Source: Mesoterricola silvestris
GTDB lineage: Bacteria; Acidobacteriota; Holophagae; Holophagales; Holophagaceae
Assembly (NCBI RefSeq): GCF_030295405.1
Contig: NZ_AP027080.1
Span: forward strand, 4,510,001 to 4,574,000
Direction of reading: 5' to 3'
Length of the DNA stretch: 64,000 nucleotides
Shown: piece by piece, positions 1 through 64,000 of the stretch
Position numbering within the stretch: the first letter of the stretch is position 1
Layout of the letters: each line of letters opens with the position of its first letter
Translations under genes and position numbers: made by a program
Notes under the pieces: generated by a model
The model's input: only the letters and a program-made list of their open reading frames with translations
Database searches by the model: none
Told to the model about the DNA's origin: nothing

Positions 1-938
1 GCCCTCAGATCCGCGGTGGCCAGCAGCACGGCGGGATCCGGTTCCAGGTCCGCGGGGGGCACGGCGAGGCGGGCCTCGCAGCCGGTCACCTCCCACCGGG
101 AGCGCACCCGGCGCAGCACCACGTCCGCCACGCCCAGGGCCCGGCCCCCGGTGCCCGCCTGGAGGATGGGGACGCCGTTGCGCCGGGTGGCGACCTGCTG
201 CCCGGTGTGGCCGCCCAGGATCAGGTCGATGCCCTTGACCTGGTCCGCCAGGCACAGGGCCTGGTTCTCCAGGTCCTTGCCGCAGGGGGCGTCCCCCACG
301 CCGCCGTGCAGGGCCACGATGACCAGGTCCACCTTCTCCTGCTCGCGGAGGCGGGGGATGAGGTCCCGGGCGGCCTGCACCGGATCCTGGAAGCTAAGGC
401 CCTCCGTGGTCTCGGGCCCCACCAGCCGGGGCAGGGCCTGGGTCACCAGGCCCAGGATCGCCACCTGCACGCCGCCCACCTCCACCTTGAGGTAGGGCGT
501 GAAGGCGCGCTTGTCCGTGCCGGTGAAGAAGATGTTCGCCGCCAGCCACGGGAACTGGGCCTGCTCCTCCATGGTCCGCAGCAGCTTGAACCCGTTGTCG
601 AACTCCTGGTGCCCCACCACCATGGCGGTGTAGCCCAGGGCGTTCATGATGGCCATGGTGGGCTCGGGGGAGGCCGGCTTGAGGTGGCTCCACACGTAGT
701 TGATGGGCTCGCCCTGGGTGCCGTCCCCGCAGTCCACCAGGAGGGTGTTGGGGTTGGCGGCCCTCAGGGCCCGGATGGAGGCGCCGAGGCGGGCCCATCC
801 CCCCGGGGCCGGCTGGAGGGTGAAGGTGTCCAAAGGCAAAACATGCCCACGGACATCCGTGGTGCCCAGGATCTGGAGCCGAACCTCCTGGGCATGCAGG
901 AAGGCGGCGCAGAGCAGGATTCCGACGGCACGAAGCAC
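1..938 (-). CDS. 5'-nucleotidase-family metallophosphoesterase, 3' end beyond window
   Basis: Periplasmic calcineurin-like phosphoesterase of the UshA/5'-nucleotidase family, expected to hydrolyse nucleotides or related phosphoesters. The frame is open from the window edge back to a GTG at 938, preceded by a G-rich ribosome binding site, and begins with a hydrophobic signal peptide ending near AFLHAQ. Family blocks are visible in order: TTDVRGH (metal Asp and His), VDCGDG, GHQEFDNG, ALHGGVGD and GGHTGQ. The third block normally reads GNHEFD, so the usual Asn-His pair is His-Gln here, which may alter catalysis. About 312 codons are visible; the C-terminal substrate domain would lie to the left. 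It is divergent from the DUF6941 gene. The family is clear; the substrate is unknown. Confidence 0.8.
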   Translation of the reverse strand, partial: MLRAVGILLCAAFLHAQEVRLQILGTTDVRGHVLPLDTFTLQPAPGGWARLGASIRALRAANPNTLLVDCGDGTQGEPINYVWSHLKPASPEPTMAIMNALGYTAMVVGHQEFDNGFKLLRTMEEQAQFPWLAANIFFTGTDKRAFTPYLKVEVGGVQVAILGLVTQALPRLVGPETTEGLSFQDPVQAARDLIPRLREQEKVDLVIVALHGGVGDAPCGKDLENQALCLADQVKGIDLILGGHTGQQVATRRNGVPILQAGTGGRALGVADVVLRRVRSRWEVTGCEARLAVPPADLEPDPAVLLATADLR

Positions 939-973
939 CTTTCCCCCCAGGATTCTTGATCTCCCTACGATAA

Positions 974-990
974 CCGGAGGCGGCCTCCGG
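974..990. repeat. 7-3-7 inverted repeat between divergent genes
   Basis: CCGGAGG, three bases, CCTCCGG. It lies in the 113-bp gap between the divergent nucleotidase and DUF6941 genes. It could be an operator or a leader hairpin; nothing else in the gap is recognisable. Confidence 0.3.
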
Positions 991-1051
991 CGCACTTTGC
1001 TTGGAGAGGCGGCGCTCTGGAGGTAGACTTGCAGTTCAACCAGGAGATCCC

Positions 1052-1519
1052 ATGCAAGAAGTCCAGATCAAGGCGCCCAAGCACGAATTCACCCTTCTTT
1101 GCGACGACATCCGGCAGGAAATGGGCGGCAAGACCTCCCTCATGGGTCTGTACGACCACCACATCGTGGTGCCCCAGATTCCCTTCGTCCTCCCCAAGGT
1201 GTGTTTCTACACCCGCTTCTCCCGCATGGACGGGATCTTCAAGTTCAGCTTCTCCATCGTCGCCCCCGGCGGCGAGCGCAAGGACATCATCCGCGACAGC
1301 GACGTCCAGATCCCCGACGGCGCCAAGGAGGGCACCTTCAACGTCATCGCGTCCCCCTTCGAGGTGGGCGGCGAAGGCGTCTACGAAGTGATCATCGGCC
1401 TCACCAAGGGCGCCGACCGCTTCGAGTACATCTACAAGTTCGCCATCTCCGACGGCCAGCGCCTCCAGAGCGACTATGAAAAGGCCATGGCGGAAGCCCA
1501 GAACGGCGCCGGCAACTGA
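1052..1519 (+). CDS. DUF6941-type conserved protein
   Basis: Conserved 155-residue cytoplasmic protein of unknown function. The N-terminus (KHEFTLLCDDIRQEMGGK then SLMGLYDHHIVVP) matches what I recall of the DUF6941 family, which has LLCDD followed by a GK-x-SLIGVY segment. The rest alternates short predicted beta strands, suggesting a compact beta-rich domain, and ends in a short charged helix. There is no signal peptide or membrane segment. The ATG at 1052 is chosen because AGGAG lies just upstream; an in-frame ATG at 1001 would add 17 residues of low quality. A perfect hairpin follows the stop, so it is probably monocistronic. Confidence 0.75.
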   Translation: MQEVQIKAPKHEFTLLCDDIRQEMGGKTSLMGLYDHHIVVPQIPFVLPKVCFYTRFSRMDGIFKFSFSIVAPGGERKDIIRDSDVQIPDGAKEGTFNVIASPFEVGGEGVYEVIIGLTKGADRFEYIYKFAISDGQRLQSDYEKAMAEAQNGAGN

Positions 1520-1540
1520 TCGTAGATTCCCCACGGACCC

Positions 1541-1566
1541 AAGGGACGGATACGCATCCGTCCCTT
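1541..1566 (+). terminator. Hairpin terminator after DUF6941 gene
   Basis: A perfect 11-bp stem (AAGGGACGGAT and its complement) with a 4-base loop, followed by a short GT-rich tail. It sits 21 bp after the stop and 18 bp before the next start. The tail is weak, so termination may be partial. Confidence 0.6.
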
Positions 1567-1584
1567 GTTGTCTATGATGGTGGA

Positions 1585-2586
1585 ATGTCCGAACGGTACG
1601 CCAAGCAGCGCATCTTCCTGGGGGCCCCGGCCGACGCCCGGCTCCGGACCCGCCGCGTGGCGGTGGTGGGGGTGGGGGCCACCGGCTCGGTCATCGCCGG
1701 GTGGCTGGCCCGGGCCGGGGTGGGGCTCCTGACCCTCATCGACCGGGATATCGTCGAGACCTCCAACCTCCAGCGCCAGATCCTCTTCCAGGAGGGCGAC
1801 CTGTTCCGGCCCAAGGCCGAGGTGGCGGCCCAGAGGCTGCGGGAGGCCAATTCCTCCATCCAGGTGGAGGCCGCGGTCACCGACCTCACCAGCGGCAACG
1901 CCCGGGAGCTCCTGGGCGGCTACGACCTCATCATGGACGGCACGGACAACTTCGAGGCCCGGTACCTCATCAACGACTACGCCATCCTCACGGGCACCCC
2001 CTGGATCTACAGCGGGGCCATCGGCGGCGAGGGCCTGGTGTGGCCCATCGAACCGCCCCGCACCCCCTGCCTGCGCTGCCTCATGGAGGAGCCGCCCCCC
2101 AGCGGGGACATCGACACCTGCGACACGGCCGGGGTCCTGGGCCCCACGGTGGGCATCGTGGGCAGCTGGGCCGCCCTGGAGGCCATCAAGCTCCTCACGG
2201 GGACCGAACCCCACGCGGAACTGGCCCGGTTCGACTTCTGGCAGAACGAGCGCCAGTTCCTGAGCCTCCCGGCCACCCGCTGCCGCTTCTGCACCGACAA
2301 GGTCACCGAGTTCCTCAACGCCCGCTGGACCGTGAAGGCCTCCCGCCTCTGCGGCCTGGACGGGGTGCAGATCCGGGTGAACCCCCCGGGCGCCCTGGAC
2401 CTGGAGGCCCTGAGGACCCGCATCGAGAAGCGCACCGGCAACACCTGGAAGATCAACCCCCTGTCCCTGTCCGGCCGGGAGGGGGACCTGAACATCATCC
2501 TCTTCCGGGACGGCCGGGCCCTCCTCCACGGCGACATCAGCCCCGAGCGGGCCCGTGGCTGGTACACCGAGGTTGTGGGATGCTAG
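1585..2586 (+). CDS. ThiF/MoeB/HesA-family E1-like adenylyltransferase
   Basis: ATP-dependent activator of a ubiquitin-like sulfur-carrier protein (ThiS/MoaD type): it adenylates the carrier C-terminus in thiamine, molybdopterin or related sulfur transfer. Of 333 residues, the Rossmann motif GVGATG is at 29-34, the family block DRDIVETSNLQRQ at about 53-65, Zn ligands CLRC at 162-165 and CRFC at 233-236, and the candidate catalytic Cys is C179 in DTCDTAG. The C-terminal 85 residues end in DGRALLHG then ARGWYTE, as in many bacterial ThiF/MoeB proteins. No carrier gene adjoins, so thiamine versus molybdopterin use is undecided. The ftsE start is 5 bp after the stop, so the two are probably co-transcribed. 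Confidence 0.88.
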   Translation: MSERYAKQRIFLGAPADARLRTRRVAVVGVGATGSVIAGWLARAGVGLLTLIDRDIVETSNLQRQILFQEGDLFRPKAEVAAQRLREANSSIQVEAAVTDLTSGNARELLGGYDLIMDGTDNFEARYLINDYAILTGTPWIYSGAIGGEGLVWPIEPPRTPCLRCLMEEPPPSGDIDTCDTAGVLGPTVGIVGSWAALEAIKLLTGTEPHAELARFDFWQNERQFLSLPATRCRFCTDKVTEFLNARWTVKASRLCGLDGVQIRVNPPGALDLEALRTRIEKRTGNTWKINPLSLSGREGDLNIILFRDGRALLHGDISPERARGWYTEVVGC

Positions 2587-2590
2587 GGGC

Positions 2591-3322
<732 letters not shown>

Positions 3323-3352
3323 CATAGCGTCAATCCCGGAGCCGGGACGGCG

Positions 3353-3368
3353 GGGGTGGATCCACCCC
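3353..3368 (+). terminator. Perfect GC-rich palindrome after ftsE
   Basis: GGGGTGGATCCACCCC, 30 bp after the ftsE stop. It could fold as a stem or bind a dimeric protein, but no U-tract follows. The remaining 226 bp before ortA hold a small GC hairpin near 3529-3543 and no recognised riboswitch. Confidence 0.3.
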
Positions 3369-3594
3369 GGGGACCGGTCCGCCCGGCGGACCCTTGGCAC
3401 TTGGTAAAATCGTGTTTGCACATACGTAGCCCATCCGGCCGAATCCCTTTGCATCCGCAAATATTTGGCGGTTTTGGTTATCAATATGTGCCATGATTTC
3501 CGGTGAAACCAGCTTTCCCGCAGCCGGCAAACGCCGGACGGTCTGAACGGTTGAATGCATTTGAATCAGGACAAGCCTTCGAAGAGGTGATCTT

Positions 3595-3879
3595 GTGTGC
3601 ATCGTAGCCAAAGGAACCTGGGTGGAAGTGGAGCGGGTGCTGTCGCGCCCGGGGGAGCGGGTGCCGGGCCTGCCCCGGGACGGCGCCAGGACCCCCCAGG
3701 TGGTGCGCGTTTCCGGTTTCCTGCTGGAGGACGCCGAACTGGGCCAGCACGTGCGCATCCGCACCATCATCGGCAACGAGCACGCCGGCAAGCTCCGCAT
3801 CGAGAACCCCGGCTACGGCCACAGCTTCGTGAACACCTTCCCCGAACTGCTGCGGGCCAGCGCGGGCGGCGCGGCCTGA
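3595..3879 (+). CDS. ortA: 2-amino-4-oxopentanoate thiolase alpha-like subunit (OrtA), orphan
   Basis: Small 94-residue protein resembling OrtA, the small subunit of 2-amino-4-oxopentanoate thiolase in oxidative ornithine degradation. Family features are KGTWVEVERVLSRPGERVP at the N-terminus, VSGFLLEDAELGQHVRI in the middle, and ENPGYGHSFVNTFPELL near the end, matching the OrtA pattern of VxGFL, a GD/GQ turn and NPxYxHxFGxxxPEL. It starts at a GTG with AGAGGTGA seven bases upstream. The catalytic PLP partner OrtB and the ornithine aminomutase genes normally accompany it and are absent here; engB follows instead. Either OrtB is encoded elsewhere or the protein has another role. The family call rests on recalled sequence pattern. 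Confidence 0.65.
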   Translation: MCIVAKGTWVEVERVLSRPGERVPGLPRDGARTPQVVRVSGFLLEDAELGQHVRIRTIIGNEHAGKLRIENPGYGHSFVNTFPELLRASAGGAA

Positions 3880-3938
3880 TCCGCATCGAGTAATTCCGCC
3901 GGATCTGCCAAGCTGGACCTGGAACCGAGAGAGAACCC

Positions 3939-4529
3939 ATGGCCCAGCCCCTTCGAGATGCCCGCTTCGTGACTTCCGCCGCCACCGTGCGGACGCTGGG
4001 GGTCTGCCATGCGGAAGTGGCCTTCGTGGGCCGGTCCAACGTGGGCAAGAGCTCCCTCCTCAACGCCCTCTGCATGCAGAAGGGCCTGGCCAAGACCTCC
4101 AAGACCCCCGGCCGCACCCGCCTCATCAACGTCTTCCTCACGGGCCCCGACCGGTGGATCGTGGACCTGCCCGGTTACGGCTTCGCCACCGGCCCCGCCA
4201 AGGAGCGCGCCACCTGGCAGGAGATGATCGAGTCCTACCTCACCGGCCGCCGGAGCCTGCGCATGGTCTTCGTCCTGGTGGACGCCGAGGTGGGCCCCAC
4301 CAAACTGGATCACCAGATGGTGGAATGGCTGCACTCCGTGGACCTGCCCTACCGCATCGTGGCCACCAAGTGCGACCAGGTGAAGCCCTCCCGCCAGCTG
4401 GCCCAGCGCCGGGACGTGGCCGCCGCCCTGCACCTGGAACCCGGCGACATCGCCTGGGTGAGCGCCGACAAGGGCACCGGCATCCCCGAACTCCGCATGG
4501 ACGTGGCGGGCCTGCTGGACCTGCTCTAG
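3939..4529 (+). CDS. engB: Ribosome biogenesis GTPase EngB/YsxC
   Basis: TrmE-Era-EngA-EngB GTPase (196 aa) required for large ribosomal subunit assembly in many bacteria. GTPase motifs are all present: G1 GRSNVGKSS near residues 30-38, G2 TPGRT, G3 DLPGYGFA, G4 TKCDQ (the usual final Lys of TKxDK is Gln) and G5 SADKG. Length matches the family. The ATG at 3939 follows a GAGAGA purine stretch. It lies 59 bp after ortA on the same strand and is convergent with the helicase gene. Confidence 0.95.
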   Translation: MAQPLRDARFVTSAATVRTLGVCHAEVAFVGRSNVGKSSLLNALCMQKGLAKTSKTPGRTRLINVFLTGPDRWIVDLPGYGFATGPAKERATWQEMIESYLTGRRSLRMVFVLVDAEVGPTKLDHQMVEWLHSVDLPYRIVATKCDQVKPSRQLAQRRDVAAALHLEPGDIAWVSADKGTGIPELRMDVAGLLDLL

Positions 4530-4574
4530 TCTTCGCACGTGTCCCTTCTGGGCGTCAGGGACACGCACCCTTCC

Positions 4575-6641
4575 CTAGAGGCCGCGGAGAAAGGACTCCA
4601 CCTCCCCCCAGTCCCGGCTGAGGGGGAAGGGCGGGAGCGCCGCCCGTACCTGGGCGGCGTAGCGCTTGCCGCTGGGGTCCTCGTGGGGCAGCATCATGCG
4701 GGGGTCCAGGATGCACACGGCGCCTTTGTCCGTGCGGGTGCGGATGAGGCGGCCGATGCCCTGCTTGAGCTTCAGGGTCATCTGGGGCACCTGGATGCCG
4801 ATGAAGCCCAGGCCCTGCTTGAGGTTGTCCGCCTCGCGCACCCGGGCCTGGAGGACGGGGTCGTCGGGGGGGGTGAAGGGCAGCGCGGTGACGATGACCA
4901 GGCTCAGGGCCTCCCCGGGCATGTCCACCCCCTGCCAGAAGCTGGCCAGGCCCAGGAGGGCGGCGTGGGGGGTCGTCTTGAAGCGCTCCATCATGGCCGA
5001 GCGGGTCATGCCCTCCCCCTGCACGAAGAAGGTGATGCCCGGCAGGGCGGCCTCCAGGCGGGGGCGGAAGGCGGCCAGCATCTTGCGGCTGGTGAAGAGC
5101 ACCAGGGCCCGGCCTCGGCTGGCGGTCATGAGGCGCGCCATGGCGTCCAGGCTGGCTTCCACCCAGGCCGGGTCGCCCACGGCGTCCCGGCCGGGTCGCC
5201 GGGCCGGCAGATCCGGGGGGATGAACAGCACGCCCTGGTTGGGGAAATCGAAGGGGCTTTCCACGTGGCGGCTCTGATCCGCTTCCTCGTCCGTGAATCC
5301 CAGGCGCAGCTTCAGGCCCTTGAACCCCTTGCCGTCCCGAAGGGTGGCGGAGGTGAGGATCACCGTCTCGAAGCCCCGGCGCAGGTGCTGGTGGAAGAAG
5401 GGGCGCACGTCCACGGGATTGGCCTTGAAGAGGACCATCTGGGGGCCCTCCCGGGTGATGGTGGAAACCCACCCCGCGGGCTGCGCGAAGATCTGCTCCA
5501 TGCGGTCGAAGGCGGTGCCGATGCGCTCGGCCACCTTGCGCCAGGCCATGTCCTCGGGGTTGCCGTCCACCCGCCGGGCGGCGAGACGCTTGGCTTCCTT
5601 CCAGGCGGCCTGCCCCGCCTCCACCCAGGCCCCCACGGCGTCCGCCAGGGGCTGCAGGTGGATCCGGTCGTCCTCGAAGCCGAAGGTGCCGCTGTCCAGG
5701 GGCACCGCGGCCAACAGGGCCGACCAGGCGTCCTCCCAGGGCCCCAGGTGGGCGTCCATCAGGGCGCCCTCGGGCTCCTTGGCGGCCTCGGCGGCGATAT
5801 CCCGGAAGAGCATCGTCATGGCGCGGTTGCTCCACTGCTCTGAACAGCTGTCCGTGAGCTGCTCCTCGATCTCGTGGGCCTCGTCCAGGATGAGCACCGG
5901 CGCGTCGGGCAGCACCTGGCCGAAGGCCGATTCCCGCAGCACCCGGTCCGCCAGCAGCAGGGCGTGGTTGGCCACCACCAGGTCCGCCTCCAGGATCTCC
6001 TGGCGCAGGGCCGTGAGGTGGCAGTCCTCGTAGTGGGGGCACTGGCGCCCCGTGCACCGTTCGGCCCGGGCGTTGACCCGGTCCCACAGCTCGGATTCCC
6101 CTTCGCCGTACCGGCCCAGTTCCTCCCGGTCGCCCGCGAGGGTCTCCTTCGCCCACCGCCCCATGGCCATCCACAGGCCGTGGTCGGCCAGGGCGAACTC
6201 CGCGGGCGGGTTGGCCTCCAGGGCCTCCCAGGCGGACTTGCACAGGTAGTTGCTGCGCCCCTTGGCCAGCACCGCCTTCACCTCCCGGCCCAGGATGCCC
6301 CGGGCCCGGGGCAGGTCCTCGTCCAGGAGCTGGCGCTGGAGCTGCTTGGTGCGGGTGGCCACCACCACCGGGCGCCGCCCCGAGGCCAGGGCCGGCACCA
6401 GGTAGCCCAGGGATTTCCCGGTGCCCGTCCCGGCCTCGATGGCCTGCACCAGGGCGTCGGGACGGGTGTCCTTGCTGCCGCCCCCGTTGCGCCAGGCGTC
6501 GAACCTCGCGGCCCCCTCCCGGATGGCGTCGGACACCAGCTCCGCCATCTCCTTCTGCCCCTCGCGGGCCTCGGCCCCGGGAAAACAACTGAAGATGCGG
6601 CCTTCCGGGGGTGCGAAGTAGGGATCCATGGGGTGCTGCAT
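4575..6641 (-). CDS. dinG: DinG/XPD-like ATP-dependent DNA helicase
   Basis: Superfamily 2 iron-sulfur helicase (about 688 aa), expected to unwind forked or R-loop DNA during repair. It shows Walker A EAGTGTGKS near residue 76 and Walker B as DEAH in LILDEAHE. Between them are four cysteines (one in YLCKS, three in CTGRQCPHYEDC) in the position of the XPD/DinG 4Fe-4S cluster. Helicase motifs continue with TSATLRDG, FTSRKML, ASFWQGVDMPG and QGIGRLIRT. The ATG at 6641 is chosen; another in-frame ATG lies 12 bases further in, and a TTG at 6704 would add 21 residues that look non-coding. It is divergent from glnA. Confidence 0.9.
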   Translation of the reverse strand: MQHPMDPYFAPPEGRIFSCFPGAEAREGQKEMAELVSDAIREGAARFDAWRNGGGSKDTRPDALVQAIEAGTGTGKSLGYLVPALASGRRPVVVATRTKQLQRQLLDEDLPRARGILGREVKAVLAKGRSNYLCKSAWEALEANPPAEFALADHGLWMAMGRWAKETLAGDREELGRYGEGESELWDRVNARAERCTGRQCPHYEDCHLTALRQEILEADLVVANHALLLADRVLRESAFGQVLPDAPVLILDEAHEIEEQLTDSCSEQWSNRAMTMLFRDIAAEAAKEPEGALMDAHLGPWEDAWSALLAAVPLDSGTFGFEDDRIHLQPLADAVGAWVEAGQAAWKEAKRLAARRVDGNPEDMAWRKVAERIGTAFDRMEQIFAQPAGWVSTITREGPQMVLFKANPVDVRPFFHQHLRRGFETVILTSATLRDGKGFKGLKLRLGFTDEEADQSRHVESPFDFPNQGVLFIPPDLPARRPGRDAVGDPAWVEASLDAMARLMTASRGRALVLFTSRKMLAAFRPRLEAALPGITFFVQGEGMTRSAMMERFKTTPHAALLGLASFWQGVDMPGEALSLVIVTALPFTPPDDPVLQARVREADNLKQGLGFIGIQVPQMTLKLKQGIGRLIRTRTDKGAVCILDPRMMLPHEDPSGKRYAAQVRAALPPFPLSRDWGEVESFLRGL

Positions 6642-6723
6642 GGTTCCAGAATGGCGGAAATTGGGCGAAACGGGAAGCCCACCCCGGCCGGGAGCTCTTG
6701 TCAAAGGTTGTCAAATAATTTAC

Positions 6724-6752
6724 TTGATTTTTATCTTAACGAACCATAATTT
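6724..6752 (+). promoter_or_regulatory. Sigma-70-like promoter of glnA
   Basis: TTGATT, a 17-base spacer and TAATTT, in an AT-rich patch that stands out against the GC-rich surroundings. It ends 46 bp before the glnA start. No sigma-54 motif was seen. Confidence 0.5.
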
Positions 6753-6798
6753 TATCCTTGTGAAGCCCAATTTTAGTCTTCACGCCGGAGAATGAGCC

Positions 6799-8238
6799 AT
6801 GGCCACCGACAGCCTCAGGACCTTCCTGGAGATCCCCTACGACACCCTGGAGGAAATGAACCTCCACGCCAAGCAGCAGCGCCTGGACCGGGTGCCCCTG
6901 GAGCAGATCCGCGAGGAGCGCATGGCGTACCTGGCCGGGGAGAAGCGCATCAAGGCCGTGACCGTGGCCTTCACGGACATCGAGGGCCGGCTCCACATGC
7001 TGGACTACGACAAGAAGTACCTCCTCAAGTCCTACGACAACCTCACCTTCGACGGCTCCTCCATCCGCGGGTTCTCGGCCCAGGCCGAGTCCGACCTGCG
7101 CCTCGCCATCGACTGGCCCGCCTTCTACTGGCTGCCCGCGGACATCTTCGGGGCGGGCAAGGTGCTGGTGTTCGGCTTCGTCATGGAGAAGGACGGCACG
7201 CCCTACGCCTCGGATTTCCGGGCCCGGCTGCGGGAGGCCACCGAGACGCTCTACGCCAGGGAAGGCATCGTCATGAACGCGGCCAACGAGATCGAGGGCT
7301 TCCTCTTCAAGGGCCGCGACGCCGAGCGCCACTACCACGAGACCAACGCCTTCGAGTTCATCTCCACCGGCGGCTACTACCACTCCCTGCCCGGGGACAG
7401 CCTGCGGGCCTTCATCGACACCTCGGCCGAGGCCCAGCGGGCCATGGGCTTCTCCAACGAGAAGGACCACCCCGAGGTGGCCCCCTCCCAGTTCGAGATG
7501 AACTACAAGTACGCCGAACTGAACGTCGCCGCCGACCAGGTGCAGCTGTACAAGCTCCTGGCGCGCCAGGTGGCGGCCCAGATGGGCCTCACCGCCTCCT
7601 TCCTGCCCAAGCCCGTGGCCGGCGTGAACGGCAACGGCATGCACACGAACATCTCCGCCAACAAGGACGGGAAGAACCTCTACTTCGACGCCAAGGGCCG
7701 GGACGGCCTCTCCGCCAAGGCCTGGGATTTCCTCAACCGCATCCTGGCCAACGCCGCCGAGCTCTGCCTGGTCCTCAACCCCAGCGTCAACGCCTACCGC
7801 CGCCTGGATCCCCACTTCGAGGCCCCCAACCAGATCAAGGTCTCCCCCACGGACCGCGGCTCCATGATCCGCATCCCCCTGGGCAACGAACAGTCCGCGC
7901 GCATCGAGGTGCGGTCGGTGGGCCCCGACGCGAACCCCTACATGCTCTACTACGCCCTCCTGAAGACCGGCCTGGAGGGCCCCTCCGGCGAGCCCGAGGA
8001 CACCACCAAGCGCCCCCGCACCCGCTTCCTTCCCGACAACATCTTCGACGCCATCCGCCTCTTCAAGGGCTCCCGGTTCCTGGCCGACGCCCTGGGCGAG
8101 GACATCCACGCCAAGTTCGCCGAGGTCAAGCTCCTCCAGGCCGAGCGTTGCCCCAAGGCCCTGGGCGCCATCGTGAAGGCCTGCGAGATCCAGTTCCACC
8201 ATGAGGTAACCAACCAGCTGCTCTGGAACCAGTTCTAG
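6799..8238 (+). CDS. glnA: Type I glutamine synthetase
   Basis: Glutamine synthetase (479 aa) making glutamine from glutamate, ammonia and ATP. The catalytic blocks are recognisable: DGSSIRGF, NEIEGFLF (metal Glu), PEVAPSQFEMNYKYAE, NGNGMHTNIS, NPSVNAYRRL and APNQIKVSPTDRGS followed by ARIEVR. The adenylylation segment around Tyr397 of enteric GlnA (NLYxLPPEE type) is not present; RTRFLPDNIFDAIRLF stands there. Adenylylation by GlnE is therefore unlikely. GGAG lies upstream of the ATG and a good promoter precedes it. It is followed by hairpin repeats rather than by glnB or ntrBC. Confidence 0.93.
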   Translation: MATDSLRTFLEIPYDTLEEMNLHAKQQRLDRVPLEQIREERMAYLAGEKRIKAVTVAFTDIEGRLHMLDYDKKYLLKSYDNLTFDGSSIRGFSAQAESDLRLAIDWPAFYWLPADIFGAGKVLVFGFVMEKDGTPYASDFRARLREATETLYAREGIVMNAANEIEGFLFKGRDAERHYHETNAFEFISTGGYYHSLPGDSLRAFIDTSAEAQRAMGFSNEKDHPEVAPSQFEMNYKYAELNVAADQVQLYKLLARQVAAQMGLTASFLPKPVAGVNGNGMHTNISANKDGKNLYFDAKGRDGLSAKAWDFLNRILANAAELCLVLNPSVNAYRRLDPHFEAPNQIKVSPTDRGSMIRIPLGNEQSARIEVRSVGPDANPYMLYYALLKTGLEGPSGEPEDTTKRPRTRFLPDNIFDAIRLFKGSRFLADALGEDIHAKFAEVKLLQAERCPKALGAIVKACEIQFHHEVTNQLLWNQF

Positions 8239-8348
8239 GCCTCGGTCTTCCCGTCCGTCCCCGCCGGGGGCTCCAGATCGCTAGGGGGAGGTTCCAGGGG
8301 AGGACCCCGACCCACCTGGGTTCCAACGAAACGCCCCGACCCATCGAT

Positions 8349-8378
8349 AGCGCGAGCAGCATGACTGCTGCTCGCGCT
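8349..8378. repeat. 13-bp stem hairpin, relative of the REP-like family
   Basis: Arms AGCGCGAGCAGCA and TGCTGCTCGCGCT with a 4-base loop TGAC. It lies in the 355-bp gap between the convergent glnA and fucose-isomerase-like genes. The gap has no gene; it holds this hairpin and the one at 8465-8496. The pair may terminate transcription from both sides. Confidence 0.6.
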
Positions 8379-8464
8379 TTCCGTTGTCCATTGCCCATGG
8401 GGAATCGGGGAAGTGGGATGCCCTTGGACCTCAGGACCCACCCATCCCCTGCCTGGATACGGCA

Positions 8465-8496
8465 GAGCGCTCGCAGCATGCTTGCTGCGAGCGCTC
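8465..8496. repeat. REP-like palindrome, copy A
   Basis: A perfect 14-bp stem starting GAGCGCTCGCAGCA, loop TGCT, followed by CACGGTGGGTCGG and preceded by CCTGGATACGGCA. The same flanks recur at 17619-17643 (copy B) and 20465-20491 (copy C), which defines a small dispersed family near gene 3' ends. Confidence 0.65.
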
Positions 8497-8593
8497 ACGG
8501 TGGGTCGGCGGATGATGTTGGAACACCGTTGTGACGGTACCCCCCCGGGGAACTGGGCACATCAAACCCGCGGCCACCGGCAGGGGCGCCCGT

Positions 8594-9802
8594 TCAGGCC
8601 GGAACGCACAGGCTGTGGTACTCCCGCAGCCGCGCCTCCCAGTGGCCGGGGACGAGGACGTGGTGGTTGCCCATGGGGTTCTCGAGGAGCGGGGCCACGG
8701 ATCCCTGGAGGCGCACCTGGACCTGGGTGCGGCAGCGCTGGGGGGAGTCACCGTTGGCCAGGAGCTCCCCGTCCGAGACGAAGAGGCCGCGCAGGGCGGG
8801 GCCGCCGATGCGGGCGAGGGTGACGGGGCCTTCGGGCAGGGTTCCCTGGATGCCCACGCCCAGGCCGGATTCGAAGTGGGAGCGGAGGGCGTAGCTCCGC
8901 ACCAGGCTCCGGGGCACGGTGCAGTGGGCCAGCCACAGGGTGGAGGTCGCCGGGTCCAGGTCCTGGGGGTTGGCCATGAAGCTGGCGCCGCCGCTCACGG
9001 CCTGCATCCAGAGCATGGTGAGGGCCGCGGGCACGTCGCCCTCGCAGCCCGCCACGATGCCCTGGTCCAGCAGGGCCGACAGGGCGAGGCAGCCCGTGGT
9101 GGCCAGCTCCTTGACCAGGTCGAAGCAGCGCACGCTGCAGGCATCCAGGTCGTAGGCCCTCACCACGGCCCGGAGGCCCGCCCCGACCCGGGCGGCCAGG
9201 TCCAGGTCCGCGGCGCCGGGCTCCAGGATGCCGGAGGCGCCTCCGCAGAAGTCCCGGCGCAGGGCTTCGGCCTCCTCCGGGTCCGCGTCCCGGATGGCTT
9301 CGCGCACGGCCTCCAGGGGCACGTCGACGATCTGGGGGCCCCAGGCCTCGGCCACCCGGGCCGCATCGGGCATGCTCCCCACGAGCCAGTCGGAAGGGGC
9401 CCCGATGCGCCCCAGGCGCGTGGCCCTCAGCTGCGCCCGCACCGCGAGGTGGTCCGCCACCCGGGCCAGGGCGGCGTAGCCCTCCTCCCCGTCGTTGAGC
9501 AGGAGGATCCGCCCGGGGCGCCCCTCCTGACGGAGCCGGCAGAGCACCTCCATGGCCGCGGGCAGGGAGTTCTGCCGGGGGTGGGCCAGGAGCAGGACCG
9601 GCCCCTCCTGGCCCTCCAGGGCCTCCAGGGCCAGGTGCTCCGTTCCGCCGGTGACGATGAGCAGCGCCGCGGCCTCCCCCGGGGAGGTGAGCATGCGGTG
9701 GACGATGCCCCGGGCCTCCAGGGCGGCCCCGAGGGCGGCGACGGTCTCCCGCACCTGGGCGGCGGAATGGAAGGCGGATGCGAGTGGAAGGATCGTGAGC
9801 AT
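8594..9802 (-). CDS. L-fucose isomerase-like sugar isomerase family protein
   Basis: A 402-residue protein resembling the L-fucose/L-arabinose isomerase family. The diagnostic region is VRCFDLVKELATTGCLAL, then a DQGIVAGCEGDVPAALTM segment and later TLWLAHCTVP, matching the ACEGDxxxxxTM and HC pattern of family active sites. It is shorter than E. coli FucI (about 590 aa), so the sugar substrate is uncertain. The ATG at 9802 starts MLTILPLASAF; upstream codons are not coding-like. It follows the Crp-family gene by 44 bp and is probably the last gene of the iorAB operon, an odd place for a sugar isomerase. A metal-dependent isomerase of another substrate is possible. Confidence 0.6.
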   Translation of the reverse strand: MLTILPLASAFHSAAQVRETVAALGAALEARGIVHRMLTSPGEAAALLIVTGGTEHLALEALEGQEGPVLLLAHPRQNSLPAAMEVLCRLRQEGRPGRILLLNDGEEGYAALARVADHLAVRAQLRATRLGRIGAPSDWLVGSMPDAARVAEAWGPQIVDVPLEAVREAIRDADPEEAEALRRDFCGGASGILEPGAADLDLAARVGAGLRAVVRAYDLDACSVRCFDLVKELATTGCLALSALLDQGIVAGCEGDVPAALTMLWMQAVSGGASFMANPQDLDPATSTLWLAHCTVPRSLVRSYALRSHFESGLGVGIQGTLPEGPVTLARIGGPALRGLFVSDGELLANGDSPQRCRTQVQVRLQGSVAPLLENPMGNHHVLVPGHWEARLREYHSLCVPA

Positions 9803-9846
9803 GGGCGGCCCCGGCGTGGCGCCCGGACGTCGGCCGCCTTGCCCGA

Positions 9847-10557
9847 TTATGCCAGCGGGGCGGCCTGGGCGTGGACGGGGACCTGGCCCAGGAGGCAGAG
9901 CGCCGGGAAGTCCGCGATATCCAGTTCGTTCTTGGTGAAGCGGCGGAGGATGCCCTGTTCCCGCAGGCGCCCCACCGCCTTGCTGACGGTCACCCGGTGC
10001 AGGCCCAGGAGCTTGGCCAGGTCGTTCTGGGTGAGGTCGGCGTTGATGGTGACCTCCTTCCCGATGGGGCCGGGCCCCTTCTTCCAGCGGACGAAGTACA
10101 CGAGGATCCGGCAGACCCGCTCGAAGAAGTCCTGGCTGAGGCTGTCCTGGAGCCACACGCCGTACATGCGCACGATGTGCCCCAGGAGCCCGGCCATCTC
10201 CAGGAGCAGCTCCGGGTGCTCCCGGGCGATGGGGCCCTCGACGGTCTCCCGGCGGAAGTAGTGGACGGTGCAGTTGGTGTGGGCCCACACCGTGGCCTCG
10301 CCCGTGGTGCCGGTGGAAAAGCAGCAGGCCTGCCCGAAGAGGCACCCCTCGCCCACGCTGTAGAGCACCTTTTCGGGGCCGGTGAGCGTGTACAGGGCCG
10401 TGTCCACCAGGCCCTCCTGGACGTAGTAGACGCCGTCCGCGGGCTGGTCCATGTCCAGGATGAGGGTCCCCTTCGCGTAGACCTGCCGGGTGCCCAGATG
10501 CGTGACCCGGCCCCAGGAGGGGCACAGGTGCTCGAATACGGGAAATTCGTACTGCAT
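9847..10557 (-). CDS. Crp/Fnr-family transcriptional regulator
   Basis: A 236-residue DNA-binding regulator. Residues about 20-120 form a cyclic-nucleotide-binding-like beta barrel (YAKGTLILDMDQPADGVYYVQEG, then GEGCLFGQACCF). The C-terminal winged helix-turn-helix contains LTQNDLAKLLGLHRVTVSKAVGRL near 175-198. There is no N-terminal cysteine cluster of the FNR type, so direct oxygen sensing by 4Fe-4S is not indicated. The effector is unknown. It sits 32 bp after iorAB in the same operon. A Crp-type palindrome in the iorAB/korA divergent promoter at 13193-13206 is its most likely target. Confidence 0.88.
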   Translation of the reverse strand: MQYEFPVFEHLCPSWGRVTHLGTRQVYAKGTLILDMDQPADGVYYVQEGLVDTALYTLTGPEKVLYSVGEGCLFGQACCFSTGTTGEATVWAHTNCTVHYFRRETVEGPIAREHPELLLEMAGLLGHIVRMYGVWLQDSLSQDFFERVCRILVYFVRWKKGPGPIGKEVTINADLTQNDLAKLLGLHRVTVSKAVGRLREQGILRRFTKNELDIADFPALCLLGQVPVHAQAAPLA

Positions 10558-10589
10558 GGGGTCCTCGGGGGCGTGGGCAACCCCCTAGA

Positions 10590-13094
10590 CTACCTCGCTT
10601 CCACGGGCCGGGACGAGGCCCGGCCGGCATTGAAGGCGGCGTAGTTGGCGGCCCACACCGCGGGCTTGGGGTTCACCGCCTGCAGGGCCTTCCACCAGAG
10701 CTCCGCCGGGAACCGGTCGAAGGGCTCCAGGGTGCTGAGGATGCCCATGAGCACGACGTTGGCGATCTTGCCCGTGGGATCGCCCAGGGCGATGGCCTTC
10801 TCCAGGAGGTCCACCTCGATGAGGTGGTAGGGCCGCAGGATGGCCTGGAGCTGGGCGTCGGTGGGATAGGCCTCCTCGGCCATGCCCTCGGGGAGGATGC
10901 GGGTCCCGGCCAGGAGGATGGTGCCCCCGGGGCGCAGGAGGTCCAGGAACCCGGGCCGCAGCACCTCGCTCTTCTCCATCACGATGAGGCAGTCCACGGT
11001 GCCGGGCAGCTGAACCGGGCTCACCACGTCGCCGCACCCGAAGGTGCTGATGACGGGGCCGCCCATCTGGGCCATGCCGTGGGTGTCGCCCTTGACGATG
11101 TTGCGCTCCCCGTACCCCGCGGCCATGGCCAGCTGGGTGAGGACCCGCCCGAAGAAGAGGTTGCCCTGCCCGCCCACGCCGCGGATGGCCAGGGACAGGC
11201 GCCGGGGGAGGCCGGCCGCGGCGGCGCCGGGGATCTCCGCCGGGGCCGCGGGGAAGGTGCCGCCGGCGGCGACGCCCAGCTCATCCAGGCTCACGGGCTT
11301 CAGGACCTTCGTGGGGCACATCTGGCTGCAGGCGGGTTCGTGGCCGCCGCAGCCGGAGCAGAGGTTGGTCACCTCGGGCACGCCGGCGGCGCCCTTGGCG
11401 ATGCCCGGGCAGATGAGGCAGAGATCGCATTTGCGGCAGGCCTCGGGGTCCACCTGGACCCGCTGCCGGCTGGGCTTGATCTTCTTCAGGCAGGCGCCGT
11501 CGCGCACGACGATGGTGGTGAAGACGCCCTCGGCGGCCTCCGCCAGGGCCCTGCGCAGGGTGGCGCGGATGGTCTTGCGCTCGTAGGCGCCGATCACCTC
11601 CACTTTTGCGCCGTGGGCGGCCAGGGACGCGGGGAGGTCGAAACGGTTCGCCTGGCCCGCGAGGTTGCCCGGGGAGGTGGGGGAGGGCTGGCCCCCGGTC
11701 ATGGCGGTCCACTCGTTGTCCAGGATGATCTTCACGCCCGGGACGTTGCGGTAGATGGCGTTGCGGGTGGCGTCCATGCCGCTGTGGCACTCGGTGCTGT
11801 CGCCGATGATGCTGACGCACTTCGAGGCCTGCTCGGGCCGGGAGAGCACGTAGCCGGTGCGCTTGCCTTCGCTGGCGCCCATGGCCAGGCCGGTGTCCAT
11901 GGCGTCCATGAAGTACAGGAGGGCGTTGCAGCCGATGTCCCCGAAGATGGCCTCCACGGTGCCCTTGCTCTTGGCGTAGCTCAGCTCCTGGGCCATGAGC
12001 CGGTAGGGGCAGCCGGGGCAGATGAGGGGGGGCCGCATGACCCCCGCCACGGGCAGGGCGGCCCCGGGGACCTCCAGGCCCAGCAGCCCGGCGATGAGGG
12101 CCGGGGTCCATTCCGTCACGGGGCTGTAGGGCAGCTTGCCCCGCACCTTCAGGCCGGCCTGCTCCATGGCCTCCTGCAGGTGGCGGTAGCCGTCCTCGAT
12201 GACCACCACCTCCTCCACCGTGGCGCAGAAGCGCTTGATGAGCTCCAGGGGCAGGGGGTTGGAGAAGGCCAGGGACAGCACGTCCAGCTCAAGGCCGCGG
12301 GCCTCCATCACTTCCCGCAGGTAGAGATCGCAGACGCCGTAGGTGACCACGCCCACCTTGCCGGAACCCTTGTCCCAGCGGTTGAGGGGGCTCTTCTCCA
12401 CCATCTCCACCAGCCCGGGCATGCGGGTGGCCATGACCTCCAGGTAGGACTTGCTGCAGATGCTCGGGAGGACGTTGAAGCCGTGGAGATCCCCGGCCAT
12501 CTTCACGGGCTCGCGCGTCTGCGAGGCGTTCAGGCGCACCAGGCCCTCGCTGTGGCACAGGGCCCCGCTGGGCATGACGACCACCTGGGTGTTGAAGGCC
12601 CGGGCCACCTCCACCGCCAGGCCCGGGGCCTCCAGCATCTCCTGGTGGTTGCGGGGCTCGAGCACCGGGACGAAGCAGCTCTTGAACAGGGGCCGCGGGT
12701 CCACCAGGTGCTGGGTGGAGCTGGGGGTGAAGTCGCTGGCGATGAAGTAGACCAGGGCGCCGCGCTCCTTGATGATGCCCGAGCCGCTGGTGAAGATGTC
12801 CCCGGCCTGGAAGAGGCCCGGGATCTTCATGGTCACCACGCAGTCCCGGCCGGCCAGGGTGTGGCCGAAACCCACCGCGGCCGCGGCGGCCTCGTTCACG
12901 GACCAGCCCACGGTGATGAGGTCCTGCACCTGGGCCAGGCCCCGGTCGATGACCTCGGAACTGGGGGTCCCCGGGTAGCCGTCGGCGCTGTGGACGCCGC
13001 TTCGCACGCAGCCCACGGCGAAGGCGATGTTGCCCTGCAGGACCTCCGCGTGGCCTTCGGGGGCCAGGCAGAGCTGGCGGATGGAATGGGACAT
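10590..13094 (-). CDS. Indolepyruvate ferredoxin oxidoreductase, fused alpha and beta subunits
   Basis: Thiamine-diphosphate, iron-sulfur enzyme that oxidatively decarboxylates aryl-pyruvates (from aromatic amino acids) to aryl-acetyl-CoA, reducing ferredoxin. Residues 1-530 match IorA: pyrimidine-binding N-domain (DGYPGTPSSE), ICPGCPYR near 358-365, and the ThDP blocks GDIGCNAL and GDSTECHSGMD near 385-440. A ferredoxin-like segment follows with cysteines at 553, 556, 559, 562 and 579, 582, 589, 594. From about 632, IRGVGGQGN and GDTHGMAQMGGPV match the separate IorB subunit. Alpha and beta are thus one 834-residue chain. ATG at 13094 has TGGAGTG upstream. It heads a leftward operon with the Crp-family and isomerase-like genes. 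Confidence 0.9.
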   Translation of the reverse strand: MSHSIRQLCLAPEGHAEVLQGNIAFAVGCVRSGVHSADGYPGTPSSEVIDRGLAQVQDLITVGWSVNEAAAAAVGFGHTLAGRDCVVTMKIPGLFQAGDIFTSGSGIIKERGALVYFIASDFTPSSTQHLVDPRPLFKSCFVPVLEPRNHQEMLEAPGLAVEVARAFNTQVVVMPSGALCHSEGLVRLNASQTREPVKMAGDLHGFNVLPSICSKSYLEVMATRMPGLVEMVEKSPLNRWDKGSGKVGVVTYGVCDLYLREVMEARGLELDVLSLAFSNPLPLELIKRFCATVEEVVVIEDGYRHLQEAMEQAGLKVRGKLPYSPVTEWTPALIAGLLGLEVPGAALPVAGVMRPPLICPGCPYRLMAQELSYAKSKGTVEAIFGDIGCNALLYFMDAMDTGLAMGASEGKRTGYVLSRPEQASKCVSIIGDSTECHSGMDATRNAIYRNVPGVKIILDNEWTAMTGGQPSPTSPGNLAGQANRFDLPASLAAHGAKVEVIGAYERKTIRATLRRALAEAAEGVFTTIVVRDGACLKKIKPSRQRVQVDPEACRKCDLCLICPGIAKGAAGVPEVTNLCSGCGGHEPACSQMCPTKVLKPVSLDELGVAAGGTFPAAPAEIPGAAAAGLPRRLSLAIRGVGGQGNLFFGRVLTQLAMAAGYGERNIVKGDTHGMAQMGGPVISTFGCGDVVSPVQLPGTVDCLIVMEKSEVLRPGFLDLLRPGGTILLAGTRILPEGMAEEAYPTDAQLQAILRPYHLIEVDLLEKAIALGDPTGKIANVVLMGILSTLEPFDRFPAELWWKALQAVNPKPAVWAANYAAFNAGRASSRPVEAR

Positions 13095-13143
13095 GGGACA
13101 CTCCAGGCAATAAGCGATTCTTGGTCCGGAGGCCCGGGCAAAA

Positions 13144-13159
13144 CGTAGCTGGCACTACG
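13144..13159. promoter_or_regulatory. 5-6-5 inverted repeat upstream of iorAB
   Basis: CGTAG, six bases, CTACG, 50 bp upstream of the iorAB start in the 347-bp divergent gap. It is a possible operator and differs from the Crp-type site further right. The rest of the gap (13207-13441) shows no other clear motif. Confidence 0.3.
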
Positions 13160-13192
13160 AAACCCGGGAAAACAAGGAAAACGCCACCTATC

Positions 13193-13206
13193 GTGACAAA
13201 GGTCAC
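13193..13206. promoter_or_regulatory. Crp/Fnr-type operator
   Basis: GTGACAAAGGTCAC: perfect GTGAC/GTCAC half-sites, fitting the Crp consensus TGTGA-N6-TCACA in 8 of 10 positions. It lies between iorAB (99 bp away) and korA (236 bp away). The iorAB operon itself encodes a Crp-family protein, which suggests autoregulation. Confidence 0.6.
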
Positions 13207-13441
13207 TCATTGACGACCGAAAAGTCCTTTGATTTCTCCCCTTGGGACGGCCGATGCACGCATAATTACCTTTCAATTCGCTTTCCCCCAGCCAAAATCC
13301 GATCCCCCGGCCCGCCTTCGCCGGAATTGCGGATCTCTGCCCAGATGCCCATTTCCCCGGCCGCCTCCGGTGGATAACATGGGGCGGACGCATGGGAAAT
13401 CCTGAACCGATCCGACACCCCCTTTTTGAAGGGCATAAGCC

Positions 13442-15247
13442 ATGAGCGACCAAAGTCCGGCGCACAATCTCGTATTCGGCATGGCCGGCTCCGGAGGCGA
13501 CGGCATCGTCTCCGCGGGGGACTCCCTCCTGCAGGCCGCGGCGGCCGAGGGCTACCACGGCGTCATGACCAAGAGCTTCGGTTCCCAGATCCGGGGCGGC
13601 GAATCCAGCTGCCGGGTGCGCATCAGCACCGACCCCATCCTGAACCCGGGCGGCAACCTGGACGTGGCCGTGGCGCTCAACTGGGAGGACTTCCTCAAGT
13701 TCGGCGCGGAACTGCCCGTGAGCGGCACCACCGTGGTGATCTACGAGGCCGCCACCCTGATCCCCCCCGACCGCATCCCCCTGGTGGGCGTGGTGCCGCG
13801 CCAGGTGATCCCCGTGCCCATCGCCCAGATGGCCAAGGACACCGCGGGCACCGAGCGCGCCAAGAACACGGTGGTGCTGGGCCTCATCGCGGGCTGGTTC
13901 GGCATCGGCGCCGTGGCCGTCATGAAGGGCATCCGCAAGAAGCTGGCCAAGAAGGGCGAGGAGCTGGTGGAAGCCAACCAGCGCGCCTTCGACGCGGGCC
14001 GGGCCTTCGCCATGGCCAACCCGCTCAAGGTGAACATGAACATCGTGCCCTCCGAGACCAAGGGCGCCGTCAAGCTCATCACCGACGGCAACGACATGTG
14101 CGCGGCGGCGGCGATCTTCGCGGGCTGCCGGTTCTTCGGCGGGTATCCCATCACCCCCTCCACCGAGATCATGCAGTTCTTCACGGACCACGTGTGGAAG
14201 TACGGCGGGTCGGTGCTCCAGGCCGAGGACGAGATCGCCGGCATCGGCGCGGCCGTGGGGGCCTCCTTCGCGGGGGTCAAGGCCATGACCGCCACCTCCG
14301 GCCCCGGGCTCTCCCTGAAGACCGAGATGATGGGCCTGGCCACCATCGCCGAGCTGCCCCTGGTGATCGTGGACGTGCAGCGCGGCGGCCCCTCCACGGG
14401 CCTGCCCACCAAGAACGAGCAGGCCGATCTCTTCGCCGCGGTCTTCTCCGCGCACGGCGACGTGATCCGCCCGGTGCTGGCGCCCACCTGCGTGGCGGAC
14501 ACCTTCCGCATCACGGTGGAGGCCTTCAACATCGCCGAGTTCTACCAGACGCCGGTGATCATCCTGTCGGACCAGGAGATCAGCCAGCGCAAGGAGACCC
14601 TGGATCCCATCGACACCCGCCAGTTCGAGGTGATCGACCGCCTGGAGCCCTCCGCCATCGACCTGAAGGACTACAAGCGTTTCGCCCCCACCGAGAACTT
14701 CATCAGCCCCATCAGCCACCCCGGCATGCTGGGCGGCACCTACCTGGCGTCGGGCATCGAGCACACGGAATCCGGCGCCCCCACCAACAGCGGCACGGTC
14801 CACGCCCGCATGAACGAGAAGCGCACCCGCAAGTTCGAGCCCCTCAAGGACCGCAAGGACCTCTTCGAGGTGCTGGGCAACCCCGACGCCCCCCTGGCGA
14901 TGGTGGCCTGGGGCAGCGTCGCCGGCGTGTGCCGCGAGGCGCTCCAGATGGCCCAGGAGGAGGGCCTGAACGTCAAGCTCATGGTGCCCTACCTGCTCTA
15001 CCCCGTGGCCGAGGGCGCCTACCGGGACTTCTTCGCCTCCGTGCGCAAGGGCCTGATCATCGAGCAGACCCACCTGGCCCAGTTCCACAAGCTCCTGCGC
15101 ATGCACCTGGACCTGCCCTCCGGCGTGCGGCCCCTGGCCCGCAGCGGCGCCAATCCCTTCCTGCCCGGCGAGATCGTCGCGGCCCTCCACAATCTCCTCT
15201 CGGAACTGCAGCGCAGGCACGAGGGCAAACTTCAGCCCCAGGAGTGA
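13442..15247 (+). CDS. korA: 2-oxoacid:ferredoxin oxidoreductase, fused gamma-alpha subunit (KorA type)
   Basis: Large subunit of a 2-oxoglutarate-type ferredoxin oxidoreductase (601 aa), which forms acyl-CoA and reduced ferredoxin. Residues 1-185 are the gamma domain (GMAGSGGDGIVSAG, MTKSFGSQIRGGESSCRVR). From about 210 the alpha domain runs through FFGGYPITPSTEIMQFF, AEDEIAGIGAAVGASFAG, TATSGPGLSLKTE and GLPTKNEQADL. The gamma-alpha fusion with a separate beta subunit is the usual KorAB arrangement. 2-Oxoglutarate is the likeliest substrate, but pyruvate or branched 2-oxoacids cannot be excluded. The ATG follows an AAGGG stretch; korB begins 8 bp after the stop. Confidence 0.92.
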   Translation: MSDQSPAHNLVFGMAGSGGDGIVSAGDSLLQAAAAEGYHGVMTKSFGSQIRGGESSCRVRISTDPILNPGGNLDVAVALNWEDFLKFGAELPVSGTTVVIYEAATLIPPDRIPLVGVVPRQVIPVPIAQMAKDTAGTERAKNTVVLGLIAGWFGIGAVAVMKGIRKKLAKKGEELVEANQRAFDAGRAFAMANPLKVNMNIVPSETKGAVKLITDGNDMCAAAAIFAGCRFFGGYPITPSTEIMQFFTDHVWKYGGSVLQAEDEIAGIGAAVGASFAGVKAMTATSGPGLSLKTEMMGLATIAELPLVIVDVQRGGPSTGLPTKNEQADLFAAVFSAHGDVIRPVLAPTCVADTFRITVEAFNIAEFYQTPVIILSDQEISQRKETLDPIDTRQFEVIDRLEPSAIDLKDYKRFAPTENFISPISHPGMLGGTYLASGIEHTESGAPTNSGTVHARMNEKRTRKFEPLKDRKDLFEVLGNPDAPLAMVAWGSVAGVCREALQMAQEEGLNVKLMVPYLLYPVAEGAYRDFFASVRKGLIIEQTHLAQFHKLLRMHLDLPSGVRPLARSGANPFLPGEIVAALHNLLSELQRRHEGKLQPQE

Positions 15248-15255
15248 GGTCGACC

Positions 15256-16137
15256 ATGAACGGTACCGCCACCTGCGAATTCCAGCCCAAGGACTACAAG
15301 AGCGACCTCAAGCCCATCTGGTGCCCCGGATGCGGCGACTTCGGGGTGCTCCAGGGCATCTACCGGGCCCTGGCCGCCATCGGCCGCCCCCCCCACGAGA
15401 TCGCCTTCGTCTCCGGCATCGGCTGCTCCAGCCGCATTCCGGGCTACACGACGGCCTACGGCTTCAACAGCGTCCACGGCCGCAGCCTGCCCATCGCCCA
15501 GGGCATCAAGATGGCCAACCCCGATCTGCTGGTGCTCGCCGCCGGCGGCGACGGGGACGGCTTCTCCATCGGCGGCGGCCACCTGGCCCACATGGTGCGC
15601 CGCAACATGGACATCGCCTACATCGTCATGGACAACCAGATCTACGGCCTCACCAAGGGCCAGCTCTCGCCCACCTCCCACAAGGGGCTGACCACCTGCA
15701 CCTCCCGCCACGGCAGCCTGGAGGAGCCGGTGAACCCGCTGCTCTACATGCTGGCCTACGGGGCGGGCTTCGTGGCCCAGGCCGCCCCCACGGATCTGGC
15801 CGGCATGGCCACCATCATCGAGGCCGCCATCCGCTACCCCGGCTTCGCCTTCGTGAACATCCAGTCCCCCTGCGTCACCTACGGCATGGAGGAGCAGCAG
15901 ATCAAGGGCCTCAAGGCCATGCAGGAGAGCCTGGAGGCCCTGGGCCACGATTCCAGCGACCGCCTCGCGGCCATGGACCTGGCCCAGCACTACGGACGCA
16001 AGCTCCACCTGGGCGTCTTCTACCGCAACCCCGAACCTCCCCCCACCTACGGCGACCTGGTCAAGGCCCGGCAGGAGGAGCTCTCGAAGAACGCCCTCCC
16101 CGTGGAGAACATCCTGGACCTCTTCATCAAGAAGTGA
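15256..16137 (+). CDS. korB: 2-oxoacid:ferredoxin oxidoreductase beta subunit (KorB type)
   Basis: ThDP- and 4Fe-4S-binding beta subunit (293 aa) partnering the upstream gene. Visible are IWCPGCGDFGVL (cysteine pair near 23-26), FVSGIGCSSRIPGY (a third cysteine), and the ThDP/Mg segment GGDGDGFSIGGGHL then MDNQIYGLTKGQ. A fourth cysteine in QSPCVTYG completes the usual cluster set. Length is typical of KorB. The ATG at 15256 lies 8 bp after the korA stop and the rubrerythrin-like gene follows 12 bp after this stop, so all three form one unit. Confidence 0.93.
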   Translation: MNGTATCEFQPKDYKSDLKPIWCPGCGDFGVLQGIYRALAAIGRPPHEIAFVSGIGCSSRIPGYTTAYGFNSVHGRSLPIAQGIKMANPDLLVLAAGGDGDGFSIGGGHLAHMVRRNMDIAYIVMDNQIYGLTKGQLSPTSHKGLTTCTSRHGSLEEPVNPLLYMLAYGAGFVAQAAPTDLAGMATIIEAAIRYPGFAFVNIQSPCVTYGMEEQQIKGLKAMQESLEALGHDSSDRLAAMDLAQHYGRKLHLGVFYRNPEPPPTYGDLVKARQEELSKNALPVENILDLFIKK

Positions 16138-16149
16138 ACCGGAGCCCCC

Positions 16150-16677
16150 ATGACCATCCGAGGCATTGACCTGGCCGCGCTGACCCTGATGGACGCCCTC
16201 GACCTCGCCATCCTGGTGGAGGACGAGGCCATGGAACGCTACGAGGAGTTCGCGTTCCAGATGGAGCAGCACCGCACCCCAGAAGCCGCGAAGTTCTTCC
16301 GCTACATGATCGAGAACGAGGCCAAGCACGGCCGGGACCTGCGGGCCCGCCGGGAGCTGGACTTCCGGGACGCCCCCTCCCGCGTCAACGCGGCCATGAT
16401 CTGGGACGTGGAAGCCCCCGACTACGACGCCGCCCGGGCCTTCATGACCCCGCGCCGCGCCATGGAGGCCGCCCTGGCCGCCGAGATCAAGGCCCACGCC
16501 TTCTTCGAGGGGGCCCTGGCCTCCATCCAGGACCCCGCCGTGGCCGCCCTGTTCGTGGAACTGCGGGACGAGGAACGCCAGCACCAGGCCCTGGTCCGCG
16601 CCGAACTGGACAAGCTCCCCCCGGACGGCCCGCTGGATGACGAGGACTTCGTGGATCCCCCGGCGGCGGTGGACTAG
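16150..16677 (+). CDS. Rubrerythrin/ferritin-like diiron protein
   Basis: A 175-residue four-helix-bundle protein of the ferritin-like/rubrerythrin group. Helices carry the metal-ligand pattern: ILVEDEAMERYEEFA, MIENEAKHGRDL, LAAEIKAHAFFEGAL and LRDEERQHQALV, which supply the Glu and ExxH ligands. No C-terminal rubredoxin (CxxC) domain is present, so electrons must come from another protein. It probably reduces peroxide or oxygen and so shields the oxygen-labile KorAB enzyme encoded just upstream. GGAG precedes the ATG. The acidic C-terminus is not conserved in the family. Confidence 0.8.
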   Translation: MTIRGIDLAALTLMDALDLAILVEDEAMERYEEFAFQMEQHRTPEAAKFFRYMIENEAKHGRDLRARRELDFRDAPSRVNAAMIWDVEAPDYDAARAFMTPRRAMEAALAAEIKAHAFFEGALASIQDPAVAALFVELRDEERQHQALVRAELDKLPPDGPLDDEDFVDPPAAVD

Positions 16678-16801
16678 GAATGGAATTTGTGGAAGGGCCG
16701 GCGCATCGTCAATGCCGGGGTGATGGCGGTTATTTGACTCGTACGCTTACGAGGCTGTGACTCTCTGGGAATGGCCAGAGGCTTCGCTATGGCTTGGCTT
16801 C

Positions 16802-16956
16802 ATCCCCTGCATCCATTTCATCCGGCTTTTATCCCCGTTTCAGCAGGGCCAGCGCAGCGTTGAGCCGGCGCATTCCATACCCGGGTGCACCAACCCATCC
16901 CTGCCTTGGCCCTGCTGAAACGGGGATAAAAGCCGGATGAACCGGATGCAGGGGAT
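16802..16956. repeat. 49-bp inverted repeat with 57-base loop between convergent genes
   Basis: Arms 16802-16850 and 16908-16956 pair in 47 of 49 positions. They contain the block TTTATCCCCGTTTCAGCAGG and its complement. The right arm ends 2 bp from the marC stop. The structure fills the gap between the rubrerythrin gene (+) and marC (-) and could terminate both. A degenerate relative lies at 28349-28455. Confidence 0.85.
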
Positions 16957-16958
16957 AT

Positions 16959-17576
16959 CTAAGCCGCGGCCATCACCTGCCTGGCGAATTTCTGGATGCC
17001 GGACAAAAGCATTTCCACGGCCATGGCCGTCAGCACCAGTCCCATGAGCCGCTCGAAGGCCATCGTCACCTGCTCGCCCAGGAAGGCGGCGATGCGCTCG
17101 GCAAACACCAGCACCACGGCCGAGATCGCCATGGCCACCCCGATGGCCGCGAGCCACTCCCAGAGCCGGGCCGGATCGCCCGAGACCAGGAGCAGCACCG
17201 AGGCGATGGAACTGGGCCCCGCGATGAGGGGGATGGCCAGGGGCACCAGGAAGGGCTCCCCCTTGCGCGCGGATTCCGCGTTGCCTTCGGCGTGGGGAAA
17301 GACCATCTTCAGGGCGATGAGGAAGAGGATCACACCACCCGCGATGCCCAGGGAGGTGTCCGACAGGTGCATGAGCCGCAGCACCCCCTGCCCGAACAGC
17401 GCGAAGAACACGAGAATCGCCGAGGCCAGGAGCACTTCCCGGATGATCACCCGCCTGCGCCGGGCCGGATCCACCTGCCGCAGGATCCCGATGAAGGGAG
17501 GGATGTTGCCCAGGGGGTCCGTGACCAGGACAAGAAGGATGAGCGCCGAGGTGAAGGACGAGGGAGATGGTGCCAT
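16959..17576 (-). CDS. MarC-family integral membrane protein
   Basis: Inner membrane protein of 205 aa with about six hydrophobic helices, matching the MarC/YchE family in length. Family motifs are VTDPLGNIPPFIGI in the first helix and the mid-protein IPLIAGPSSIASVLLL segment. The function of MarC proteins is not established; the old link to multiple antibiotic resistance was withdrawn. ATG at 17576 starts MAPSPSSF and the next upstream codon is CTG. It is the leftmost of a run of leftward genes, separated from the phosphatase gene by a REP-like hairpin, so it may have its own promoter. Confidence 0.85.
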   Translation of the reverse strand: MAPSPSSFTSALILLVLVTDPLGNIPPFIGILRQVDPARRRRVIIREVLLASAILVFFALFGQGVLRLMHLSDTSLGIAGGVILFLIALKMVFPHAEGNAESARKGEPFLVPLAIPLIAGPSSIASVLLLVSGDPARLWEWLAAIGVAMAISAVVLVFAERIAAFLGEQVTMAFERLMGLVLTAMAVEMLLSGIQKFARQVMAAA

Positions 17577-17618
17577 CAGGCCATTCTCCCCTGCCCACCC
17601 GGGCGAGGCAAACGGAAA

Positions 17619-17643
17619 GCGCCCGCAGCCTGGCTGCGGGCGC
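17619..17643. repeat. REP-like palindrome, copy B
   Basis: Stem GCGCCCGCAG/CTGCGGGCGC with loop CCTGG, followed by CCCACGGTGGGCCGG, as in copies A and C. It lies 25 bp beyond the alkaline phosphatase stop and may act as its terminator. Confidence 0.6.
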
Positions 17644-17668
17644 CCACGGTGGGCCGGTGGCCAGGAAG

Positions 17669-19723
17669 CTAGTCGTCGTCCCGGTCGTAGTCCCCGCGCT
17701 CGTCTCCCCCCAGCGCCGCCTGGGCCAGCTTGAAGAAGATGTCGGTGTTCTTCTGGGTTCCCACGAACCGCATCCAGGCACGGCTGCCAGAGCTGTAGGC
17801 CGACACCGGGATATCGGCTGCGGTGTGGACGGCCTGGCCCTCGCCGTTCAGCTGGCCCCGCACGAAGAAGCCGTTGGCGTCCACGTTCCGCAGTTCGGGG
17901 ATCGTCGCGTAGCCCTTGGCGCCCAGCAGGCCCCCGGTGCCCTTGAACGCGCCGGGCAGGAGGCTGTCGATGACGGGGGTGGGCTTGGAGAGCCAGGATT
18001 CGTAGCGGTCGCTGTTGGCGCCGAAGCCCACCAGCATCTTGTTGTCGATGTCCATGGTGGCGGGATAGCCGTCGGCGAGGATCTGGTAGGCCGGGAAGCC
18101 CGCCAGGTCGTAGGTGCCCACGGCGTTCTGCCGCGCGGGGACCTGGGAGGGCGACAGGGTGGCGGCATCGGAAGGCAGGGCCTTGAGGGCCTGCACACCG
18201 CCCTCCAGGGACAGGGCGCCGATGAGGCTGAAGCCGGAGCACTCGTGGTCCGCCAGCACCAGCACGGTGGTGTCGCCCAGGCGGTCCGCCCATTTGCGGG
18301 CGACGCCCACGGCCCGGTCGAATTCCAGGGTCTCGCCGATGGCGCGGTCCGCGTCCATCAGGTGGGACTGCTTGTCGATGTGGGCGCCCTCCACCATGAG
18401 CACGAAGCCCTCGCGGTGGCGGGAAAGCACGTGGAAGGCCGCCTCGGCCATCTCGTCCAGCATGGGCTGGTCGGGGGCCAGGTAGTCGTCCACCGCGAAG
18501 CTGGAGGCCCCGGGAGGCAGGATTCCCCGGCGCTTGGCCACCTTGTCCAGGGCCACGTTCATGTTGCCGTAGCCGAAAAGGCCCAGCAGCTTGTCCGGAG
18601 CGTGGCCGGCGGTGAGGGCCTGGAGTTCGGCAGAGGTGCGGGCATAGGTGAACCCGGCGCCCTTGAATTCGGCGATGAGATCCCGGTTCGCCAGGCCCTG
18701 GGCCGCGGGCGTGGAGGGCAGGCCCCATCCGGACAGGACGTCCTTGGGCAGCCCGGCGTAGCCCGTGGCCGCGGTGCGGCTGGAATAGAGCGTCGTGGAA
18801 GGCAGGAACCAGCGCCGGCCCCCGCCCATGAGGACCTTCAGGCCCGTGCCGTGGCCGCCCTTGCCGGAGGCGTCGCTCTCGTCCAGGTACTGGTCCACCA
18901 CGCCCGTGCCGTTGTTGCGGTTGGCGGTGTGGACGGCGTTGGCGGCGGGGGTGGCGTCCTCCACGTCGGCCGTGGTGACCAGGCCCAGGGCGGTGCCCTT
19001 CACGCGGTGCAGGTATTCCGAAAGGTACTCCACCCGGGGCGCGAAGAAGGGATTGGTGACGTGGGCGGGGTAGACCCCCTCCTGGCTGTTGGCGAAGTGG
19101 TTGCCCGAGGCGTAGCAGGCCATGCCCGGGGCGGAATCGGTGATGATGCTGTTCAGGGAGTGGGTGCTCACCAGGCCGAGGCCGGGGAAGCGATCCATCT
19201 CGAGCCGCCCTCCGGGATCCCCCGCCGTGACGCCGTAGCGCACGATGCGGGCCGCGGTGCGGTGGGCCACGCCCATGCCGTCGCCCAGCATGATGACGAT
19301 GTTCCGGGTGAGGCGGCGCCCGCCCCGGCCGCCGTGGAAGGGATCGATGACCTGCACCCGGGAGGTGAGGGTGGCGGTGCCGGTGGCGTCGGTGATCTCC
19401 GCGGTGAGGGTGTGCCAGCCCGGGGAGGCCAGGGTGGTGCCCCGCACGTTGAAGCCCGCCCAGCCCGGGGCGGAAATGCCGTCCGTGGTGGTCGTGCCCT
19501 GGGCGCCCGAGGTGAAGGCCGCCTGGTGCCCGTCGATCCAGACCTTCGCGGTGCAGGCGCCGGAGCTCTGCCCCTCCACCCGGATATCGAAGCGCTGGTG
19601 GGAGAGGAACCGGGCCCCGTCGGGGGGCATGAGCGCGGCGCCGGCGGGGGCCGCCGCCGCCGGCACCGCGGCCAGGAGCGCGGAGAGGGCGAGGGCCCTG
19701 CGGATGGAAACGAGGGGGTTCAT
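17669..19723 (-). CDS. Secreted alkaline phosphatase
   Basis: Periplasmic or secreted phosphomonoesterase (684 aa) of the PhoA/alkaline phosphatase superfamily. A signal peptide (about residues 1-25) is followed by a short beta-rich extension of about 100 residues. The catalytic core has MLGDGMGV (D148, Zn ligand), TDSAPGMACYASG with nucleophile S197, VEGAHIDKQSH (metal ligands) and LADHECSGF (the usual ADHET block with Cys for Thr). Longer than E. coli PhoA (about 470 aa) owing to the N-terminal domain and an acidic DRDDD tail. No Pho box was seen upstream. The small secreted gene upstream is 25 bp away and may share its transcript. Confidence 0.9.
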   Translation of the reverse strand: MNPLVSIRRALALSALLAAVPAAAAPAGAALMPPDGARFLSHQRFDIRVEGQSSGACTAKVWIDGHQAAFTSGAQGTTTTDGISAPGWAGFNVRGTTLASPGWHTLTAEITDATGTATLTSRVQVIDPFHGGRGGRRLTRNIVIMLGDGMGVAHRTAARIVRYGVTAGDPGGRLEMDRFPGLGLVSTHSLNSIITDSAPGMACYASGNHFANSQEGVYPAHVTNPFFAPRVEYLSEYLHRVKGTALGLVTTADVEDATPAANAVHTANRNNGTGVVDQYLDESDASGKGGHGTGLKVLMGGGRRWFLPSTTLYSSRTAATGYAGLPKDVLSGWGLPSTPAAQGLANRDLIAEFKGAGFTYARTSAELQALTAGHAPDKLLGLFGYGNMNVALDKVAKRRGILPPGASSFAVDDYLAPDQPMLDEMAEAAFHVLSRHREGFVLMVEGAHIDKQSHLMDADRAIGETLEFDRAVGVARKWADRLGDTTVLVLADHECSGFSLIGALSLEGGVQALKALPSDAATLSPSQVPARQNAVGTYDLAGFPAYQILADGYPATMDIDNKMLVGFGANSDRYESWLSKPTPVIDSLLPGAFKGTGGLLGAKGYATIPELRNVDANGFFVRGQLNGEGQAVHTAADIPVSAYSSGSRAWMRFVGTQKNTDIFFKLAQAALGGDERGDYDRDDD

Positions 19724-19748
19724 GGTGCCTCCGGGGCGTGGGGTATGG

Positions 19749-20216
19749 TCAATGCTTCGGCACGGCGCCGAGCAGATCCTGCGGCTGGTCCAGAATCAAT
19801 CTCAGGTGCGTCACGCGTCCGTCGGGCTCGCAGCGGTAGCCCACCTGGAGCTGCCCCGTCACCTCGAGGGCCCGGGGCGTGTAGGCGATCTCCTCGCCGG
19901 GGGAGGACCGGACCACGACGTACACCGCCTCCGGGGGCAGGTCCGCGGTGCCTCCCCCCTCTTCGTCGCAGGCCACGGGCCGTGGCGCCAGATAGAAGGC
20001 CCCCTTGGGAGCCACCTCCATCTTCGCCATGAAGCCCACCAGCTTCACCCGGCTCCCCGCCAGCGCGAGGACCCGCGCCGAAGGCTTCAGCTCCGGCCCC
20101 GAGGTGTCGAGCACCTCCTTGAACCCAAGGGCCGGGACGGCCTCCTCCCCGCGGCAGGGCGCGAAGGAAGCCAGGGACAGGGCGATGCCCAGACAGCTGG
20201 AAAGGGGAATGCGCAT
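19749..20216 (-). CDS. Small secreted DUF3299-like protein
   Basis: A 155-residue exported protein with a signal peptide ending near FAPCRG. The core has KLVGFMAKMEVAPKGAFYLAPRPVAC, then PPEAVYVVV and LEVTGQL. This resembles DUF3299 proteins, which read GFMxPL, FLLVPxxGAC, PP-x-NQ and a final beta strand. I infer a small beta-barrel fold; function is unknown. The ATG at 20216 has AGAGGTCACC upstream; in-frame codons upstream of it look non-coding. It sits 25 bp upstream of the phosphatase gene, the likely operon partner. Confidence 0.6.
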   Translation of the reverse strand: MRIPLSSCLGIALSLASFAPCRGEEAVPALGFKEVLDTSGPELKPSARVLALAGSRVKLVGFMAKMEVAPKGAFYLAPRPVACDEEGGGTADLPPEAVYVVVRSSPGEEIAYTPRALEVTGQLQVGYRCEPDGRVTHLRLILDQPQDLLGAVPKH

Positions 20217-20464
20217 GGTGACCTCTGGGGTGAGGTTAGGCGCCCCCCACCCCCTGTCAACGCCGCCCTGTCCGCGCTCAATTCCCCACCGTGAAGCTAA
20301 TCCAACTGTCCCCACGTCTTCCCATTCCAGGTGGCCAAACGGGTGGACCCTTGTCACCGCAAAGTTCCCGGCCCGTAACCTCACGGGACGTCAGGACGGG
20401 AGGCCCAAGCCCGGAGAGGGGTGCCCCACGTCCGCGATCCCTTTCGCTGTGCCTGGAAACGGCA

Positions 20465-20491
20465 AGCGCCCGCAGCTTTCCCGCGGGCGCT
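20465..20491. repeat. REP-like palindrome, copy C
   Basis: Arms AGCGCCCGC and GCGGGCGCT with a 9-base loop, preceded by CCTGGAAACGGCA and followed by CACAATGGGACCG. It lies in the 331-bp gap between the DUF3299-like gene and the DASS transporter. Apart from this hairpin and the next one, the gap shows nothing. Confidence 0.6.
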
Positions 20492-20506
20492 CACAATGGG
20501 ACCGCT

Positions 20507-20534
20507 GGAACGGGCCACAAGAGCGGCCCGTTCC
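20507..20534 (-). terminator. Hairpin terminator of the porin-DASS operon
   Basis: A perfect 10-bp stem (GGAACGGGCC and complement) with an 8-base loop, 13 bp beyond the transporter stop. No strong U-tract follows. Confidence 0.5.
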
Positions 20535-20547
20535 CGACGTTCCAGCG

Positions 20548-22287
20548 CTACCAGAGACCCAGCACCTTCCACCAGGCGCCGCCCACGAACACCCAGATGG
20601 CGATGTTCACGAGGCTGACGATGAAGCCCAGGCGCCACCAGGTCCCGATGGGCACGTAGCCCATGCCGAACATGGCCGCGGCGGGGCCGGTGCCGTAGTG
20701 GGTCATGCTGGCGTGCAGGTTCGAGAAGAAGCACAGCACCAGCGCGGCCAGCATGGGGGGGGCGCCCAGGGTGATGGACACGCCCAGGAAGGCGGCATAC
20801 ATGGCGCCCACGTGGGCGGTCATGCTCGCGAAGAAGTAGTGGGCGTAGAAGTAGGTGAGGCAGAGCACCAGGAACCCGAAGATCCATCCGTGGCCGGCCA
20901 TGGAGGCGCCCACCACCTTGCTGAACCAGGGGATCATGCCCAGCTTGTTGAGGAAGCCGGCCATCATGATGAGGCCGCCGGTCCAGATGAGCACGTCCCA
21001 GGCGTTGTGCTCGGCCAGGACGTCGGTCCAGTGGAGGACGCCGGTGAGCAGCAGGAGGCCCAGGCCCAGGAGGGCGGCGGTGGTGCCGTCCATGCCCAGG
21101 AACTTCTCGCCGAAGACCCACAGGAGCAGGACCACGGCGAACACGCCCGTCATGAGCCACTCGGACATGGACAGGCGGCCCATCTCCCTGAGCTTGGCGG
21201 TGGCCATCTCCACGGCTTCGGGGGTCTCGGTGATCCCGGGCCGGTAGAGCTTGTAGAAGACGTAGGGGATGACCAGGAGGCCCACGAGGCCGGGGACGAT
21301 GGCCGCCACGAACCAGCTGCTCCAGGTGATGGTGACGCCGAAGTCGGCGGCGAACTTCTGGGCCATGGGGTTGGCCGCCATGGCGGTGAGGAACATGGCG
21401 CTGACGATGAGGTCGATGTTGAAGCAGGTCATGGTGAGGTAGGCGCCCATCCGGCGCTCGGTGCCGTCCCCGGGGTTGGAGCCGTAGGCCCGGGCCAGGC
21501 TGCGCATGATCGGCATGATGATGCCGGCGGTTCGGGCCGTGTTGCTGGGCACCACGGGGGCCAGGCAGAACTCCGTGGCGGCCAGGCCGTAGGCGAGGCC
21601 CAGGGTCCGCCTGCCCAGGAGCCTCATGAAGAAGTAGGCGATGCGGGTGCCCAGGCCGGTCTTGATGAAGCCCCGGGCGAACATGAAGGCCACGATGATC
21701 AGCCAAAGGGTCTTTTCGGAGAACCCGCTGAGGCTTTCGCCGATGGAGAGGGTGCCGGTGATGGCCGTGAGGCCCACGCCGATGATGGCCACGGCGCCCA
21801 TGGGCAGGGGCCGCAGGATGATGCCCAGGATGGTGGCCACGAAGATGGCGAAGAGGTGCAGGGCGCGGACCCAGTCCTCCCGCCGCAGCTTCTCGGCATC
21901 CGCCTTGGCCTTGGCGTCGGCCTCGGCCTTGGTCTTGGCTTCGGCTTCCGCCCTGGCCTTGAGTCCGGCTTCCACCTTGGCCTTCACCTCGGCCTCCATG
22001 CGGGCGGCGGCCAGGTCCTTGGCGGAGGGGGAGGCCTTTTCGGCCGCGGGGGCGGGAGCCTTGTCCACGGCGGGCTTCGCCGCCTTGTCGGGGGCGGGCT
22101 TGGCGGTCTTGTCCTTCTTGGCGGCGGCGGCCTTGGCCCCCGCAGAGCCCGCGAAGAGCTTGGCGTCCGGAACCGGCGCGAGCCGGGGCAGGACGAAGTA
22201 GAGGAGGCATCCGACCAGGACGGTCGCGAACAGCTGGAGGGGCTTGGCGCCCTGCCATCCGCTCTTTTCAGGGGTAGGGGTCGACAT
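20548..22287 (-). CDS. DASS-family 2-oxoglutarate/malate-type anion transporter with Ala/Lys/Glu-rich insertion
   Basis: Inner membrane divalent anion:Na+ symporter-family carrier (579 aa) for dicarboxylates such as malate or 2-oxoglutarate, closest in pattern to the SODiT1/CitT branch. It shows LHLFAIFVATILGIILRPLP, the conserved SNTARTAG hairpin, and HASMTHYGTGPAA in the second half-repeat. After the first hydrophobic stretch (about 18-35) comes about 100 residues of Ala/Lys/Glu-rich, probably coiled-coil sequence (about 45-140), which ordinary DASS proteins lack. The gene follows the porin by 22 bp and both sit behind the CTTTCAG boxes, so outer- and inner-membrane uptake are co-expressed. 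Confidence 0.88.
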   Translation of the reverse strand: MSTPTPEKSGWQGAKPLQLFATVLVGCLLYFVLPRLAPVPDAKLFAGSAGAKAAAAKKDKTAKPAPDKAAKPAVDKAPAPAAEKASPSAKDLAAARMEAEVKAKVEAGLKARAEAEAKTKAEADAKAKADAEKLRREDWVRALHLFAIFVATILGIILRPLPMGAVAIIGVGLTAITGTLSIGESLSGFSEKTLWLIIVAFMFARGFIKTGLGTRIAYFFMRLLGRRTLGLAYGLAATEFCLAPVVPSNTARTAGIIMPIMRSLARAYGSNPGDGTERRMGAYLTMTCFNIDLIVSAMFLTAMAANPMAQKFAADFGVTITWSSWFVAAIVPGLVGLLVIPYVFYKLYRPGITETPEAVEMATAKLREMGRLSMSEWLMTGVFAVVLLLWVFGEKFLGMDGTTAALLGLGLLLLTGVLHWTDVLAEHNAWDVLIWTGGLIMMAGFLNKLGMIPWFSKVVGASMAGHGWIFGFLVLCLTYFYAHYFFASMTAHVGAMYAAFLGVSITLGAPPMLAALVLCFFSNLHASMTHYGTGPAAAMFGMGYVPIGTWWRLGFIVSLVNIAIWVFVGGAWWKVLGLW

Positions 22288-22309
22288 GGATGGGTCCCTT
22301 AAGTGGAGG

Positions 22310-23563
22310 CTACAGGGCGGAGATGCGCAGGCCCACGCCGTACTCGGCCTGGCTGTCCTTGGCGATGGACGTGGAGAGCTTGTAGGCGTCGTGGAGCTTC
22401 ATGTAGTCGTAGACCACGTAGGCCTCGATCTTCCGGCTGAGGTGGCGCCGGACGGCGGCGTAGTAGGAGTCCTTGCTGCCCGTGGTGTAGAAGGCGGCGT
22501 TGGCGCCGTTGGCGAAGGCGTTGGGGATGGCGCCGGTGGCGGTGGCCATGCCCGCGTGATCCACCTTGATGGTCTGGACGCCGGCGAAGAGGGTCCACTT
22601 CGGGTTGAGGGAATAGGAGCCGGAGAGGGTGTAGGCGTTGTCCGTGCGATCGGAGTGGTTCAGGCCCTGCTCCGCCGTGTAGTGGAAGTAGCCGGCGTTG
22701 ATCTTCAGCTTGGGCGTGACGTAGACGTTGCCGCCCAGGGACATGGACTTCTGGGTGAAATTGTTGTTGTTGGCCTGGGTGTAGAACCCCGACACGTGCC
22801 AGACGCGGGCATTCCAGCCCAGCGCCACGGACCCGGTGGAATTCTTCACGGAGGTGTTGGCTTCGTAGTTGAGGTTGTAGGCGGCGCCGAAGCACAGCCC
22901 CTCGTCGCTCATCTTCTTCCAGACGATGCCCTTGTCCATGCGGGTCTGGGCGGGGCCGCCGGTGACCGGGCCCAGGCTCACGGCGCCGGCGTAGTAGACC
23001 AGGGACTTGAAATTGGAGTTGTTGGTCCAGCCGCCTTCGTCGTAGTTCACCTCGGCGTGGTTGAAGGGGTCGCAGTAGATGACGGCGAAATCCCGGGCCA
23101 GGGTGTTCTGGCGGCCGATGGTGATCTTGCCGAAGGACTTGCCGCTGATGCCCACCCAGGCGTCGCGGTTGAAGAGGGCGTTGGTCTTGCCCTGCTCGCC
23201 GTCGTAGAGGAAGTACTCGCTTTCGAGCTTGTAGATGACGGCGAGGCCATCCACGTTGGTCTTCACGAGGCCCTTGAGGCCCCACCGGTTGCCGCTGAAG
23301 AAGGGCTCGCCCATGTCCACCTTTGTGCGGCCGTCGGCGGTGGCGTTGCTCTTGCCCACCAGGGTCAGGTCGATGAGGATGTAGGGCGTGAGCGCCTCGG
23401 GAAAGACGATGGGGCCTGCGGCGGCCTGGGGCGCGACCTTCTTCTCCAGTTCGGCGATGCGGGCCTTCTGGGAGGCCAGTTCGGCCTGCACGTCGACGGT
23501 CTGTGCCTGGAGGCAGCCCGCCACGAGCGCGGTGGAGAGGCCGAGGATCCGGGGGACGTTCAT
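22310..23563 (-). CDS. Outer membrane porin (Gram-negative porin family)
   Basis: Outer membrane beta-barrel channel of 417 aa. The signal peptide ends near GCLQAQ, followed by a short coiled-coil segment (AELASQKARIAELEKKV) as in trimeric porins with periplasmic coiled coils. The body alternates amphipathic strands: RWGLKGLVKTNVDGLAV, DAWVGISGKSFGKITIGRQ, and a final strand ending GVGLRISAL. The ATG at 23563 has GAAAGGAA upstream. It is the first gene of the porin-DASS operon. The tandem CTTTCAG box and a Crp-like site lie in the divergent promoter upstream, so it likely admits dicarboxylates under two-component control. Confidence 0.85.
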   Translation of the reverse strand: MNVPRILGLSTALVAGCLQAQTVDVQAELASQKARIAELEKKVAPQAAAGPIVFPEALTPYILIDLTLVGKSNATADGRTKVDMGEPFFSGNRWGLKGLVKTNVDGLAVIYKLESEYFLYDGEQGKTNALFNRDAWVGISGKSFGKITIGRQNTLARDFAVIYCDPFNHAEVNYDEGGWTNNSNFKSLVYYAGAVSLGPVTGGPAQTRMDKGIVWKKMSDEGLCFGAAYNLNYEANTSVKNSTGSVALGWNARVWHVSGFYTQANNNNFTQKSMSLGGNVYVTPKLKINAGYFHYTAEQGLNHSDRTDNAYTLSGSYSLNPKWTLFAGVQTIKVDHAGMATATGAIPNAFANGANAAFYTTGSKDSYYAAVRRHLSRKIEAYVVYDYMKLHDAYKLSTSIAKDSQAEYGVGLRISAL

Positions 23564-23666
23564 GGGGCTTCCTTTCGGAAAGGGTGCGTTCGGGACGGAG
23601 CCCGGGCCTCCGGCGGGGCCGCGCGGCCGGACTCGTGGACAGACGGATGTCAGGTTCTGGTTCAAA

Positions 23667-23698
23667 TCTAGGCACTGGACCTTTCAGCCACCTTTCAG
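23667..23698 (-). promoter_or_regulatory. OmpR/PhoB-type tandem operator of the porin-DASS operon
   Basis: Two CTTTCAG heptamers start exactly 11 bp apart (23681 and 23692). TCTAGGCAC starts 14 bp before the first (23667). Read on the minus strand this is CTGAAAG-N4-CTGAAAG and then, about 10 bp on, a CTAGAT -10-like element, the layout of a class II activator site such as a pho box. The same arrangement is found before dctA at 28218-28249. Confidence 0.7.
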
Positions 23699-23708
23699 TT
23701 CCAATGGC

Positions 23709-23724
23709 TGTGACGACCATCACG
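23709..23724. promoter_or_regulatory. Crp-like site between porin and binding-protein genes
   Basis: TGTGACGACCATCACG matches TGTGA-N6-TCACA in 9 of 10 positions. It lies between the divergent units and could integrate Crp-family control with the two-component system. Confidence 0.5.
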
Positions 23725-23800
23725 GGGCGGGTCCCCAACCTCTGAAAATCGGCCATCCTGGCAGGGGATTGGCCACCCCACCCGCCCGTCAGGAGCTCCC

Positions 23801-24799
23801 ATGAACACCCGAATCCTGCAGTGCCTGCTCGCCCTCGCCCTGGCGGCCGGTCCGGGCCGGGCGGCCGCCGGCGAACCCATCACCCTGATGGTGGGGGGCG
23901 TCGAGAAGATCATCTACCTGCCGGTGAAGCTTGCCGAGCGGCTGGGCTACTTCGGCGCCGAGGGCCTGGACGTGGAGATCCGCAGCGAATGGTCCGGCAT
24001 CCACGGGGCCGATGTCCTGCTGGTGGGCACCGTGCAGGGGGTGGTGGGCTTCTACGACCACACCCTCTACCTGCAGGCCAAGGGCAAGGCCCTGGTGAAC
24101 GTCATCCAGTTCTCCCAGGCGCCGGGGGAGGTGGAGCTGGTATCGGCCCGGATGCCGCCCTCCGTGCGGTCCATGGCCGACCTGAAGGGGTGCACCCTGG
24201 GCGTGACGGGCCTGGGTTCCTCCACCCAGTTCCTGTCCCGGTACCTGGTGCTGGCCGCGGGCCTCAAGGCCAGCCAGGTGAATTTCCTGCCCGTGGGCAC
24301 GGGCGACAATTTCATCGGAGCCATGACCCGGGGCACCATCCAGGCCGGCATGACCACCGAACCCACCGCGAGCCGCCTGCTCAACGCGGGCCAGGCCCGG
24401 GTCCTGGCGGATCTGCGCACCCCCGAGGACACCGTCCGCGCCCTGGGCGGCCTGTACCCCTCGGCCTGCCTCTACATGCAGACCGCCTGGGTGGCCCGGC
24501 ACAAGCCCGAGGTCCAGAGGCTCGTCAACGCCCTGGTGAAGGCCCTGCGCTACATCCAGACCCACACCGCCGCGGAGATCGCCGCCCAGATCCCCCCCGA
24601 CTTCTACGGGGGGGACCGGGCCACCTACGTGAAGGCCCTGGGCCGCAGCAAGGCCATCTTCATCCCCGACGGGCGCATGCCCGAAGGGGGCCCCGCCCAC
24701 GTGCTCAAGGTGCTGCGCAGCACCGACAAGAGCCTCCATGGCAAGACCATCGATCTTCCCAGCACGTACACCCTGGAATTCGTCACCGCCGCCCGCTGA
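23801..24799 (+). CDS. NitT/TauT-type periplasmic substrate-binding protein, orphan
   Basis: Exported two-lobe binding protein (332 aa) of the NMT1/THI5-like, nitrate/taurine/alkanesulfonate type. A signal peptide ends near RAAAGE. Family pattern: IIYLPVKLAERLGYFGAEGLDVEI at the start, the lobe segment DLKGCTLGVTGLGSSTQFLSRY, then GAMTRGTIQAGMTTEPTASRLL. No ABC permease or ATPase gene is near. A response regulator starts 9 bp after its stop, followed by the kinase, so it may serve as a periplasmic ligand sensor for the kinase (as proposed for TctC-TctDE type systems) instead of feeding an ABC transporter. Ligand unknown; a dicarboxylate is inferred from neighbours. Confidence 0.82.
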   Translation: MNTRILQCLLALALAAGPGRAAAGEPITLMVGGVEKIIYLPVKLAERLGYFGAEGLDVEIRSEWSGIHGADVLLVGTVQGVVGFYDHTLYLQAKGKALVNVIQFSQAPGEVELVSARMPPSVRSMADLKGCTLGVTGLGSSTQFLSRYLVLAAGLKASQVNFLPVGTGDNFIGAMTRGTIQAGMTTEPTASRLLNAGQARVLADLRTPEDTVRALGGLYPSACLYMQTAWVARHKPEVQRLVNALVKALRYIQTHTAAEIAAQIPPDFYGGDRATYVKALGRSKAIFIPDGRMPEGGPAHVLKVLRSTDKSLHGKTIDLPSTYTLEFVTAAR

Positions 24800-24808
24800 A
24801 GGAGCCCC

Positions 24809-25483
24809 ATGAAGATCCTGCTGGTGGAGGACAACCGCGCGCTTTCCGAATGGCTGGCCCGGACCCTCCACGCCGACGGGTACACGGTGGAGTGTTCCTA
24901 CGACGGCCCCGACGCCGATCTGCGCCTGACCACCGAGACCTACGACCTGGTCATTCTGGACCTGGCGCTTCCCGGCCTCCACGGCCGGGAGGTGCTCAAG
25001 CGCCTCCGGGGCCGGCGGAACCCGGTGCCCGTGCTCATCCTCACCGCCTTCGACGGCACCAAGGACCGCGTGGACGGCCTGGACATCGGCGCCGACGACT
25101 ACATGGCCAAGCCCTTCGAGGTCCACGAACTGGAGGCCCGCATGCGGGCCCTGCTCCGGCGCGCCAACCAGCAGAAGAATCCGGTGCTCACCTGCGCCTC
25201 CCTGGCCTACGACACCAACAGCCGCGTGTTCACCCTGGCCGGAGCCCCCCTCTCCCTCACGCCCCGGGAGCACTCGGTGCTGGAGATGCTCATGATGAAG
25301 GCCGGCAAGACCGTGAGCAAGCGCGGGCTGGCCGAGAGCCTCTTCTCCCTGGACGAGGACGTCAACCCGGACGCCATCGAGATCTACGTGCACCGCGTGC
25401 GCCGCAAGCTGGAGCCGGGCGACGCCGTGATCGTGACCCTGCGGGGCCTGGGCTACCTGCTGAAGCCGCGCCATGTGGATTAG
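24809..25483 (+). CDS. OmpR-family response regulator (TctD-like)
   Basis: Two-component response regulator of 224 aa. The receiver domain has acidic pocket VEDN, phosphoacceptor D51 in LVILDLALPG, switch Thr in LTAFDG and Lys in DDYMAKPFEVHEL. The C-terminal winged helix (about 125-220) has LTPREHSVLEMLMMKAGKTV and AIEIYVHRVRRKLE, typical of OmpR/PhoB proteins, which bind tandem direct repeats. The CTTTCAG pairs before the porin and dctA are the natural targets. Its stop overlaps the start of the kinase gene by 11 bp, indicating translational coupling. Confidence 0.93.
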   Translation: MKILLVEDNRALSEWLARTLHADGYTVECSYDGPDADLRLTTETYDLVILDLALPGLHGREVLKRLRGRRNPVPVLILTAFDGTKDRVDGLDIGADDYMAKPFEVHELEARMRALLRRANQQKNPVLTCASLAYDTNSRVFTLAGAPLSLTPREHSVLEMLMMKAGKTVSKRGLAESLFSLDEDVNPDAIEIYVHRVRRKLEPGDAVIVTLRGLGYLLKPRHVD

Positions 25484-26846
25484 GATCTCCAGCCTTCGCA
25501 GCCGCATCCTGGTGTGGCTCCTGGTGCCCCTGGCCTCGACCGCGGCCCTGGGGATCCTCCTGTCCCGCCGGGACGCCGCGGCCATGGCCACGGTGGTCCA
25601 GGACCGGCTCCTGCTGGGTTCGGCGCGCACCATCGCCCAGCAGGTCAGCTTCGAGGACGGCCTCATCGAAGTGGCCATTCCCCCCTCCGCGCTGGAGCTC
25701 TTCCAGGGCGACACCGGGGACCGGGTCTACTACCGCATCGCCTCCAGCCGGGGCGTGCTGCTCTCGGGCTACGCCGAGGTGCCCGCGCCCCCGGGGGACC
25801 TGCGCCCCGAGGAATCCACCCGCTTCACGACGCGGGTGCGCAACGAACCCGTTCGGGTGGTGGCCTACGCCCAGCCGGTCTTCGGGGCCCCGGGCGAAGG
25901 TCCGGTGGTCATCGAGGTGGCCCAGACCTTCCAGGCCCACGACGCCCTGGCCCAGCGCATCTGGCTCGGCAACATCCGCCAGGACCTGTTGACCCTGGTC
26001 CTGGTGGCCATCCTGGTGTGGCTGGCCCTGCGGGGGGCCCTGAAGAGCATCCTCCTGCTGCGGGACCGGGTGCAGGAGCGCCACGCCGGTTCCCTGGAAC
26101 CGCTGGACGCCGGCCCCGTGCCCACCGAGCTCCAGCCCCTGGTGGGGGCCATCAACGGCTACGTGGAGCGCCTGGACACCCAGATGGCGGTGCGCAGCCG
26201 CTTCATCGCCAACGCCGCCCACCAGCTGCGCACCCCCTTCACCATCCTCCAGACCCAGGTGAACTTCGGCCTGCGCGAATCCGACCCGGCCCTGAAGGAC
26301 CAGGCCCTCGCCGCCATCCTCCAGGGGGTGCGCCAGGGCACCCGCCTCGTCAATCAGCTCCTCAGCCTCTCCCGGGCCGAAGCCTCCTTCCTTCCCTTCC
26401 GGAACCGCGTGAACGTGGCGGAGCTGGCCCAGCGGGTGCTGGAGGAGCAGGGAGCCCTGGCCCAGTCCAGGGACATGGACCTGGGCCTGGACGTGCTCAC
26501 GGACCAGGCCGAGATGCCCGGTTCCGCCTCCATGCTCCACGAGCTCCTGGCCAATCTCGTGGACAACGCCCTCCACTACACCCAGCCCGGCGGCGTCGTC
26601 ACGGTGACCGTGGACCGCCCCGGCCAGGGGCTCGTCCTCAAGGTCGAGGACAACGGCCCCGGCATCCCCCCGGCGGACCGCGCGCGGGTCTTCGAGCGCT
26701 TCTGCCGGCTGCAGGTGGACGGAACCCAGGGCTGCGGCCTGGGACTCTCCATCGCCCAGGAAGTCGCCCACGCCCTGGGGGGCACCATCGAACTGTCCGA
26801 TCCGGACGCGGGCACGGGGCTGGTCGTGACGGTCACCTTCCCGTAA
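25473..26846 (+). CDS. Sensor histidine kinase (TctE-like)
   Basis: Membrane sensor kinase of 457 aa partnering the upstream regulator. Two transmembrane helices (about 12-30 and 172-187) flank a periplasmic domain of about 140 residues. The HisKA box is FIANAAHQLRTPFTIL with H250. The ATPase domain has ELLANLVDNALHYT (N box), VEDNGPGIPPADRARVFERF (G1 and F) and GCGLGLSIAQEV (G2). The architecture fits TctE/QseC-like kinases responding to carboxylates. It overlaps the regulator gene by 11 bp. Its 3' end is convergent with dctA, 14 bp apart. Confidence 0.93.
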   Translation: MWIRISSLRSRILVWLLVPLASTAALGILLSRRDAAAMATVVQDRLLLGSARTIAQQVSFEDGLIEVAIPPSALELFQGDTGDRVYYRIASSRGVLLSGYAEVPAPPGDLRPEESTRFTTRVRNEPVRVVAYAQPVFGAPGEGPVVIEVAQTFQAHDALAQRIWLGNIRQDLLTLVLVAILVWLALRGALKSILLLRDRVQERHAGSLEPLDAGPVPTELQPLVGAINGYVERLDTQMAVRSRFIANAAHQLRTPFTILQTQVNFGLRESDPALKDQALAAILQGVRQGTRLVNQLLSLSRAEASFLPFRNRVNVAELAQRVLEEQGALAQSRDMDLGLDVLTDQAEMPGSASMLHELLANLVDNALHYTQPGGVVTVTVDRPGQGLVLKVEDNGPGIPPADRARVFERFCRLQVDGTQGCGLGLSIAQEVAHALGGTIELSDPDAGTGLVVTVTFP

Positions 26847-26860
26847 AGGCCCACCCGCAT

Positions 26861-28171
26861 TCAGTACAGGACGCCCGGGTTGGCCGGAATCCGCGAATGC
26901 TGGTATTCCTCCTCTTCCACCACGGCCGGGTGATCCAGGAAGTACCTCGCCCGCTCCACGTCCAGCTCCCCCTCCCACTTGGACACGGCCACGGAAGCGA
27001 TGCCGTTGCCGATGAGGTTGGTGATGGCCCGGGCCTCGCTCATGAAGCGGTCGATGCCCAGCAGCAGGGCCAGGCCCGCCACGGGGATGTTGCCCACCAC
27101 CGAGAGGGTGGCCGCCAGGGTGATGAAGCCGCCGCCGGTGACGGCCGCGGCGCCCTTGGAGGTCAGCAGCAGGATGGCCAGGATGTAGAGCTGCTGGGTG
27201 AGGGTGACGTGGGTGTTGGTGGCCTGGGCGATGAAGAGCGCCGCCAGCGTGAGGTAGATGGAGGTGCCGTCCAGGTTGAAGGAGTAGCCCATGGGGATGA
27301 CCATGCCCACCACGGACTTGGAGCAGCCCAGGCGCTCCATCTTCTCCATCATGAGGGGCAGCGCGCTTTCCGAGGAGGAGGTGCCCAGCACGATGAGGAT
27401 CTCCTCCCGGATGTAGCGCAGGAACTTGAAGAGGCTGAGCCCCGCCCAGCGCATCACCAGGCCCAGAACGAGGACGACGAACAGGGCGCTGGTGGCGTAG
27501 AAGCACGCGATGAGCTTGCCCAGGCTCACCAGGGTGTGGAGGCCGTACTTGCCCACGGTGAAGGCCATGGCCCCGAAGGCCCCGATGGGGGCCAGGCGCA
27601 TGACCATGGCCACGAGGCGGAAGAAGACCTTGTTGAGCCCGTCCAGGAACCTCATGACCGGGACGCCGTCCTCCTTGATGAAGGCCAGGGCGCTGCCGAA
27701 GAGCATGGCGAAAAGGAGTATCTGGAGGATGTCCCCCTTGGCGAAGGCGTCGGCCACGTCCTTGGGGATGATGTTCATGATGAAGTCCACGGTGGTGAGG
27801 TGCGCCCCGTGGGTGTAGGCGGAGATGGACTTGGCGTCCAGGGAGGCCGGGTTGATGTTCATGCCGGCCCCGGGCCGCACGAAGTTGGCGATGACGAGCC
27901 CGATGGCCAGGGCGATGGTGGTGAGCACCTCGAAGTAGAGGAGGCCCTTGCCGCCCACGCGGCCCACCTTCTTCATGTCGCCCATCTTGGCGATGCCCAG
28001 CACCACCGTGAGGAAGATGATGGGCGCGATGAGCATCTTCACCAGCTTGATGAAGCCCTCCCCCAGGGGACGCATGGAAGCGCCCAGGTTCGGTTGGAAG
28101 TACCCCAGGAGCGCGCCGATGGCCACGGCGAAAATCACCTGGGCGTAGAGACTGCGGGAGAATCGGCGCAT
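26861..28171 (-). CDS. dctA: C4-dicarboxylate:cation symporter DctA
   Basis: Inner membrane dicarboxylate/amino acid:cation symporter (436 aa) taking up succinate, fumarate and malate. Family signatures include [15 protein letters not shown], the serine-rich [35 protein letters not shown], and [20 protein letters not shown]. Length and motifs fit DctA rather than GltP. The start [11 protein letters not shown] at 28171 has GGAG upstream; a farther ATG at 28201 adds ten unlikely residues. The tandem CTTTCAG box lies about 60 bp upstream, so it is probably co-regulated with the porin-DASS operon by the adjacent two-component system. Confidence 0.93.
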
Positions 28172-28217
28172 GGGGGCTCCGGAAAGGGGATGAACTGGCA
28201 AGGATGGACAGACCGAG

Positions 28218-28249
28218 TCTAGGCACCGAGTCTTTCAGTTCCCTTTCAG
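28218..28249 (-). promoter_or_regulatory. OmpR/PhoB-type tandem operator of dctA
   Basis: CTTTCAG at 28232 and 28243, an 11-bp step, with TCTAGGCAC starting at 28218, exactly 14 bp before the first heptamer. Spacing is identical to the porin site. On the minus strand the heptamers precede a CTAGAC -10-like element. Confidence 0.7.
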
Positions 28250-28348
28250 ACCGGAGGTGTGTCGGCAAACCCAAGATCCTGTTTCGCTTGGCTGTACTCA
28301 TGGCGCGAAGGATGTACGTTCTTTATCCTGCTTCTTCCCAAGGATCCT

Positions 28349-28455
28349 GTTTATCCCCGTTTGAACGTCGCTGGGAGTTGTCGCCACCTTTGGTTCGAGG
28401 AGTTACTCGCCCTCCGACCCATCTCCGCGTCCGCCCTGCGGAAACCGGGATAAAC
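28349..28455. repeat. Degenerate inverted repeat related to the 16.8-kb element
   Basis: Arms GTTTATCCCCGTTT (28349-28362) and AAACCGGGATAAAC (28442-28455) pair at 13 of 14 positions across a 79-base loop. The arm shares TTTATCCCCGTTT with the repeat at 16802-16956. It lies in the 372-bp gap between dctA and the LysR gene; apart from this and the dctA operator the gap shows nothing. Confidence 0.55.
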
Positions 28456-28573
28456 GCCGATCGATGGGATGAACGGGGATCCGCTCAACCCGGAACACCC
28501 CCTTCATCACGGTTTCAAGGAACCTAAGGTCTGCCGACCCACCCTAGAATCGAAGAACCCGACGAGGAGTCCC

Positions 28574-29476
28574 ATGGAGACCAAGAACCTGCTCACCTTC
28601 AGGACCGCGGCCCAGTCCCTCAGCTTCACCCGCACCGCCACAACCCTGGGCTACGCCCAGTCCAGCGTCACGGCGCAGATGAAGGCCCTGGAGGAGACCC
28701 TGGGCTACGCGCTCTTCAACCGGGTGGGCAACCACCTCCAGCTCACGGAGCCGGGGCGGCGCTTCCTGGTCTATGCGGAGCGCATCCTGGCCCTCACGGA
28801 CGAGGCCCTGTCCTCCAGCCTGGAAACCGGGGACGTGGGCGTGGTGCGCTTCACGGCCACGGAGACCATCGGCACCTATTTGCTGCCGCCGGTGCTCAAG
28901 GCCTTCACGGCCGCCTATCCCAAGATCCGGCTGCAGTTCCTCCCGGGCTTCTCCCGGGATTTCAAGCGCCAGGTGCTGGAGGGCGCGGTGGACTTCGCCT
29001 TCATCCTGGAGGAGTCCTTTCCCTCCAAGACCCTGGCCGTGGAAAAGCTGCGGGACGAGGAGATCCTGGTGCTGGGCTGCGCCGGCCACCGCCTGGCCCG
29101 GAGCCCCTCCGTGTCGACCGGGGACCTGGTGCGGGAGCCGGCCCTGCTCAAGACCAACGGCTGCAGCTACCGCGACCAGTTCGAGCGCCAGCTCATCGCG
29201 GCCGGGGCGCGCCCCGGCAACGGCATGGAATTCCAGCACGTGGAGACCATCAAGCGCTGCGTGGAGGTGGGCCTGGGCATCGCCCCCCTGCCCCGCATGG
29301 CCGTGGAGGACGAACTGGAGGCGGGCCGCCTGGTCCCCCTGAACTGGGACGGTCCCCGCCTGCAGGTGGCCACCTACCTGGTGTGGAATCCCCAGCGCCA
29401 CCTGGACGCCGCGGGACATGCCTTCCTGGAGCACGTGCGGGCGGCTAGCAGAGGTCCGGAAAAGGCATCCCGGTGA
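28574..29476 (+). CDS. LysR-family transcriptional regulator
   Basis: A 300-residue regulator with the LysR layout. The N-terminal winged helix (FRTAAQSLSFTRTATTLGYAQSSVTAQMKALEE, about 9-42) is followed by LFNRVGNHLQLTEPGRRFL. The C-terminal co-inducer domain starts near residue 90 (VRFTATETIGTYLLPPVLKAF). An ATG at 28574 with GAGGAG upstream sets the start. The adjacent genes do not point to a target. Its 3' end overlaps the convergent PilZ-like gene by 32 bp. Confidence 0.92.
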   Translation: METKNLLTFRTAAQSLSFTRTATTLGYAQSSVTAQMKALEETLGYALFNRVGNHLQLTEPGRRFLVYAERILALTDEALSSSLETGDVGVVRFTATETIGTYLLPPVLKAFTAAYPKIRLQFLPGFSRDFKRQVLEGAVDFAFILEESFPSKTLAVEKLRDEEILVLGCAGHRLARSPSVSTGDLVREPALLKTNGCSYRDQFERQLIAAGARPGNGMEFQHVETIKRCVEVGLGIAPLPRMAVEDELEAGRLVPLNWDGPRLQVATYLVWNPQRHLDAAGHAFLEHVRAASRGPEKASR

Positions 29477-29840
29477 GGGTGCTGGAGGGCCACCAGGGCC
29501 GCGCCAGGTTGTTCATGCAGGTCTGCACCTCCCGGCGGTAGCCCTCGGAGGTGCCCAGGAAGCGCACTTCGGCTTCCACGAAGCCGGCCCGGTCCGCCGG
29601 GTGGGCTTCCAGCACCTGGGCCTGGATCACATCCATGGGCAGGAGCGGATGGATCAGGGACCAGCCGTCCAGGACCGAATCCCCGGAGACGCGCTCCAGG
29701 AGGTGCGCCGGCATCTCCACCCGGCACCCCTGGGTGCCCAGGTCCAGGAGGCTGATGGTGCTGGGGGCGCCGCCGCCGGCGCGCACGCTGGCCTTGCACC
29801 GGTTCTTCACAGAAACGCGATCATTCTTCTTGCCGACCAT
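29445..29840 (-). CDS. PilZ-like domain protein
   Basis: Small cytoplasmic protein of 131 aa. RCKASVRAGG near the start, followed by SLLDLGTQGCRVEMP, resembles the PilZ signature (RxxxR, then a D/NxSxxG-type turn), which in other proteins binds c-di-GMP. The second half (EAHPADRAGFVEAEVRFL) continues the beta barrel. The RxxxR element is imperfect, so nucleotide binding is uncertain. The first codon at 29840 is a plausible ATG without a strong ribosome binding site. No motility or polysaccharide gene is adjacent. Confidence 0.55.
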   Translation of the reverse strand: MVGKKNDRVSVKNRCKASVRAGGGAPSTISLLDLGTQGCRVEMPAHLLERVSGDSVLDGWSLIHPLLPMDVIQAQVLEAHPADRAGFVEAEVRFLGTSEGYRREVQTCMNNLARPWWPSSTLTGMPFPDLC

Positions 29841-29997
29841 GGCATGGCTCCCACGCCGGCGGAGCCGGCCAGGTTGTTGGAATCGCCCGCGGCGGGGGAC
29901 TCGACGCCCCGGCCTCTTGGCTGGTTCCAGTGTCGGGCCGGGCGGGCCATCGGCGCAAACGAATGTAACTGATGGCTATAATCGAAAAATTCGATGA

Positions 29998-31044
29998 CTA
30001 CCTGGGGCCCGGTCCTTGCACTTGGCGGCTGGCGCGCAGGATGGCCTGGAAGACCCCCTCCACCACGTCCGGATCCAGGCCTTCCGCCCGGGCCCAGTCC
30101 CGCCGGTCCCGCAACAGGGACGCCTCCCGGCCCGGATCCAGGACGGGGGCGCCCAGCGCGGCCTTGGCCCGGCCCGCGCGGCGGCTGAGCTCGGCCCTGC
30201 GGGCCAGGAGTTCCACCAGTTCGCGGTCCAGGTCGTCGATGCGGGCCCGGGCCTCCACCAGCGCCGGGGACCGCTGGCCCAGGTCGGGAAGGGAGGCCGG
30301 GGCCGGCACCTCGCCCCCGCCCCCGGGCCCGGCCAGGCCCTGGTCGATGGCCTGCAGGGCCTGCAGCAGCTTGGACCGGGCCTCCCCGGCGAAGGGGTTG
30401 AGGTTCTGGATGGAGGTGAAGAGGTGGCTGGCGTCCTCCCGCACCGCGTCCAGGGTGCGCTGGATGGCGTGGAAGGAGGGCGGCGCGAAGGGCAGGTCCG
30501 CCCCGGCCCCCATCTCCAGCAGCCCCTTGGCAAGGAAGAAGGTCAGGGCGTGGGTGCTGGCCATGAGCCGGTCGTGGTCCTCCGCGCTCTGCTCCAGCAC
30601 CTCGCAGCCCAGGCTCCGGAAGAGCCCCGTCACCCGGTCCGCCGCGGCCCGGTGGCCGGGCACGGCGCACACCACCGTGCGCAGCGGCCGCTCGGCGCGG
30701 GCCAGGCTCACGGGCCCGAAGAGGGGGTGGACGCCCACGTGGGGCCCCTGGAGGCGCTCGGCCATCCATTTCGCGGGAAGCACCTTGACGCTGGCCACGT
30801 CGAAGACGATCTGCCCCGGCCCCACCAGGGGCGCCACCCGGTCCAGGGCCTCCGGCAGGGCCCCCACGGGCACCGCCAGGGCGAGGAACTCCGAGGCCGC
30901 CACCAGGGTCTCCAGGTCCGGTGCGCGGTACTCCGCCGGCACGGGCGCTACGGGGTCCAGGGCCCGGTAGGCGCAGCCCCCCTCCTCCAGCAGCCCCCCC
31001 AGGGCCTGACCGAACTTCCCGTAGCCCAGAATGCCGATTCGCAC
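29998..31044 (-). CDS. tyrA: Bifunctional prephenate dehydrogenase/chorismate mutase
   Basis: Tyrosine biosynthesis enzyme of 348 aa. The N-terminal Rossmann domain begins GILGYGKFGQALGG and continues with FDVASVKVLPAKWM, GVHPLFGP and the helical dehydrogenase part (STHALTFFLAKGLLEMG), giving prephenate dehydrogenase. From about residue 258, ARARIDDLDRELVELLARRAELSRRAGRAK is an AroQ-type chorismate mutase domain. The order is dehydrogenase first, mutase last, the reverse of E. coli TyrA. The two steps convert chorismate to 4-hydroxyphenylpyruvate in one chain. No other aromatic-pathway gene is adjacent. Confidence 0.9.
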   Translation of the reverse strand: MRIGILGYGKFGQALGGLLEEGGCAYRALDPVAPVPAEYRAPDLETLVAASEFLALAVPVGALPEALDRVAPLVGPGQIVFDVASVKVLPAKWMAERLQGPHVGVHPLFGPVSLARAERPLRTVVCAVPGHRAAADRVTGLFRSLGCEVLEQSAEDHDRLMASTHALTFFLAKGLLEMGAGADLPFAPPSFHAIQRTLDAVREDASHLFTSIQNLNPFAGEARSKLLQALQAIDQGLAGPGGGGEVPAPASLPDLGQRSPALVEARARIDDLDRELVELLARRAELSRRAGRAKAALGAPVLDPGREASLLRDRRDWARAEGLDPDVVEGVFQAILRASRQVQGPGPR

Positions 31045-31091
31045 CGCGCCGCCTCCAGGGCCATTGTGACCTAGGAGGGCCGCAAGGCGAA

Positions 31092-31122
31092 GGGCGGCGC
31101 CGTCCCTGGGGACGGGCCGCCC
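31092..31122 (-). terminator. Hairpin terminator after the OmpA-family gene
   Basis: GGGCGGC pairs with GCCGCCC, with an inner CGTCC/GGACG stem around CTGG. It starts 18 bp beyond the OmpA-family stop. There is no U-tract, so the call is by position and stem stability. Confidence 0.45.
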
Positions 31123-31139
31123 TCCTGCGGGGGGTTGAT

Positions 31140-32255
31140 CTACGGGGTCTTCTTCCCCGGCTTCCGGGGCGCGGGTGCGGGGGTGTCCTGGACCTGGGTC
31201 TCCTGCTTGCGCACTTCGACCCGGGCGTCGGCCACCTGCACATCGATCTCCACGCGGCGGTTCTTGGCCTGGCCTTCCTTGGTGGCGTTGTCGGCGATGG
31301 GCTTGTCGGGGCCCACGCCCACGGTGGTGATGCGGCCGGCGGGGATGCCGGCTTCCGCCAGGATCCTGGCCACGGCGTCGGCACGGCGCTTGCCCAGGGA
31401 GATGTTCAGGGCCTTGCCGCCCACGGAGGAGGTGTGGCCGCTCACCACCAGCTTGTAGTCGCCGGGGTAGGCCTTGAGGCCCTCGGCCACCTTGCGCACG
31501 GCGGCGTTGCCCTCGGCGTCGATGTCCACCTTGCCGTTGGCGAAGTGCAGCATCGCCTCATCCAGCACGATCCGGGCGGGGGGCGGCGGAGGCGGGGGCG
31601 GGGGCGGCGGAACGGGCTTGGCCTCTTCCTTGGGCGGCTCGGGGGCCGGCGGCGGCGGGGGAGGCGGAGGGGGCGGTTCAGGCTTGGCCACCGGCTCGGG
31701 AGCGGGGGGCGGAGGCGGGGCGGGAACGGCCTTGCGGGCGCCGCCCCAGGTGTAGCCGATGCCCGCCAGGGCGAGCATCTCGCTGGAGTGGCCGCCATTG
31801 ACGGAGACCCGCAGGGCCTTGATATCCCCCTGGAAGATGATCCGGTCGGTGAGGTGGGCCATGAGGCCGAACCCGGCGTGGAAATTCACCTTGTTCTTGT
31901 CGCCGTCCACCAGGGGCGCGTGCATGCGGGTCATGCCCGTGCCCGCCGCCAGGTAGGGATACCAGTTGGGGGCCCCCGGATTCAGGTTGTACAGGGCCGA
32001 AACCAGGCCCTGGTACTCGTGGGTGGCGGAATTCGTGGCGCGCACGTCCTGATTCGTCCGCAGGGCCTTCAGGTCCAGGGACCAGGTGTCCGAGAACCAG
32101 TGTCCCGCGCCCAGCCCGAAGGTCGGGCCATCGTTGAAGTAGTTCGCGACCTTGCGGAAGGCCGCGCCCCCCTGGATGGTCCCGTAGGACTGCCCCTCCT
32201 GGGCCATGAGGCCGACCGCCGATGCGGCCAGAAGGAAGACAAGGGCTTTCCGCAT
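31140..32255 (-). CDS. OmpA-family outer membrane protein with proline-rich linker
   Basis: Envelope protein of 371 aa anchoring outer membrane to peptidoglycan. A signal peptide ends near GLMAQE; residues about 20-170 form a small beta barrel (FGLGAGHWFSDTWSLDLKAL, then strands ending LALAGIGYTWGG). Residues about 176-227 are a Pro/Glu/Lys linker with runs of up to ten prolines. The C-terminal OmpA domain has VSGHTSSVGGKALNISLGKRRA and later KNRRVEI, the peptidoglycan-binding signature (SGHT replaces the usual GHTD). The C-terminal tail is basic and proline-rich. It is monocistronic. Confidence 0.9.
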   Translation of the reverse strand: MRKALVFLLAASAVGLMAQEGQSYGTIQGGAAFRKVANYFNDGPTFGLGAGHWFSDTWSLDLKALRTNQDVRATNSATHEYQGLVSALYNLNPGAPNWYPYLAAGTGMTRMHAPLVDGDKNKVNFHAGFGLMAHLTDRIIFQGDIKALRVSVNGGHSSEMLALAGIGYTWGGARKAVPAPPPPPAPEPVAKPEPPPPPPPPPPAPEPPKEEAKPVPPPPPPPPPPPARIVLDEAMLHFANGKVDIDAEGNAAVRKVAEGLKAYPGDYKLVVSGHTSSVGGKALNISLGKRRADAVARILAEAGIPAGRITTVGVGPDKPIADNATKEGQAKNRRVEIDVQVADARVEVRKQETQVQDTPAPAPRKPGKKTP

Positions 32256-32317
32256 ATCGCCTCCTCGGATGAATGACTTAAATCATCATACAACGCCTGC
32301 GCCCTGCGCATCGACCT

Positions 32318-34362
<2,045 letters not shown>

Positions 34363-34526
34363 GGATTCCTCCTGGAAATCCCCGGGGTGCGTGCGGGGGA
34401 TGCCAGCCAGTTTAAAAACGACCGGCCCGGACGGGTTGCCCAAAGATGCGGACTTTTTGCCCGATTCTCCGGAGTCGCCCCCGTTTTCCGAATGAATCGG
34501 GGGAGAATGACGCAAGGGAGGCGAGC

Positions 34527-35099
34527 ATGGCTTCGTTCGGCGAATGGCTGGAGGAAAAGCGCACCGAAGGTTTGGGGAAGGGGTTCTCGCTCCTGCTCAT
34601 CGCCGCCGGGGTGCTGGGACTGGGCTGGCTGGGCGTGCGCGCCTTCTCCGGGGGCGGCGGCGCCGATGCGCGATTCGTGGGCCGCAACGTGGCGGGCCTC
34701 GCCCTGCGGGACGCCGAAGGCCGCACCCGCACCCTGGGGGAATTCTCCGGCCAGGTGGTGGTGCTGGATTTCTGGGCCACCTGGTGCCCGCCCTGCCGCA
34801 TGAGCCTGCCGGAACTGGCCGCCCTCCAGCAGGCCCAGGGCCCCGCCTACGCCGTGGTGCCCGTCTCCCTGGACCGCGGCGGCTTCGGGGCGGTCACCCC
34901 CTTCTTCGCCTCCAACCCGTCCATGGCCCTCACGGCCATGGTCCCCGCCGACCCGGCCGGCCTGGCCAAGGCCGTGGGCGAGATCGAAGCCATCCCCACG
35001 ACCCTCATCGTCGACCGCAACGGCAAGGTGGCCAGCGCCTGGATGGGCTACACCCCCGGCCGCCTGGACCAGGAACTGAAGGCGGCGCTGGGAAAGTAG
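34527..35099 (+). CDS. Membrane-anchored TlpA-like thioredoxin
   Basis: Thiol-disulfide oxidoreductase (190 aa) with one N-terminal transmembrane helix (about 20-40) holding a periplasmic thioredoxin domain. The active site is WATWCPPCR (C87 and C90) and the cis-Pro region is EAIPTTLIVDRNGKV. Such proteins reduce apocytochrome or other periplasmic disulfides. AGGGAGGCGAGC precedes the ATG. No cytochrome maturation genes adjoin, so its partner is unknown. PrcB follows after 161 bp. Confidence 0.9.
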   Translation: MASFGEWLEEKRTEGLGKGFSLLLIAAGVLGLGWLGVRAFSGGGGADARFVGRNVAGLALRDAEGRTRTLGEFSGQVVVLDFWATWCPPCRMSLPELAALQQAQGPAYAVVPVSLDRGGFGAVTPFFASNPSMALTAMVPADPAGLAKAVGEIEAIPTTLIVDRNGKVASAWMGYTPGRLDQELKAALGK

Positions 35100-35260
35100 C
35101 CCGCGGTCCCATTCATGATTCAAATGGCTTTTTTATTGTAAATATTAGAGTTGGAATGCGGCAGGAAAGCCGCTAGCATCCCCTTGCCGTCCCTGGGACC
35201 CACCCCGATGGGTGGGCCTTGAACCGGGAGGCCATTTCAGATTCCCATTCAGGAGAAGCC

Positions 35261-35707
35261 ATGCGTTCACCGTTTTTCATCGGGAGGGCCCTCGCCCTCG
35301 CCGTTCCCGCCCTCGCCCTGGCCGCCGCGCCGTCCACGCCCCGGGAGGCCCAGGCCGCCCGGATCTGGCGCGACAGCTTCGGCGGAAAGCCCACCCCCGG
35401 CGCCGAGGTGCTGGGGGATGCCAGCGCCTGGAACGCCTTCTGGCGGAGCCAGAACCGGGACACCCCCGCCTTCGATTTCACCGGCGCCGTGGCCGTGGTG
35501 GCCTACGGCGGCGAGAAGGCCACCGGCGGCTACGCCGTGGACTTCCTGGAACCCACCCCGCAGGGCAATGACCTGGTGGTCACCTGGCAGGTGGTGCCGC
35601 CCCCTGCGGATGCCATGGTGCCCCAGGTCCTCACCCGCCCCTGGGCGGTGCGGGCCTTCCCGAGGCCCACGGGCGGCGTGATCGTGAAGCAGGTGAACGC
35701 CGACTGA
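35261..35707 (+). CDS. Secreted PrcB-like protein
   Basis: Exported 148-residue protein with signal peptide ending near ALAAAP. The C-terminal half (VVAYGGEKATGGYAVDFLEP, VTWQVVPPPADAMVPQVLTRPW) matches the PrcB C-terminal domain, known from the dentilisin protease complex and widespread small exported proteins. No protease gene is adjacent, so protease binding is not supported here. AGGAGAAGCC lies before the ATG. The upstream gap contains an AT-rich patch near 35126-35155, a likely promoter. Confidence 0.7.
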   Translation: MRSPFFIGRALALAVPALALAAAPSTPREAQAARIWRDSFGGKPTPGAEVLGDASAWNAFWRSQNRDTPAFDFTGAVAVVAYGGEKATGGYAVDFLEPTPQGNDLVVTWQVVPPPADAMVPQVLTRPWAVRAFPRPTGGVIVKQVNAD

Positions 35708-35741
35708 CCCGGGGCGGTATCCTGGACCGGAAGGTTGGCGC

Positions 35742-36965
35742 TTGAAAGGTCTCGTCCGGTCCAAGGGGTTTTCGCTGTTCATCGCCGCCATGGCCGCGAT
35801 GCCCCCGCTCAGCATCGATCTGATCCTGCCGGCCCTGGTGCTGATGGCCGGCGCGCTGGGGGCTTCGCCGGCCCGGGTGGGACTGGCCATCAGCTTGTTC
35901 CTCCTGGGCTTCGCCTCGTCGCAACTGGTCCTGGGGCCCCTTTCCGATCGGGTCGGCCGCCGCCCCGTCCTGTTGGGCTCCTGCCTCCTCTTCGCCGCGG
36001 CCGGGCTGGGTTGCGCCCTGGCGGGCTCCCTCCCCGTGCTGCTGGCCCTGCGCCTGGCCCAGGGGGTCGCGGCCGGCGGCTGCAACGTCGTCATTTTCGC
36101 CGTGGTGCGGGATCTGTTCGAAGGCGACGAGGTGCGCCGGAAACTGGCCACGGCCAATGCCCTGCTGGGCCTGGCGCCCATGGCGGCGCCGGCCCTGGGG
36201 GCCCTCCTGCTGGGGGCGTTCGGCTGGCGGGGCATGTTCGCCGCCCTGGGAGGGGGCGGCCTCCTCCTGCTCGCGGCCTGCGCCCTGCTGCTGGAGGAGT
36301 CCATCGGCGGCCGCCGGCGCCGGGTGGGCGCCGGCCAGCTGGCGCGGGGCTACCTGGAAGTCCTGGCGGCGCGGCCGGTGCTGGGCTGCACCCTGGTCGC
36401 CGGATTGAGCTTCGGCATGCTCCAAGCCCACGTCATCGGGTCCAGCGTCCTGTTCATGAGCTTCCTGCACCTGAGCCCCCGGGCCTATGCCCTGGTGTTC
36501 TCCGTCATCGCCTCGGGGCAGATCCTGGGGGCGCTGGCGTCCGGGCAATTCGCCCGCCTTGGCTACGATCATGTGCGGACCCTGCTGGCCGGCATCCTGT
36601 TGGGCCTGACGGGCAGCTTGGTCTTCCTGGCCCTGGGCATGGCCGGAAGGCTTTCCGTGGCCACCGCGGCGCCCGCCCTGTTCCTGGTGACCACCGCCCT
36701 GGGCCTGATCACGCCCACCGCCGCCCACGGCGTGCTGGCCCCCATGGCCCGCATGGCCGGCACGGCCTCCGCCGTCCTGGGTTGCATCCGCATGTCCGGC
36801 GGCGCCCTGGCCTCGGCCCTGGTTTCCCTCACCACCCACGGCACGCCCGCGGGCATGGCGGGCGTGATGCTGGTCTGCTCGGGCGGGGCCTTGGCTGTTT
36901 GGATGCTGTTCCTGAAGCCCTCCGGCGCCCGGGAGGCGGATCCGGGGGTTTCCCTGGAAGCCTGA
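35742..36965 (+). CDS. Bcr/CflA-type MFS efflux transporter
   Basis: Twelve-helix major facilitator (407 aa) of the drug:H+ antiporter Bcr/CflA branch. It shows DLILPALVLMAGALG in helix 1, the motif A variant GPLSDRVGRRPVLL between helices 2 and 3, and LRLAQGVAAGGCNVVIFAVVRDLF in helix 4. The start is a TTG at 35742, seven bases after GGAAGG. It follows the PrcB-like gene by 34 bp and may be on its transcript. Substrate unknown. Confidence 0.85.
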   Translation: MKGLVRSKGFSLFIAAMAAMPPLSIDLILPALVLMAGALGASPARVGLAISLFLLGFASSQLVLGPLSDRVGRRPVLLGSCLLFAAAGLGCALAGSLPVLLALRLAQGVAAGGCNVVIFAVVRDLFEGDEVRRKLATANALLGLAPMAAPALGALLLGAFGWRGMFAALGGGGLLLLAACALLLEESIGGRRRRVGAGQLARGYLEVLAARPVLGCTLVAGLSFGMLQAHVIGSSVLFMSFLHLSPRAYALVFSVIASGQILGALASGQFARLGYDHVRTLLAGILLGLTGSLVFLALGMAGRLSVATAAPALFLVTTALGLITPTAAHGVLAPMARMAGTASAVLGCIRMSGGALASALVSLTTHGTPAGMAGVMLVCSGGALAVWMLFLKPSGAREADPGVSLEA

Positions 36966-36994
36966 CCGGGCGATCCAGCCCGTGTACCGTCGCG

Positions 36995-38765
<1,771 letters not shown>

Positions 38766-39002
38766 GACCACCTCGACGCGGATACAGCGGTCCTCGCGGA
38801 AGCCCAGCCATGGAAGCGCTTTCGAAGGGACCCGAACGAAGGCATGGACAGGTGCTGACCCATTCTAATGACCCGTTTCCCCGGATGCAAAGTGATGGTT
38901 TATATATGTATCTTGAATATCCATGGGTCCTTTTAGGCGGACCCGCCGGGGACCTGATCCACGTCTCAGGAACCAATCGTTTATTATGAATTTATCCTAA
39001 TT

Positions 39003-39023
39003 ATCCGGACACGCCGCCCGGAT
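39003..39023 (-). terminator. Hairpin terminator after molybdenum hydroxylase operon
   Basis: ATCCGG/CCGGAT stem directly after the stop, followed on the minus strand by an AT-rich tail (AATTAGGATAAATT). The 237-bp gap up to the kinase gene is AT-rich, with TATATA near 38897. Confidence 0.5.
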
Positions 39024-39024
39024 C

Positions 39025-41121
39025 CTATTTCCCGGCCACGCGCCCCAGCGCCTCCAGCACCCGCTCCGGCGTGAATGGCACATGGGTCACCCGGGCGCCG
39101 GTGGCATCGAACACGGCGTTGGCCAGGGCCGCGGCCACCGGCACCACGGGGGGTTCGCCGATGCCCTGGGTGGCCATGGCGCTGTTTTCCGCGAAGACCA
39201 CCTCCATGCGCGGGATGGCGGAGAACCGGGGCAGGAGGTAGGTATCGAAGTTCCGGTCCAGGATCCGGCCGCCCTTGAAATGGATCTCCTCGCTGAGGGC
39301 CTGGCCGATGCCCATGGTGATGGCGCCCTCCACCTGCTGGCGGGCGCCGTCGGGGTTCACCACGAGGCCCACGTCCACGGCCTCCAGGAAGCGCTCCACG
39401 CGCACCTTCCCGGTGGCCTTGTCCACAGCCACCTGGGCCACGGCCACCACCAGGGCCTGGCGCCAGGCGCCGCAGGCCAGGCCGATGCCGCGGCCGGTGG
39501 GGCCGGGGGCGGGTTCCCAGCCGAAGGTCTCCACCGCCAGGTCCAGGAGGCGCAGGAGGCGGGCGTCGGTGACCAGGCGCCGGCGCAGGGTCACGGGGTC
39601 CACCCCGGCCTTGGCGGCCAGGGCGTCCAGTTGGCCTTCCCGGGCGAAGGCGTTGGTGTGGGCGTTGGGGGCCCGCCAGGCGCCGGTGCGCAGGGGATGG
39701 AGGCCGGGCACCGACGGGGCCCGGAACCGCGCCGTCTGCATCTCGTAGGGGAACTCCGCCTCCCCCAGGGAAACGCCGGACACGGTGGTGTCCCAGAAGG
39801 TGAGGGCCCCGCGGCCGGCATCCAGGCCGGAGCGGATCTTCACCACCGCCGCCGGGCGGAAGGTGTCCATGAAGAAGTCCTCCTCCCGGTTCCAGGCCAG
39901 CTGCACCGGGACGCCGGGCACCTGGCGCGCGATGCGGGCGGCCTCCGCGGCCCCGGGGCCCACCAGCTTGCCCCCGAACCCGCCGCCCACGAACGGGGTG
40001 ATGATGCGGACCTTGTCCTCGCCCAGCCCCAGGGCCTTGGCCACCTCCTCCCGGATGACGAAGGGGGACTGGGTGGAGGCCCACACCGTCATGCGCCCCC
40101 CTTCCCATTTGGCCACGGAGGTGTGGGGTTCGAGGGTGGCGTGGCCTTCGTAGGCGTTGCGGTACTCCGCCTCCACGAGGGTGGCGGCCCGCTTCTCGCC
40201 GGCGGCCACATCCCCCCGGGAGAGGATCACGCGCTGGCCGGGCGCGGCCTTGTCCACGAGGTACGCGTGGATCCGGGCGTCATCCACGTCGGGCCCGGTC
40301 CCTTCGAAGGTGGCCTTCACCTGGGCGAGGGCCCTGCGGGCGGTGTCGGGCTGGGGATGCAGCACCGCCAGGAGGGTGCCGTCCCGCACGATGCGCACGC
40401 CCGGGATCCGTTCCGCGGCCGCGGTGTCGGCCGCGGCGAGGATCTGCCCATGGGCCGGGGGCCGGAGGACGCAGGCGTGGAGGGTTCCGGGAAACCGCAG
40501 GTCGCCGGCGTACCGCGCGGCGCCGGTGACCTTGGGGAGGGCGTCCTTGCGGGGGACGCGGTGTCCGATGAGGGTGCACTGGGAAAGGGGCTTGGGCTTG
40601 ACCCGGCCCAGGCGCCGCTCCATCTTCCGCCCCTGGACCAGGGCCCCGAAGGTGGTGCGGCGCGTGGGATCCGCCTTCACCCAGATGGCGCCGTCCTTCA
40701 GCGCGAGGGCCGTGGGGGGCTCGCCCAGGGCCTTGGAGGCCATGGCCAGGAGCACCGCCCGCGCCTCCGCGGCGGCCCCCCGGATGACGGGGGCCGTGTG
40801 CCACATCGTGAGGGAGCCGCCGGTGGGCAGGTCCCAGGGGCAGAGGTCCGTGTCGCCCAGGAGCATGTCCACCTGGGCCGGGTCCAGCTCCAGTTCCTCG
40901 GCCACGAGCATGGCCAGCACCGTCATGGCGCCCTGGCCCAGTTCGGCCTTCCCCACGAAGCAGCCCACGCGGCCGTCCGCGGAGACCTTCAGGTAGGCGT
41001 TGAAGTCCTCGGGGTAGGCCCCGGGCCGCGTGGGCTCGATGGGAGCGGCGCCGGCGGGGCCCGAGAAGAAGAACGTGAGGGTGCCCGCCGCCGCGCCCTG
41101 AAGGAAGGTCCGCCTCTTCAT
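39025..41121 (-). CDS. Xanthine dehydrogenase-family molybdopterin-binding subunit (IorB-like)
   Basis: Large molybdenum-cofactor subunit (698 aa) of an aldehyde oxidase/isoquinoline 1-oxidoreductase-type hydroxylase. It opens with a Tat signal (MKRRTFLQGAAAGTL) implying periplasmic export in folded form. Cofactor segments are KAELGQGAMTVLAMLVAEEL, GGGFGGKLVGPG, and the C-terminal GIGEPPVVPVAAALANA with the catalytic Glu. Size and order fit the two-subunit enzymes made of a large molybdopterin and a small 2Fe-2S chain, without FAD. Its start overlaps the small-subunit stop by 4 bp. The substrate, aldehyde or N-heterocycle, cannot be read from sequence. Confidence 0.9.
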   Translation of the reverse strand: MKRRTFLQGAAAGTLTFFFSGPAGAAPIEPTRPGAYPEDFNAYLKVSADGRVGCFVGKAELGQGAMTVLAMLVAEELELDPAQVDMLLGDTDLCPWDLPTGGSLTMWHTAPVIRGAAAEARAVLLAMASKALGEPPTALALKDGAIWVKADPTRRTTFGALVQGRKMERRLGRVKPKPLSQCTLIGHRVPRKDALPKVTGAARYAGDLRFPGTLHACVLRPPAHGQILAAADTAAAERIPGVRIVRDGTLLAVLHPQPDTARRALAQVKATFEGTGPDVDDARIHAYLVDKAAPGQRVILSRGDVAAGEKRAATLVEAEYRNAYEGHATLEPHTSVAKWEGGRMTVWASTQSPFVIREEVAKALGLGEDKVRIITPFVGGGFGGKLVGPGAAEAARIARQVPGVPVQLAWNREEDFFMDTFRPAAVVKIRSGLDAGRGALTFWDTTVSGVSLGEAEFPYEMQTARFRAPSVPGLHPLRTGAWRAPNAHTNAFAREGQLDALAAKAGVDPVTLRRRLVTDARLLRLLDLAVETFGWEPAPGPTGRGIGLACGAWRQALVVAVAQVAVDKATGKVRVERFLEAVDVGLVVNPDGARQQVEGAITMGIGQALSEEIHFKGGRILDRNFDTYLLPRFSAIPRMEVVFAENSAMATQGIGEPPVVPVAAALANAVFDATGARVTHVPFTPERVLEALGRVAGK

Positions 41122-41594
41122 CGCACACCTCCCATGGCCTTGCCCGCCGATTCCACGGCGTCCAGGATCCTCACGTGGGCCCCGCAGCGGCAGAGGTTCC
41201 CCTCCATGGCCTCCACGATCTCCGCCCGGGTCGCCCGGGGCTTCTTCTTGAGGAAGGCCCAGGCGGCCAGGATCATGCCCGAGGTGCAGTAGCCGCACTG
41301 GAAGGCATGGTGGTCCCGGAAGGCCTTCTGGACGGGATCCAGCTCGCCGCCCTTGGCCAGCCCTTCGATGGTGGTCACCGCCTTCCCCGCCACCTCCCCC
41401 ACCTGGGTGGAGCAGGAGGGCACCGCCTCGAAGTCCACCAGCACCGTGCAGGCCCCGCACAGCCCCGCCTCGCACCCCACCTTGGTGCCGGTGAGCCCCA
41501 GCTCGTCCCGAAGGACCCAAACAAGCATCCGGTCCGGGGGACTGGTGACGGTGACCGGTTGGCCGTTGAGGGTGAAGGAGACGGTGGCGGTCAT
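41118..41594 (-). CDS. 2Fe-2S subunit of the molybdenum hydroxylase
   Basis: Small electron-transfer subunit (158 aa). A plant-type ferredoxin domain carries CEAGLCGAC (C41, C46, C49) and C61; a helical domain carries QCGYC (C100, C103) and LCRC (C135, C137), the two 2Fe-2S clusters of this enzyme class. The ATG at 41594 (MTATVSFTLNG) has GGAGGATT upstream. It overlaps the large-subunit gene by 4 bp. The large subunit has the Tat signal; this one has none and would be co-exported. Confidence 0.93.
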   Translation of the reverse strand: MTATVSFTLNGQPVTVTSPPDRMLVWVLRDELGLTGTKVGCEAGLCGACTVLVDFEAVPSCSTQVGEVAGKAVTTIEGLAKGGELDPVQKAFRDHHAFQCGYCTSGMILAAWAFLKKKPRATRAEIVEAMEGNLCRCGAHVRILDAVESAGKAMGGVR

Positions 41595-41726
41595 CGGAAT
41601 CCTCCGGGGCGAAGACATGGGGTAGGGATGCCAAATTATAATCCTGGAGCCGGCGATAAAGGTTGGGACATGAAACCGGCAAAAAATCAGGACGGCGCCA
41701 GGATCGATCGCGAGGAGCGGTTCATT

Positions 41727-41874
41727 CTTTTCCCAGCGCCCCAGCGAGCCCTCTGCGCCCCAGCGTTTGATCCCTTACATGCCTGTTCCGGCGCGACTCG
41801 TACCATCGGCCCGGTAATTCATGAAAAAGATTAAACGCTGGGGCGCAGAGGGCTCGCTGGGGCGCTGGGAAAAG
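41727..41874. repeat. 42-bp perfect inverted repeat with 64-base loop
   Basis: Arms 41727-41768 and 41833-41874 are exact complements; after one G-T mismatch pairing continues for three more bases. The arm reads CCCAGCGCCCCAGCGAGCCC in its first half. It ends 6 bp beyond the macro-domain gene stop. The loop contains no gene. It could be a strong terminator or a mobile palindromic repeat. Confidence 0.9.
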
Positions 41875-41880
41875 CAAAAG

Positions 41881-42393
41881 CTAAGGGCGCTTGAGTTCTT
41901 CTTCGTAGACCTTCAGATCGGACGGACTGAAGCAGCAGAAAACAACTTCCGCGATGGGATTGGGCTTGCCCAGAAATGCCCGCGTGGTTGAAACGGCGAT
42001 CCGGCAGGCGCTTTCAACGGGGTAGCCAAAGATGCCCGTGCTGATGCTGGGAAAGGCGATGGAGTGGAGGGAATGCTCGGACGCCAATTCCAGGCACCGC
42101 ACATAGCAGGAGGCAAGCACCTCCGCTTCGCCCCAGGTGCCGCCCCGCCAGACGGGACCCACCGTGTGGATGATGTGCTTCGCCGGAAGCCGGTAGCCCT
42201 TGGTGATCTTCGCGTCGCCGGGCTTGCAGCCCCCCAGCAACCGGCATTCATGCACCAGGTCGGGTCCAGCCGCACGGTGGATGGCGCCGTCCACCCCGCC
42301 TCCGCCCAGGAGGGAGGAATTGGCGGCATTCACGATGGCATCCAGATCCAATTGGGTGATGTCCGCGAGTTGGGCGCGCAGGATCGAGGTCAT
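41881..42393 (-). CDS. Macro-domain protein (O-acetyl-ADP-ribose deacetylase type)
   Basis: Single macro domain of 170 aa binding ADP-ribose and expected to remove acetyl or ADP-ribosyl groups, as E. coli YmdB. Signature blocks: [28 protein letters not shown] (Asn and the GGGGVD loop), VGPVWRGG and [16 protein letters not shown], the second phosphate loop. Length matches the stand-alone family. It is divergent from the TonB receptor gene. No ADP-ribosyltransferase or sirtuin gene is adjacent. Confidence 0.93.
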
Positions 42394-42477
42394 CGGGGAA
42401 GCCTAGCACCGAAGCCGCGCCGGCCCCAACCTTGCGATCCGAACGGGTCGCTCGACTTATTTCACCTCGTGTTCCGT

Positions 42478-42489
42478 TGCACCGGTGCA
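42478..42489. promoter_or_regulatory. 12-bp palindrome in macro/TonB divergent promoter
   Basis: TGCACCGGTGCA, perfectly symmetric, 113 bp before the TonB receptor start and 85 bp from the macro gene start. It is a candidate operator; no regulator is assigned. Confidence 0.3.
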
Positions 42490-42601
42490 GGACGCAAACT
42501 GGAAACCGGAGCATCTCCCCGGGGAGGACCCACGCAAGCTTTCCATAGCTCCCTGAAAGCCTGGTCCTTCATCCCCCCACCTTCCATCCAACGAGGTGCC
42601 T

Positions 42602-45466
42602 ATGACCCATTCCATCCTACGAAACCCGTACAGCCGCCTTTGCGCCCTGCTCATCGCCTCTTCCGGCGCCCTGCTCGCGCAGTCCAGCGCTGTCGGGCAT
42701 ATTTCCGGAAAGGTGATCCGTCCCGACGGAACGCCCTTCACCCAGCAGTTGGTGGTGATCGAAACGCCGCGCGGCAACCGGGAGATCCGCACCAACGAGC
42801 AGGGCGAGTTCTTCATCCCGAACCTGGTTCCCGGCAAGGTCACCGTGAAGGTCACCGCCCCGGACATGCTCCACTTCCGGAGCGAGATCCTGGTCCTCGT
42901 GAACCAGACCTCCAACCTTTCGATCCGGCTCCGGCCCCAGGCTTCCACCACGGTGGAAGTGGTGGATGTCGGCAGCTCGCTGCCCCTGAGCACCACGGAC
43001 CAGACGCAGGCCAAGACCGGCCTCACCACCAACATGGAGGTGATCGACAACCTGCCGATCCCCCTCACGACCGGCGGGGATCGCGTGTCCTCCTTCCTGA
43101 ACCTGGTTCCCGGGACCAACACGGGCTACGCCTACCATGGAGCCACGACCCTCTCCTACCATGTGGATGGCGTGGACACCACGGACTCGGTCTACGGCAG
43201 GGGCATCACCCTGCTGAACAACGATCTGGTCGACCAGGTCCAGATGCTCACGGGCGGCGTGAACGCCAAGTACGGGCGGTTCGACGGCGGTCTGGTCAGC
43301 GTCACCACCAAGAGCGGGACGAACGTCTTCGAGGGATCCGCGCGCTTCGCCATCTCGAACCCCAAGTGGGGAGGGATCGGCAAGACCCCAGAGATCTACA
43401 AAGCCCTGAACATGCCCATCGCCAGGCCCCTGGACGCCACCACCACCATCCAGTCCTACACCTTCATGGGCCCCCTCATCAAGGACACCCTGTTCTTCTC
43501 CCTGGGCTACCAGACCTATTCTCCCCAGGAGAAAACGGCCCAGACGACCAGTGGACTCAAATTCGCCGGCGTGCCCTTCGTGTCGTCCACGGGCGAAACC
43601 CGGCAGGACGCGAAACTGGACTGGCTCGTCAACAACGATAACCGTATCTATTTCCAGTACAACCACAGCGTCCAGGACTCCGACAACGCGTACACCAATG
43701 GCGGCAACCCCTCCTCCCTCTCCACCCTGAGCGGGCTCACGCGAACCACCCGCGGCTACTATTCGCTCGGGTGGACCAGCCAGCTGGCCTCGAACCTGCT
43801 TCTGGATGTCAAGTACAACGATACCAACTATAAACAGGACCAGCGCGGTTCCAGCGGGGGCAACTCGGTCGTTTCCTGGCTGGATGTGCCGGATTTCACC
43901 CTCTTCGACAACGGCACCTTTGCCAGCGTGGTGGACGAGCGCCACCAGAAGGTCTTCAGCGCGGGCGTCACCTGGTTTGCCAAGGGCCTGGGCGAGCACC
44001 AGGTGGATGCCGGTGTGCAGAGTTACCATTTCACCGACGAGACGGGAGCCTTGGATTACCCTTCAGGCTACTTGATCCACTTCAACGGCTTCATCCCCGG
44101 CGCCACGACGCCGGCCCTGGGGAACCGGCTCCTCGTTCCCGGCAATCCGGCCCTGACCCAGCTCATTTCCGAACAGGCGGTCTCCGGCAAGGCCACCAGC
44201 CGAAACCAGTCCGTCTACCTGAACGACACCTGGTCCCTGGACAAGCATGTCTCCGTGAACCTGGGCCTTCGCTACGACAATTTCTCGGGTACCACCGTCC
44301 CCGAAAACAACACCTATTCCACCCACGCGTTCGCCCCCAGGCTGGGCGTCAACTACGACGTCGCCGGCGACAAGACCCGGATCTTCAGCTTCACGGCGGC
44401 CGAGTACCAGGCCCAGATCCTCCAGGGCAGTCTTGCCAACGCCTCGGTGACCAAGACGCCGATCACCCGGACCTATGCCTACAACGGACCCGCCGCCCCC
44501 GCGGGACAGGGGAACGGGCAGCAGGCCCTGAATGCCAATGGCTCCATCAATTGGGCGGTGTGGGGCAACCTCGCCGGGGCCACCGGCGTGAACAACTACA
44601 TGACGTCCGTGGATCCCATCCAGAACCGCACGACCTTCGTGGATCCCAATATCAAGGCCCCGAGAACCCGGGAACTCACCCTCGGGTACCACCAGGAGAC
44701 TGCCAACCAAGCCTTCAGCGCAACCCTGGTCCGCCGATGGATGGACCGGTTCCTGGACGCCCTTTGGACCGGCGACGGCATCGCCCCCGGTGTCGCCAAG
44801 ATCCTCATCTCCAACGACCCCGACGGCAAGCGGGACTACTACGGCCTCGAACTGACCTACCGGAACAATGCCAACGAGCACGTCTCCTTCGGCGGCAACG
44901 CCACCTGGTCCCGCTCCCTGGACAACGTCAATAACCAGAGCTTGGCCAACAACTTCGGCGTAGGGAGCCAGCAGGGCATCCCCCGCGACCAGCTCAGCCC
45001 CTACGGCCCGAGCTCGGGCATCGACCGCTCCTTCATCTTCCACGGGGATGTGACCTTCAAGCAGGGGCTCGGCAAGGGGACCTTCAATGCCTCCCTCCTC
45101 GGCAGCTACTACGGCAAGGAAACCTACGGCTACCGCTTCGGCACCGCCCTGACGCCCTCGAACCTGGTGGCCCAGGGGTATGCCGCCACCTACAGCAGGT
45201 TCTTCCCGGAGCTCGGCCCGCTCCACCAGCCCGAATACTACACGCTGGATATGCAGATCGGATACACCCACGCCTTCACGAAAAAAATGAACGCGTTCCT
45301 CAAGATCAACATCCAGAACATCCTGAACTACATGCCCAACTACATGAACACGTACTACGGCACGGCCTACACCGGGACCTACCAGCCCTTCGCCATGTTC
45401 GACGGCAAGGGCACGGTCAACGTCGCGCCGCGCACCGTCAGTTTTGATCTCGGCTTCCGCTTCTGA
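42602..45466 (+). CDS. Oar-like TonB-dependent receptor
   Basis: Outer membrane receptor of 954 aa. A signal peptide ends near ALLAQS, then a carboxypeptidase-regulatory-like beta domain (GHISGKVIRPDGTPFTQQ, about 30-115) as in Oar/SusC-type receptors. The plug domain contains TTNMEVIDNLPI and DQVQMLTGGVNAKYGRFDGG. The long barrel ends in VSFDLGFRF with the usual terminal Phe. It likely imports a large substrate or peptide with TonB-ExbBD energy. ATG at 42602 is used; a GTG two codons upstream is equally placed. A secreted thioredoxin gene follows after 119 bp. Confidence 0.9.
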   Translation: MTHSILRNPYSRLCALLIASSGALLAQSSAVGHISGKVIRPDGTPFTQQLVVIETPRGNREIRTNEQGEFFIPNLVPGKVTVKVTAPDMLHFRSEILVLVNQTSNLSIRLRPQASTTVEVVDVGSSLPLSTTDQTQAKTGLTTNMEVIDNLPIPLTTGGDRVSSFLNLVPGTNTGYAYHGATTLSYHVDGVDTTDSVYGRGITLLNNDLVDQVQMLTGGVNAKYGRFDGGLVSVTTKSGTNVFEGSARFAISNPKWGGIGKTPEIYKALNMPIARPLDATTTIQSYTFMGPLIKDTLFFSLGYQTYSPQEKTAQTTSGLKFAGVPFVSSTGETRQDAKLDWLVNNDNRIYFQYNHSVQDSDNAYTNGGNPSSLSTLSGLTRTTRGYYSLGWTSQLASNLLLDVKYNDTNYKQDQRGSSGGNSVVSWLDVPDFTLFDNGTFASVVDERHQKVFSAGVTWFAKGLGEHQVDAGVQSYHFTDETGALDYPSGYLIHFNGFIPGATTPALGNRLLVPGNPALTQLISEQAVSGKATSRNQSVYLNDTWSLDKHVSVNLGLRYDNFSGTTVPENNTYSTHAFAPRLGVNYDVAGDKTRIFSFTAAEYQAQILQGSLANASVTKTPITRTYAYNGPAAPAGQGNGQQALNANGSINWAVWGNLAGATGVNNYMTSVDPIQNRTTFVDPNIKAPRTRELTLGYHQETANQAFSATLVRRWMDRFLDALWTGDGIAPGVAKILISNDPDGKRDYYGLELTYRNNANEHVSFGGNATWSRSLDNVNNQSLANNFGVGSQQGIPRDQLSPYGPSSGIDRSFIFHGDVTFKQGLGKGTFNASLLGSYYGKETYGYRFGTALTPSNLVAQGYAATYSRFFPELGPLHQPEYYTLDMQIGYTHAFTKKMNAFLKINIQNILNYMPNYMNTYYGTAYTGTYQPFAMFDGKGTVNVAPRTVSFDLGFRF

Positions 45467-45585
45467 GCGGACGGGCAAGGAACCTCCGGTGCAGCCGCCA
45501 CGTGTGGATCCGGATCACGAAAACGAGGGCGGCCGGCCCCACCATGGGATACCCGGCGAAGCCCGGAAACAAAGGAGAGGACACG

Positions 45586-46695
45586 ATGTCCAAATTCCGC
45601 AATCACGGCTGTGCCGTTCTTCTTCTCGCGGCGCCGCTGTATTCCTCGCCCGGCGCGGCCCAGGCCCCCAAGGCCCCGGCGGCCCCGGCGGTGACCCTCA
45701 AGGTGGGCGACCAGGCCCCGGCCTTCGTCCATGGCGCCTGGCTCAAGGGCAAGCCCGTCCAGGCCCTGGCCAAGGGCCAGACCTATGTCCTGGAATTCTG
45801 GGCGACCTGGTGCGGCCCCTGCAAGCAGGCCATTCCCCACGTGACCGAACTGGCGAAGAAATACGCCGGGAAGGTCACCTTCATCGGGGTCAACGTCATG
45901 CAGGAGGGCAAGGACCCGAAGGCGATCGACGCGAGCGTGGCCGCCTTCGTGAAGAGCCAGGGGGCCGCCATGGAGTACCGGGTCTGCCGGGACACCAGGG
46001 ACGATGGCATGAAGAAGACCTGGCTGGACGCCGCCGGCGTCCAGGGCATCCCGGCCACCTTCATCGTGGACGGCACCGGCCGCCTCGTCTGGAAGGGCCA
46101 CCCCCTCAGCATGGACCCCGTGCTCGAGCAACTGGCGGCGGGAACCTTCGATCCCGTCGCGGCCATTGCCGAGGCCAAGACCAATAAGGAAGCCCTGGAG
46201 CGCATCAGCGAGGCGCTCAAGGCCAAAGAGTGGCAGAAGGCGCTGGAACTGGCATCTACCTGCAAGCCCAAGAGCAAAGTGGACATCATGAGCGTCGAGT
46301 GGCTCCGTTTCCAGGCGCTCCTTCACGTGGACGAGAAGGCGGCCCTCGCCCTCTACGATTCCTCCATCAAGGACGCCCCCGATTGGGCCTTCCCGTTCGT
46401 GGGCACCGTGATCCGCACCGATGGGCTTTCCAAGGACTGGTACCTCCGGGTCATCCCGACGCTGGAGGAGCTCGTCAAGAAGGAGCCGGCCGCGGTGGGC
46501 ATGCTGGCCGAGGCCCAGTTCCGGGCGGGGGATTTCGCGAACGCCGCCAGGAACAAAGCCAAGGAGATCGAGGAACTCAAGGGCCGCCTTCCCGGGATCC
46601 TCAAGGAGCATCCCGATGCGGGTCCGATGGTCAAGGGGGCTCTGGCGAAAATGGAAGCGGAGCTGAAGGAGTACCAGGCCGCCGTGAAGCCCTGA
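45586..46695 (+). CDS. Secreted TlpA-like thioredoxin with helical C-terminal extension
   Basis: Periplasmic 369-residue protein. The signal peptide ends near SPGAAQ. The thioredoxin-like domain spans about 35-190, with active site FWATWCGPCKQ (C76, C79) and IPATFIVDGTGR. The rest (about 200-369) is alpha-helical, TPR-like (LERISEALKAKEWQKALELAS, then MLAEAQFRAGDFANAARNKAKE). AAAGGAGAGG precedes the ATG. It is similar in plan to the protein at 53848-54978, which suggests a duplicated secreted thioredoxin-TPR family in this genome. It may assist folding or delivery for the adjacent TonB receptor; that is inference. Confidence 0.85.
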   Translation: MSKFRNHGCAVLLLAAPLYSSPGAAQAPKAPAAPAVTLKVGDQAPAFVHGAWLKGKPVQALAKGQTYVLEFWATWCGPCKQAIPHVTELAKKYAGKVTFIGVNVMQEGKDPKAIDASVAAFVKSQGAAMEYRVCRDTRDDGMKKTWLDAAGVQGIPATFIVDGTGRLVWKGHPLSMDPVLEQLAAGTFDPVAAIAEAKTNKEALERISEALKAKEWQKALELASTCKPKSKVDIMSVEWLRFQALLHVDEKAALALYDSSIKDAPDWAFPFVGTVIRTDGLSKDWYLRVIPTLEELVKKEPAAVGMLAEAQFRAGDFANAARNKAKEIEELKGRLPGILKEHPDAGPMVKGALAKMEAELKEYQAAVKP

Positions 46696-46882
46696 GGCCC
46701 CGGCGGGGTCGCCCTTCCCAGGGCCGGGCAAGGCGGGTGCCGATCCGCCTTGCCCGGCCTTCCTGCGTTCCGGGGCGAACCGGTGCATAGGGGAATCGAA
46801 AAACCGGTGCATGACCCTGGCGGAGGTCCGCCGTAACCCGGGGTGGGCCACCCGTTGGCCACCCTCGTCCGGAAAGCCGATC

Positions 46883-47329
46883 ATGATGCGACCGAAACCC
46901 CTCCTCGTCTTCCTTGGCCTGACCCTGGCCCTGCTCGCGCCCGCCCGCGCCCCTCAGCCCCAAGCCGGTCTGGCGCTCCAGGGAAAGAGCATCCCGGTCG
47001 CCCTTCCCCCCCCACCGCCGCCGAAACCCGGGCCGGAACCCGGCCCCGCCGTGGCGCCCGTCGACCCGCAGCGGCCCCGCACGACGATCCAGAGGCTGAT
47101 GGCCCCCGTGGCCCTGAAGTGCGCCCTGCAGCTTCCCCTGGGGGGCGGCGCCCTGGCGGCGATCCTGATGAAACTGGCCTGGTTCGCGGATCTCGTCCTG
47201 GGCACGGTCGGGTTCTGGGGCCTCCTGGGCCTGGTGACCGGAGCTTCCCTGGCCGCCTACCACCTGACCGGGGCACGGGCCGGAGGCTCCCGCCGCCAAC
47301 CCGACGTTCCGACCCACCCCGTCATGTAA
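46883..47329 (+). CDS. Hypothetical proline-rich membrane protein
   Basis: Unrecognised protein of 148 aa. A signal-like hydrophobic start (PLLVFLGLTLALLAPARA) is followed by a Pro-rich stretch (about 40-70: PPPPPPKPGPEPGP) and a hydrophobic C-terminal segment (AILMKLAWFADLVLGTVGFWGLLGLVTGASLAAY) that could be one or two membrane helices. GGAAAG lies before the ATG. It is flanked by a TlpA gene and a convergent MocR gene. GC-rich composition could make the frame accidental, so confidence is moderate. Confidence 0.5.
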   Translation: MMRPKPLLVFLGLTLALLAPARAPQPQAGLALQGKSIPVALPPPPPPKPGPEPGPAVAPVDPQRPRTTIQRLMAPVALKCALQLPLGGGALAAILMKLAWFADLVLGTVGFWGLLGLVTGASLAAYHLTGARAGGSRRQPDVPTHPVM

Positions 47330-47344
47330 AAGCGGAAACCGGGG

Positions 47345-48808
47345 CTAAGGGTTCACCCGTCCGAGCGCTTTCACCATCCGGTTCACCGCCTCCTCCAGCT
47401 CCACCTCGTCGGCCTGGGCGAAGCCCATCCGGAAGGCCGGTTCCGCCGCGCCGAGGTAGTAGTGGGAGGGGGGATTCAGGATCAGGCCGCAGGACCGGAC
47501 GGCCTGGATCCAGGCATCCAGGTCCGCGCCCTCCCGGCCCCGGAGCCAGAGGCTCATCCCCCCCTGGGGCGAGGGCACCTCAAGCGGCCCGGACAGGCTC
47601 TGCCGGAGCCTCGCCACGAGGAAATCCCGGCGGGCCGCATAGACCTTGCGGACCCTCCGGAGGTGCCGCACCAGGTCCCCGTCCCGGATGAGGTCCGCCA
47701 CCGCCCATTCCAGGACGGGATCCCCCAGCTCTCCCCGGCTCAGGCGGATCTTGCCCAGGACCGGGACGAGGGGCGTCGGCAGGACCATGTAGCCCATCTT
47801 GAGCCCCGGCGCCAGCAGGCGGGACAGGGAGCCGATGTGGATGACCTGGCCGGTCCGGTCCAGGGAGATGAGGGGCTCGGAACGCGTCCCCTCGTACACG
47901 TACTCGCCGTCGTAGTCGTCCTCCAGGACGGCCAGGCGGTGCTTCTGGGCCAGGTCCAGGACCGCCTTCTTGCGCGCTTCCGAGAGCACGGCCCCCGTCG
48001 GGAACTGGCGCCGCGGCGTCAGGTACAGGACCCGGATCCGTTCGCCCTTCAGCACCTCCTCCAGAGCCTCGGGGATCAGCCCCTCGCCGTCCACCGGCAC
48101 GGGGCGGAGCTCCATCTTGCCGATCTGCCTGAAAAGGTCCCAGGCGCCCCGGTTGCCGGGATTCTCCACCGCCGTGAGGCTTCCCGGCCGGGACAGGGCC
48201 CCGGCCAGCAGGGCCAGGGCTTCGCGGCTGCCCCGGGTGATCATGATCCGTTCCATGGGGACGACGGCCCCGTAGCGTTCGGAGATCCAGGACGCCACCA
48301 TCTCCCGCAGCAGGGGCGTCCCCAGGGGGTTGCGGTCGTCCAGGATGCGCGGCCCGTGGCGCCGGAGCGCCCGCTGGTAGCCTTTGGCCAGCTCGTCGGC
48401 GGGCGCGAGCCTGGGATCGGGGGAGCCGTCCTCCAGGAGAAGGTCCCCGGCCACCGTCACGGATGCGGGCTGGAGCAGGCTGGGAAGATCGAAGCCCACC
48501 TGTGACCCCGGGAGCGCGGGGTCGGGCGCCTTCCGGGCGGAGGCGCCCGAGGGCAGTTCATCGGCCACGAAGGTCCCGCTGTTGGGCCGGGTGACCAGCC
48601 AGCCCTGGGCCTCCAGCTCCTGGAGGGCGGCGATGACCGTCCTCCGGTTGACGCCCAGGTGATCGGCCAGGATCCGGGAGCCCGGCAGGGCCGCCTGGCG
48701 CGGCAGCCGGCCCTCCAGGATCGCCCCCTGGAGGGTCAGGGCGATCCGCTGGTACAGGGACGAGCCCGGGGCGTCGATGAGGGTGAGGAGGAGGTCGTTG
48801 GGGCGCAT
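47345..48808 (-). CDS. MocR/PdxR-family regulator lacking the PLP lysine
   Basis: GntR-type winged helix fused to a class I aminotransferase-like domain (487 aa). The N-terminal HTH is LPGSRILADHLGVNRRTVIAALQELEAQGWL (about 43-73). The aminotransferase part shows ITRGSREALALL, NPGNRGAWDLF, YLTPRRQFPTG and LEDDYDGEYVYEG. In MocR proteins the PLP Lys lies in GTFSKxLxPxLRLGY; here the segment is GSLSRLLAPGLKMGY, so Arg replaces Lys. It may sense PLP differently or bind another ligand. The family controls PLP, GABA or taurine genes; no such target is adjacent. Confidence 0.9.
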   Translation of the reverse strand: MRPNDLLLTLIDAPGSSLYQRIALTLQGAILEGRLPRQAALPGSRILADHLGVNRRTVIAALQELEAQGWLVTRPNSGTFVADELPSGASARKAPDPALPGSQVGFDLPSLLQPASVTVAGDLLLEDGSPDPRLAPADELAKGYQRALRRHGPRILDDRNPLGTPLLREMVASWISERYGAVVPMERIMITRGSREALALLAGALSRPGSLTAVENPGNRGAWDLFRQIGKMELRPVPVDGEGLIPEALEEVLKGERIRVLYLTPRRQFPTGAVLSEARKKAVLDLAQKHRLAVLEDDYDGEYVYEGTRSEPLISLDRTGQVIHIGSLSRLLAPGLKMGYMVLPTPLVPVLGKIRLSRGELGDPVLEWAVADLIRDGDLVRHLRRVRKVYAARRDFLVARLRQSLSGPLEVPSPQGGMSLWLRGREGADLDAWIQAVRSCGLILNPPSHYYLGAAEPAFRMGFAQADEVELEEAVNRMVKALGRVNP

Positions 48809-48816
48809 GGGCGGAC

Positions 48817-51800
48817 TCAGTTCCGGGTGAGGGGCAGGGCCTGGTCGAGGATCGGGCGCAGGCGGCGTTCCTGGAGGCGATCCACCTGAAGCGATTGCTG
48901 GAGGAGCGCCACGGCCTCCCGGGCCAGGCGGATCCGCGCGGCGGGACGGGTTTCCCGGGCGGCCATGGCGGCGAGGATCTCCGCCTTCAGCGAGCGGATC
49001 CTCGCCAGGTCCGCGGAGGATTCCGGCAAGAAGCGCTGCATGGAGGGCACCGCCCGGCCGGGTCCGGAGACCCGCGGCGGAAGCACCTGGGCGTAGGCCT
49101 TGTCGATCCATTGGAGGGCCTCGGGGAGGGAGCTCCCGGACGGGCCGGACTGGAGCAGCAGCAGGGTGGCCATCTGCTCCTTGTAGTAGGGCATCCACGC
49201 GTAATTCTTCACCAGGGGCGCCTGCAGGCAGCGGCCGATTTCGCGAAGGTAGGGCTCGGCATCCTGCTTCTCCGCCAGGGCGCGCCGGGCCAGGAGGACA
49301 TTCATTTCGAGGACCCTATCGAGGCCGCCCGAAGCCATGGCGGGGTCGCCCTTTCCGATCCTTCCCAGCTCCGTCCGGAACTCCGCCCAGGAGGGCCCAT
49401 CACCGACCAGTCGGATGCGCTGGCTAAGGAGGTTCTGGGCCAGGTAGGTCCTGAAGACCGATGGCACGGGCAATCGGTCCAGGCAGTCCTGGGCCCGGGA
49501 GAGCCATGGGAGGGGATCGCCGTAGGCCAGCCAGACCCGTTCCGCGGCCAGGAGATCCAGGCGGCCGAGGGAGGTCCACTCCGGGGGACCGGCCGGGTGG
49601 AAGGTGGCGTGGATGCCCTGGATGATCCCCACGGGATCCTCCCCCGTTTCGGCCAGGGTCTGGGCGGCGGTGGAGCACCACTCGAACCGGGCGGCCTCGC
49701 TTCCGGTCCAGGGTTCCTGGAGGCACCGCCGGCAGGCCTCCACGAAGGCCGGGGGCGGTTTGACCCCATAGTAATTGCACTTCTTCAGGAAGGACGCCTT
49801 GGCCTCCAGCAGGGCCCGCAGGCTCCGCCCGGAGGGATCGAGCGCCGGGTCCGGGCGCAGCCCGGCAAGATCCCGGGCCACCGGTTCGGGATCCATCCCA
49901 CGGGCCAGGCGGTACGGCAGCACGTGGGTGGCCAGGAGCTGGCCGTACTGGGCCGTGAGCACCGGGTCGCGCCCCCGGACCTTCAGGCCCTGGTCCAGGA
50001 GGGCCCGGGCCTCCTCGAAGAGGACGACCGGGGCTCGGCTATCCTTCGTCGGCAGCGAATCCTCCTTCAGATTCTCCTCGGCCAGGGCCCCGTAGGCCCG
50101 GGGAAGACTCGGCGCGAGGCGGAGGGCCTCCACGAGGAGGGCCCGGGCCCGCTGCTGGTAGGAGGCCGCCTCCTGCGCCTCGGGGCTGGAGAAGGCGCCC
50201 GAGGCCATGCCGGCATTGACGATGAGGAGTCCGGCCTTGGCGGAGAGGGCCATCGCCTCCTCGAACAGGCCGTCCAAGTCCTGGGGGAATTGGGCCCGGT
50301 AGGTCCGGGTCAGGTTCAGGAGCCAGTCGAGATTGACCGCGTCCAGCATCTTGGCGTCGGCAAGATCGACCAGGAAGGCCAGTTTCACCTGATCGGATCC
50401 CTTCCTCCCCCTGAGGAGCTTGCGCGCCGGGTCCAGGTACTGGCGGCGGATCTCGTCGACCTTGCCCCGGTTGGCGGGATCCTGGAGCCCCGACATGAAG
50501 CTCCACTGATCCTTCCGGAACGTGGCCAGAAGGGTGATGGCGAGCCAGGACCGCGCACTTTCGGTGCGGTACCCCGAATCCCAGGCCTCCTGGAAGGAGG
50601 CCACGGCCCTCGCGTCCTCGGCATCCATGAGGAAGTAGGCCTGCCCCAGGGCGAGGCAGGCGGGGCCCCGGGCCGCAGCCCCCCCGCCCCGCCGGGCTTC
50701 GAGGATCTTCCCGACGAAGGCTTCGGCCTCCTTGAGTTCGGGGCGGATATCGTGGGGCGGAAGGCGGTAGGTCCGGTCCAGGTGGGCGCCCAGGTCCCCC
50801 ACGATCTTCTGGCAGTGATGGTCCCATTCGGCCTGCTGGGTAAGGAAGGTCGAATGGCGCACGAAGAGGGCCAGGGAGGCCGCCAGGGCCAGGAGGCCCA
50901 GGCCGCTGACCCATTGGAGCATCCGGTTGCGCTGGTACCACTTGGCCAGCCGGTAGGCCGGGGCCCTGCCCATGGCCGCCACCGGTTCCGCCCGCTGGAA
51001 GCGGTCCAGATCCTCGGCCAGTTCCCAGGCGCTGGCATAGCGTTGTCCGGGGTCCTTCTCCATGCACTTGGCGACGATGGCCGCGAGATCCCGGGCGATG
51101 GCGGGGACGCGCTGCCGGAGGGGGACGGGCGGGTCCTTGGCCATGGCCTCCAGCAGCCCCTCGAAATCATGGGCCCGGAAGGGACTGGCCCCGGCCACCA
51201 TCACGTACAGCATCACGCCCAGGGCGTAGACGTCCGTCCCGGGACCGATGCGGGCCGTGTCCCGGGCCAGTTGCTCCGGGCTCGTGTAGGGGGGCGTTCC
51301 CAGGCTGCAGCCGCCGCTGGACGCCTTCGAAGCGCCCGCCACCATCCCGAAGTCGCTGATGATGGGGTGGAAGATCCCATCCTCGTGGCGTTCCATGAGG
51401 ACGTTGCCCAGCTTCAGGTCCAGATGGATGAGGTCCTTCTGGTGCGCGGCGTGGATCCCCAGCGCGATGTCCCGGATGATCCGGACCTTTTCCCCCAGGT
51501 CGAGGGAAGGCAGGAGCTGGGCCAGGGTCGGGCCCTCCACGAGCTGCATGACCAGGTGCCCCTGGCCCACTTCGTAGACCCTGCAGACGTTGGGGTGCTC
51601 GACCTTCGCCTGGGCCCGGGCCTCCTCCAGGATCGGCCCCCGCGGGTCCTTGAGCGCCTTGATGGCCACGTGCCGCTGGAGCAGGGTATCCAGGCCCTTG
51701 TAGACGAGGGCGCTCGCCCCTTCCCCGATGGGGACGAGGTCCTGGTAGCGGTCCCCCAGGCCCTTGAGCTCCCCGATGGGCGCGGGCCCCTTGAACAGCG

Positions 51801-52023
51801 GATCGATCCAGGACCCCGCCTCGCCGCCGATGGCCTCCCAGGCCAGGCTGTTGAGCGCGACCCTCGACATCCGGCCCGAGGCCAGGAGCGTCGCGAGTTC
51901 CTCCCCCCAGAAGTCGCCCTCGGGGTCCTGGGCGGAGGAATCATCCGCCGGGCGAGGGTCGCCCAGGAGCCCGCGCGAATGAGCTTCCTTGAGGATCCGG
52001 GACGAGAGGTTCGCGGAGAACAT
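48817..52023 (-). CDS. Membrane Ser/Thr protein kinase with long TPR-like extracytoplasmic domain
   Basis: Hanks-type kinase of 1068 aa. Residues about 93-342 form the kinase: P-loop GEGASALVYKG, VAIK (K122), HLDLKLGN (catalytic D202) and DFG at 224-226, then GTPPYTSPEQL. The HRD Arg is Leu (HLD), marking a non-RD kinase. One transmembrane helix (about 368-387) precedes about 680 mainly helical residues that resemble tetratricopeptide-like repeats. The N-terminal 90 residues are unrecognised. Such kinases in Acidobacteria and Myxobacteria are numerous; the target is unknown. The stop lies 8 bp from the MocR gene start, both leftward. Confidence 0.88.
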   Translation of the reverse strand: MFSANLSSRILKEAHSRGLLGDPRPADDSSAQDPEGDFWGEELATLLASGRMSRVALNSLAWEAIGGEAGSWIDPLFKGPAPIGELKGLGDRYQDLVPIGEGASALVYKGLDTLLQRHVAIKALKDPRGPILEEARAQAKVEHPNVCRVYEVGQGHLVMQLVEGPTLAQLLPSLDLGEKVRIIRDIALGIHAAHQKDLIHLDLKLGNVLMERHEDGIFHPIISDFGMVAGASKASSGGCSLGTPPYTSPEQLARDTARIGPGTDVYALGVMLYVMVAGASPFRAHDFEGLLEAMAKDPPVPLRQRVPAIARDLAAIVAKCMEKDPGQRYASAWELAEDLDRFQRAEPVAAMGRAPAYRLAKWYQRNRMLQWVSGLGLLALAASLALFVRHSTFLTQQAEWDHHCQKIVGDLGAHLDRTYRLPPHDIRPELKEAEAFVGKILEARRGGGAAARGPACLALGQAYFLMDAEDARAVASFQEAWDSGYRTESARSWLAITLLATFRKDQWSFMSGLQDPANRGKVDEIRRQYLDPARKLLRGRKGSDQVKLAFLVDLADAKMLDAVNLDWLLNLTRTYRAQFPQDLDGLFEEAMALSAKAGLLIVNAGMASGAFSSPEAQEAASYQQRARALLVEALRLAPSLPRAYGALAEENLKEDSLPTKDSRAPVVLFEEARALLDQGLKVRGRDPVLTAQYGQLLATHVLPYRLARGMDPEPVARDLAGLRPDPALDPSGRSLRALLEAKASFLKKCNYYGVKPPPAFVEACRRCLQEPWTGSEAARFEWCSTAAQTLAETGEDPVGIIQGIHATFHPAGPPEWTSLGRLDLLAAERVWLAYGDPLPWLSRAQDCLDRLPVPSVFRTYLAQNLLSQRIRLVGDGPSWAEFRTELGRIGKGDPAMASGGLDRVLEMNVLLARRALAEKQDAEPYLREIGRCLQAPLVKNYAWMPYYKEQMATLLLLQSGPSGSSLPEALQWIDKAYAQVLPPRVSGPGRAVPSMQRFLPESSADLARIRSLKAEILAAMAARETRPAARIRLAREAVALLQQSLQVDRLQERRLRPILDQALPLTRN

Positions 52024-52152
52024 GGCGAAGGGAGGGGACCTCGGGAGGATGTGTCGGACGGCCCGTGCAGGCCAAGGATGGCTTGCGGATAGGATAGCTC
52101 AGGTCACATCCTCCGGACGCCTGATAGACATACGGCCGAACCCTTTGATGGC

Positions 52153-52824
52153 TTAGATGGAGCGCCGTGAGAACTGGATGGAGGCCCAGAGGACCATGGC
52201 GGCCGCCGCGGCCACGGTCATCGCGGCGAGAAGCCAGTCCTGGGTCGCGGGGCCCCAGCCCACCCATCCGCCCACCTTCGCGGCGCCGATCTGCAGGGCG
52301 ATGATGAGGGCGTTGGTCAGGAGCAGGAACAGGGCCAACCCGCCCGGGATGGCGGCGGTGAGGACCCCCACCAGGAGGCCGCAGGCCATGGCCAGGAGCA
52401 CGCCCGGAAGCCTAGCCAGCAGGAGGCCCCGGAGGATGGCCACGGGATCCAGGGGCGCCTTCACCAGGACGGCGTTGAGGATAAGCATGCAACCGACGCC
52501 CAGCCCCAAGGCGGCCAGCAGGACGACCGTCATCCCGGCCCCCCGGGCCAGGAGGAAATGGGCCCGGGGCATGGGCCGCACGACGAACAGGATGGGGATG
52601 CCCTGCTGGAGGTCGGCGATGAGGGAGGCCGTGACCACCGAGCCCGTGATGAGCGCCGCCAGGTGCGCGGTGCCCGAGATGGCCAGGTTGCTCATGGCCT
52701 GCACGTGTTCCACGCTGGCAAGGAGCGCGGCCGGCACGAGCAGGGCGATGGCCGCGAGCACGGCCTGGATCAAGGGGCTGCGCCGCAGATGCGCCAGTTC
52801 ATCCCGGATCATGAGGATCAACAT
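52153..52824 (-). CDS. ABC-2-type transporter permease
   Basis: Inner membrane protein of 223 aa with about six hydrophobic helices (LIQAVLAAIALLVPAALLAS, AALITGSVVTASLIA, VVLLAALGLGVGCMLIL and others). It has no signal peptide and no substrate-binding motifs. Its ATG at 52824 overlaps the ATPase stop by 7 bp, so the two form one transporter. The substrate is unknown; the operon's TlpA-like protein suggests a role at the periplasm. An alternative downstream Met (five codons in) is possible. Confidence 0.78.
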   Translation of the reverse strand: MLILMIRDELAHLRRSPLIQAVLAAIALLVPAALLASVEHVQAMSNLAISGTAHLAALITGSVVTASLIADLQQGIPILFVVRPMPRAHFLLARGAGMTVVLLAALGLGVGCMLILNAVLVKAPLDPVAILRGLLLARLPGVLLAMACGLLVGVLTAAIPGGLALFLLLTNALIIALQIGAAKVGGWVGWGPATQDWLLAAMTVAAAAAMVLWASIQFSRRSI

Positions 52825-53813
52825 GCGCTGGCCTCCTCTTCCCGCTCGGTGGCGACGTCGAGGACGTCGTCGGTCATGCGGCCGATGATGGTTTCCAGGG
52901 ACGGCACCAGCGGTTTGACGTACCGGATGCCGTGGCCGCTGGCGATCATCTGCCCGAGCACGTGGGTCGAGACGTCCAGCAGGTGGGCCCCGGGCGTGGG
53001 ATGAAGGCGCAGGACCGTGGAGGCGGCCATCTCCACCCTCGCCACGCCGGGAATGGCGCTCAGCCGGGAATGCGGCAGGATGCCGGTGAAACCGATCTCC
53101 ACCACCTCGGCGTCCCGGTGGGCCGCCTTCAGTTCCTCGACCGTGCCGTCGAAGATCACGCACCCCTTCCGGAGGACCACGATGCGTTCCATCAGCTCCT
53201 CCACATCCGCGAGGATGTGGCTGGAGAAGAGGATGGAGACGCCCTGCCGGCCCAGTTCCGTGAGGACGCCCTTGAGGTGTTGGCGGCCGGCGGGATCGAG
53301 GTGGTTGAACGGTTCGTCCAGGATCATCAGCTTGGGGTGGCCCAGCATTGCCTGGGCCAACCCCAGGCGCTGTTTCATGCCGCGCGAGAACCCCCCGACC
53401 CGGAGGTCCGCCTTCGGGCCGAGGCCCACCTGCTGGAGGACCAGCGGGACCCGCTGCCGGAGGGCGGATGCCTCGAGGCCCGAAAGCCTCCCGAACAGCC
53501 ACAGGGTCTCCCGGGCCGTCCTCCAGGACGCGAAGGCCACGTCCTGGGGCAGGTACGAGATCTCCTTCAGGATGCCCTTCCGGTCCAGGGGCTGCCTCAT
53601 TCCAGAGATCCAGGCGGCGCCTTCGAAGCCGGTCTCCATGCCGGTGAGGATCCGCATGGTCGTCGTCTTCCCGGCGCCGTTGGGGCCGACGTATCCCACG
53701 ATCTCGCCCCGCGAAAGCGAGAAGGAGACGTTGTCCAGGGCCTTCAGGCCCGGGTAGCGCTTGGTCAGCCCTTGGGCGATGACGAGAGCGGAGCTTTTCG
53801 GCGGTTCAGGCAT
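52818..53813 (-). CDS. ABC transporter ATP-binding protein
   Basis: ATPase of 331 aa in the ABC-2/NatA-like class. Walker A is GPNGAGKTTT, Q-loop YLPQDVAF, signature FSRGMKQRLGLAQAM, Walker B LMILDEPFNHLDPAG and H-loop SSHI. The C-terminal 100 residues have a regulatory fold typical of the DRA/NatA group. ATG at 53813 is used; a second ATG two codons upstream is possible. It starts 34 bp after the TlpA-like gene and overlaps the permease gene. Confidence 0.9.
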   Translation of the reverse strand: MPEPPKSSALVIAQGLTKRYPGLKALDNVSFSLSRGEIVGYVGPNGAGKTTTMRILTGMETGFEGAAWISGMRQPLDRKGILKEISYLPQDVAFASWRTARETLWLFGRLSGLEASALRQRVPLVLQQVGLGPKADLRVGGFSRGMKQRLGLAQAMLGHPKLMILDEPFNHLDPAGRQHLKGVLTELGRQGVSILFSSHILADVEELMERIVVLRKGCVIFDGTVEELKAAHRDAEVVEIGFTGILPHSRLSAIPGVARVEMAASTVLRLHPTPGAHLLDVSTHVLGQMIASGHGIRYVKPLVPSLETIIGRMTDDVLDVATEREEEASAC

Positions 53814-53847
53814 GGTCATTCCGGCGGCAGGAAGGCGTTCCTGGGAG

Positions 53848-54978
53848 TCAGTGGGATGCGGAGACCTGGCTGGTGTAGTTCCGGAGGTCCTGGTTGAGCG
53901 CGTCCAGGCGGTCCGCGGGGGCCTTCTCCTCCCGGGCCTTGGCGATGGCCTTCCCGATAGCCTCGACGGCCTTCCCGGGTTGCCCGGCCTTGGCATAGGC
54001 GTCGGCCATGGAGCGATGGATCTGAGAGGCGCTGCCCCCGGTATTGGGCGCGAAGTACTCGTTCCGGAGGCTCCGTTCCAGCACCTTGGCCACGGCGGCG
54101 TAGGTGGCTTTCGAAAGCCCTTCCTTCTGCAGGGTCAAACCCGCCGCATCCGTGAGGTTGATGTACCGGGACAGGGGATCCGCCGCCATCTGCTCCAGGA
54201 TGGCGGGCACCTTGTCCCGGTCGATTTCCAGCAGGGCCATGAACTTGTAGAAGGCCACCGCATCCTTGCGGTCCGGGAACCGCTTTTCGAAGGCTTCGGA
54301 GGCCGCCAGCATGGACCGGCACGTGGCCGCGCGTTCCGCCTCCGTGCCGCTGAACATCTTGAACATGATCGTCTCCACGGCATCCCGCTCCTGCATGACC
54401 TGGGCGGCCTTGTTCCGGTCCCAGGTCCCAGCCAGGACATGGTCGAGGGCCCATTCCAGGTGATCGAGGTTCACGTCCACCCAGGCGATCCTGCCCTCCT
54501 GGTCGATGATGAAGGTGGTCGGGAAGCCATTGCGGCGGAGCGGCTTGATCCAGGCCTGGTACATCGTGTTGGCGGCGCCATCCACGGCGACGTCGAAGGT
54601 CAGCCGCTTCCCGTTGGGCGTCTGCAGGAATTTCCGGACGGCGGCCGCGAGATCCTTCCCCTTGTTCTCGCCCAGGTCCTCGTAGCTGTCCACGGAAATG
54701 AACCGGACCTTGTCCTCGTACTTCCGGGCGATCCCGCTGATGTGGGGAAAGGCCATGATGCACCCGCCGCACCAGGTGGCCCAGAAATCCACCACGTAGA
54801 CGCGCCCGGGCTCGAACCGGGCCAGCGGCTTGCCGCGAACCCAGGCCTGGGCGGTGATGGGAGGCGCGGGGTCCCCGATCCGGAGCGTGGGATTGGAATT
54901 GAACTGGGCGTGGCAGAGGGTGGCCGCCACCGACAGCGCGAGGGCCCGGATGCCAACAAGAAGTGCGTGTGTTTTCAT
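53848..54978 (-). CDS. Secreted TlpA-like thioredoxin with helical tail
   Basis: Periplasmic 376-residue protein with signal peptide ending near TLCHAQ. The thioredoxin-like domain carries FWATWCGGCIMAFPHI (C70, C73) and FPTTFIIDQEGRIAW. The middle and C-terminus (about 200-370) are helical and TPR-like (AAVAKVLERSLRNEYFAP, MADAYAKAGQPGKAVEAIGKAI). It resembles the protein at 45586-46695 in layout. GAGGATGGAAAA lies before the ATG. It heads an operon with the ABC ATPase and permease, so thiol chemistry and this transporter may act together. Confidence 0.87.
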   Translation of the reverse strand: MKTHALLVGIRALALSVAATLCHAQFNSNPTLRIGDPAPPITAQAWVRGKPLARFEPGRVYVVDFWATWCGGCIMAFPHISGIARKYEDKVRFISVDSYEDLGENKGKDLAAAVRKFLQTPNGKRLTFDVAVDGAANTMYQAWIKPLRRNGFPTTFIIDQEGRIAWVDVNLDHLEWALDHVLAGTWDRNKAAQVMQERDAVETIMFKMFSGTEAERAATCRSMLAASEAFEKRFPDRKDAVAFYKFMALLEIDRDKVPAILEQMAADPLSRYINLTDAAGLTLQKEGLSKATYAAVAKVLERSLRNEYFAPNTGGSASQIHRSMADAYAKAGQPGKAVEAIGKAIAKAREEKAPADRLDALNQDLRNYTSQVSASH

Positions 54979-55118
54979 GGCTTTTCCATCCTCTTGAGGT
55001 TGTCCGGCCAGTCTACGGTCGTCCCAGGGGGGGGCCCTGCACCGGATCGAAAGTTGGGACGTACACCGGCGTGGATCGCCCGAAACAGGTATCCTCGTCC
55101 TGGTCGCGCGGGATCCCC

Positions 55119-55877
55119 ATGCTGTTGAAAAAAACCAATCTGTTTTCAAGGCTTTCCGCGCCGATCCTGTGCGCGCTTTCCCTCGCCTTGGAGGCGGGGG
55201 TCCCGGCCTCCTCCCCGCGCGTTTGGGTTTGGGCCTGGGACCGGCCGGAGGACCTTCGCTTCCTGAAGCCGGAGGAAGCGGGCGTCGCGTTCTTCGTGCT
55301 GGGCATCCAGGTGGGTCCAGGGACCGTGGCCGTCCGTCCCCGGACGGCGCCCCTCCGACTTCCCGAGGGGATGCACCGCATCGCTGTCGTCCGGCTGGAG
55401 GCCTCGGGTGCCGGCGTCCCGGAGCGCCGGATGACGGAGATCCTGGCCGCCATCCGGACCTATGCCCTCGTGCCGGGCATCGAGGGGCTGCAGATCGATT
55501 TCGACGCCAGCCTATCCCAGCGGCCCTTCTACCGGCAGCTGATCGATCGGCTCCTGAAGCCGGGCGAAATCCAGGTTCCCCTCACGATCACCGCGCTCGC
55601 GTCCTGGTGCATGGGGGATCCCTGGATCCGCGACCTCCCCGTCAGCGGAGCCGTGGGGATGTTCTTCCAGATGGGGCGGGACACCCCGGAAGCCCTGGCC
55701 TGGCTGCGCAAGCACCGGCCGGTGACCGGCGTCCGCCCCGGGGCGCTGGCCTGGGGCCTCGCCACGGACCAGCCCCTGCCCGTGGCCCCTCCCCCGGAGG
55801 CTCGCGTCTTCCTCTTCCATCCCCGGTCCTGGACTCCAGACGCCTTTTCCAGCGCCCTTCGAAGGGTCACGCCATGA
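55119..55877 (+). CDS. DUF3142-like exported protein
   Basis: Exported 252-residue protein; the signal peptide ends near EAGVPA. Conserved-looking blocks are VWVWAWDRPEDLRFLKPEEAG, VVRLEASG and GIEGLQIDFDASLSQRPFYRQLIDRL, which resemble DUF3142, predicted to be a TIM-barrel glycoside-hydrolase-like fold. No catalytic assignment can be made. ATG at 55119 has a GGGA purine run upstream. It overlaps the next gene by 4 bp (ATGA), so the two are translated together. Confidence 0.65.
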   Translation: MLLKKTNLFSRLSAPILCALSLALEAGVPASSPRVWVWAWDRPEDLRFLKPEEAGVAFFVLGIQVGPGTVAVRPRTAPLRLPEGMHRIAVVRLEASGAGVPERRMTEILAAIRTYALVPGIEGLQIDFDASLSQRPFYRQLIDRLLKPGEIQVPLTITALASWCMGDPWIRDLPVSGAVGMFFQMGRDTPEALAWLRKHRPVTGVRPGALAWGLATDQPLPVAPPPEARVFLFHPRSWTPDAFSSALRRVTP

Positions 55878-58333
55878 ACCCCAGACGTTACCTGCCCGCC
55901 GCCGTCGCGGCCCTGGTGCTGGCCCTTGCGGCCGTTCCCATCATCCGGGCCTGTGCGCCCGAGGGACCCTCGCTTGCCTTCACCTGGGCCACGCATCCCG
56001 ACCTCCCGTTGAACGCCTTCGCGGAGGGGAGCCTGGGCATCCTGCAGCCGACCTACGCCCGCTCCTACCTGGTCGTGGCCTATCGCCAGATGGCGGGGCT
56101 GCCCCTCACCCAGGCCGAACGGCGCAGCGTCCTGGAACTCTGGAATTACCGCCTCCAGGGCGGGGCCGTCCTGCCCCGGGACGGCGGGAGCGCGCCCCAG
56201 GACCCCGCCGCGGCCCCTTCCGGATCCCTGGACTGGAAGGCGGTCCGCGCCCGCTTCACCCGCGAGCCGGCCCCCGACCCGGTGCGGTTCCGATGGGATG
56301 AGGACGCCTACCGCCCTGCGGTGTCGGACAGCGCCCTGGAGGTGGCGGCGGCCACGCTCCTGGACCGGTCCCGGCGATGGGATCCGGACCGGATCGCGGA
56401 CTGGATCCGGGCCCAGGACAGGGTCTTCAGCACCACCGGAAAGACGGGGCTGGTTCCGGAACCGGCCCCCGCCGGCCGGGACCCCCTCTTCCAGGCGGAC
56501 CGGGCCTACCAGATGGCCTGCGCCCGGTTCTACCTCGGGGATTTCCCCGCGGCCCGGGCGGCCTTCACGGCCATCGCCCAGGAGGGGGCCTCCCCCTGGC
56601 GAAGGCTGGCAGCCTACCTGGTAGGACGTACTTGGCTGCGCGAGGGGGAACGCCTCTCCGCCAAGGATCCGGCGGGCGCCTTGCGGTGCTACCGGGAGGC
56701 GCACCACGTATGGGCCGGACTCCGGGGCGGGAGCATGCCCGCCAAGCCCGCGAGCGCAGCCCCCGAACCGCTCGGGGAGCAGGATCTGGAGGAAGGGATC
56801 CGGGTCGGCGAACAGCGCGCCCTGGCCAAGGCCGACCCCGAGGCCGCGGCCGGCGCCATGCTCCAGGACCTGAAGAAGCCCGGCGCCAGCGACGATTTCG
56901 GGGATCTTGTGGCCCGCTTCACGAACCTCCTCGACGCCAACATCACGGGCGAAGCGGATGCCTATGAAACCCGCCCCGCGTCCAGATCCATCCCCCCGGG
57001 CCTGCTGAAGGACGATCTGGCCGAATGGGCCTATCGCTTCCGGGAGACCGGCCCGAAGGCCTATGCCCTGGCCTACCAGCGATGGAAGCAGCGCCACGGC
57101 CTGCCCTGGCTCCTCATGGCCATCGCCAACGGCGAGCCCTCCTCCAAGGGGATCCAGGAGGTTCTGGGGGCGGCTGCCGCCCTTCCACCGGAGAACCCGG
57201 CCTACGAAACCGTCTCCTTCCACCGGGCCCGCATCCTGGCGGCCCAGGGCAAGGAGACCGAAGCCCGGACCCTCATGGCCGGTTTCCTGAACGGCGATCC
57301 CCGGCGGACCACCCCCTCAAGCCGGAACCTCTGGCGGGCCCTCCGCATGCCCCTGGCGCGGAACGATGCCGAATTCCTGGCGGACGCCTTGAGAAGCCCG
57401 GCCGGTTCCTACGATCTGGGCTTTGACGAAAAGAAACGTACCCCCAGCCTCGCGACCTGGTGCTCGGGGATCCAGTCCACCCACCCGGACATCCGGAAAC
57501 GGCTGAAGGGCATCCAGGCCCCGGCCCGGTTCATCCAGGGCGACGCCTCCCGCGTGCTCAACCTGGAAGTCCCCACCGAGGTGCTGCACGCGCTGGCGAC
57601 AAGGAAGGACGTCCCCCCCCACCTGCGCCGGGAGTGGATCCGGGCCGCCTGGGTGCGGGCCGTCCTCCTGGACCGGTGGGACGTGGCTGCCCGGATCCTC
57701 CCGGACCTCCTGGAGCAGGAGCCGGAGCTCCGGCCTTCCCTGGAAGGATTCGCCGCCGCCCCCCCCGTGGAGCAGGCCCGGCAGGCGCTGCTGACCCTCC
57801 TCCGCCACCCCGGCCTGAGGTGGATGGTCTTCCAGGGCATCAACCACCGGACCTTCACCGAACCGGGCGAAAAGCCCCTCCCCCTGCGCCACCGCGACAC
57901 CTACCTGCAGACCTGCTGGTGGCCCGGCCCCGGGCCGGAAGGTCACCTCAGCCCGGCGGTGGTGACGGAGAACGCCAGCTGGACATTCTCCTTCTACGGA
58001 CCCGAACCCCATGCGCTGGAACAGCCCCTCTTCGCCCTCGTGGGCAGGGGCCCCCTCCCCGTCCCCTGGCTCACCCCGGACCAGCGCGCCCGCGGTTCCC
58101 AGGAAGCCAAGCGGCTGCTCGCCCTCGAGGAGGGTCCCGATTGGCTTGCCTCCAGGACCCTCGCCTGGGCCGAATCCTCCCCCGGGGATCCCCGGCTTCC
58201 AGAGGCCCTCCACCTCGCCGTGAAAAGCGGGAAGGTCGGCGGCGAGAAGCACTACAACCGAGCGTGCTTCCGCCTCCTGCACACCCGCTACAAGCGGAGC
58301 CCATGGGCGGCCAGGACGCCCATCCACTACTGA
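55874..58333 (+). CDS. Exported protein of unknown function, TPR-like
   Basis: An 819-residue protein with an N-terminal signal anchor (AVAALVLALAAVPIIRACAPEG); Cys24 in IIRAC could be lipidated. The rest is mostly alpha-helical with repeated TPR-like patterns (DRAYQMACARFYLGDFPAARAAFTAI, AYLVGRTWLREGERL, VSFHRARILAAQGKETEARTLMAGF). No enzymatic motif is seen. It starts within the ATGA overlap with the DUF3142-like gene, so it probably works with it, perhaps as a lipoprotein scaffold. No family was recognised. Confidence 0.72.
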   Translation: MNPRRYLPAAVAALVLALAAVPIIRACAPEGPSLAFTWATHPDLPLNAFAEGSLGILQPTYARSYLVVAYRQMAGLPLTQAERRSVLELWNYRLQGGAVLPRDGGSAPQDPAAAPSGSLDWKAVRARFTREPAPDPVRFRWDEDAYRPAVSDSALEVAAATLLDRSRRWDPDRIADWIRAQDRVFSTTGKTGLVPEPAPAGRDPLFQADRAYQMACARFYLGDFPAARAAFTAIAQEGASPWRRLAAYLVGRTWLREGERLSAKDPAGALRCYREAHHVWAGLRGGSMPAKPASAAPEPLGEQDLEEGIRVGEQRALAKADPEAAAGAMLQDLKKPGASDDFGDLVARFTNLLDANITGEADAYETRPASRSIPPGLLKDDLAEWAYRFRETGPKAYALAYQRWKQRHGLPWLLMAIANGEPSSKGIQEVLGAAAALPPENPAYETVSFHRARILAAQGKETEARTLMAGFLNGDPRRTTPSSRNLWRALRMPLARNDAEFLADALRSPAGSYDLGFDEKKRTPSLATWCSGIQSTHPDIRKRLKGIQAPARFIQGDASRVLNLEVPTEVLHALATRKDVPPHLRREWIRAAWVRAVLLDRWDVAARILPDLLEQEPELRPSLEGFAAAPPVEQARQALLTLLRHPGLRWMVFQGINHRTFTEPGEKPLPLRHRDTYLQTCWWPGPGPEGHLSPAVVTENASWTFSFYGPEPHALEQPLFALVGRGPLPVPWLTPDQRARGSQEAKRLLALEEGPDWLASRTLAWAESSPGDPRLPEALHLAVKSGKVGGEKHYNRACFRLLHTRYKRSPWAARTPIHY

Positions 58334-58390
58334 CGGGGGGGCAGGGCCGGACGGCGTGGGAATCACGTGATCGGTCCAGGTCCGGATCCG

Positions 58391-59755
58391 TCATCCGGAC
58401 CTTTCCCGCCCGGACAATAGGCCCGTGGGCAGGAGCGCCGCTGCTGTGATGGCCGCCAGACCAAGTGCGGCCACCCCGTGCGCCATGCCGGGACCCGCCC
58501 GGGCCTGCAGAAGGTGCTGCAGGAGGGCCGCGGCCAGCACGCCCCCCAGGGCTGCTCCCATCTGGTTCAGGATGCGGGACACCACGCTGGCGTGCGCCAC
58601 CTGGACCTTGTCCAGGTCCTGATAGGCCGCGGAGAGGGTCAGGAGGGTGACCAGGCCCAGGCCAGCTCCCCGGGCCAGGAGGGCCGCCAGGGCCAGGGCC
58701 GTCGCCGGCGGCCCCCAGGGGCCAGCGAAGGCCAGGGTGGCCAGGATGGCCACGACGAGGGAGGCCCGGGCCAGGGCCCGGTCCCCCAGGATCCGGGAGA
58801 GCGCGGCGAGCCGGCTCCGGGCCACCAGGGCCCCCACGCCTTGCACCGCCAGCAGCGCCCCCACTCCCGTGGGACCCCAGCCGCGCCCCAGGTTGAGGGG
58901 AAGGAGCAGCAGTCCCCCGTAGAAGGCGGCACTGGACAGGAAGAGGGTGAGCCCGCACCCGGTGAAGGCCCTGAGGCGGAAGAGGCTCAGGTCCACCAGG
59001 GATTCCCTGTCCGCCGGCGCGGGGCGGAGGGCGAAGGCGCCCACCAGGGAAAGTCCCACGGGCAGGGCCCACCCGGGTCCCGACCAGCCATTCCGGGCCA
59101 CCCAGGCCAGGCCGAAGGTCACCGCGGCCAGCCCCGGCGCCAGCAGGAGGAAACCCTGCGCGTCGAAGCGCGCCCGCCCCAAGGGCTCATCCGCCGGCAG
59201 CCCCCTGTGCGCCGTTACCAGGGCCAGGAGCCCCAAGGGAAGGTTGGCCAGGAAGAGCCAGCGCCATCCCGCCGCCTTCAGCAGGAGCCCGCCCAGGAGG
59301 GGACCCAGGATGGGGGCCACCACCGCCGGCACGGCGGCGGTGGCCAAGGCGGCCCGCACCCGGTCGGGGCGCATGCTGCGCACCAGGGCGGTCTGGAGCG
59401 TTGGCGTCAGGATTCCGCATCCCAGCCCCTGGAGACACCGGGCCGCCACAAGACCCCCCAGGGACCCGGCGCACCCGGACAAACAGGATCCCGCCAGGAA
59501 GACCCCCAGGCCCCCCATCCAAAGCCGGCGCACCCCGATCCGGTTGGCAGCCCAGGCGCATACCGGCACAGCCGACGCAGCCGCCAGGGTATACCCGGAG
59601 AGCACCCACTGGGTGTGGGCGAGGGGGGCCCCGAACCGCTGTCCGAACGTGTCCAGGGCCAGGACCACGATGGTGGCGTCCAGAAGAGGAAGGCAGATGC
59701 CCGCCAGGAGGGCCCTCACCACCCTCCGTTCCCCGGTGTCCGTTTCACGACCCAA
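58391..59755 (-). CDS. MFS transporter, DHA2/EmrB-like
   Basis: Multi-helix major facilitator of 454 aa. DATIVVLALDTFGQRFGAPLAHTQWVLSGYTL in helices 1-2 is typical of the DHA2 drug:H+ antiporters, followed by RCLQGLGCGILTPTLQTALV (motif C region) and AVVAPILGPLLGGLL. Its ATG overlaps the end of the upstream reading frame (59745-60032) by 11 bp. Since that frame looks like a cyclodipeptide synthase remnant, an original role in cyclodipeptide export is plausible. Substrate is not established. Confidence 0.85.
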   Translation of the reverse strand: MGRETDTGERRVVRALLAGICLPLLDATIVVLALDTFGQRFGAPLAHTQWVLSGYTLAAASAVPVCAWAANRIGVRRLWMGGLGVFLAGSCLSGCAGSLGGLVAARCLQGLGCGILTPTLQTALVRSMRPDRVRAALATAAVPAVVAPILGPLLGGLLLKAAGWRWLFLANLPLGLLALVTAHRGLPADEPLGRARFDAQGFLLLAPGLAAVTFGLAWVARNGWSGPGWALPVGLSLVGAFALRPAPADRESLVDLSLFRLRAFTGCGLTLFLSSAAFYGGLLLLPLNLGRGWGPTGVGALLAVQGVGALVARSRLAALSRILGDRALARASLVVAILATLAFAGPWGPPATALALAALLARGAGLGLVTLLTLSAAYQDLDKVQVAHASVVSRILNQMGAALGGVLAAALLQHLLQARAGPGMAHGVAALGLAAITAAALLPTGLLSGRERSG

Positions 59756-60032
59756 GGCCCTTCCCCACTACACGTAGGGCCACGGGACCCCGGGTGTAAA
59801 GCCCCGTCTCCCGACAGTCGGCGTCCGCCAGGGCCGACTTCACCAACCGGCTTGTGCGGCCCGCCCAAGTCCCTAGCTTTGCAAGGTAGGGCCGGGAGAA
59901 GCGTCCGTTGAAAGGACTGACCCCCAGCAGGGCGTGTTCGCCCCCCTGCAACAGGCGCCGGCAATTATGAGTTTCGGGCGCCACCCGAAACAGACTCCCA
60001 GGGGAATCAGGGCAAATTTCGTTGGGTTCCAT
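59745..60032 (-). pseudogene. Internally deleted cyclodipeptide synthase remnant
   Basis: A 95-residue frame with GGGAGGCGTG before its ATG at 60032. GGEHALLGVSPFNGRFSR then AKLGTWAGR matches the N-terminal block of tRNA-dependent cyclodipeptide synthases (YvmC: a GISPFNSRFS and WA pattern; AlbC S37 and N40 are here the S and N of GVSPFN). After about residue 65 it jumps to CRETGLYTRGPVALRVV, which resembles the C-terminal end of AlbC. The middle, with the catalytic Tyr and Glu (AlbC Y178, E182), is missing; family length is about 220-250. It ends inside the MFS start. I infer an in-frame internal deletion; expression of a short product is possible. Confidence 0.6.
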
Positions 60033-60488
60033 CACGCCTCCCTTGACCGAAGCGACAGACGCCGTCGGCAAGGGGCTGGATGAGGTCATAGCCGTTCATG
60101 TTTCACCCCGAAACATGAATTTTCTATTTTACGATATTTCAAATTTAAATTATGAGTAAATTTAGTAAATATACATATTTAAGCAGATTATGCAATAATT
60201 AATATATCTGAAGTTGATCGAATTCCCCCTTCCCCAATCGTAACACGGACGATTTCAACTATCATCTTCAATGCTTGTTCGCCTTTGTGACAACATTTTT
60301 TTAAAAGCACTTTTTGTAACAATATGTCCATGATCGTGAGGACCGCCATGACGGGAGCCCTGGGTCATCCTCGCAGGGACTGCGAAGTGGAAACGGGTCG
60401 AGGGGTGGCGACCCGCTCCAACCCCCTGCACAATCTCCTCGCGATCCAGAAGAGGCATGACCTGGGGAACTCCCACTGGTGGAGCGGA
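60033..60488. other. 456-bp gene-free stretch with AT-rich core
   Basis: No supported gene. From about 60110 to 60330 the sequence is strikingly AT-rich against the GC-rich chromosome, with many TA-rich words (TTTAAATTATGAG, AATTAATATATC). The left part holds the 60095-60119 palindrome and the ribosome binding site of the synthase remnant. The right part (60330-60488) has no feature I can name. Confidence 0.7.
60095..60119. promoter_or_regulatory. 10-5-10 perfect inverted repeat
   Basis: TTCATGTTTC, ACCCC, GAAACATGAA. It lies 63 bp upstream of the synthase remnant and next to the AT-rich stretch. It has the size and symmetry of a dimeric regulator's operator; as an RNA hairpin it would lack a U-tract. 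Confidence 0.5.
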
Positions 60489-61277
60489 TCACGCTTTCGA
60501 CAGATAACGCGCAGCCGCATGGGCCTGTCGAATGTCTGACAAAAGCCCTTTCCGCTCACGCTCCAGCACGTCCCAGCGCTCCGCAACCTGGAGGGGTGGG
60601 ATCGTGACCGATTCACGCCGGTCGAAGCCGACCAGCGCCGCGTCAACCAATTCTTCAACGTCCATCACCTCAGGAAGGGTGTTGACGTCAATTCCGGAAC
60701 GCTCCCAGATCTCGGTGCGGGTGGCGGCTGGCAGTACCGCTTGCACATAGACGCCCTTGGGCGACAATTCCACGTTCAAGCCCTGCGACAGGAATAGCAC
60801 AAAGGCCTTGGTGGCACCGTAGATCGACGTGCCGAACTCGGGCGCGAAACCCACCACCGAGCCGATGTTGACGATGGCGCCGCTGCCGGAAGCCACAAAG
60901 CGCGGAGCGATTGCCGCCGCTAGACGCGTCAACGCTAGGGTGTTGAGGGAAACCAGACGGTCGATGCCTTCGGCGGATTGGTCCACAAATCGCCCTGTCT
61001 GGGCCATGCCCGCATTGTTGATCAAGATGCCGATACGCACGTCATCGCGCAGACGGATCTCGAGCGCAGACAGGTCGGCGGGGTTTGTAAGGTCGGCCTG
61101 TAGCACGTCGACGGCGACCTTGCATTCCGCGCGCAGGCGGGTCGCCAAGGTGTCCAGGCGTGACTTGTCGCGCGCCACCAGGACGAGGTCGTGGCCGCGG
61201 CGAGCAAAGCGCTCGGCGTAGGTGGCACCGATGCCGCTTGAGGCACCGGTGATGAAGACGGTCGGAAGCGTGTTCAT
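60489..61277 (-). CDS. Short-chain dehydrogenase/reductase
   Basis: Classical SDR of 262 aa. TGASSGIG (10-17) binds NAD(P), NNAG follows, and the active site has NIGSVVGF (Ser) with YGATK (Tyr-Lys). R38 after the Rossmann second strand (ARDKSRL) favours NADPH. Codon use is less GC-extreme than in the left-hand genes. It is in line with the quinone-oxidoreductase-like gene (45 bp) and divergent HxlR regulator, so the three likely form one regulated aldehyde/ketone or quinone detoxification unit. Confidence 0.9.
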   Translation of the reverse strand: MNTLPTVFITGASSGIGATYAERFARRGHDLVLVARDKSRLDTLATRLRAECKVAVDVLQADLTNPADLSALEIRLRDDVRIGILINNAGMAQTGRFVDQSAEGIDRLVSLNTLALTRLAAAIAPRFVASGSGAIVNIGSVVGFAPEFGTSIYGATKAFVLFLSQGLNVELSPKGVYVQAVLPAATRTEIWERSGIDVNTLPEVMDVEELVDAALVGFDRRESVTIPPLQVAERWDVLERERKGLLSDIRQAHAAARYLSKA

Positions 61278-61322
61278 GGTTTTTTTCCTTTGAGGGGTCG
61301 GTTCAGGTGGGGGGAAATGTTG

Positions 61323-62324
61323 CTATCGGATCGTGACGACGACCTTGCCCTTGGAATGGCCTTGGGCAAGGTAATTGAGAGCCTCCTTTGCCTGCTCGAA
61401 GGAAAACACGTTGTCGATCACCGGCTGGATGCGTTCCGCCGTGAGGAGCTCGCCGATCTCGGCGAGTTGAGTGCCATCGGGACGCACGAAAAGGAATGAG
61501 TAGGCGACACCCTGTTTTTTCGCGAGCCGCATGAACTTGCGGCTCATCAACCCGAATACCCACTTCAGGACGAAATTCAGCCGCCGGGCGCGAGCAAACG
61601 CGGCGTCCAGAGGCCCGATGAGCGAGACGATCTGGCCCCCCGGCTTGAGGATCCCGATGGATTTCTCAAGCGCGTCGCCCCTGACCGTGCCAATCACCGC
61701 GTCATAGTCGCGCAGCGCCTTTTCGAATGCCTGGTTCTTGTAGTCGACCACCTCGTCCGCGCCCAGGCGACGCACCCGTTCGACGTTTCCCGTGCTGGTG
61801 GTCGTTCCCACCTGGGCACCCAGGAACTTGGCCAACTGGATCGCAAAGGTTCCGATGCCTCCGGATCCAGCCGGAATGAACACCTTCTGGCCCTCGCGCA
61901 GGTGGACCCGTTCCTTCAGCGCCTGCCACGAGGTTAGCCCGACCATCGGGATGGAAGCTGCCTGCACGAAGTCGAGATTTGCGGGTTTCAGCGCGGCGGC
62001 GCGCTCCGGCACCGCCGCGAATTCGGCGATCGACCCGGTGCCAAGGTCGAAGATGCTCGCGAAGACCTCATCCCCTGGCTTGAATCGCGTCACACCACTG
62101 CCCACCTCGACCACCACGCCGGCCAGATCGCTGCCCAGCGTGGCCGGAAGTTGGAAATGCAGAACAGGCTTGAACATCCCGGTGGGAATCAGGTTGTCGA
62201 TGGGATTCAGGCCCGCTGCATGGATTTGAACCAGCAGCTCGTCGGACCTCAAGGTTGGAACTGGGACGTCCGTGAAGCCGATCCCGGGTGCTTTTCCGTA
62301 GCGATTGAAGGTGAGTGCTTTCAT
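61323..62324 (-). CDS. NADPH:quinone oxidoreductase-like zinc-independent MDR enzyme
   Basis: Medium-chain reductase of 333 aa. The N-terminal catalytic domain begins MKALTFNRYGKAPG and has AGLNPIDN and LGSDLAGVVVEVGSGVTRFKPGDEVFAS. The Rossmann motif is AGSGGIGTFAIQLAK. Zinc ligands of alcohol dehydrogenases are absent, so a quinone or enone reductase is likely. ATG at 62324 is chosen. HxlR is divergent, 160 bp away, and its operator-like repeats lie between; HxlR proteins often control such genes in response to quinones or aldehydes. Confidence 0.9.
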   Translation of the reverse strand: MKALTFNRYGKAPGIGFTDVPVPTLRSDELLVQIHAAGLNPIDNLIPTGMFKPVLHFQLPATLGSDLAGVVVEVGSGVTRFKPGDEVFASIFDLGTGSIAEFAAVPERAAALKPANLDFVQAASIPMVGLTSWQALKERVHLREGQKVFIPAGSGGIGTFAIQLAKFLGAQVGTTTSTGNVERVRRLGADEVVDYKNQAFEKALRDYDAVIGTVRGDALEKSIGILKPGGQIVSLIGPLDAAFARARRLNFVLKWVFGLMSRKFMRLAKKQGVAYSFLFVRPDGTQLAEIGELLTAERIQPVIDNVFSFEQAKEALNYLAQGHSKGKVVVTIR

Positions 62325-62424
62325 GGCCTGGGTCGTGTCTCCATGGCGATTCTCGTAGTGCTTGCGTTCATGAAATAGCTCTCCGTGTGGGTGGGGGGGG
62401 TGGCTTGCCTTTTCAAAGGGTGTT

Positions 62425-62489
62425 ACTATCAAACTGATATGAACTCTACTCCCCTCCCGAAGGTGTGTCACTACCAAAATGATATGAAC
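62425..62489 (+). promoter_or_regulatory. Two 20-bp direct repeats at the HxlR start
   Basis: ACTATCAAACTGATATGAAC (62425-62444) and ACTACCAAAATGATATGAAC (62470-62489) match at 18 of 20 positions, 45 bp apart. The first contains the palindrome TATCA-AAC-TGATA. Each copy contains an in-frame ATG. They are probable HxlR operators overlapping its own start. Confidence 0.6.
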
Positions 62490-62927
62490 AACAAAAATTG
62501 CCCTCCCGACCCCTGCCCCATCGCCCGGAGCGTGTCCTTTGCCGGCGACGCGTGGTGCCTTCTCATCCTGCGGGACGCCCATGCCGGCCTCACGCGCTTC
62601 GACCAATTCCGGAAGAGCCTGGGCATTGCGCCGACGATGCTGACCCGGCGCCTGGCGACCTTGACCGAGGAGGGATTGCTTGAAAAGAGGCGCTACTCGG
62701 AGCACCCACCGCGAGAGGAGTATCTGTTGACCGCTGCCGGCCGCGATTTTCTGCCGGTGCTGTTCATGATTGGCGAATGGGGGCGCAAATACAGGGGTGG
62801 CGGCAAGTTGATTCGATTTCTGGATGGTGAGACGGGGACGGAAATCAAGGCCGTCGCCGTGGATGAAGTCACCGGAGCGAAGATCGGGACCCGCGCGATC
62901 CGCATGTCCACGCCGGACGCGGACTAG
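62484..62927 (+). CDS. HxlR-family transcriptional regulator
   Basis: Winged-helix regulator of 147 aa. The family opening CPIARSVSFAGDAWCLLILRDAHAGLTRFDQFRKSL, then GIAPTMLTRRLATLTEEGLLEKRRYSEHPPREEYLLT fits HxlR exactly: the Cys in NCPPDPC is often redox-active. Start is ambiguous: ATG 62484 or, 45 bp earlier and in frame, ATG 62439, each lying in one of the tandem repeats. It is divergent from the oxidoreductase gene. The stop codon TAG lies in the CTAG that begins the inverted-repeat element at 62924. Confidence 0.9.
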   Translation: MNNKNCPPDPCPIARSVSFAGDAWCLLILRDAHAGLTRFDQFRKSLGIAPTMLTRRLATLTEEGLLEKRRYSEHPPREEYLLTAAGRDFLPVLFMIGEWGRKYRGGGKLIRFLDGETGTEIKAVAVDEVTGAKIGTRAIRMSTPDAD

Positions 62928-63450
62928 GAACCCGGCTACCCAATCGCACGTGTCCCGGACGTTCGCCCCGGTTCGTTGCTGCGGGCCAAGCCCGCAGCAA
63001 CGGAAGGCTCTCACCCCATGGTTGGGCCTGTGTTTCCACCCATTGGCCCCGACCCACCTCAGGGCCTCTCTTCGAGTGCTGCGAGGAGGGCATTGGGCCG
63101 CGCCAACGCCAATTAGCAAAGCGACCTCGTCTCGAACCGGGCCTTCGGCAGGTCCGGGTTCGAGCTGACTTCAAAGGCGTGTGGGCGGTGCACACCAATC
63201 AGCGTCGGCGCCCATCGGCACCGAGAGGGCCATCGCGAAGCAAACCCACAAACTCAAAGGAGCCGCTCTCCTCGCCTGGGCCTTCCAGGAGAGCCATTCC
63301 CTTCCGAATTCCCTTCTGCTCAACGAAGTGAGTTGGGCGTAGCACTGCCCCAACGTCGCTTCCGCACCCCCCGTCATCGCCGGCTTGGCCGGCGATGACG
63401 AAACAGGGCGAACGTCTGGGACACGTACGATTACGTAGCCGGGCTCCTAG
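62924..63450. mobile_element. MITE-like non-coding element with 50-bp inverted repeats and paired subterminal hairpins
   Basis: Terminal repeats 62924-62973 and 63401-63450 are inverse copies at about 43 of 50 positions and both begin CTAGGA read inward. Directly inside each lies a hairpin with 13-bp arms and a 3-base loop (62974-63002, loop CAA; 63372-63400, loop TTG). Read on the same strand the two stems share layout and loop but differ by paired base changes. The 369-bp centre has a further stem near 63131-63164 and no convincing gene. CTAG at both ends could be a 4-bp target duplication. The ends supply TAG stop codons to both convergent neighbours. No transposase is present. Confidence 0.65.
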
Positions 63451-63857
63451 CTTCTGAGCTGCGAAAGGACGCCGGCCAGGGTGTTGATGCCCCAGTGCTC
63501 GACATACCGCCCATCCTGGATGCGAACGATGTCGATGACATCGATGGTTACGGGGCGCCCCGTCGCCTCGATGCCCATCAGCGTTCCGGCATGGGTGCCG
63601 CTGACCGTCTTCCGGGTGGTGACCAGGTCACCTTCGGCTATCTGGGAATGGATCGTCACCTCCAATCCGGCCAGGGCCGGGCGAAGCACGTTCTGGAACG
63701 TGCTCCACATGCTTTCAGGACCGTTGGGCATGCCCTGAGGTGCGGACCGGTTCACGAAATCCGCGTCCATGAGGGCTTCGAAGGCGCGCCGGTCTCCCTT
63801 GACGATCACCTCCTCGTTGAATCGGCGAACGACGGCCTTGTTGGTTTCGTGGGACAC
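63447..63857 (-). CDS. SnoaL-like (NTF2-fold) protein
   Basis: A 136-residue protein of the SnoaL/ester-cyclase-like NTF2 superfamily. Features: NKAVVRRFNEEVIVKGDRRAFEALMDADFVNRSA at the N-terminus, then GLEVTIHSQIAEGDLVTTRKTVSGTHAG and DIVRIQDGRYVEHWGINTL. Such small alpha+beta barrels include polyketide cyclases and many proteins of unknown role. No polyketide genes are near. It is convergent with HxlR across the 62924-63450 element; its TAG stop lies within the element's terminal CTAG. Probably part of the acquired block. Confidence 0.85.
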   Translation of the reverse strand: MSHETNKAVVRRFNEEVIVKGDRRAFEALMDADFVNRSAPQGMPNGPESMWSTFQNVLRPALAGLEVTIHSQIAEGDLVTTRKTVSGTHAGTLMGIEATGRPVTIDVIDIVRIQDGRYVEHWGINTLAGVLSQLRS

Positions 63858-64000
63858 GGATGCTCCTACAGGCGGACGTTTGATGATGGGGCCGCATGAC
63901 GCGGCGCTATCCAGGAAGAGGGTTGGCAGGACGTTCAGGTATGGCTGGGAGTCTCAATTCGGATGCCGGTTCTGCTGCTCACTTTTGTGGCTATATCAAG
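63858..64000. other. 143 bp to window end, no gene seen
   Basis: Upstream region of the SnoaL-like gene. No supported reading frame, and no clear promoter; it may continue into another gene beyond the window. Confidence 0.4.

Follow-up and report, generated by a model that had tools for sequence, protein, structure and literature searches.

Among described systems, the yvmC-cypX-yvmA cluster of Bacillus consists of a cyclodipeptide synthase (CDPS) gene with, immediately behind it, a gene for a P450 of the TIGR04538 type, with an MFS gene adjoining (passages of PMC6613138 and PMC7731078). According to the same passages, the neighbouring MFS protein YvmA secretes pulcherriminic acid. In the window, by which we mean the whole 64-kb stretch of Mesoterricola silvestris DNA analysed here, the CDPS and P450 genes are reduced to one fused frame of 95 amino acids. 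The window MFS protein is DHA2-like and is encoded downstream on the same strand, whereas the gene of Bacillus YvmA is on the other strand and its product is not a close relative.

Yeast non-producers are described in part of PMC12342472 (citing Krause et al. 2018) as taking up pulcherrimin through the Pul3 transporter, which is the basis of a 'cheater' hypothesis. A role of PUL3 in both uptake and export is reported there to have been shown by experiment. The yeast PUL cluster, as presented in that text, resembles the window in that a transporter persists where the genes that make a cyclodipeptide-derived iron chelator have gone missing. We claim no homology between PUL3 and the window MFS protein. 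Since the window MFS protein is DHA2-like and not close to YvmA, the parallel with the Bacillus and yeast transporters serves as a lead only.

Among the loci used for comparison, L046 of Streptomyces sp. AC1-42W and L045 of Allonocardiopsis opalescens both carry CDPS, P450 and MFS genes in this order on one strand, with the P450 stop beside the MFS start and an MFS protein of the same clade as that of the window. They differ from the window in that all three genes are full length.

A fused frame upstream of an MFS gene

The earlier note on this DNA had described a 95-residue frame with a strong ribosome binding site, an 11-bp overlap with the start of an MFS gene, and an N-terminal CDPS block holding a Ser and an Asn in GVSPFN. 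All of these features were confirmed, and their coordinates are collected in Table 1. The sequence upstream of the frame reads AAGGGAGG-CGTG-ATG, which makes a good ribosome binding site. The TTG start of the MFS frame at 59755 lies inside the fused frame. GC content is 0.43 in 60000-60399, compared with about 0.70-0.76 in the MFS gene.

Table 1. Features of the fused frame and its surroundings (positions in the window)
Feature	Position	Strand	Basis
MFS frame, 454 aa, TTG start	58391..59755	(-)	PF07690, TIGR00711, tree
95-aa frame, CDPS N-terminus and P450 C-terminus joined in frame; ATG 60032 to stop 59745	59745..60032	(-)	CDPS and P450 matches
P450-derived part, residues 72-88, DCRETGLYTRGPVALRV	59769..59819	(-)	P450 profile, blastp-short
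Deletion junction, placed within a few bases	59814..59822	(-)	CDPS similarity ends, P450 similarity begins
CDPS-derived part, residues 14-71	59820..59993	(-)	own CDPS profile, PF16715
Ribosome binding site AAGGGAGG, 4 nt 5' of ATG	60037..60044	(-)	sequence
A+T-rich stretch 5' of the fused frame, where the operon promoter probably lies	60100..60330		GC

The front of the frame is derived from a CDPS. An HMM search with PF16715 aligned residues 15-74 with positions 1-60 of the 220 in the model (58 bits, cut-off 27; E 1.5e-15). The match to TIGR04539 reached 59.8 bits (cut-off 45); both matches take in no more than positions 1-60/61 of 220. Our own profile, built from 79 full-length CDPS relatives, aligned residues 14-71 with 55.8 bits, and structurally characterised CDPS proteins (YvmC, BtCDPS, AlbC and others) matched the same front part. 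Ser39 and Asn42 of GVSPFN align with the PDB CDPS chains and with the relatives. They are likely the equivalents of Ser37 and Asn40 of AlbC, of which Ser37 is the nucleophile in the account given in part of PMC7731078. The same source describes roles for Tyr178, Glu182, Tyr202 and His203 in AlbC numbering; judged by the CDPS profile, the region holding their counterparts is missing from the frame. Profile positions 61-220 have no counterpart in the frame, so that a complete catalytic domain (about 220 positions) is not present. A profile search found no other CDPS match in the whole genome.

When the remnant and the 79 relatives were scored alike against the CDPS profile, with near copies left out, the remnant was lowest with 56.3 bits; the relatives gave at least 63.4, with a median of 85.1. 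This fits lost constraint and also plain divergence. Codon composition was also considered as a sign of decay. GC3 is 0.70 in the fused frame and 0.88 in the MFS gene, but this counts little and was set aside as too weak, because values this low also occur over the first 96 codons of 5 of the window's 36 likely genes.

The tail is the C-terminus of a P450

The earlier note had taken the end of the frame for a CDPS C-terminus. An alignment with MAFFT did place the tail on the basic helix of CDPS proteins, which implied a smaller deletion, and this placement was dropped after the match to P450s was found. The profile of the 79 CDPS proteins is empty after residue 71, exactly where the P450 profile begins to match. 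The tail CRETGLYTRGPVAL is the C-terminus of a CDPS-associated P450 (TIGR04538, CypX-like).

This assignment draws on profile, blastp and tblastn searches. The profile of CDPS-associated P450s begins at frame residue 72 with its own positions 384-400, that is, its C-terminus. It scored 12.6 bits in the frame and 15.8 bits with the tail alone. Among 1000 shuffled tails, 39 gave any row against this profile, and the best of them scored -0.2. A blastp-short search over 4417 ORFs found the best matches of the tail in the C-termini of Bacillus CypX-type P450s, with 13 of 15 residues identical (E 1.4e-8). As a control against a chance match, three P450s were compared by tblastn with all six frames of the whole 64-kb window. 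The best match of each fell at 59825-59766, in the CDPS frame, with E values of 0.045, 0.013 and 7e-4. The window tail CRETGLYTRGPVALRV can be set beside RETGLYTRGPVSLRI and similar C-termini of CDPS-associated P450s, and it contains the C-terminal strand ExG(L/V)YTRGP that can be read off these proteins.

The P450 part is short, at about 17 residues, and the last residues of the frame, VGKGLGS, are unaligned to the profile. Only positions 384-400 are present; the frame has neither the heme-binding region nor any other portion of the P450 fold. A scan with the whole TIGR04538 model at E 0.01 did not list the fused frame, and neither the window nor the genome holds a further convincing stretch of a CDPS-associated P450.

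Intact loci and the extent of the proposed deletion

For comparison, 81 CDPS loci were assembled from the best 80 of 109 relatives in the genome_contigs scan and one viral locus. A CDPS frame of more than 200 amino acids is present in 79 of the 81, and two are without one. P450s of a single family (E <1e-40) are encoded close 3' of the CDPS gene in 23 loci, broken up in L021 and L023. At the 12 CDPS loci nearest to that of the window, the CDPS-associated P450 is present in 11. This family is TIGR04538, 'cytochrome P450, cyclodipeptide synthase-associated': with a cut-off of 500 bits, the model gives 541.9 for the P450 of L046 and 526.5 for that of L045. The CDPS, P450 and MFS frames of L046 measure 238, 413 and 473 amino acids, respectively. 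The MFS gene of L045 has a possible GTG start with a 4-bp overlap with the P450 stop, a spacing in keeping with the 11 bp in the window. A CDPS-P450 fused frame occurs in none of the 81 loci, and no ORF there matches both profiles.

Measured against five intact CDPS-P450 loci, 1693-1753 nt are missing from the window, or about 1.7 kb. The missing stretch starts at about CDPS codon 72 and leaves roughly the last 25-30 codons of the P450 gene in place; what lies on either side of it is joined in frame. The loss amounts to two thirds of the CDPS and more than 90% of the P450. The earlier note had proposed, as one of two possibilities, a decayed synthase, internally deleted and about 140 residues short, with a surviving exporter. 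Decay by deletion with a surviving exporter holds; the deletion, however, extends beyond the CDPS gene, and the shortfall was understated, as most of the next gene is lost too.

A single deletion that began inside the CDPS gene, ended in the last part of the P450 gene and fused the two would be the simplest account. One event of about 1.7 kb is indicated by the intact CDPS-P450-MFS order in other loci and by the presence of the closest MFS proteins in those same loci. Searches of close relatives, covering the 92 class genomes for a CDPS and the six genus genomes for the P450, turned up no intact or intermediate form, so that the deletion is deduced from loci that are only about 40-56% identical. 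With a probability of about 0.88, we consider the locus to be the remnant of a CDPS-P450-MFS operon of the pulcherriminic-acid (YvmC-CypX) kind, left by deletion.

Searches in relatives gave little to compare at shorter distance. Neither of the results that the earlier note had named as refuting its reading, no CDPS match at the front or relatives sharing the short gene, came about. The 95-residue gene is absent from the genus's five further genomes, from 92 others in the class and from the 81 loci, and these genus and class genomes have no CDPS match at all. Three of 396 genomes of the phylum have a CDPS match, the genome of the window included, and the other two matches are unlike that of the window. 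No P450 relative was detected in the six genomes of the genus, the own genome included, in a search run without a positive control. Plasmid and viral collections yielded no close relative. In G004, the only other member of the genus with the left-hand neighbour gene, rearrangement of the flanking genes means that an empty site cannot be delimited. A search of literature titles found none on a CDPS-P450 deletion fusion, which is not proof of absence in print.

The surviving transporter

The MFS frame is open over all 454 codons and matches PF07690 (MFS_1) with 118 bits (cut-off 33.4). It is closest to the DHA2/EmrB type, TIGR00711, at 217.5 bits, just under the cut-off of 230.2. Among the ORFs of the 81 loci, the nearest MFS proteins are those of L046 and L045 with 281 and 233 bits, and the next reaches 52; identity is 40.0% to L046 and 40.8% to L045. 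A tree built from 39 MFS proteins, in which the window row was flagged for a long branch and unusual composition, unites these three in one clade with support of 100/99. The 31 MFS proteins taken in from the own and related genomes all fall outside it. The next branch is a DHA2 MFS protein of G003. It was considered as a cluster remnant and rejected, as that genome has no CDPS match or P450 relative and the neighbours of the gene show no sign of a cluster.

Judged from the open frame and its start region, the transporter is probably still made. Ribosomes would still reach the MFS start because the fusion is in frame, and translation may depend in part on coupling to the fused frame. The stop/start overlap may have been inherited from the P450-MFS junction. 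Without its biosynthetic partners, the transporter could act as a general efflux pump; alternatively, it may protect against, or use, the cyclodipeptide product of neighbours.

On the right-hand side, window positions 60489-63857 encode an SDR, a zinc alcohol dehydrogenase, an HxlR regulator and a SnoaL-like protein. Their GC content is about 10 points below that of the MFS side, a hint that these genes were acquired separately as a block.

Decay at other CDPS loci

Decayed CDPS loci occur elsewhere. The CDPS frame of L029:4140-6261 (Bacillus sp. HF117_J1_D) ends after 93 residues, and tblastn did not find the remainder of the CDPS or a P450 there. Its YvmA-like MFS frame is intact at 395 amino acids (46.7% to that of L031), and the locus is an independent case of a transporter outliving its synthase. 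CDPS and P450 genes are split by inserted DNA in L021:5956-11656 (Photorhabdus thracensis), and the P450 of L023:6767-8115 (Photorhabdus) is split into two frames.

A second CDPS relic in the phylum lies in the fragmented genome G183 (L128:3062-3393 on G183:C55, the same as L014:1468-1799). CDPS profile positions 3-50 and 169-219 abut there in different frames, as left by an out-of-frame internal deletion. A BlaI-like regulator gene is close 3' of it; the Streptomyces locus L018, which is intact, shares this feature (CDPS, BlaI, M56 peptidase). L029, L021 and G183 contain no CDPS-P450 fusion. A weak CDPS match, L015:1501-1971 (G265; 29 bits against a cut-off of 27, positions 20-176), lies inside a long open frame that could be a divergent CDPS-like protein.

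Relic, leader or protein

The 95-residue product is without the remainder of the CDPS catalytic domain and without the part of the P450 that binds heme, so it would have no enzymatic function and can be neither a synthase nor a P450. In our view the frame is a dead relic, which perhaps still couples translation to the orphan transporter.

Selection might instead keep the frame as a short leader that sets the level of the exporter by translational coupling. The strong ribosome binding site, the in-frame fusion that lets ribosomes reach the overlap, and the 11-bp overlap itself would suit such a role. However, the CDPS part diverges more than any other CDPS scored, with none of the 79 relatives lower, which fits no selection on its sequence, and chance gives in-frame joins one time in three. 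The MFS start also has a purine-rich stretch of its own, GGGGAAGG, so that coupling may be unnecessary. We regard a selected leader as unlikely. An assembly artefact, in which an intact operon of the organism was collapsed, is very improbable given a single-contig genome of 4,994,678 bases and a CDPS part that already looks degraded by its lowest profile score. About as improbable is a small protein with a function of its own, such as tRNA binding or regulation: the frame is open, in frame and well initiated, but it holds less than a third of the CDPS domain, is poorly conserved, and has the same form in no relative among the 92 class genomes and 81 CDPS loci. A deletion inside the CDPS gene alone, with both ends of the frame from the CDPS, would agree with the front part and with the occurrence of such deletions in G183, yet it is next to untenable, since the three P450s and the P450 profile match past residue 71, where the CDPS profile is empty.

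Implications

The remnant operon allows a broader and doubtful scenario. A bacterium that had acquired an operon of the pulcherriminic-acid type would have shed both enzymes by one in-frame deletion and kept the translation-coupled transporter, becoming a 'cheater' or a resistant non-producer among surrounding cyclodipeptide producers, a bacterial parallel to yeasts with PUL3 only. The fusion would then be a retained end state. We consider this improbable as a whole.

Automatic annotation is likely to be wrong at this locus, since the frame passes the cut-offs of PF16715 and TIGR04539 and cannot be a cyclodipeptide synthase. Recognising in the MFS gene the only one left whole of a former CDPS-P450 operon gives a concrete guess at the substrate of an otherwise anonymous transporter. 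The locus adds one more case of a transporter that outlived its biosynthetic genes.

Follow-up and report, generated by a model that had tools for sequence, protein, structure and literature searches.

A dispersed 527-bp inverted-repeat element of Mesoterricola silvestris, probably a large fold-back MITE placed at CTAG stop codons

A spacer between two convergent genes of Mesoterricola silvestris (Holophagaceae, Acidobacteriota) holds one copy of what we consider likely to be a non-autonomous fold-back MITE-like element of this Holophagaceae genus, mobilised in trans at CTAG and carrying hairpins that act at mRNA 3' ends. Copies are dispersed through the genome, orthologous sites in sister species lack the element, its ends lie at CTAG and at TAG stops, its copies have no ORF in common, and its hairpins are conserved, hairpin 1 with covariation; each of these points was observed directly. 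The window, the 64-kb stretch of DNA analysed here, covers bases 4510001-4574000 of the single-contig 4.99-Mb genome (G000). Within it, a non-coding stretch of 527 bp (62924..63450) separates an HxlR-family regulator gene on the plus strand (62484..62927; start inferred by our own gene caller, the longest ORF beginning at 62385) from a SnoaL-like gene of the polyketide-cyclase fold on the minus strand (63447..63857). A preliminary description, made from this one copy, had stated that the CTAG at each end supplies the stop of the adjoining gene. This is so: the left CTAG (62924..62927) contains the TAG with which the HxlR-like gene ends at 62927, and the right CTAG (63447..63450) the TAG with which the SnoaL-like gene ends at 63447. 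From the comparison with element-free sites described below, we read both as target duplications.

The left terminal inverted repeat arm (62924..62995, plus strand) overlaps hairpin 1 and pairs with the right arm (63379..63450, minus strand), which overlaps hairpin 2, over 72 nt at 82 per cent; terminal inverted repeats are present in all full copies. A direct count over the outer 50 bp gave 43/50, exactly the value first estimated. The two hairpins of equal geometry were likewise as described, hairpin 1 at 62974..63002 with loop CAA and hairpin 2 at 63372..63400 with loop TTG, each having perfect 13-bp arms and a 3-nt loop. Only ten perfect hairpins with arms of at least 10 bp occur within the window, and these are two of them. 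RNA folding of the element was far stronger than in shuffled sequences on both strands (z = -11.5 for plus, z = -12.8 for minus; 0/100 shuffles as good). A conserved interior core, with consensus TCACCCATTGGCCCCGACCC, lies at 63036..63055 (plus strand). The longest open frames vary in frame and length among the eleven young copies, so there is no common ORF and no coding capacity.

Searching the genome with the 527-bp sequence returned eleven near-full-length copies at 85-93 per cent identity, together with several internally deleted copies and many at 68-82 per cent. A profile and two motif searches brought the family to about sixty places in its own genome, fragments included. The preliminary description had allowed for there being no other copies anywhere; the whole-genome search clearly disposes of this, with many copies and element-free sites. 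Allowing at most one mismatch, the core motif occurs at thirty-five places in this genome and at none in seventy-six other genomes of Holophagaceae. Five congeneric genomes were compared for relatives of the element, and four of them contain only end sequences, short palindromes of 60-130 bp, a solo hairpin, or one full-length relative; the sole full-length diverged relative among them is locus L062 in genome G005. A wider scan of genome contigs gave no match with the core motif and, with the terminal pattern, one true relative, in Holophagaceae bacterium UBA692. Five further terminal-pattern matches from these contigs were rejected, as they are embedded in what looks like coding sequence and bears no resemblance to the element. 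Viral contigs and plasmids gave no match to the element. The young copies differ by 7-10 per cent, which counts against demonstrated current activity. One copy, L055, is chimeric, with a left half of type 1 and a right half of type 2 (the two sequence types are described below), and points to recombination between copies. No earlier description of the family was found in the literature searched, and the repeats of Holophagaceae appear to have been little studied. Another intergenic repeat of the same genome (L051, L058, L060, L078) has TTCATCC-type tracts around CTGTTCCCGCAGGGCCAG and its inverse. A second convergent spacer in the window (8238-8594) has two related perfect hairpins (8349-8378 and 8465-8496) and a CTAG stop at 8235, and is possibly another element of like sort.

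We used the joined flanks of seven copies to find orthologous gene pairs in sister species. Four copies, that of the window not among them, have an element-free orthologous site, and the element therefore moves. G002 lacks the element at the L033, L031, and L026 sites, while the L038 site in G003 reads GCCTAGCTAGTACC, with both target copies adjacent; this may be a footprint of excision or a doublet of ancestral origin. Element-free orthologous sites hold a single CTAG or a TTAG within overlapping stops, and at the empty L031 site the convergent genes overlap in their stop codons (TTTAGG). Joining the window flanks without the element gives GCGGACTAGCTTCTGAG. The duplicated targets read CTAG/CTAG at the window copy, L031, and L032, and TTAG/TTAG at L030; many copies have one terminal CTAG lost or altered. 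The duplication may be 4 bp long, as the TTAG at both ends of L030 would indicate, or may consist of the TA in CTAG, as in L037 (CTAG/CTAC), and the two are hard to tell apart because the ends are symmetric. A MITE with CTAG target duplication was among the initial proposals for this locus, and it is supported by the copies, the element-free sites, the CTAG/TTAG ends, and a resident IS5-type IS that duplicates CTAG. In G002 and G005, the gene junction corresponding to L038 (L118, L119) carries, after CTAG and in the same convergent spacer, a two-gene module that by eye resembles BrnT/BrnA toxin-antitoxin.

The element is found mainly between convergent genes and beside TAG stops. Gene calls came from a simple codon-usage caller and comparison pairs from the window and the regions around copies, so the following numbers are approximate: thirty-one of forty-nine element-bearing gene pairs are convergent and only two divergent, compared with 20/164 convergent among pairs without an element (Fisher p = 6e-12); of the stops lying no more than 6 bp from an element end, 37 are TAG, 8 TAA, and 2 TGA (elsewhere 70, 22, and 94), a TAG share of 37/47 versus 70/186 (p = 5e-7). 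Copies are located at CTAG or TTAG, mostly where the tetranucleotide was a stop codon. CTAG itself is depleted about ninefold in the window, with 21 occurrences against 187 expected from base composition. Nine of these are stop codons and ten fall elsewhere between genes; the genes themselves contain just two, although 88 per cent of the sequence is coding. Since CTAG is rare and mostly found in stops and intergenic DNA, insertion takes place at gene ends without breaking genes, and CTAG targeting suffices to account for the location at the 3' ends of convergent genes. An element can thus reach tens of copies in an 88 per cent coding genome and leave it undamaged, because its target word is depleted in genes and largely confined to stop codons and spacers.

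We propose the following course of events. A DDE transposase supplied in trans would act on ends of the form CTAG-GAGCCYGGCTACGTAATCG... and insert the element at CTAG/YTAR, duplicating the target (CTAG, or TA inside CTAG). Insertions would fall at gene ends, especially at a CTAG common to the overlapping stops of convergent genes, and the duplication would then leave each gene with its own CTAG stop, as in the window. After insertion, the hairpins would persist as the remainder decays. Transcribed from either flanking gene, they would serve as 3'-end hairpins that protect the mRNA and keep convergent transcripts apart, and not as U-tract terminators; a role at mRNA 3' ends is probable. A more ambitious version makes the element a mobile 3'-end module. 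It would pick the CTAG stops that overlapping convergent genes share, move the two genes apart with both stops restored, and leave hairpins that the host then maintains by selection at individual sites, where they form a barrier that holds convergent transcripts apart. We think this version rather unlikely.

Much of this depends on the hairpins. Covariation was assessed on a twenty-six-copy alignment, in which double-sided changes affect 6/14 pairs of hairpin 1, 1/12 of the almost invariant hairpin 2, and 1/13 of the terminal stem. The covariation score was 0.073 versus 0.042 in shuffles (0/500 as high), a value inflated by relatedness since these copies are paralogues within one genome. For a fold of the whole element, RNAalifold gave a negligible covariation term. 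Paired changes had been claimed from a comparison of the window copy's own two hairpins, which cannot demonstrate them; across copies such changes do occur in hairpin 1, while hairpin 2 scarcely varies in sequence. A second sequence type, represented by L072 and L075, by L062 in G005, and by short forms in G002 and G005, has near-perfect palindromes as arms and a different hairpin sequence, with pairing kept in 99 per cent of cells (nine sequences, three genomes). Among diverged copies, the frequency of non-majority bases per site is 0.02-0.06 for hairpin arms, rising to 0.14-0.16 for terminal repeats and to 0.20-0.28 for spacers. Mobility alone would favour ends that are conserved best, whereas here the hairpins are better conserved, which suggests that they have a role at the insertion site. 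That they outlive the rest of the element suggests a concrete one, at mRNA 3' ends.

The same observations might be read as a bidirectional terminator or structured RNA that the host keeps at convergent gene ends, its copying being incidental. The convergent bias of element-bearing gene pairs, the conservation of old copies' hairpins far beyond that of their terminal repeats, and the survival of hairpin 1 pairing through double changes are all consistent with such an RNA, but the position is already explained by CTAG targeting, and sister species have the orthologous gene pairs without any copy of the element. In its classical form, the bidirectional terminator suggested in the preliminary description is unsupported, as neither strand has a GC hairpin followed by a T-run (0 U-tract terminators found). 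A structured RNA comprising the whole element fares no better: Rfam matches are all below the gathering score, and the interior is without a conserved fold, the left and right interior blocks of type 1 pairing with the partners of other copies as well as with their own. We regard maintenance by the host as a rather unlikely primary explanation. Perfect hairpins might also arise without selection, from template-switch correction of quasi-palindromes during replication. Compensated changes in hairpins with short loops, along with the failure of type 1 copies to keep their long-range interior stems, speak for this process. It is nevertheless an unlikely explanation overall, leaving unaccounted for a hairpin 2 sequence that is near-invariant in copies 20-30 per cent diverged elsewhere; template switching could contribute to the paired changes and not to this near-constancy.

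Among the DDE_Tnp_1 and DDE_3 matches in the genus, we found no transposase gene flanked by long ends like those of the MITE-like element that we favour. Two copies of one 1.5-kb IS5-type IS are resident in G000 (L128:1067-2564 and L129:1067-2564), with a two-frame transposase, CTAG duplication, and ends GGGGCTGTCGGCAAACC. The earlier remark that the CTAG ends would suit target duplication of IS5 or IS701 type is borne out to the extent that an IS5-type IS is present and duplicates CTAG, but it and the element share only about the first six end bases (GGRGCY). Several other ISs of the genus duplicate CTAG or YTAR, and the IS5-type copy at L128 is itself located in a CTAG that adjoins a second, roughly 271-bp MITE. 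This IS also carries a passenger ORF that by eye resembles GxxExxY proteins. IS load is very uneven within the genus, with seventy-three DDE_Tnp_1 matches in the sister genome G001 and two in the window's genome. Two end-like matches, at 1637400 and 1640072, were considered as the ends of an autonomous element and rejected: they share the same strand, and no transposase was seen among the intervening ORFs.

Other types of transposase would have to be reconciled with the genome's contents. Were the element a MITE moved by an IS630/Tc1-type enzyme, TA would be duplicated within CTAG, and IS630-type ISs of G005 do sit at CTAG in 6/6 copies with both ends read, and several of these abut ends of the 527-bp family or the 271-bp MITE. 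Against this, the element's own genome has no DDE_3 (PF13358) match, IS630 ends (GTGTAGGCCGCC) are unlike those of the element, and L030 has TTAG on both sides, making an IS630-type mover improbable. The IS630-type ISs found at CTAG in G005 are L175 and L180-L184, and CTAG is thus a landing site common to several elements. Far less probable still is mobilisation by a Y1 tyrosine transposase, either a RAYT or a TIRYT, which would make the element one of REP/BIME type or TIR type. As with REPs, the family is palindromic and intergenic, located near 3' ends and between convergent genes, and TIRYTs with long TIRs have been reported from other Acidobacteria (PMC3733652). However, Y1_Tnp (PF01797) has no match in the genome, with control genomes positive, which largely refutes this mechanism unless the enzyme was recently lost. 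In addition, the element is 527 bp long where 20-40 bp would be expected, the CGTC at the base of hairpin 2 lies within the stem, paired, and so leaves no unpaired tag, and CTAG stands at both ends with target duplication. Given the absence of Y1 and IS630 enzymes, the CTAG-duplicating ISs, and the second MITE, a CTAG-specific DDE enzyme is the best candidate for the transposition system. We infer such a transposase, acting in trans, to be the mover, and its identity likewise.

Like the bacterial MITEs RUP, NEMIS/Correia, ERIC, and Nezha, the element is non-coding, intergenic, and multi-copy, with TIRs, strong folding, and no transposase of its own. MITEs have been described as 70-300 bp long with TIRs of 15-30 bp (PMC3733652). 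At 527 bp the element exceeds this customary range, and it differs in its 72-bp arms and two interior hairpins; the short relatives in sister species measure 60-130 bp. The size limit is customary and not mechanistic. Since the main features of a MITE are present apart from this size and a proven autonomous partner, we class it as a large fold-back MITE. It is further set apart from known MITEs by a CTAG/YTAR target at stop codons, and is known here from one Holophagaceae genus only.

REP/BIME sequences and their RAYTs offer a second comparison, in that hairpins lie next to 3' ends and REPs, too, favour spacers near 3' ends, whether convergent or co-directional (PMC3733652). The present element is much longer, lacks an unpaired GTAG/CGTC tag, has target duplication, and is found in a genome without a RAYT. 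With the IS5-family insertion sequence at L128 and L129 it has the CTAG duplication in common. That IS is autonomous, 1.5 kb long, and encodes a two-frame transposase; its ends begin GGGGCT versus GGAGCC in the 527-bp element, and the inner TIR is unrelated. A further comparison is with the second MITE (L128:2565-2839 in G000; L141, L150, and L153 in G005), which has perfect ends of about 35 bp and CTAG on both sides. The first 18 bp of its end (GGAGCCTGTCTACGTAAT) are the same as in some copies of the 527-bp family, whereas it is shorter and its interior is different. In G000 and G005 its sequence is almost the same, hence it is more recent, and to judge from this identity it was probably mobile not long ago.
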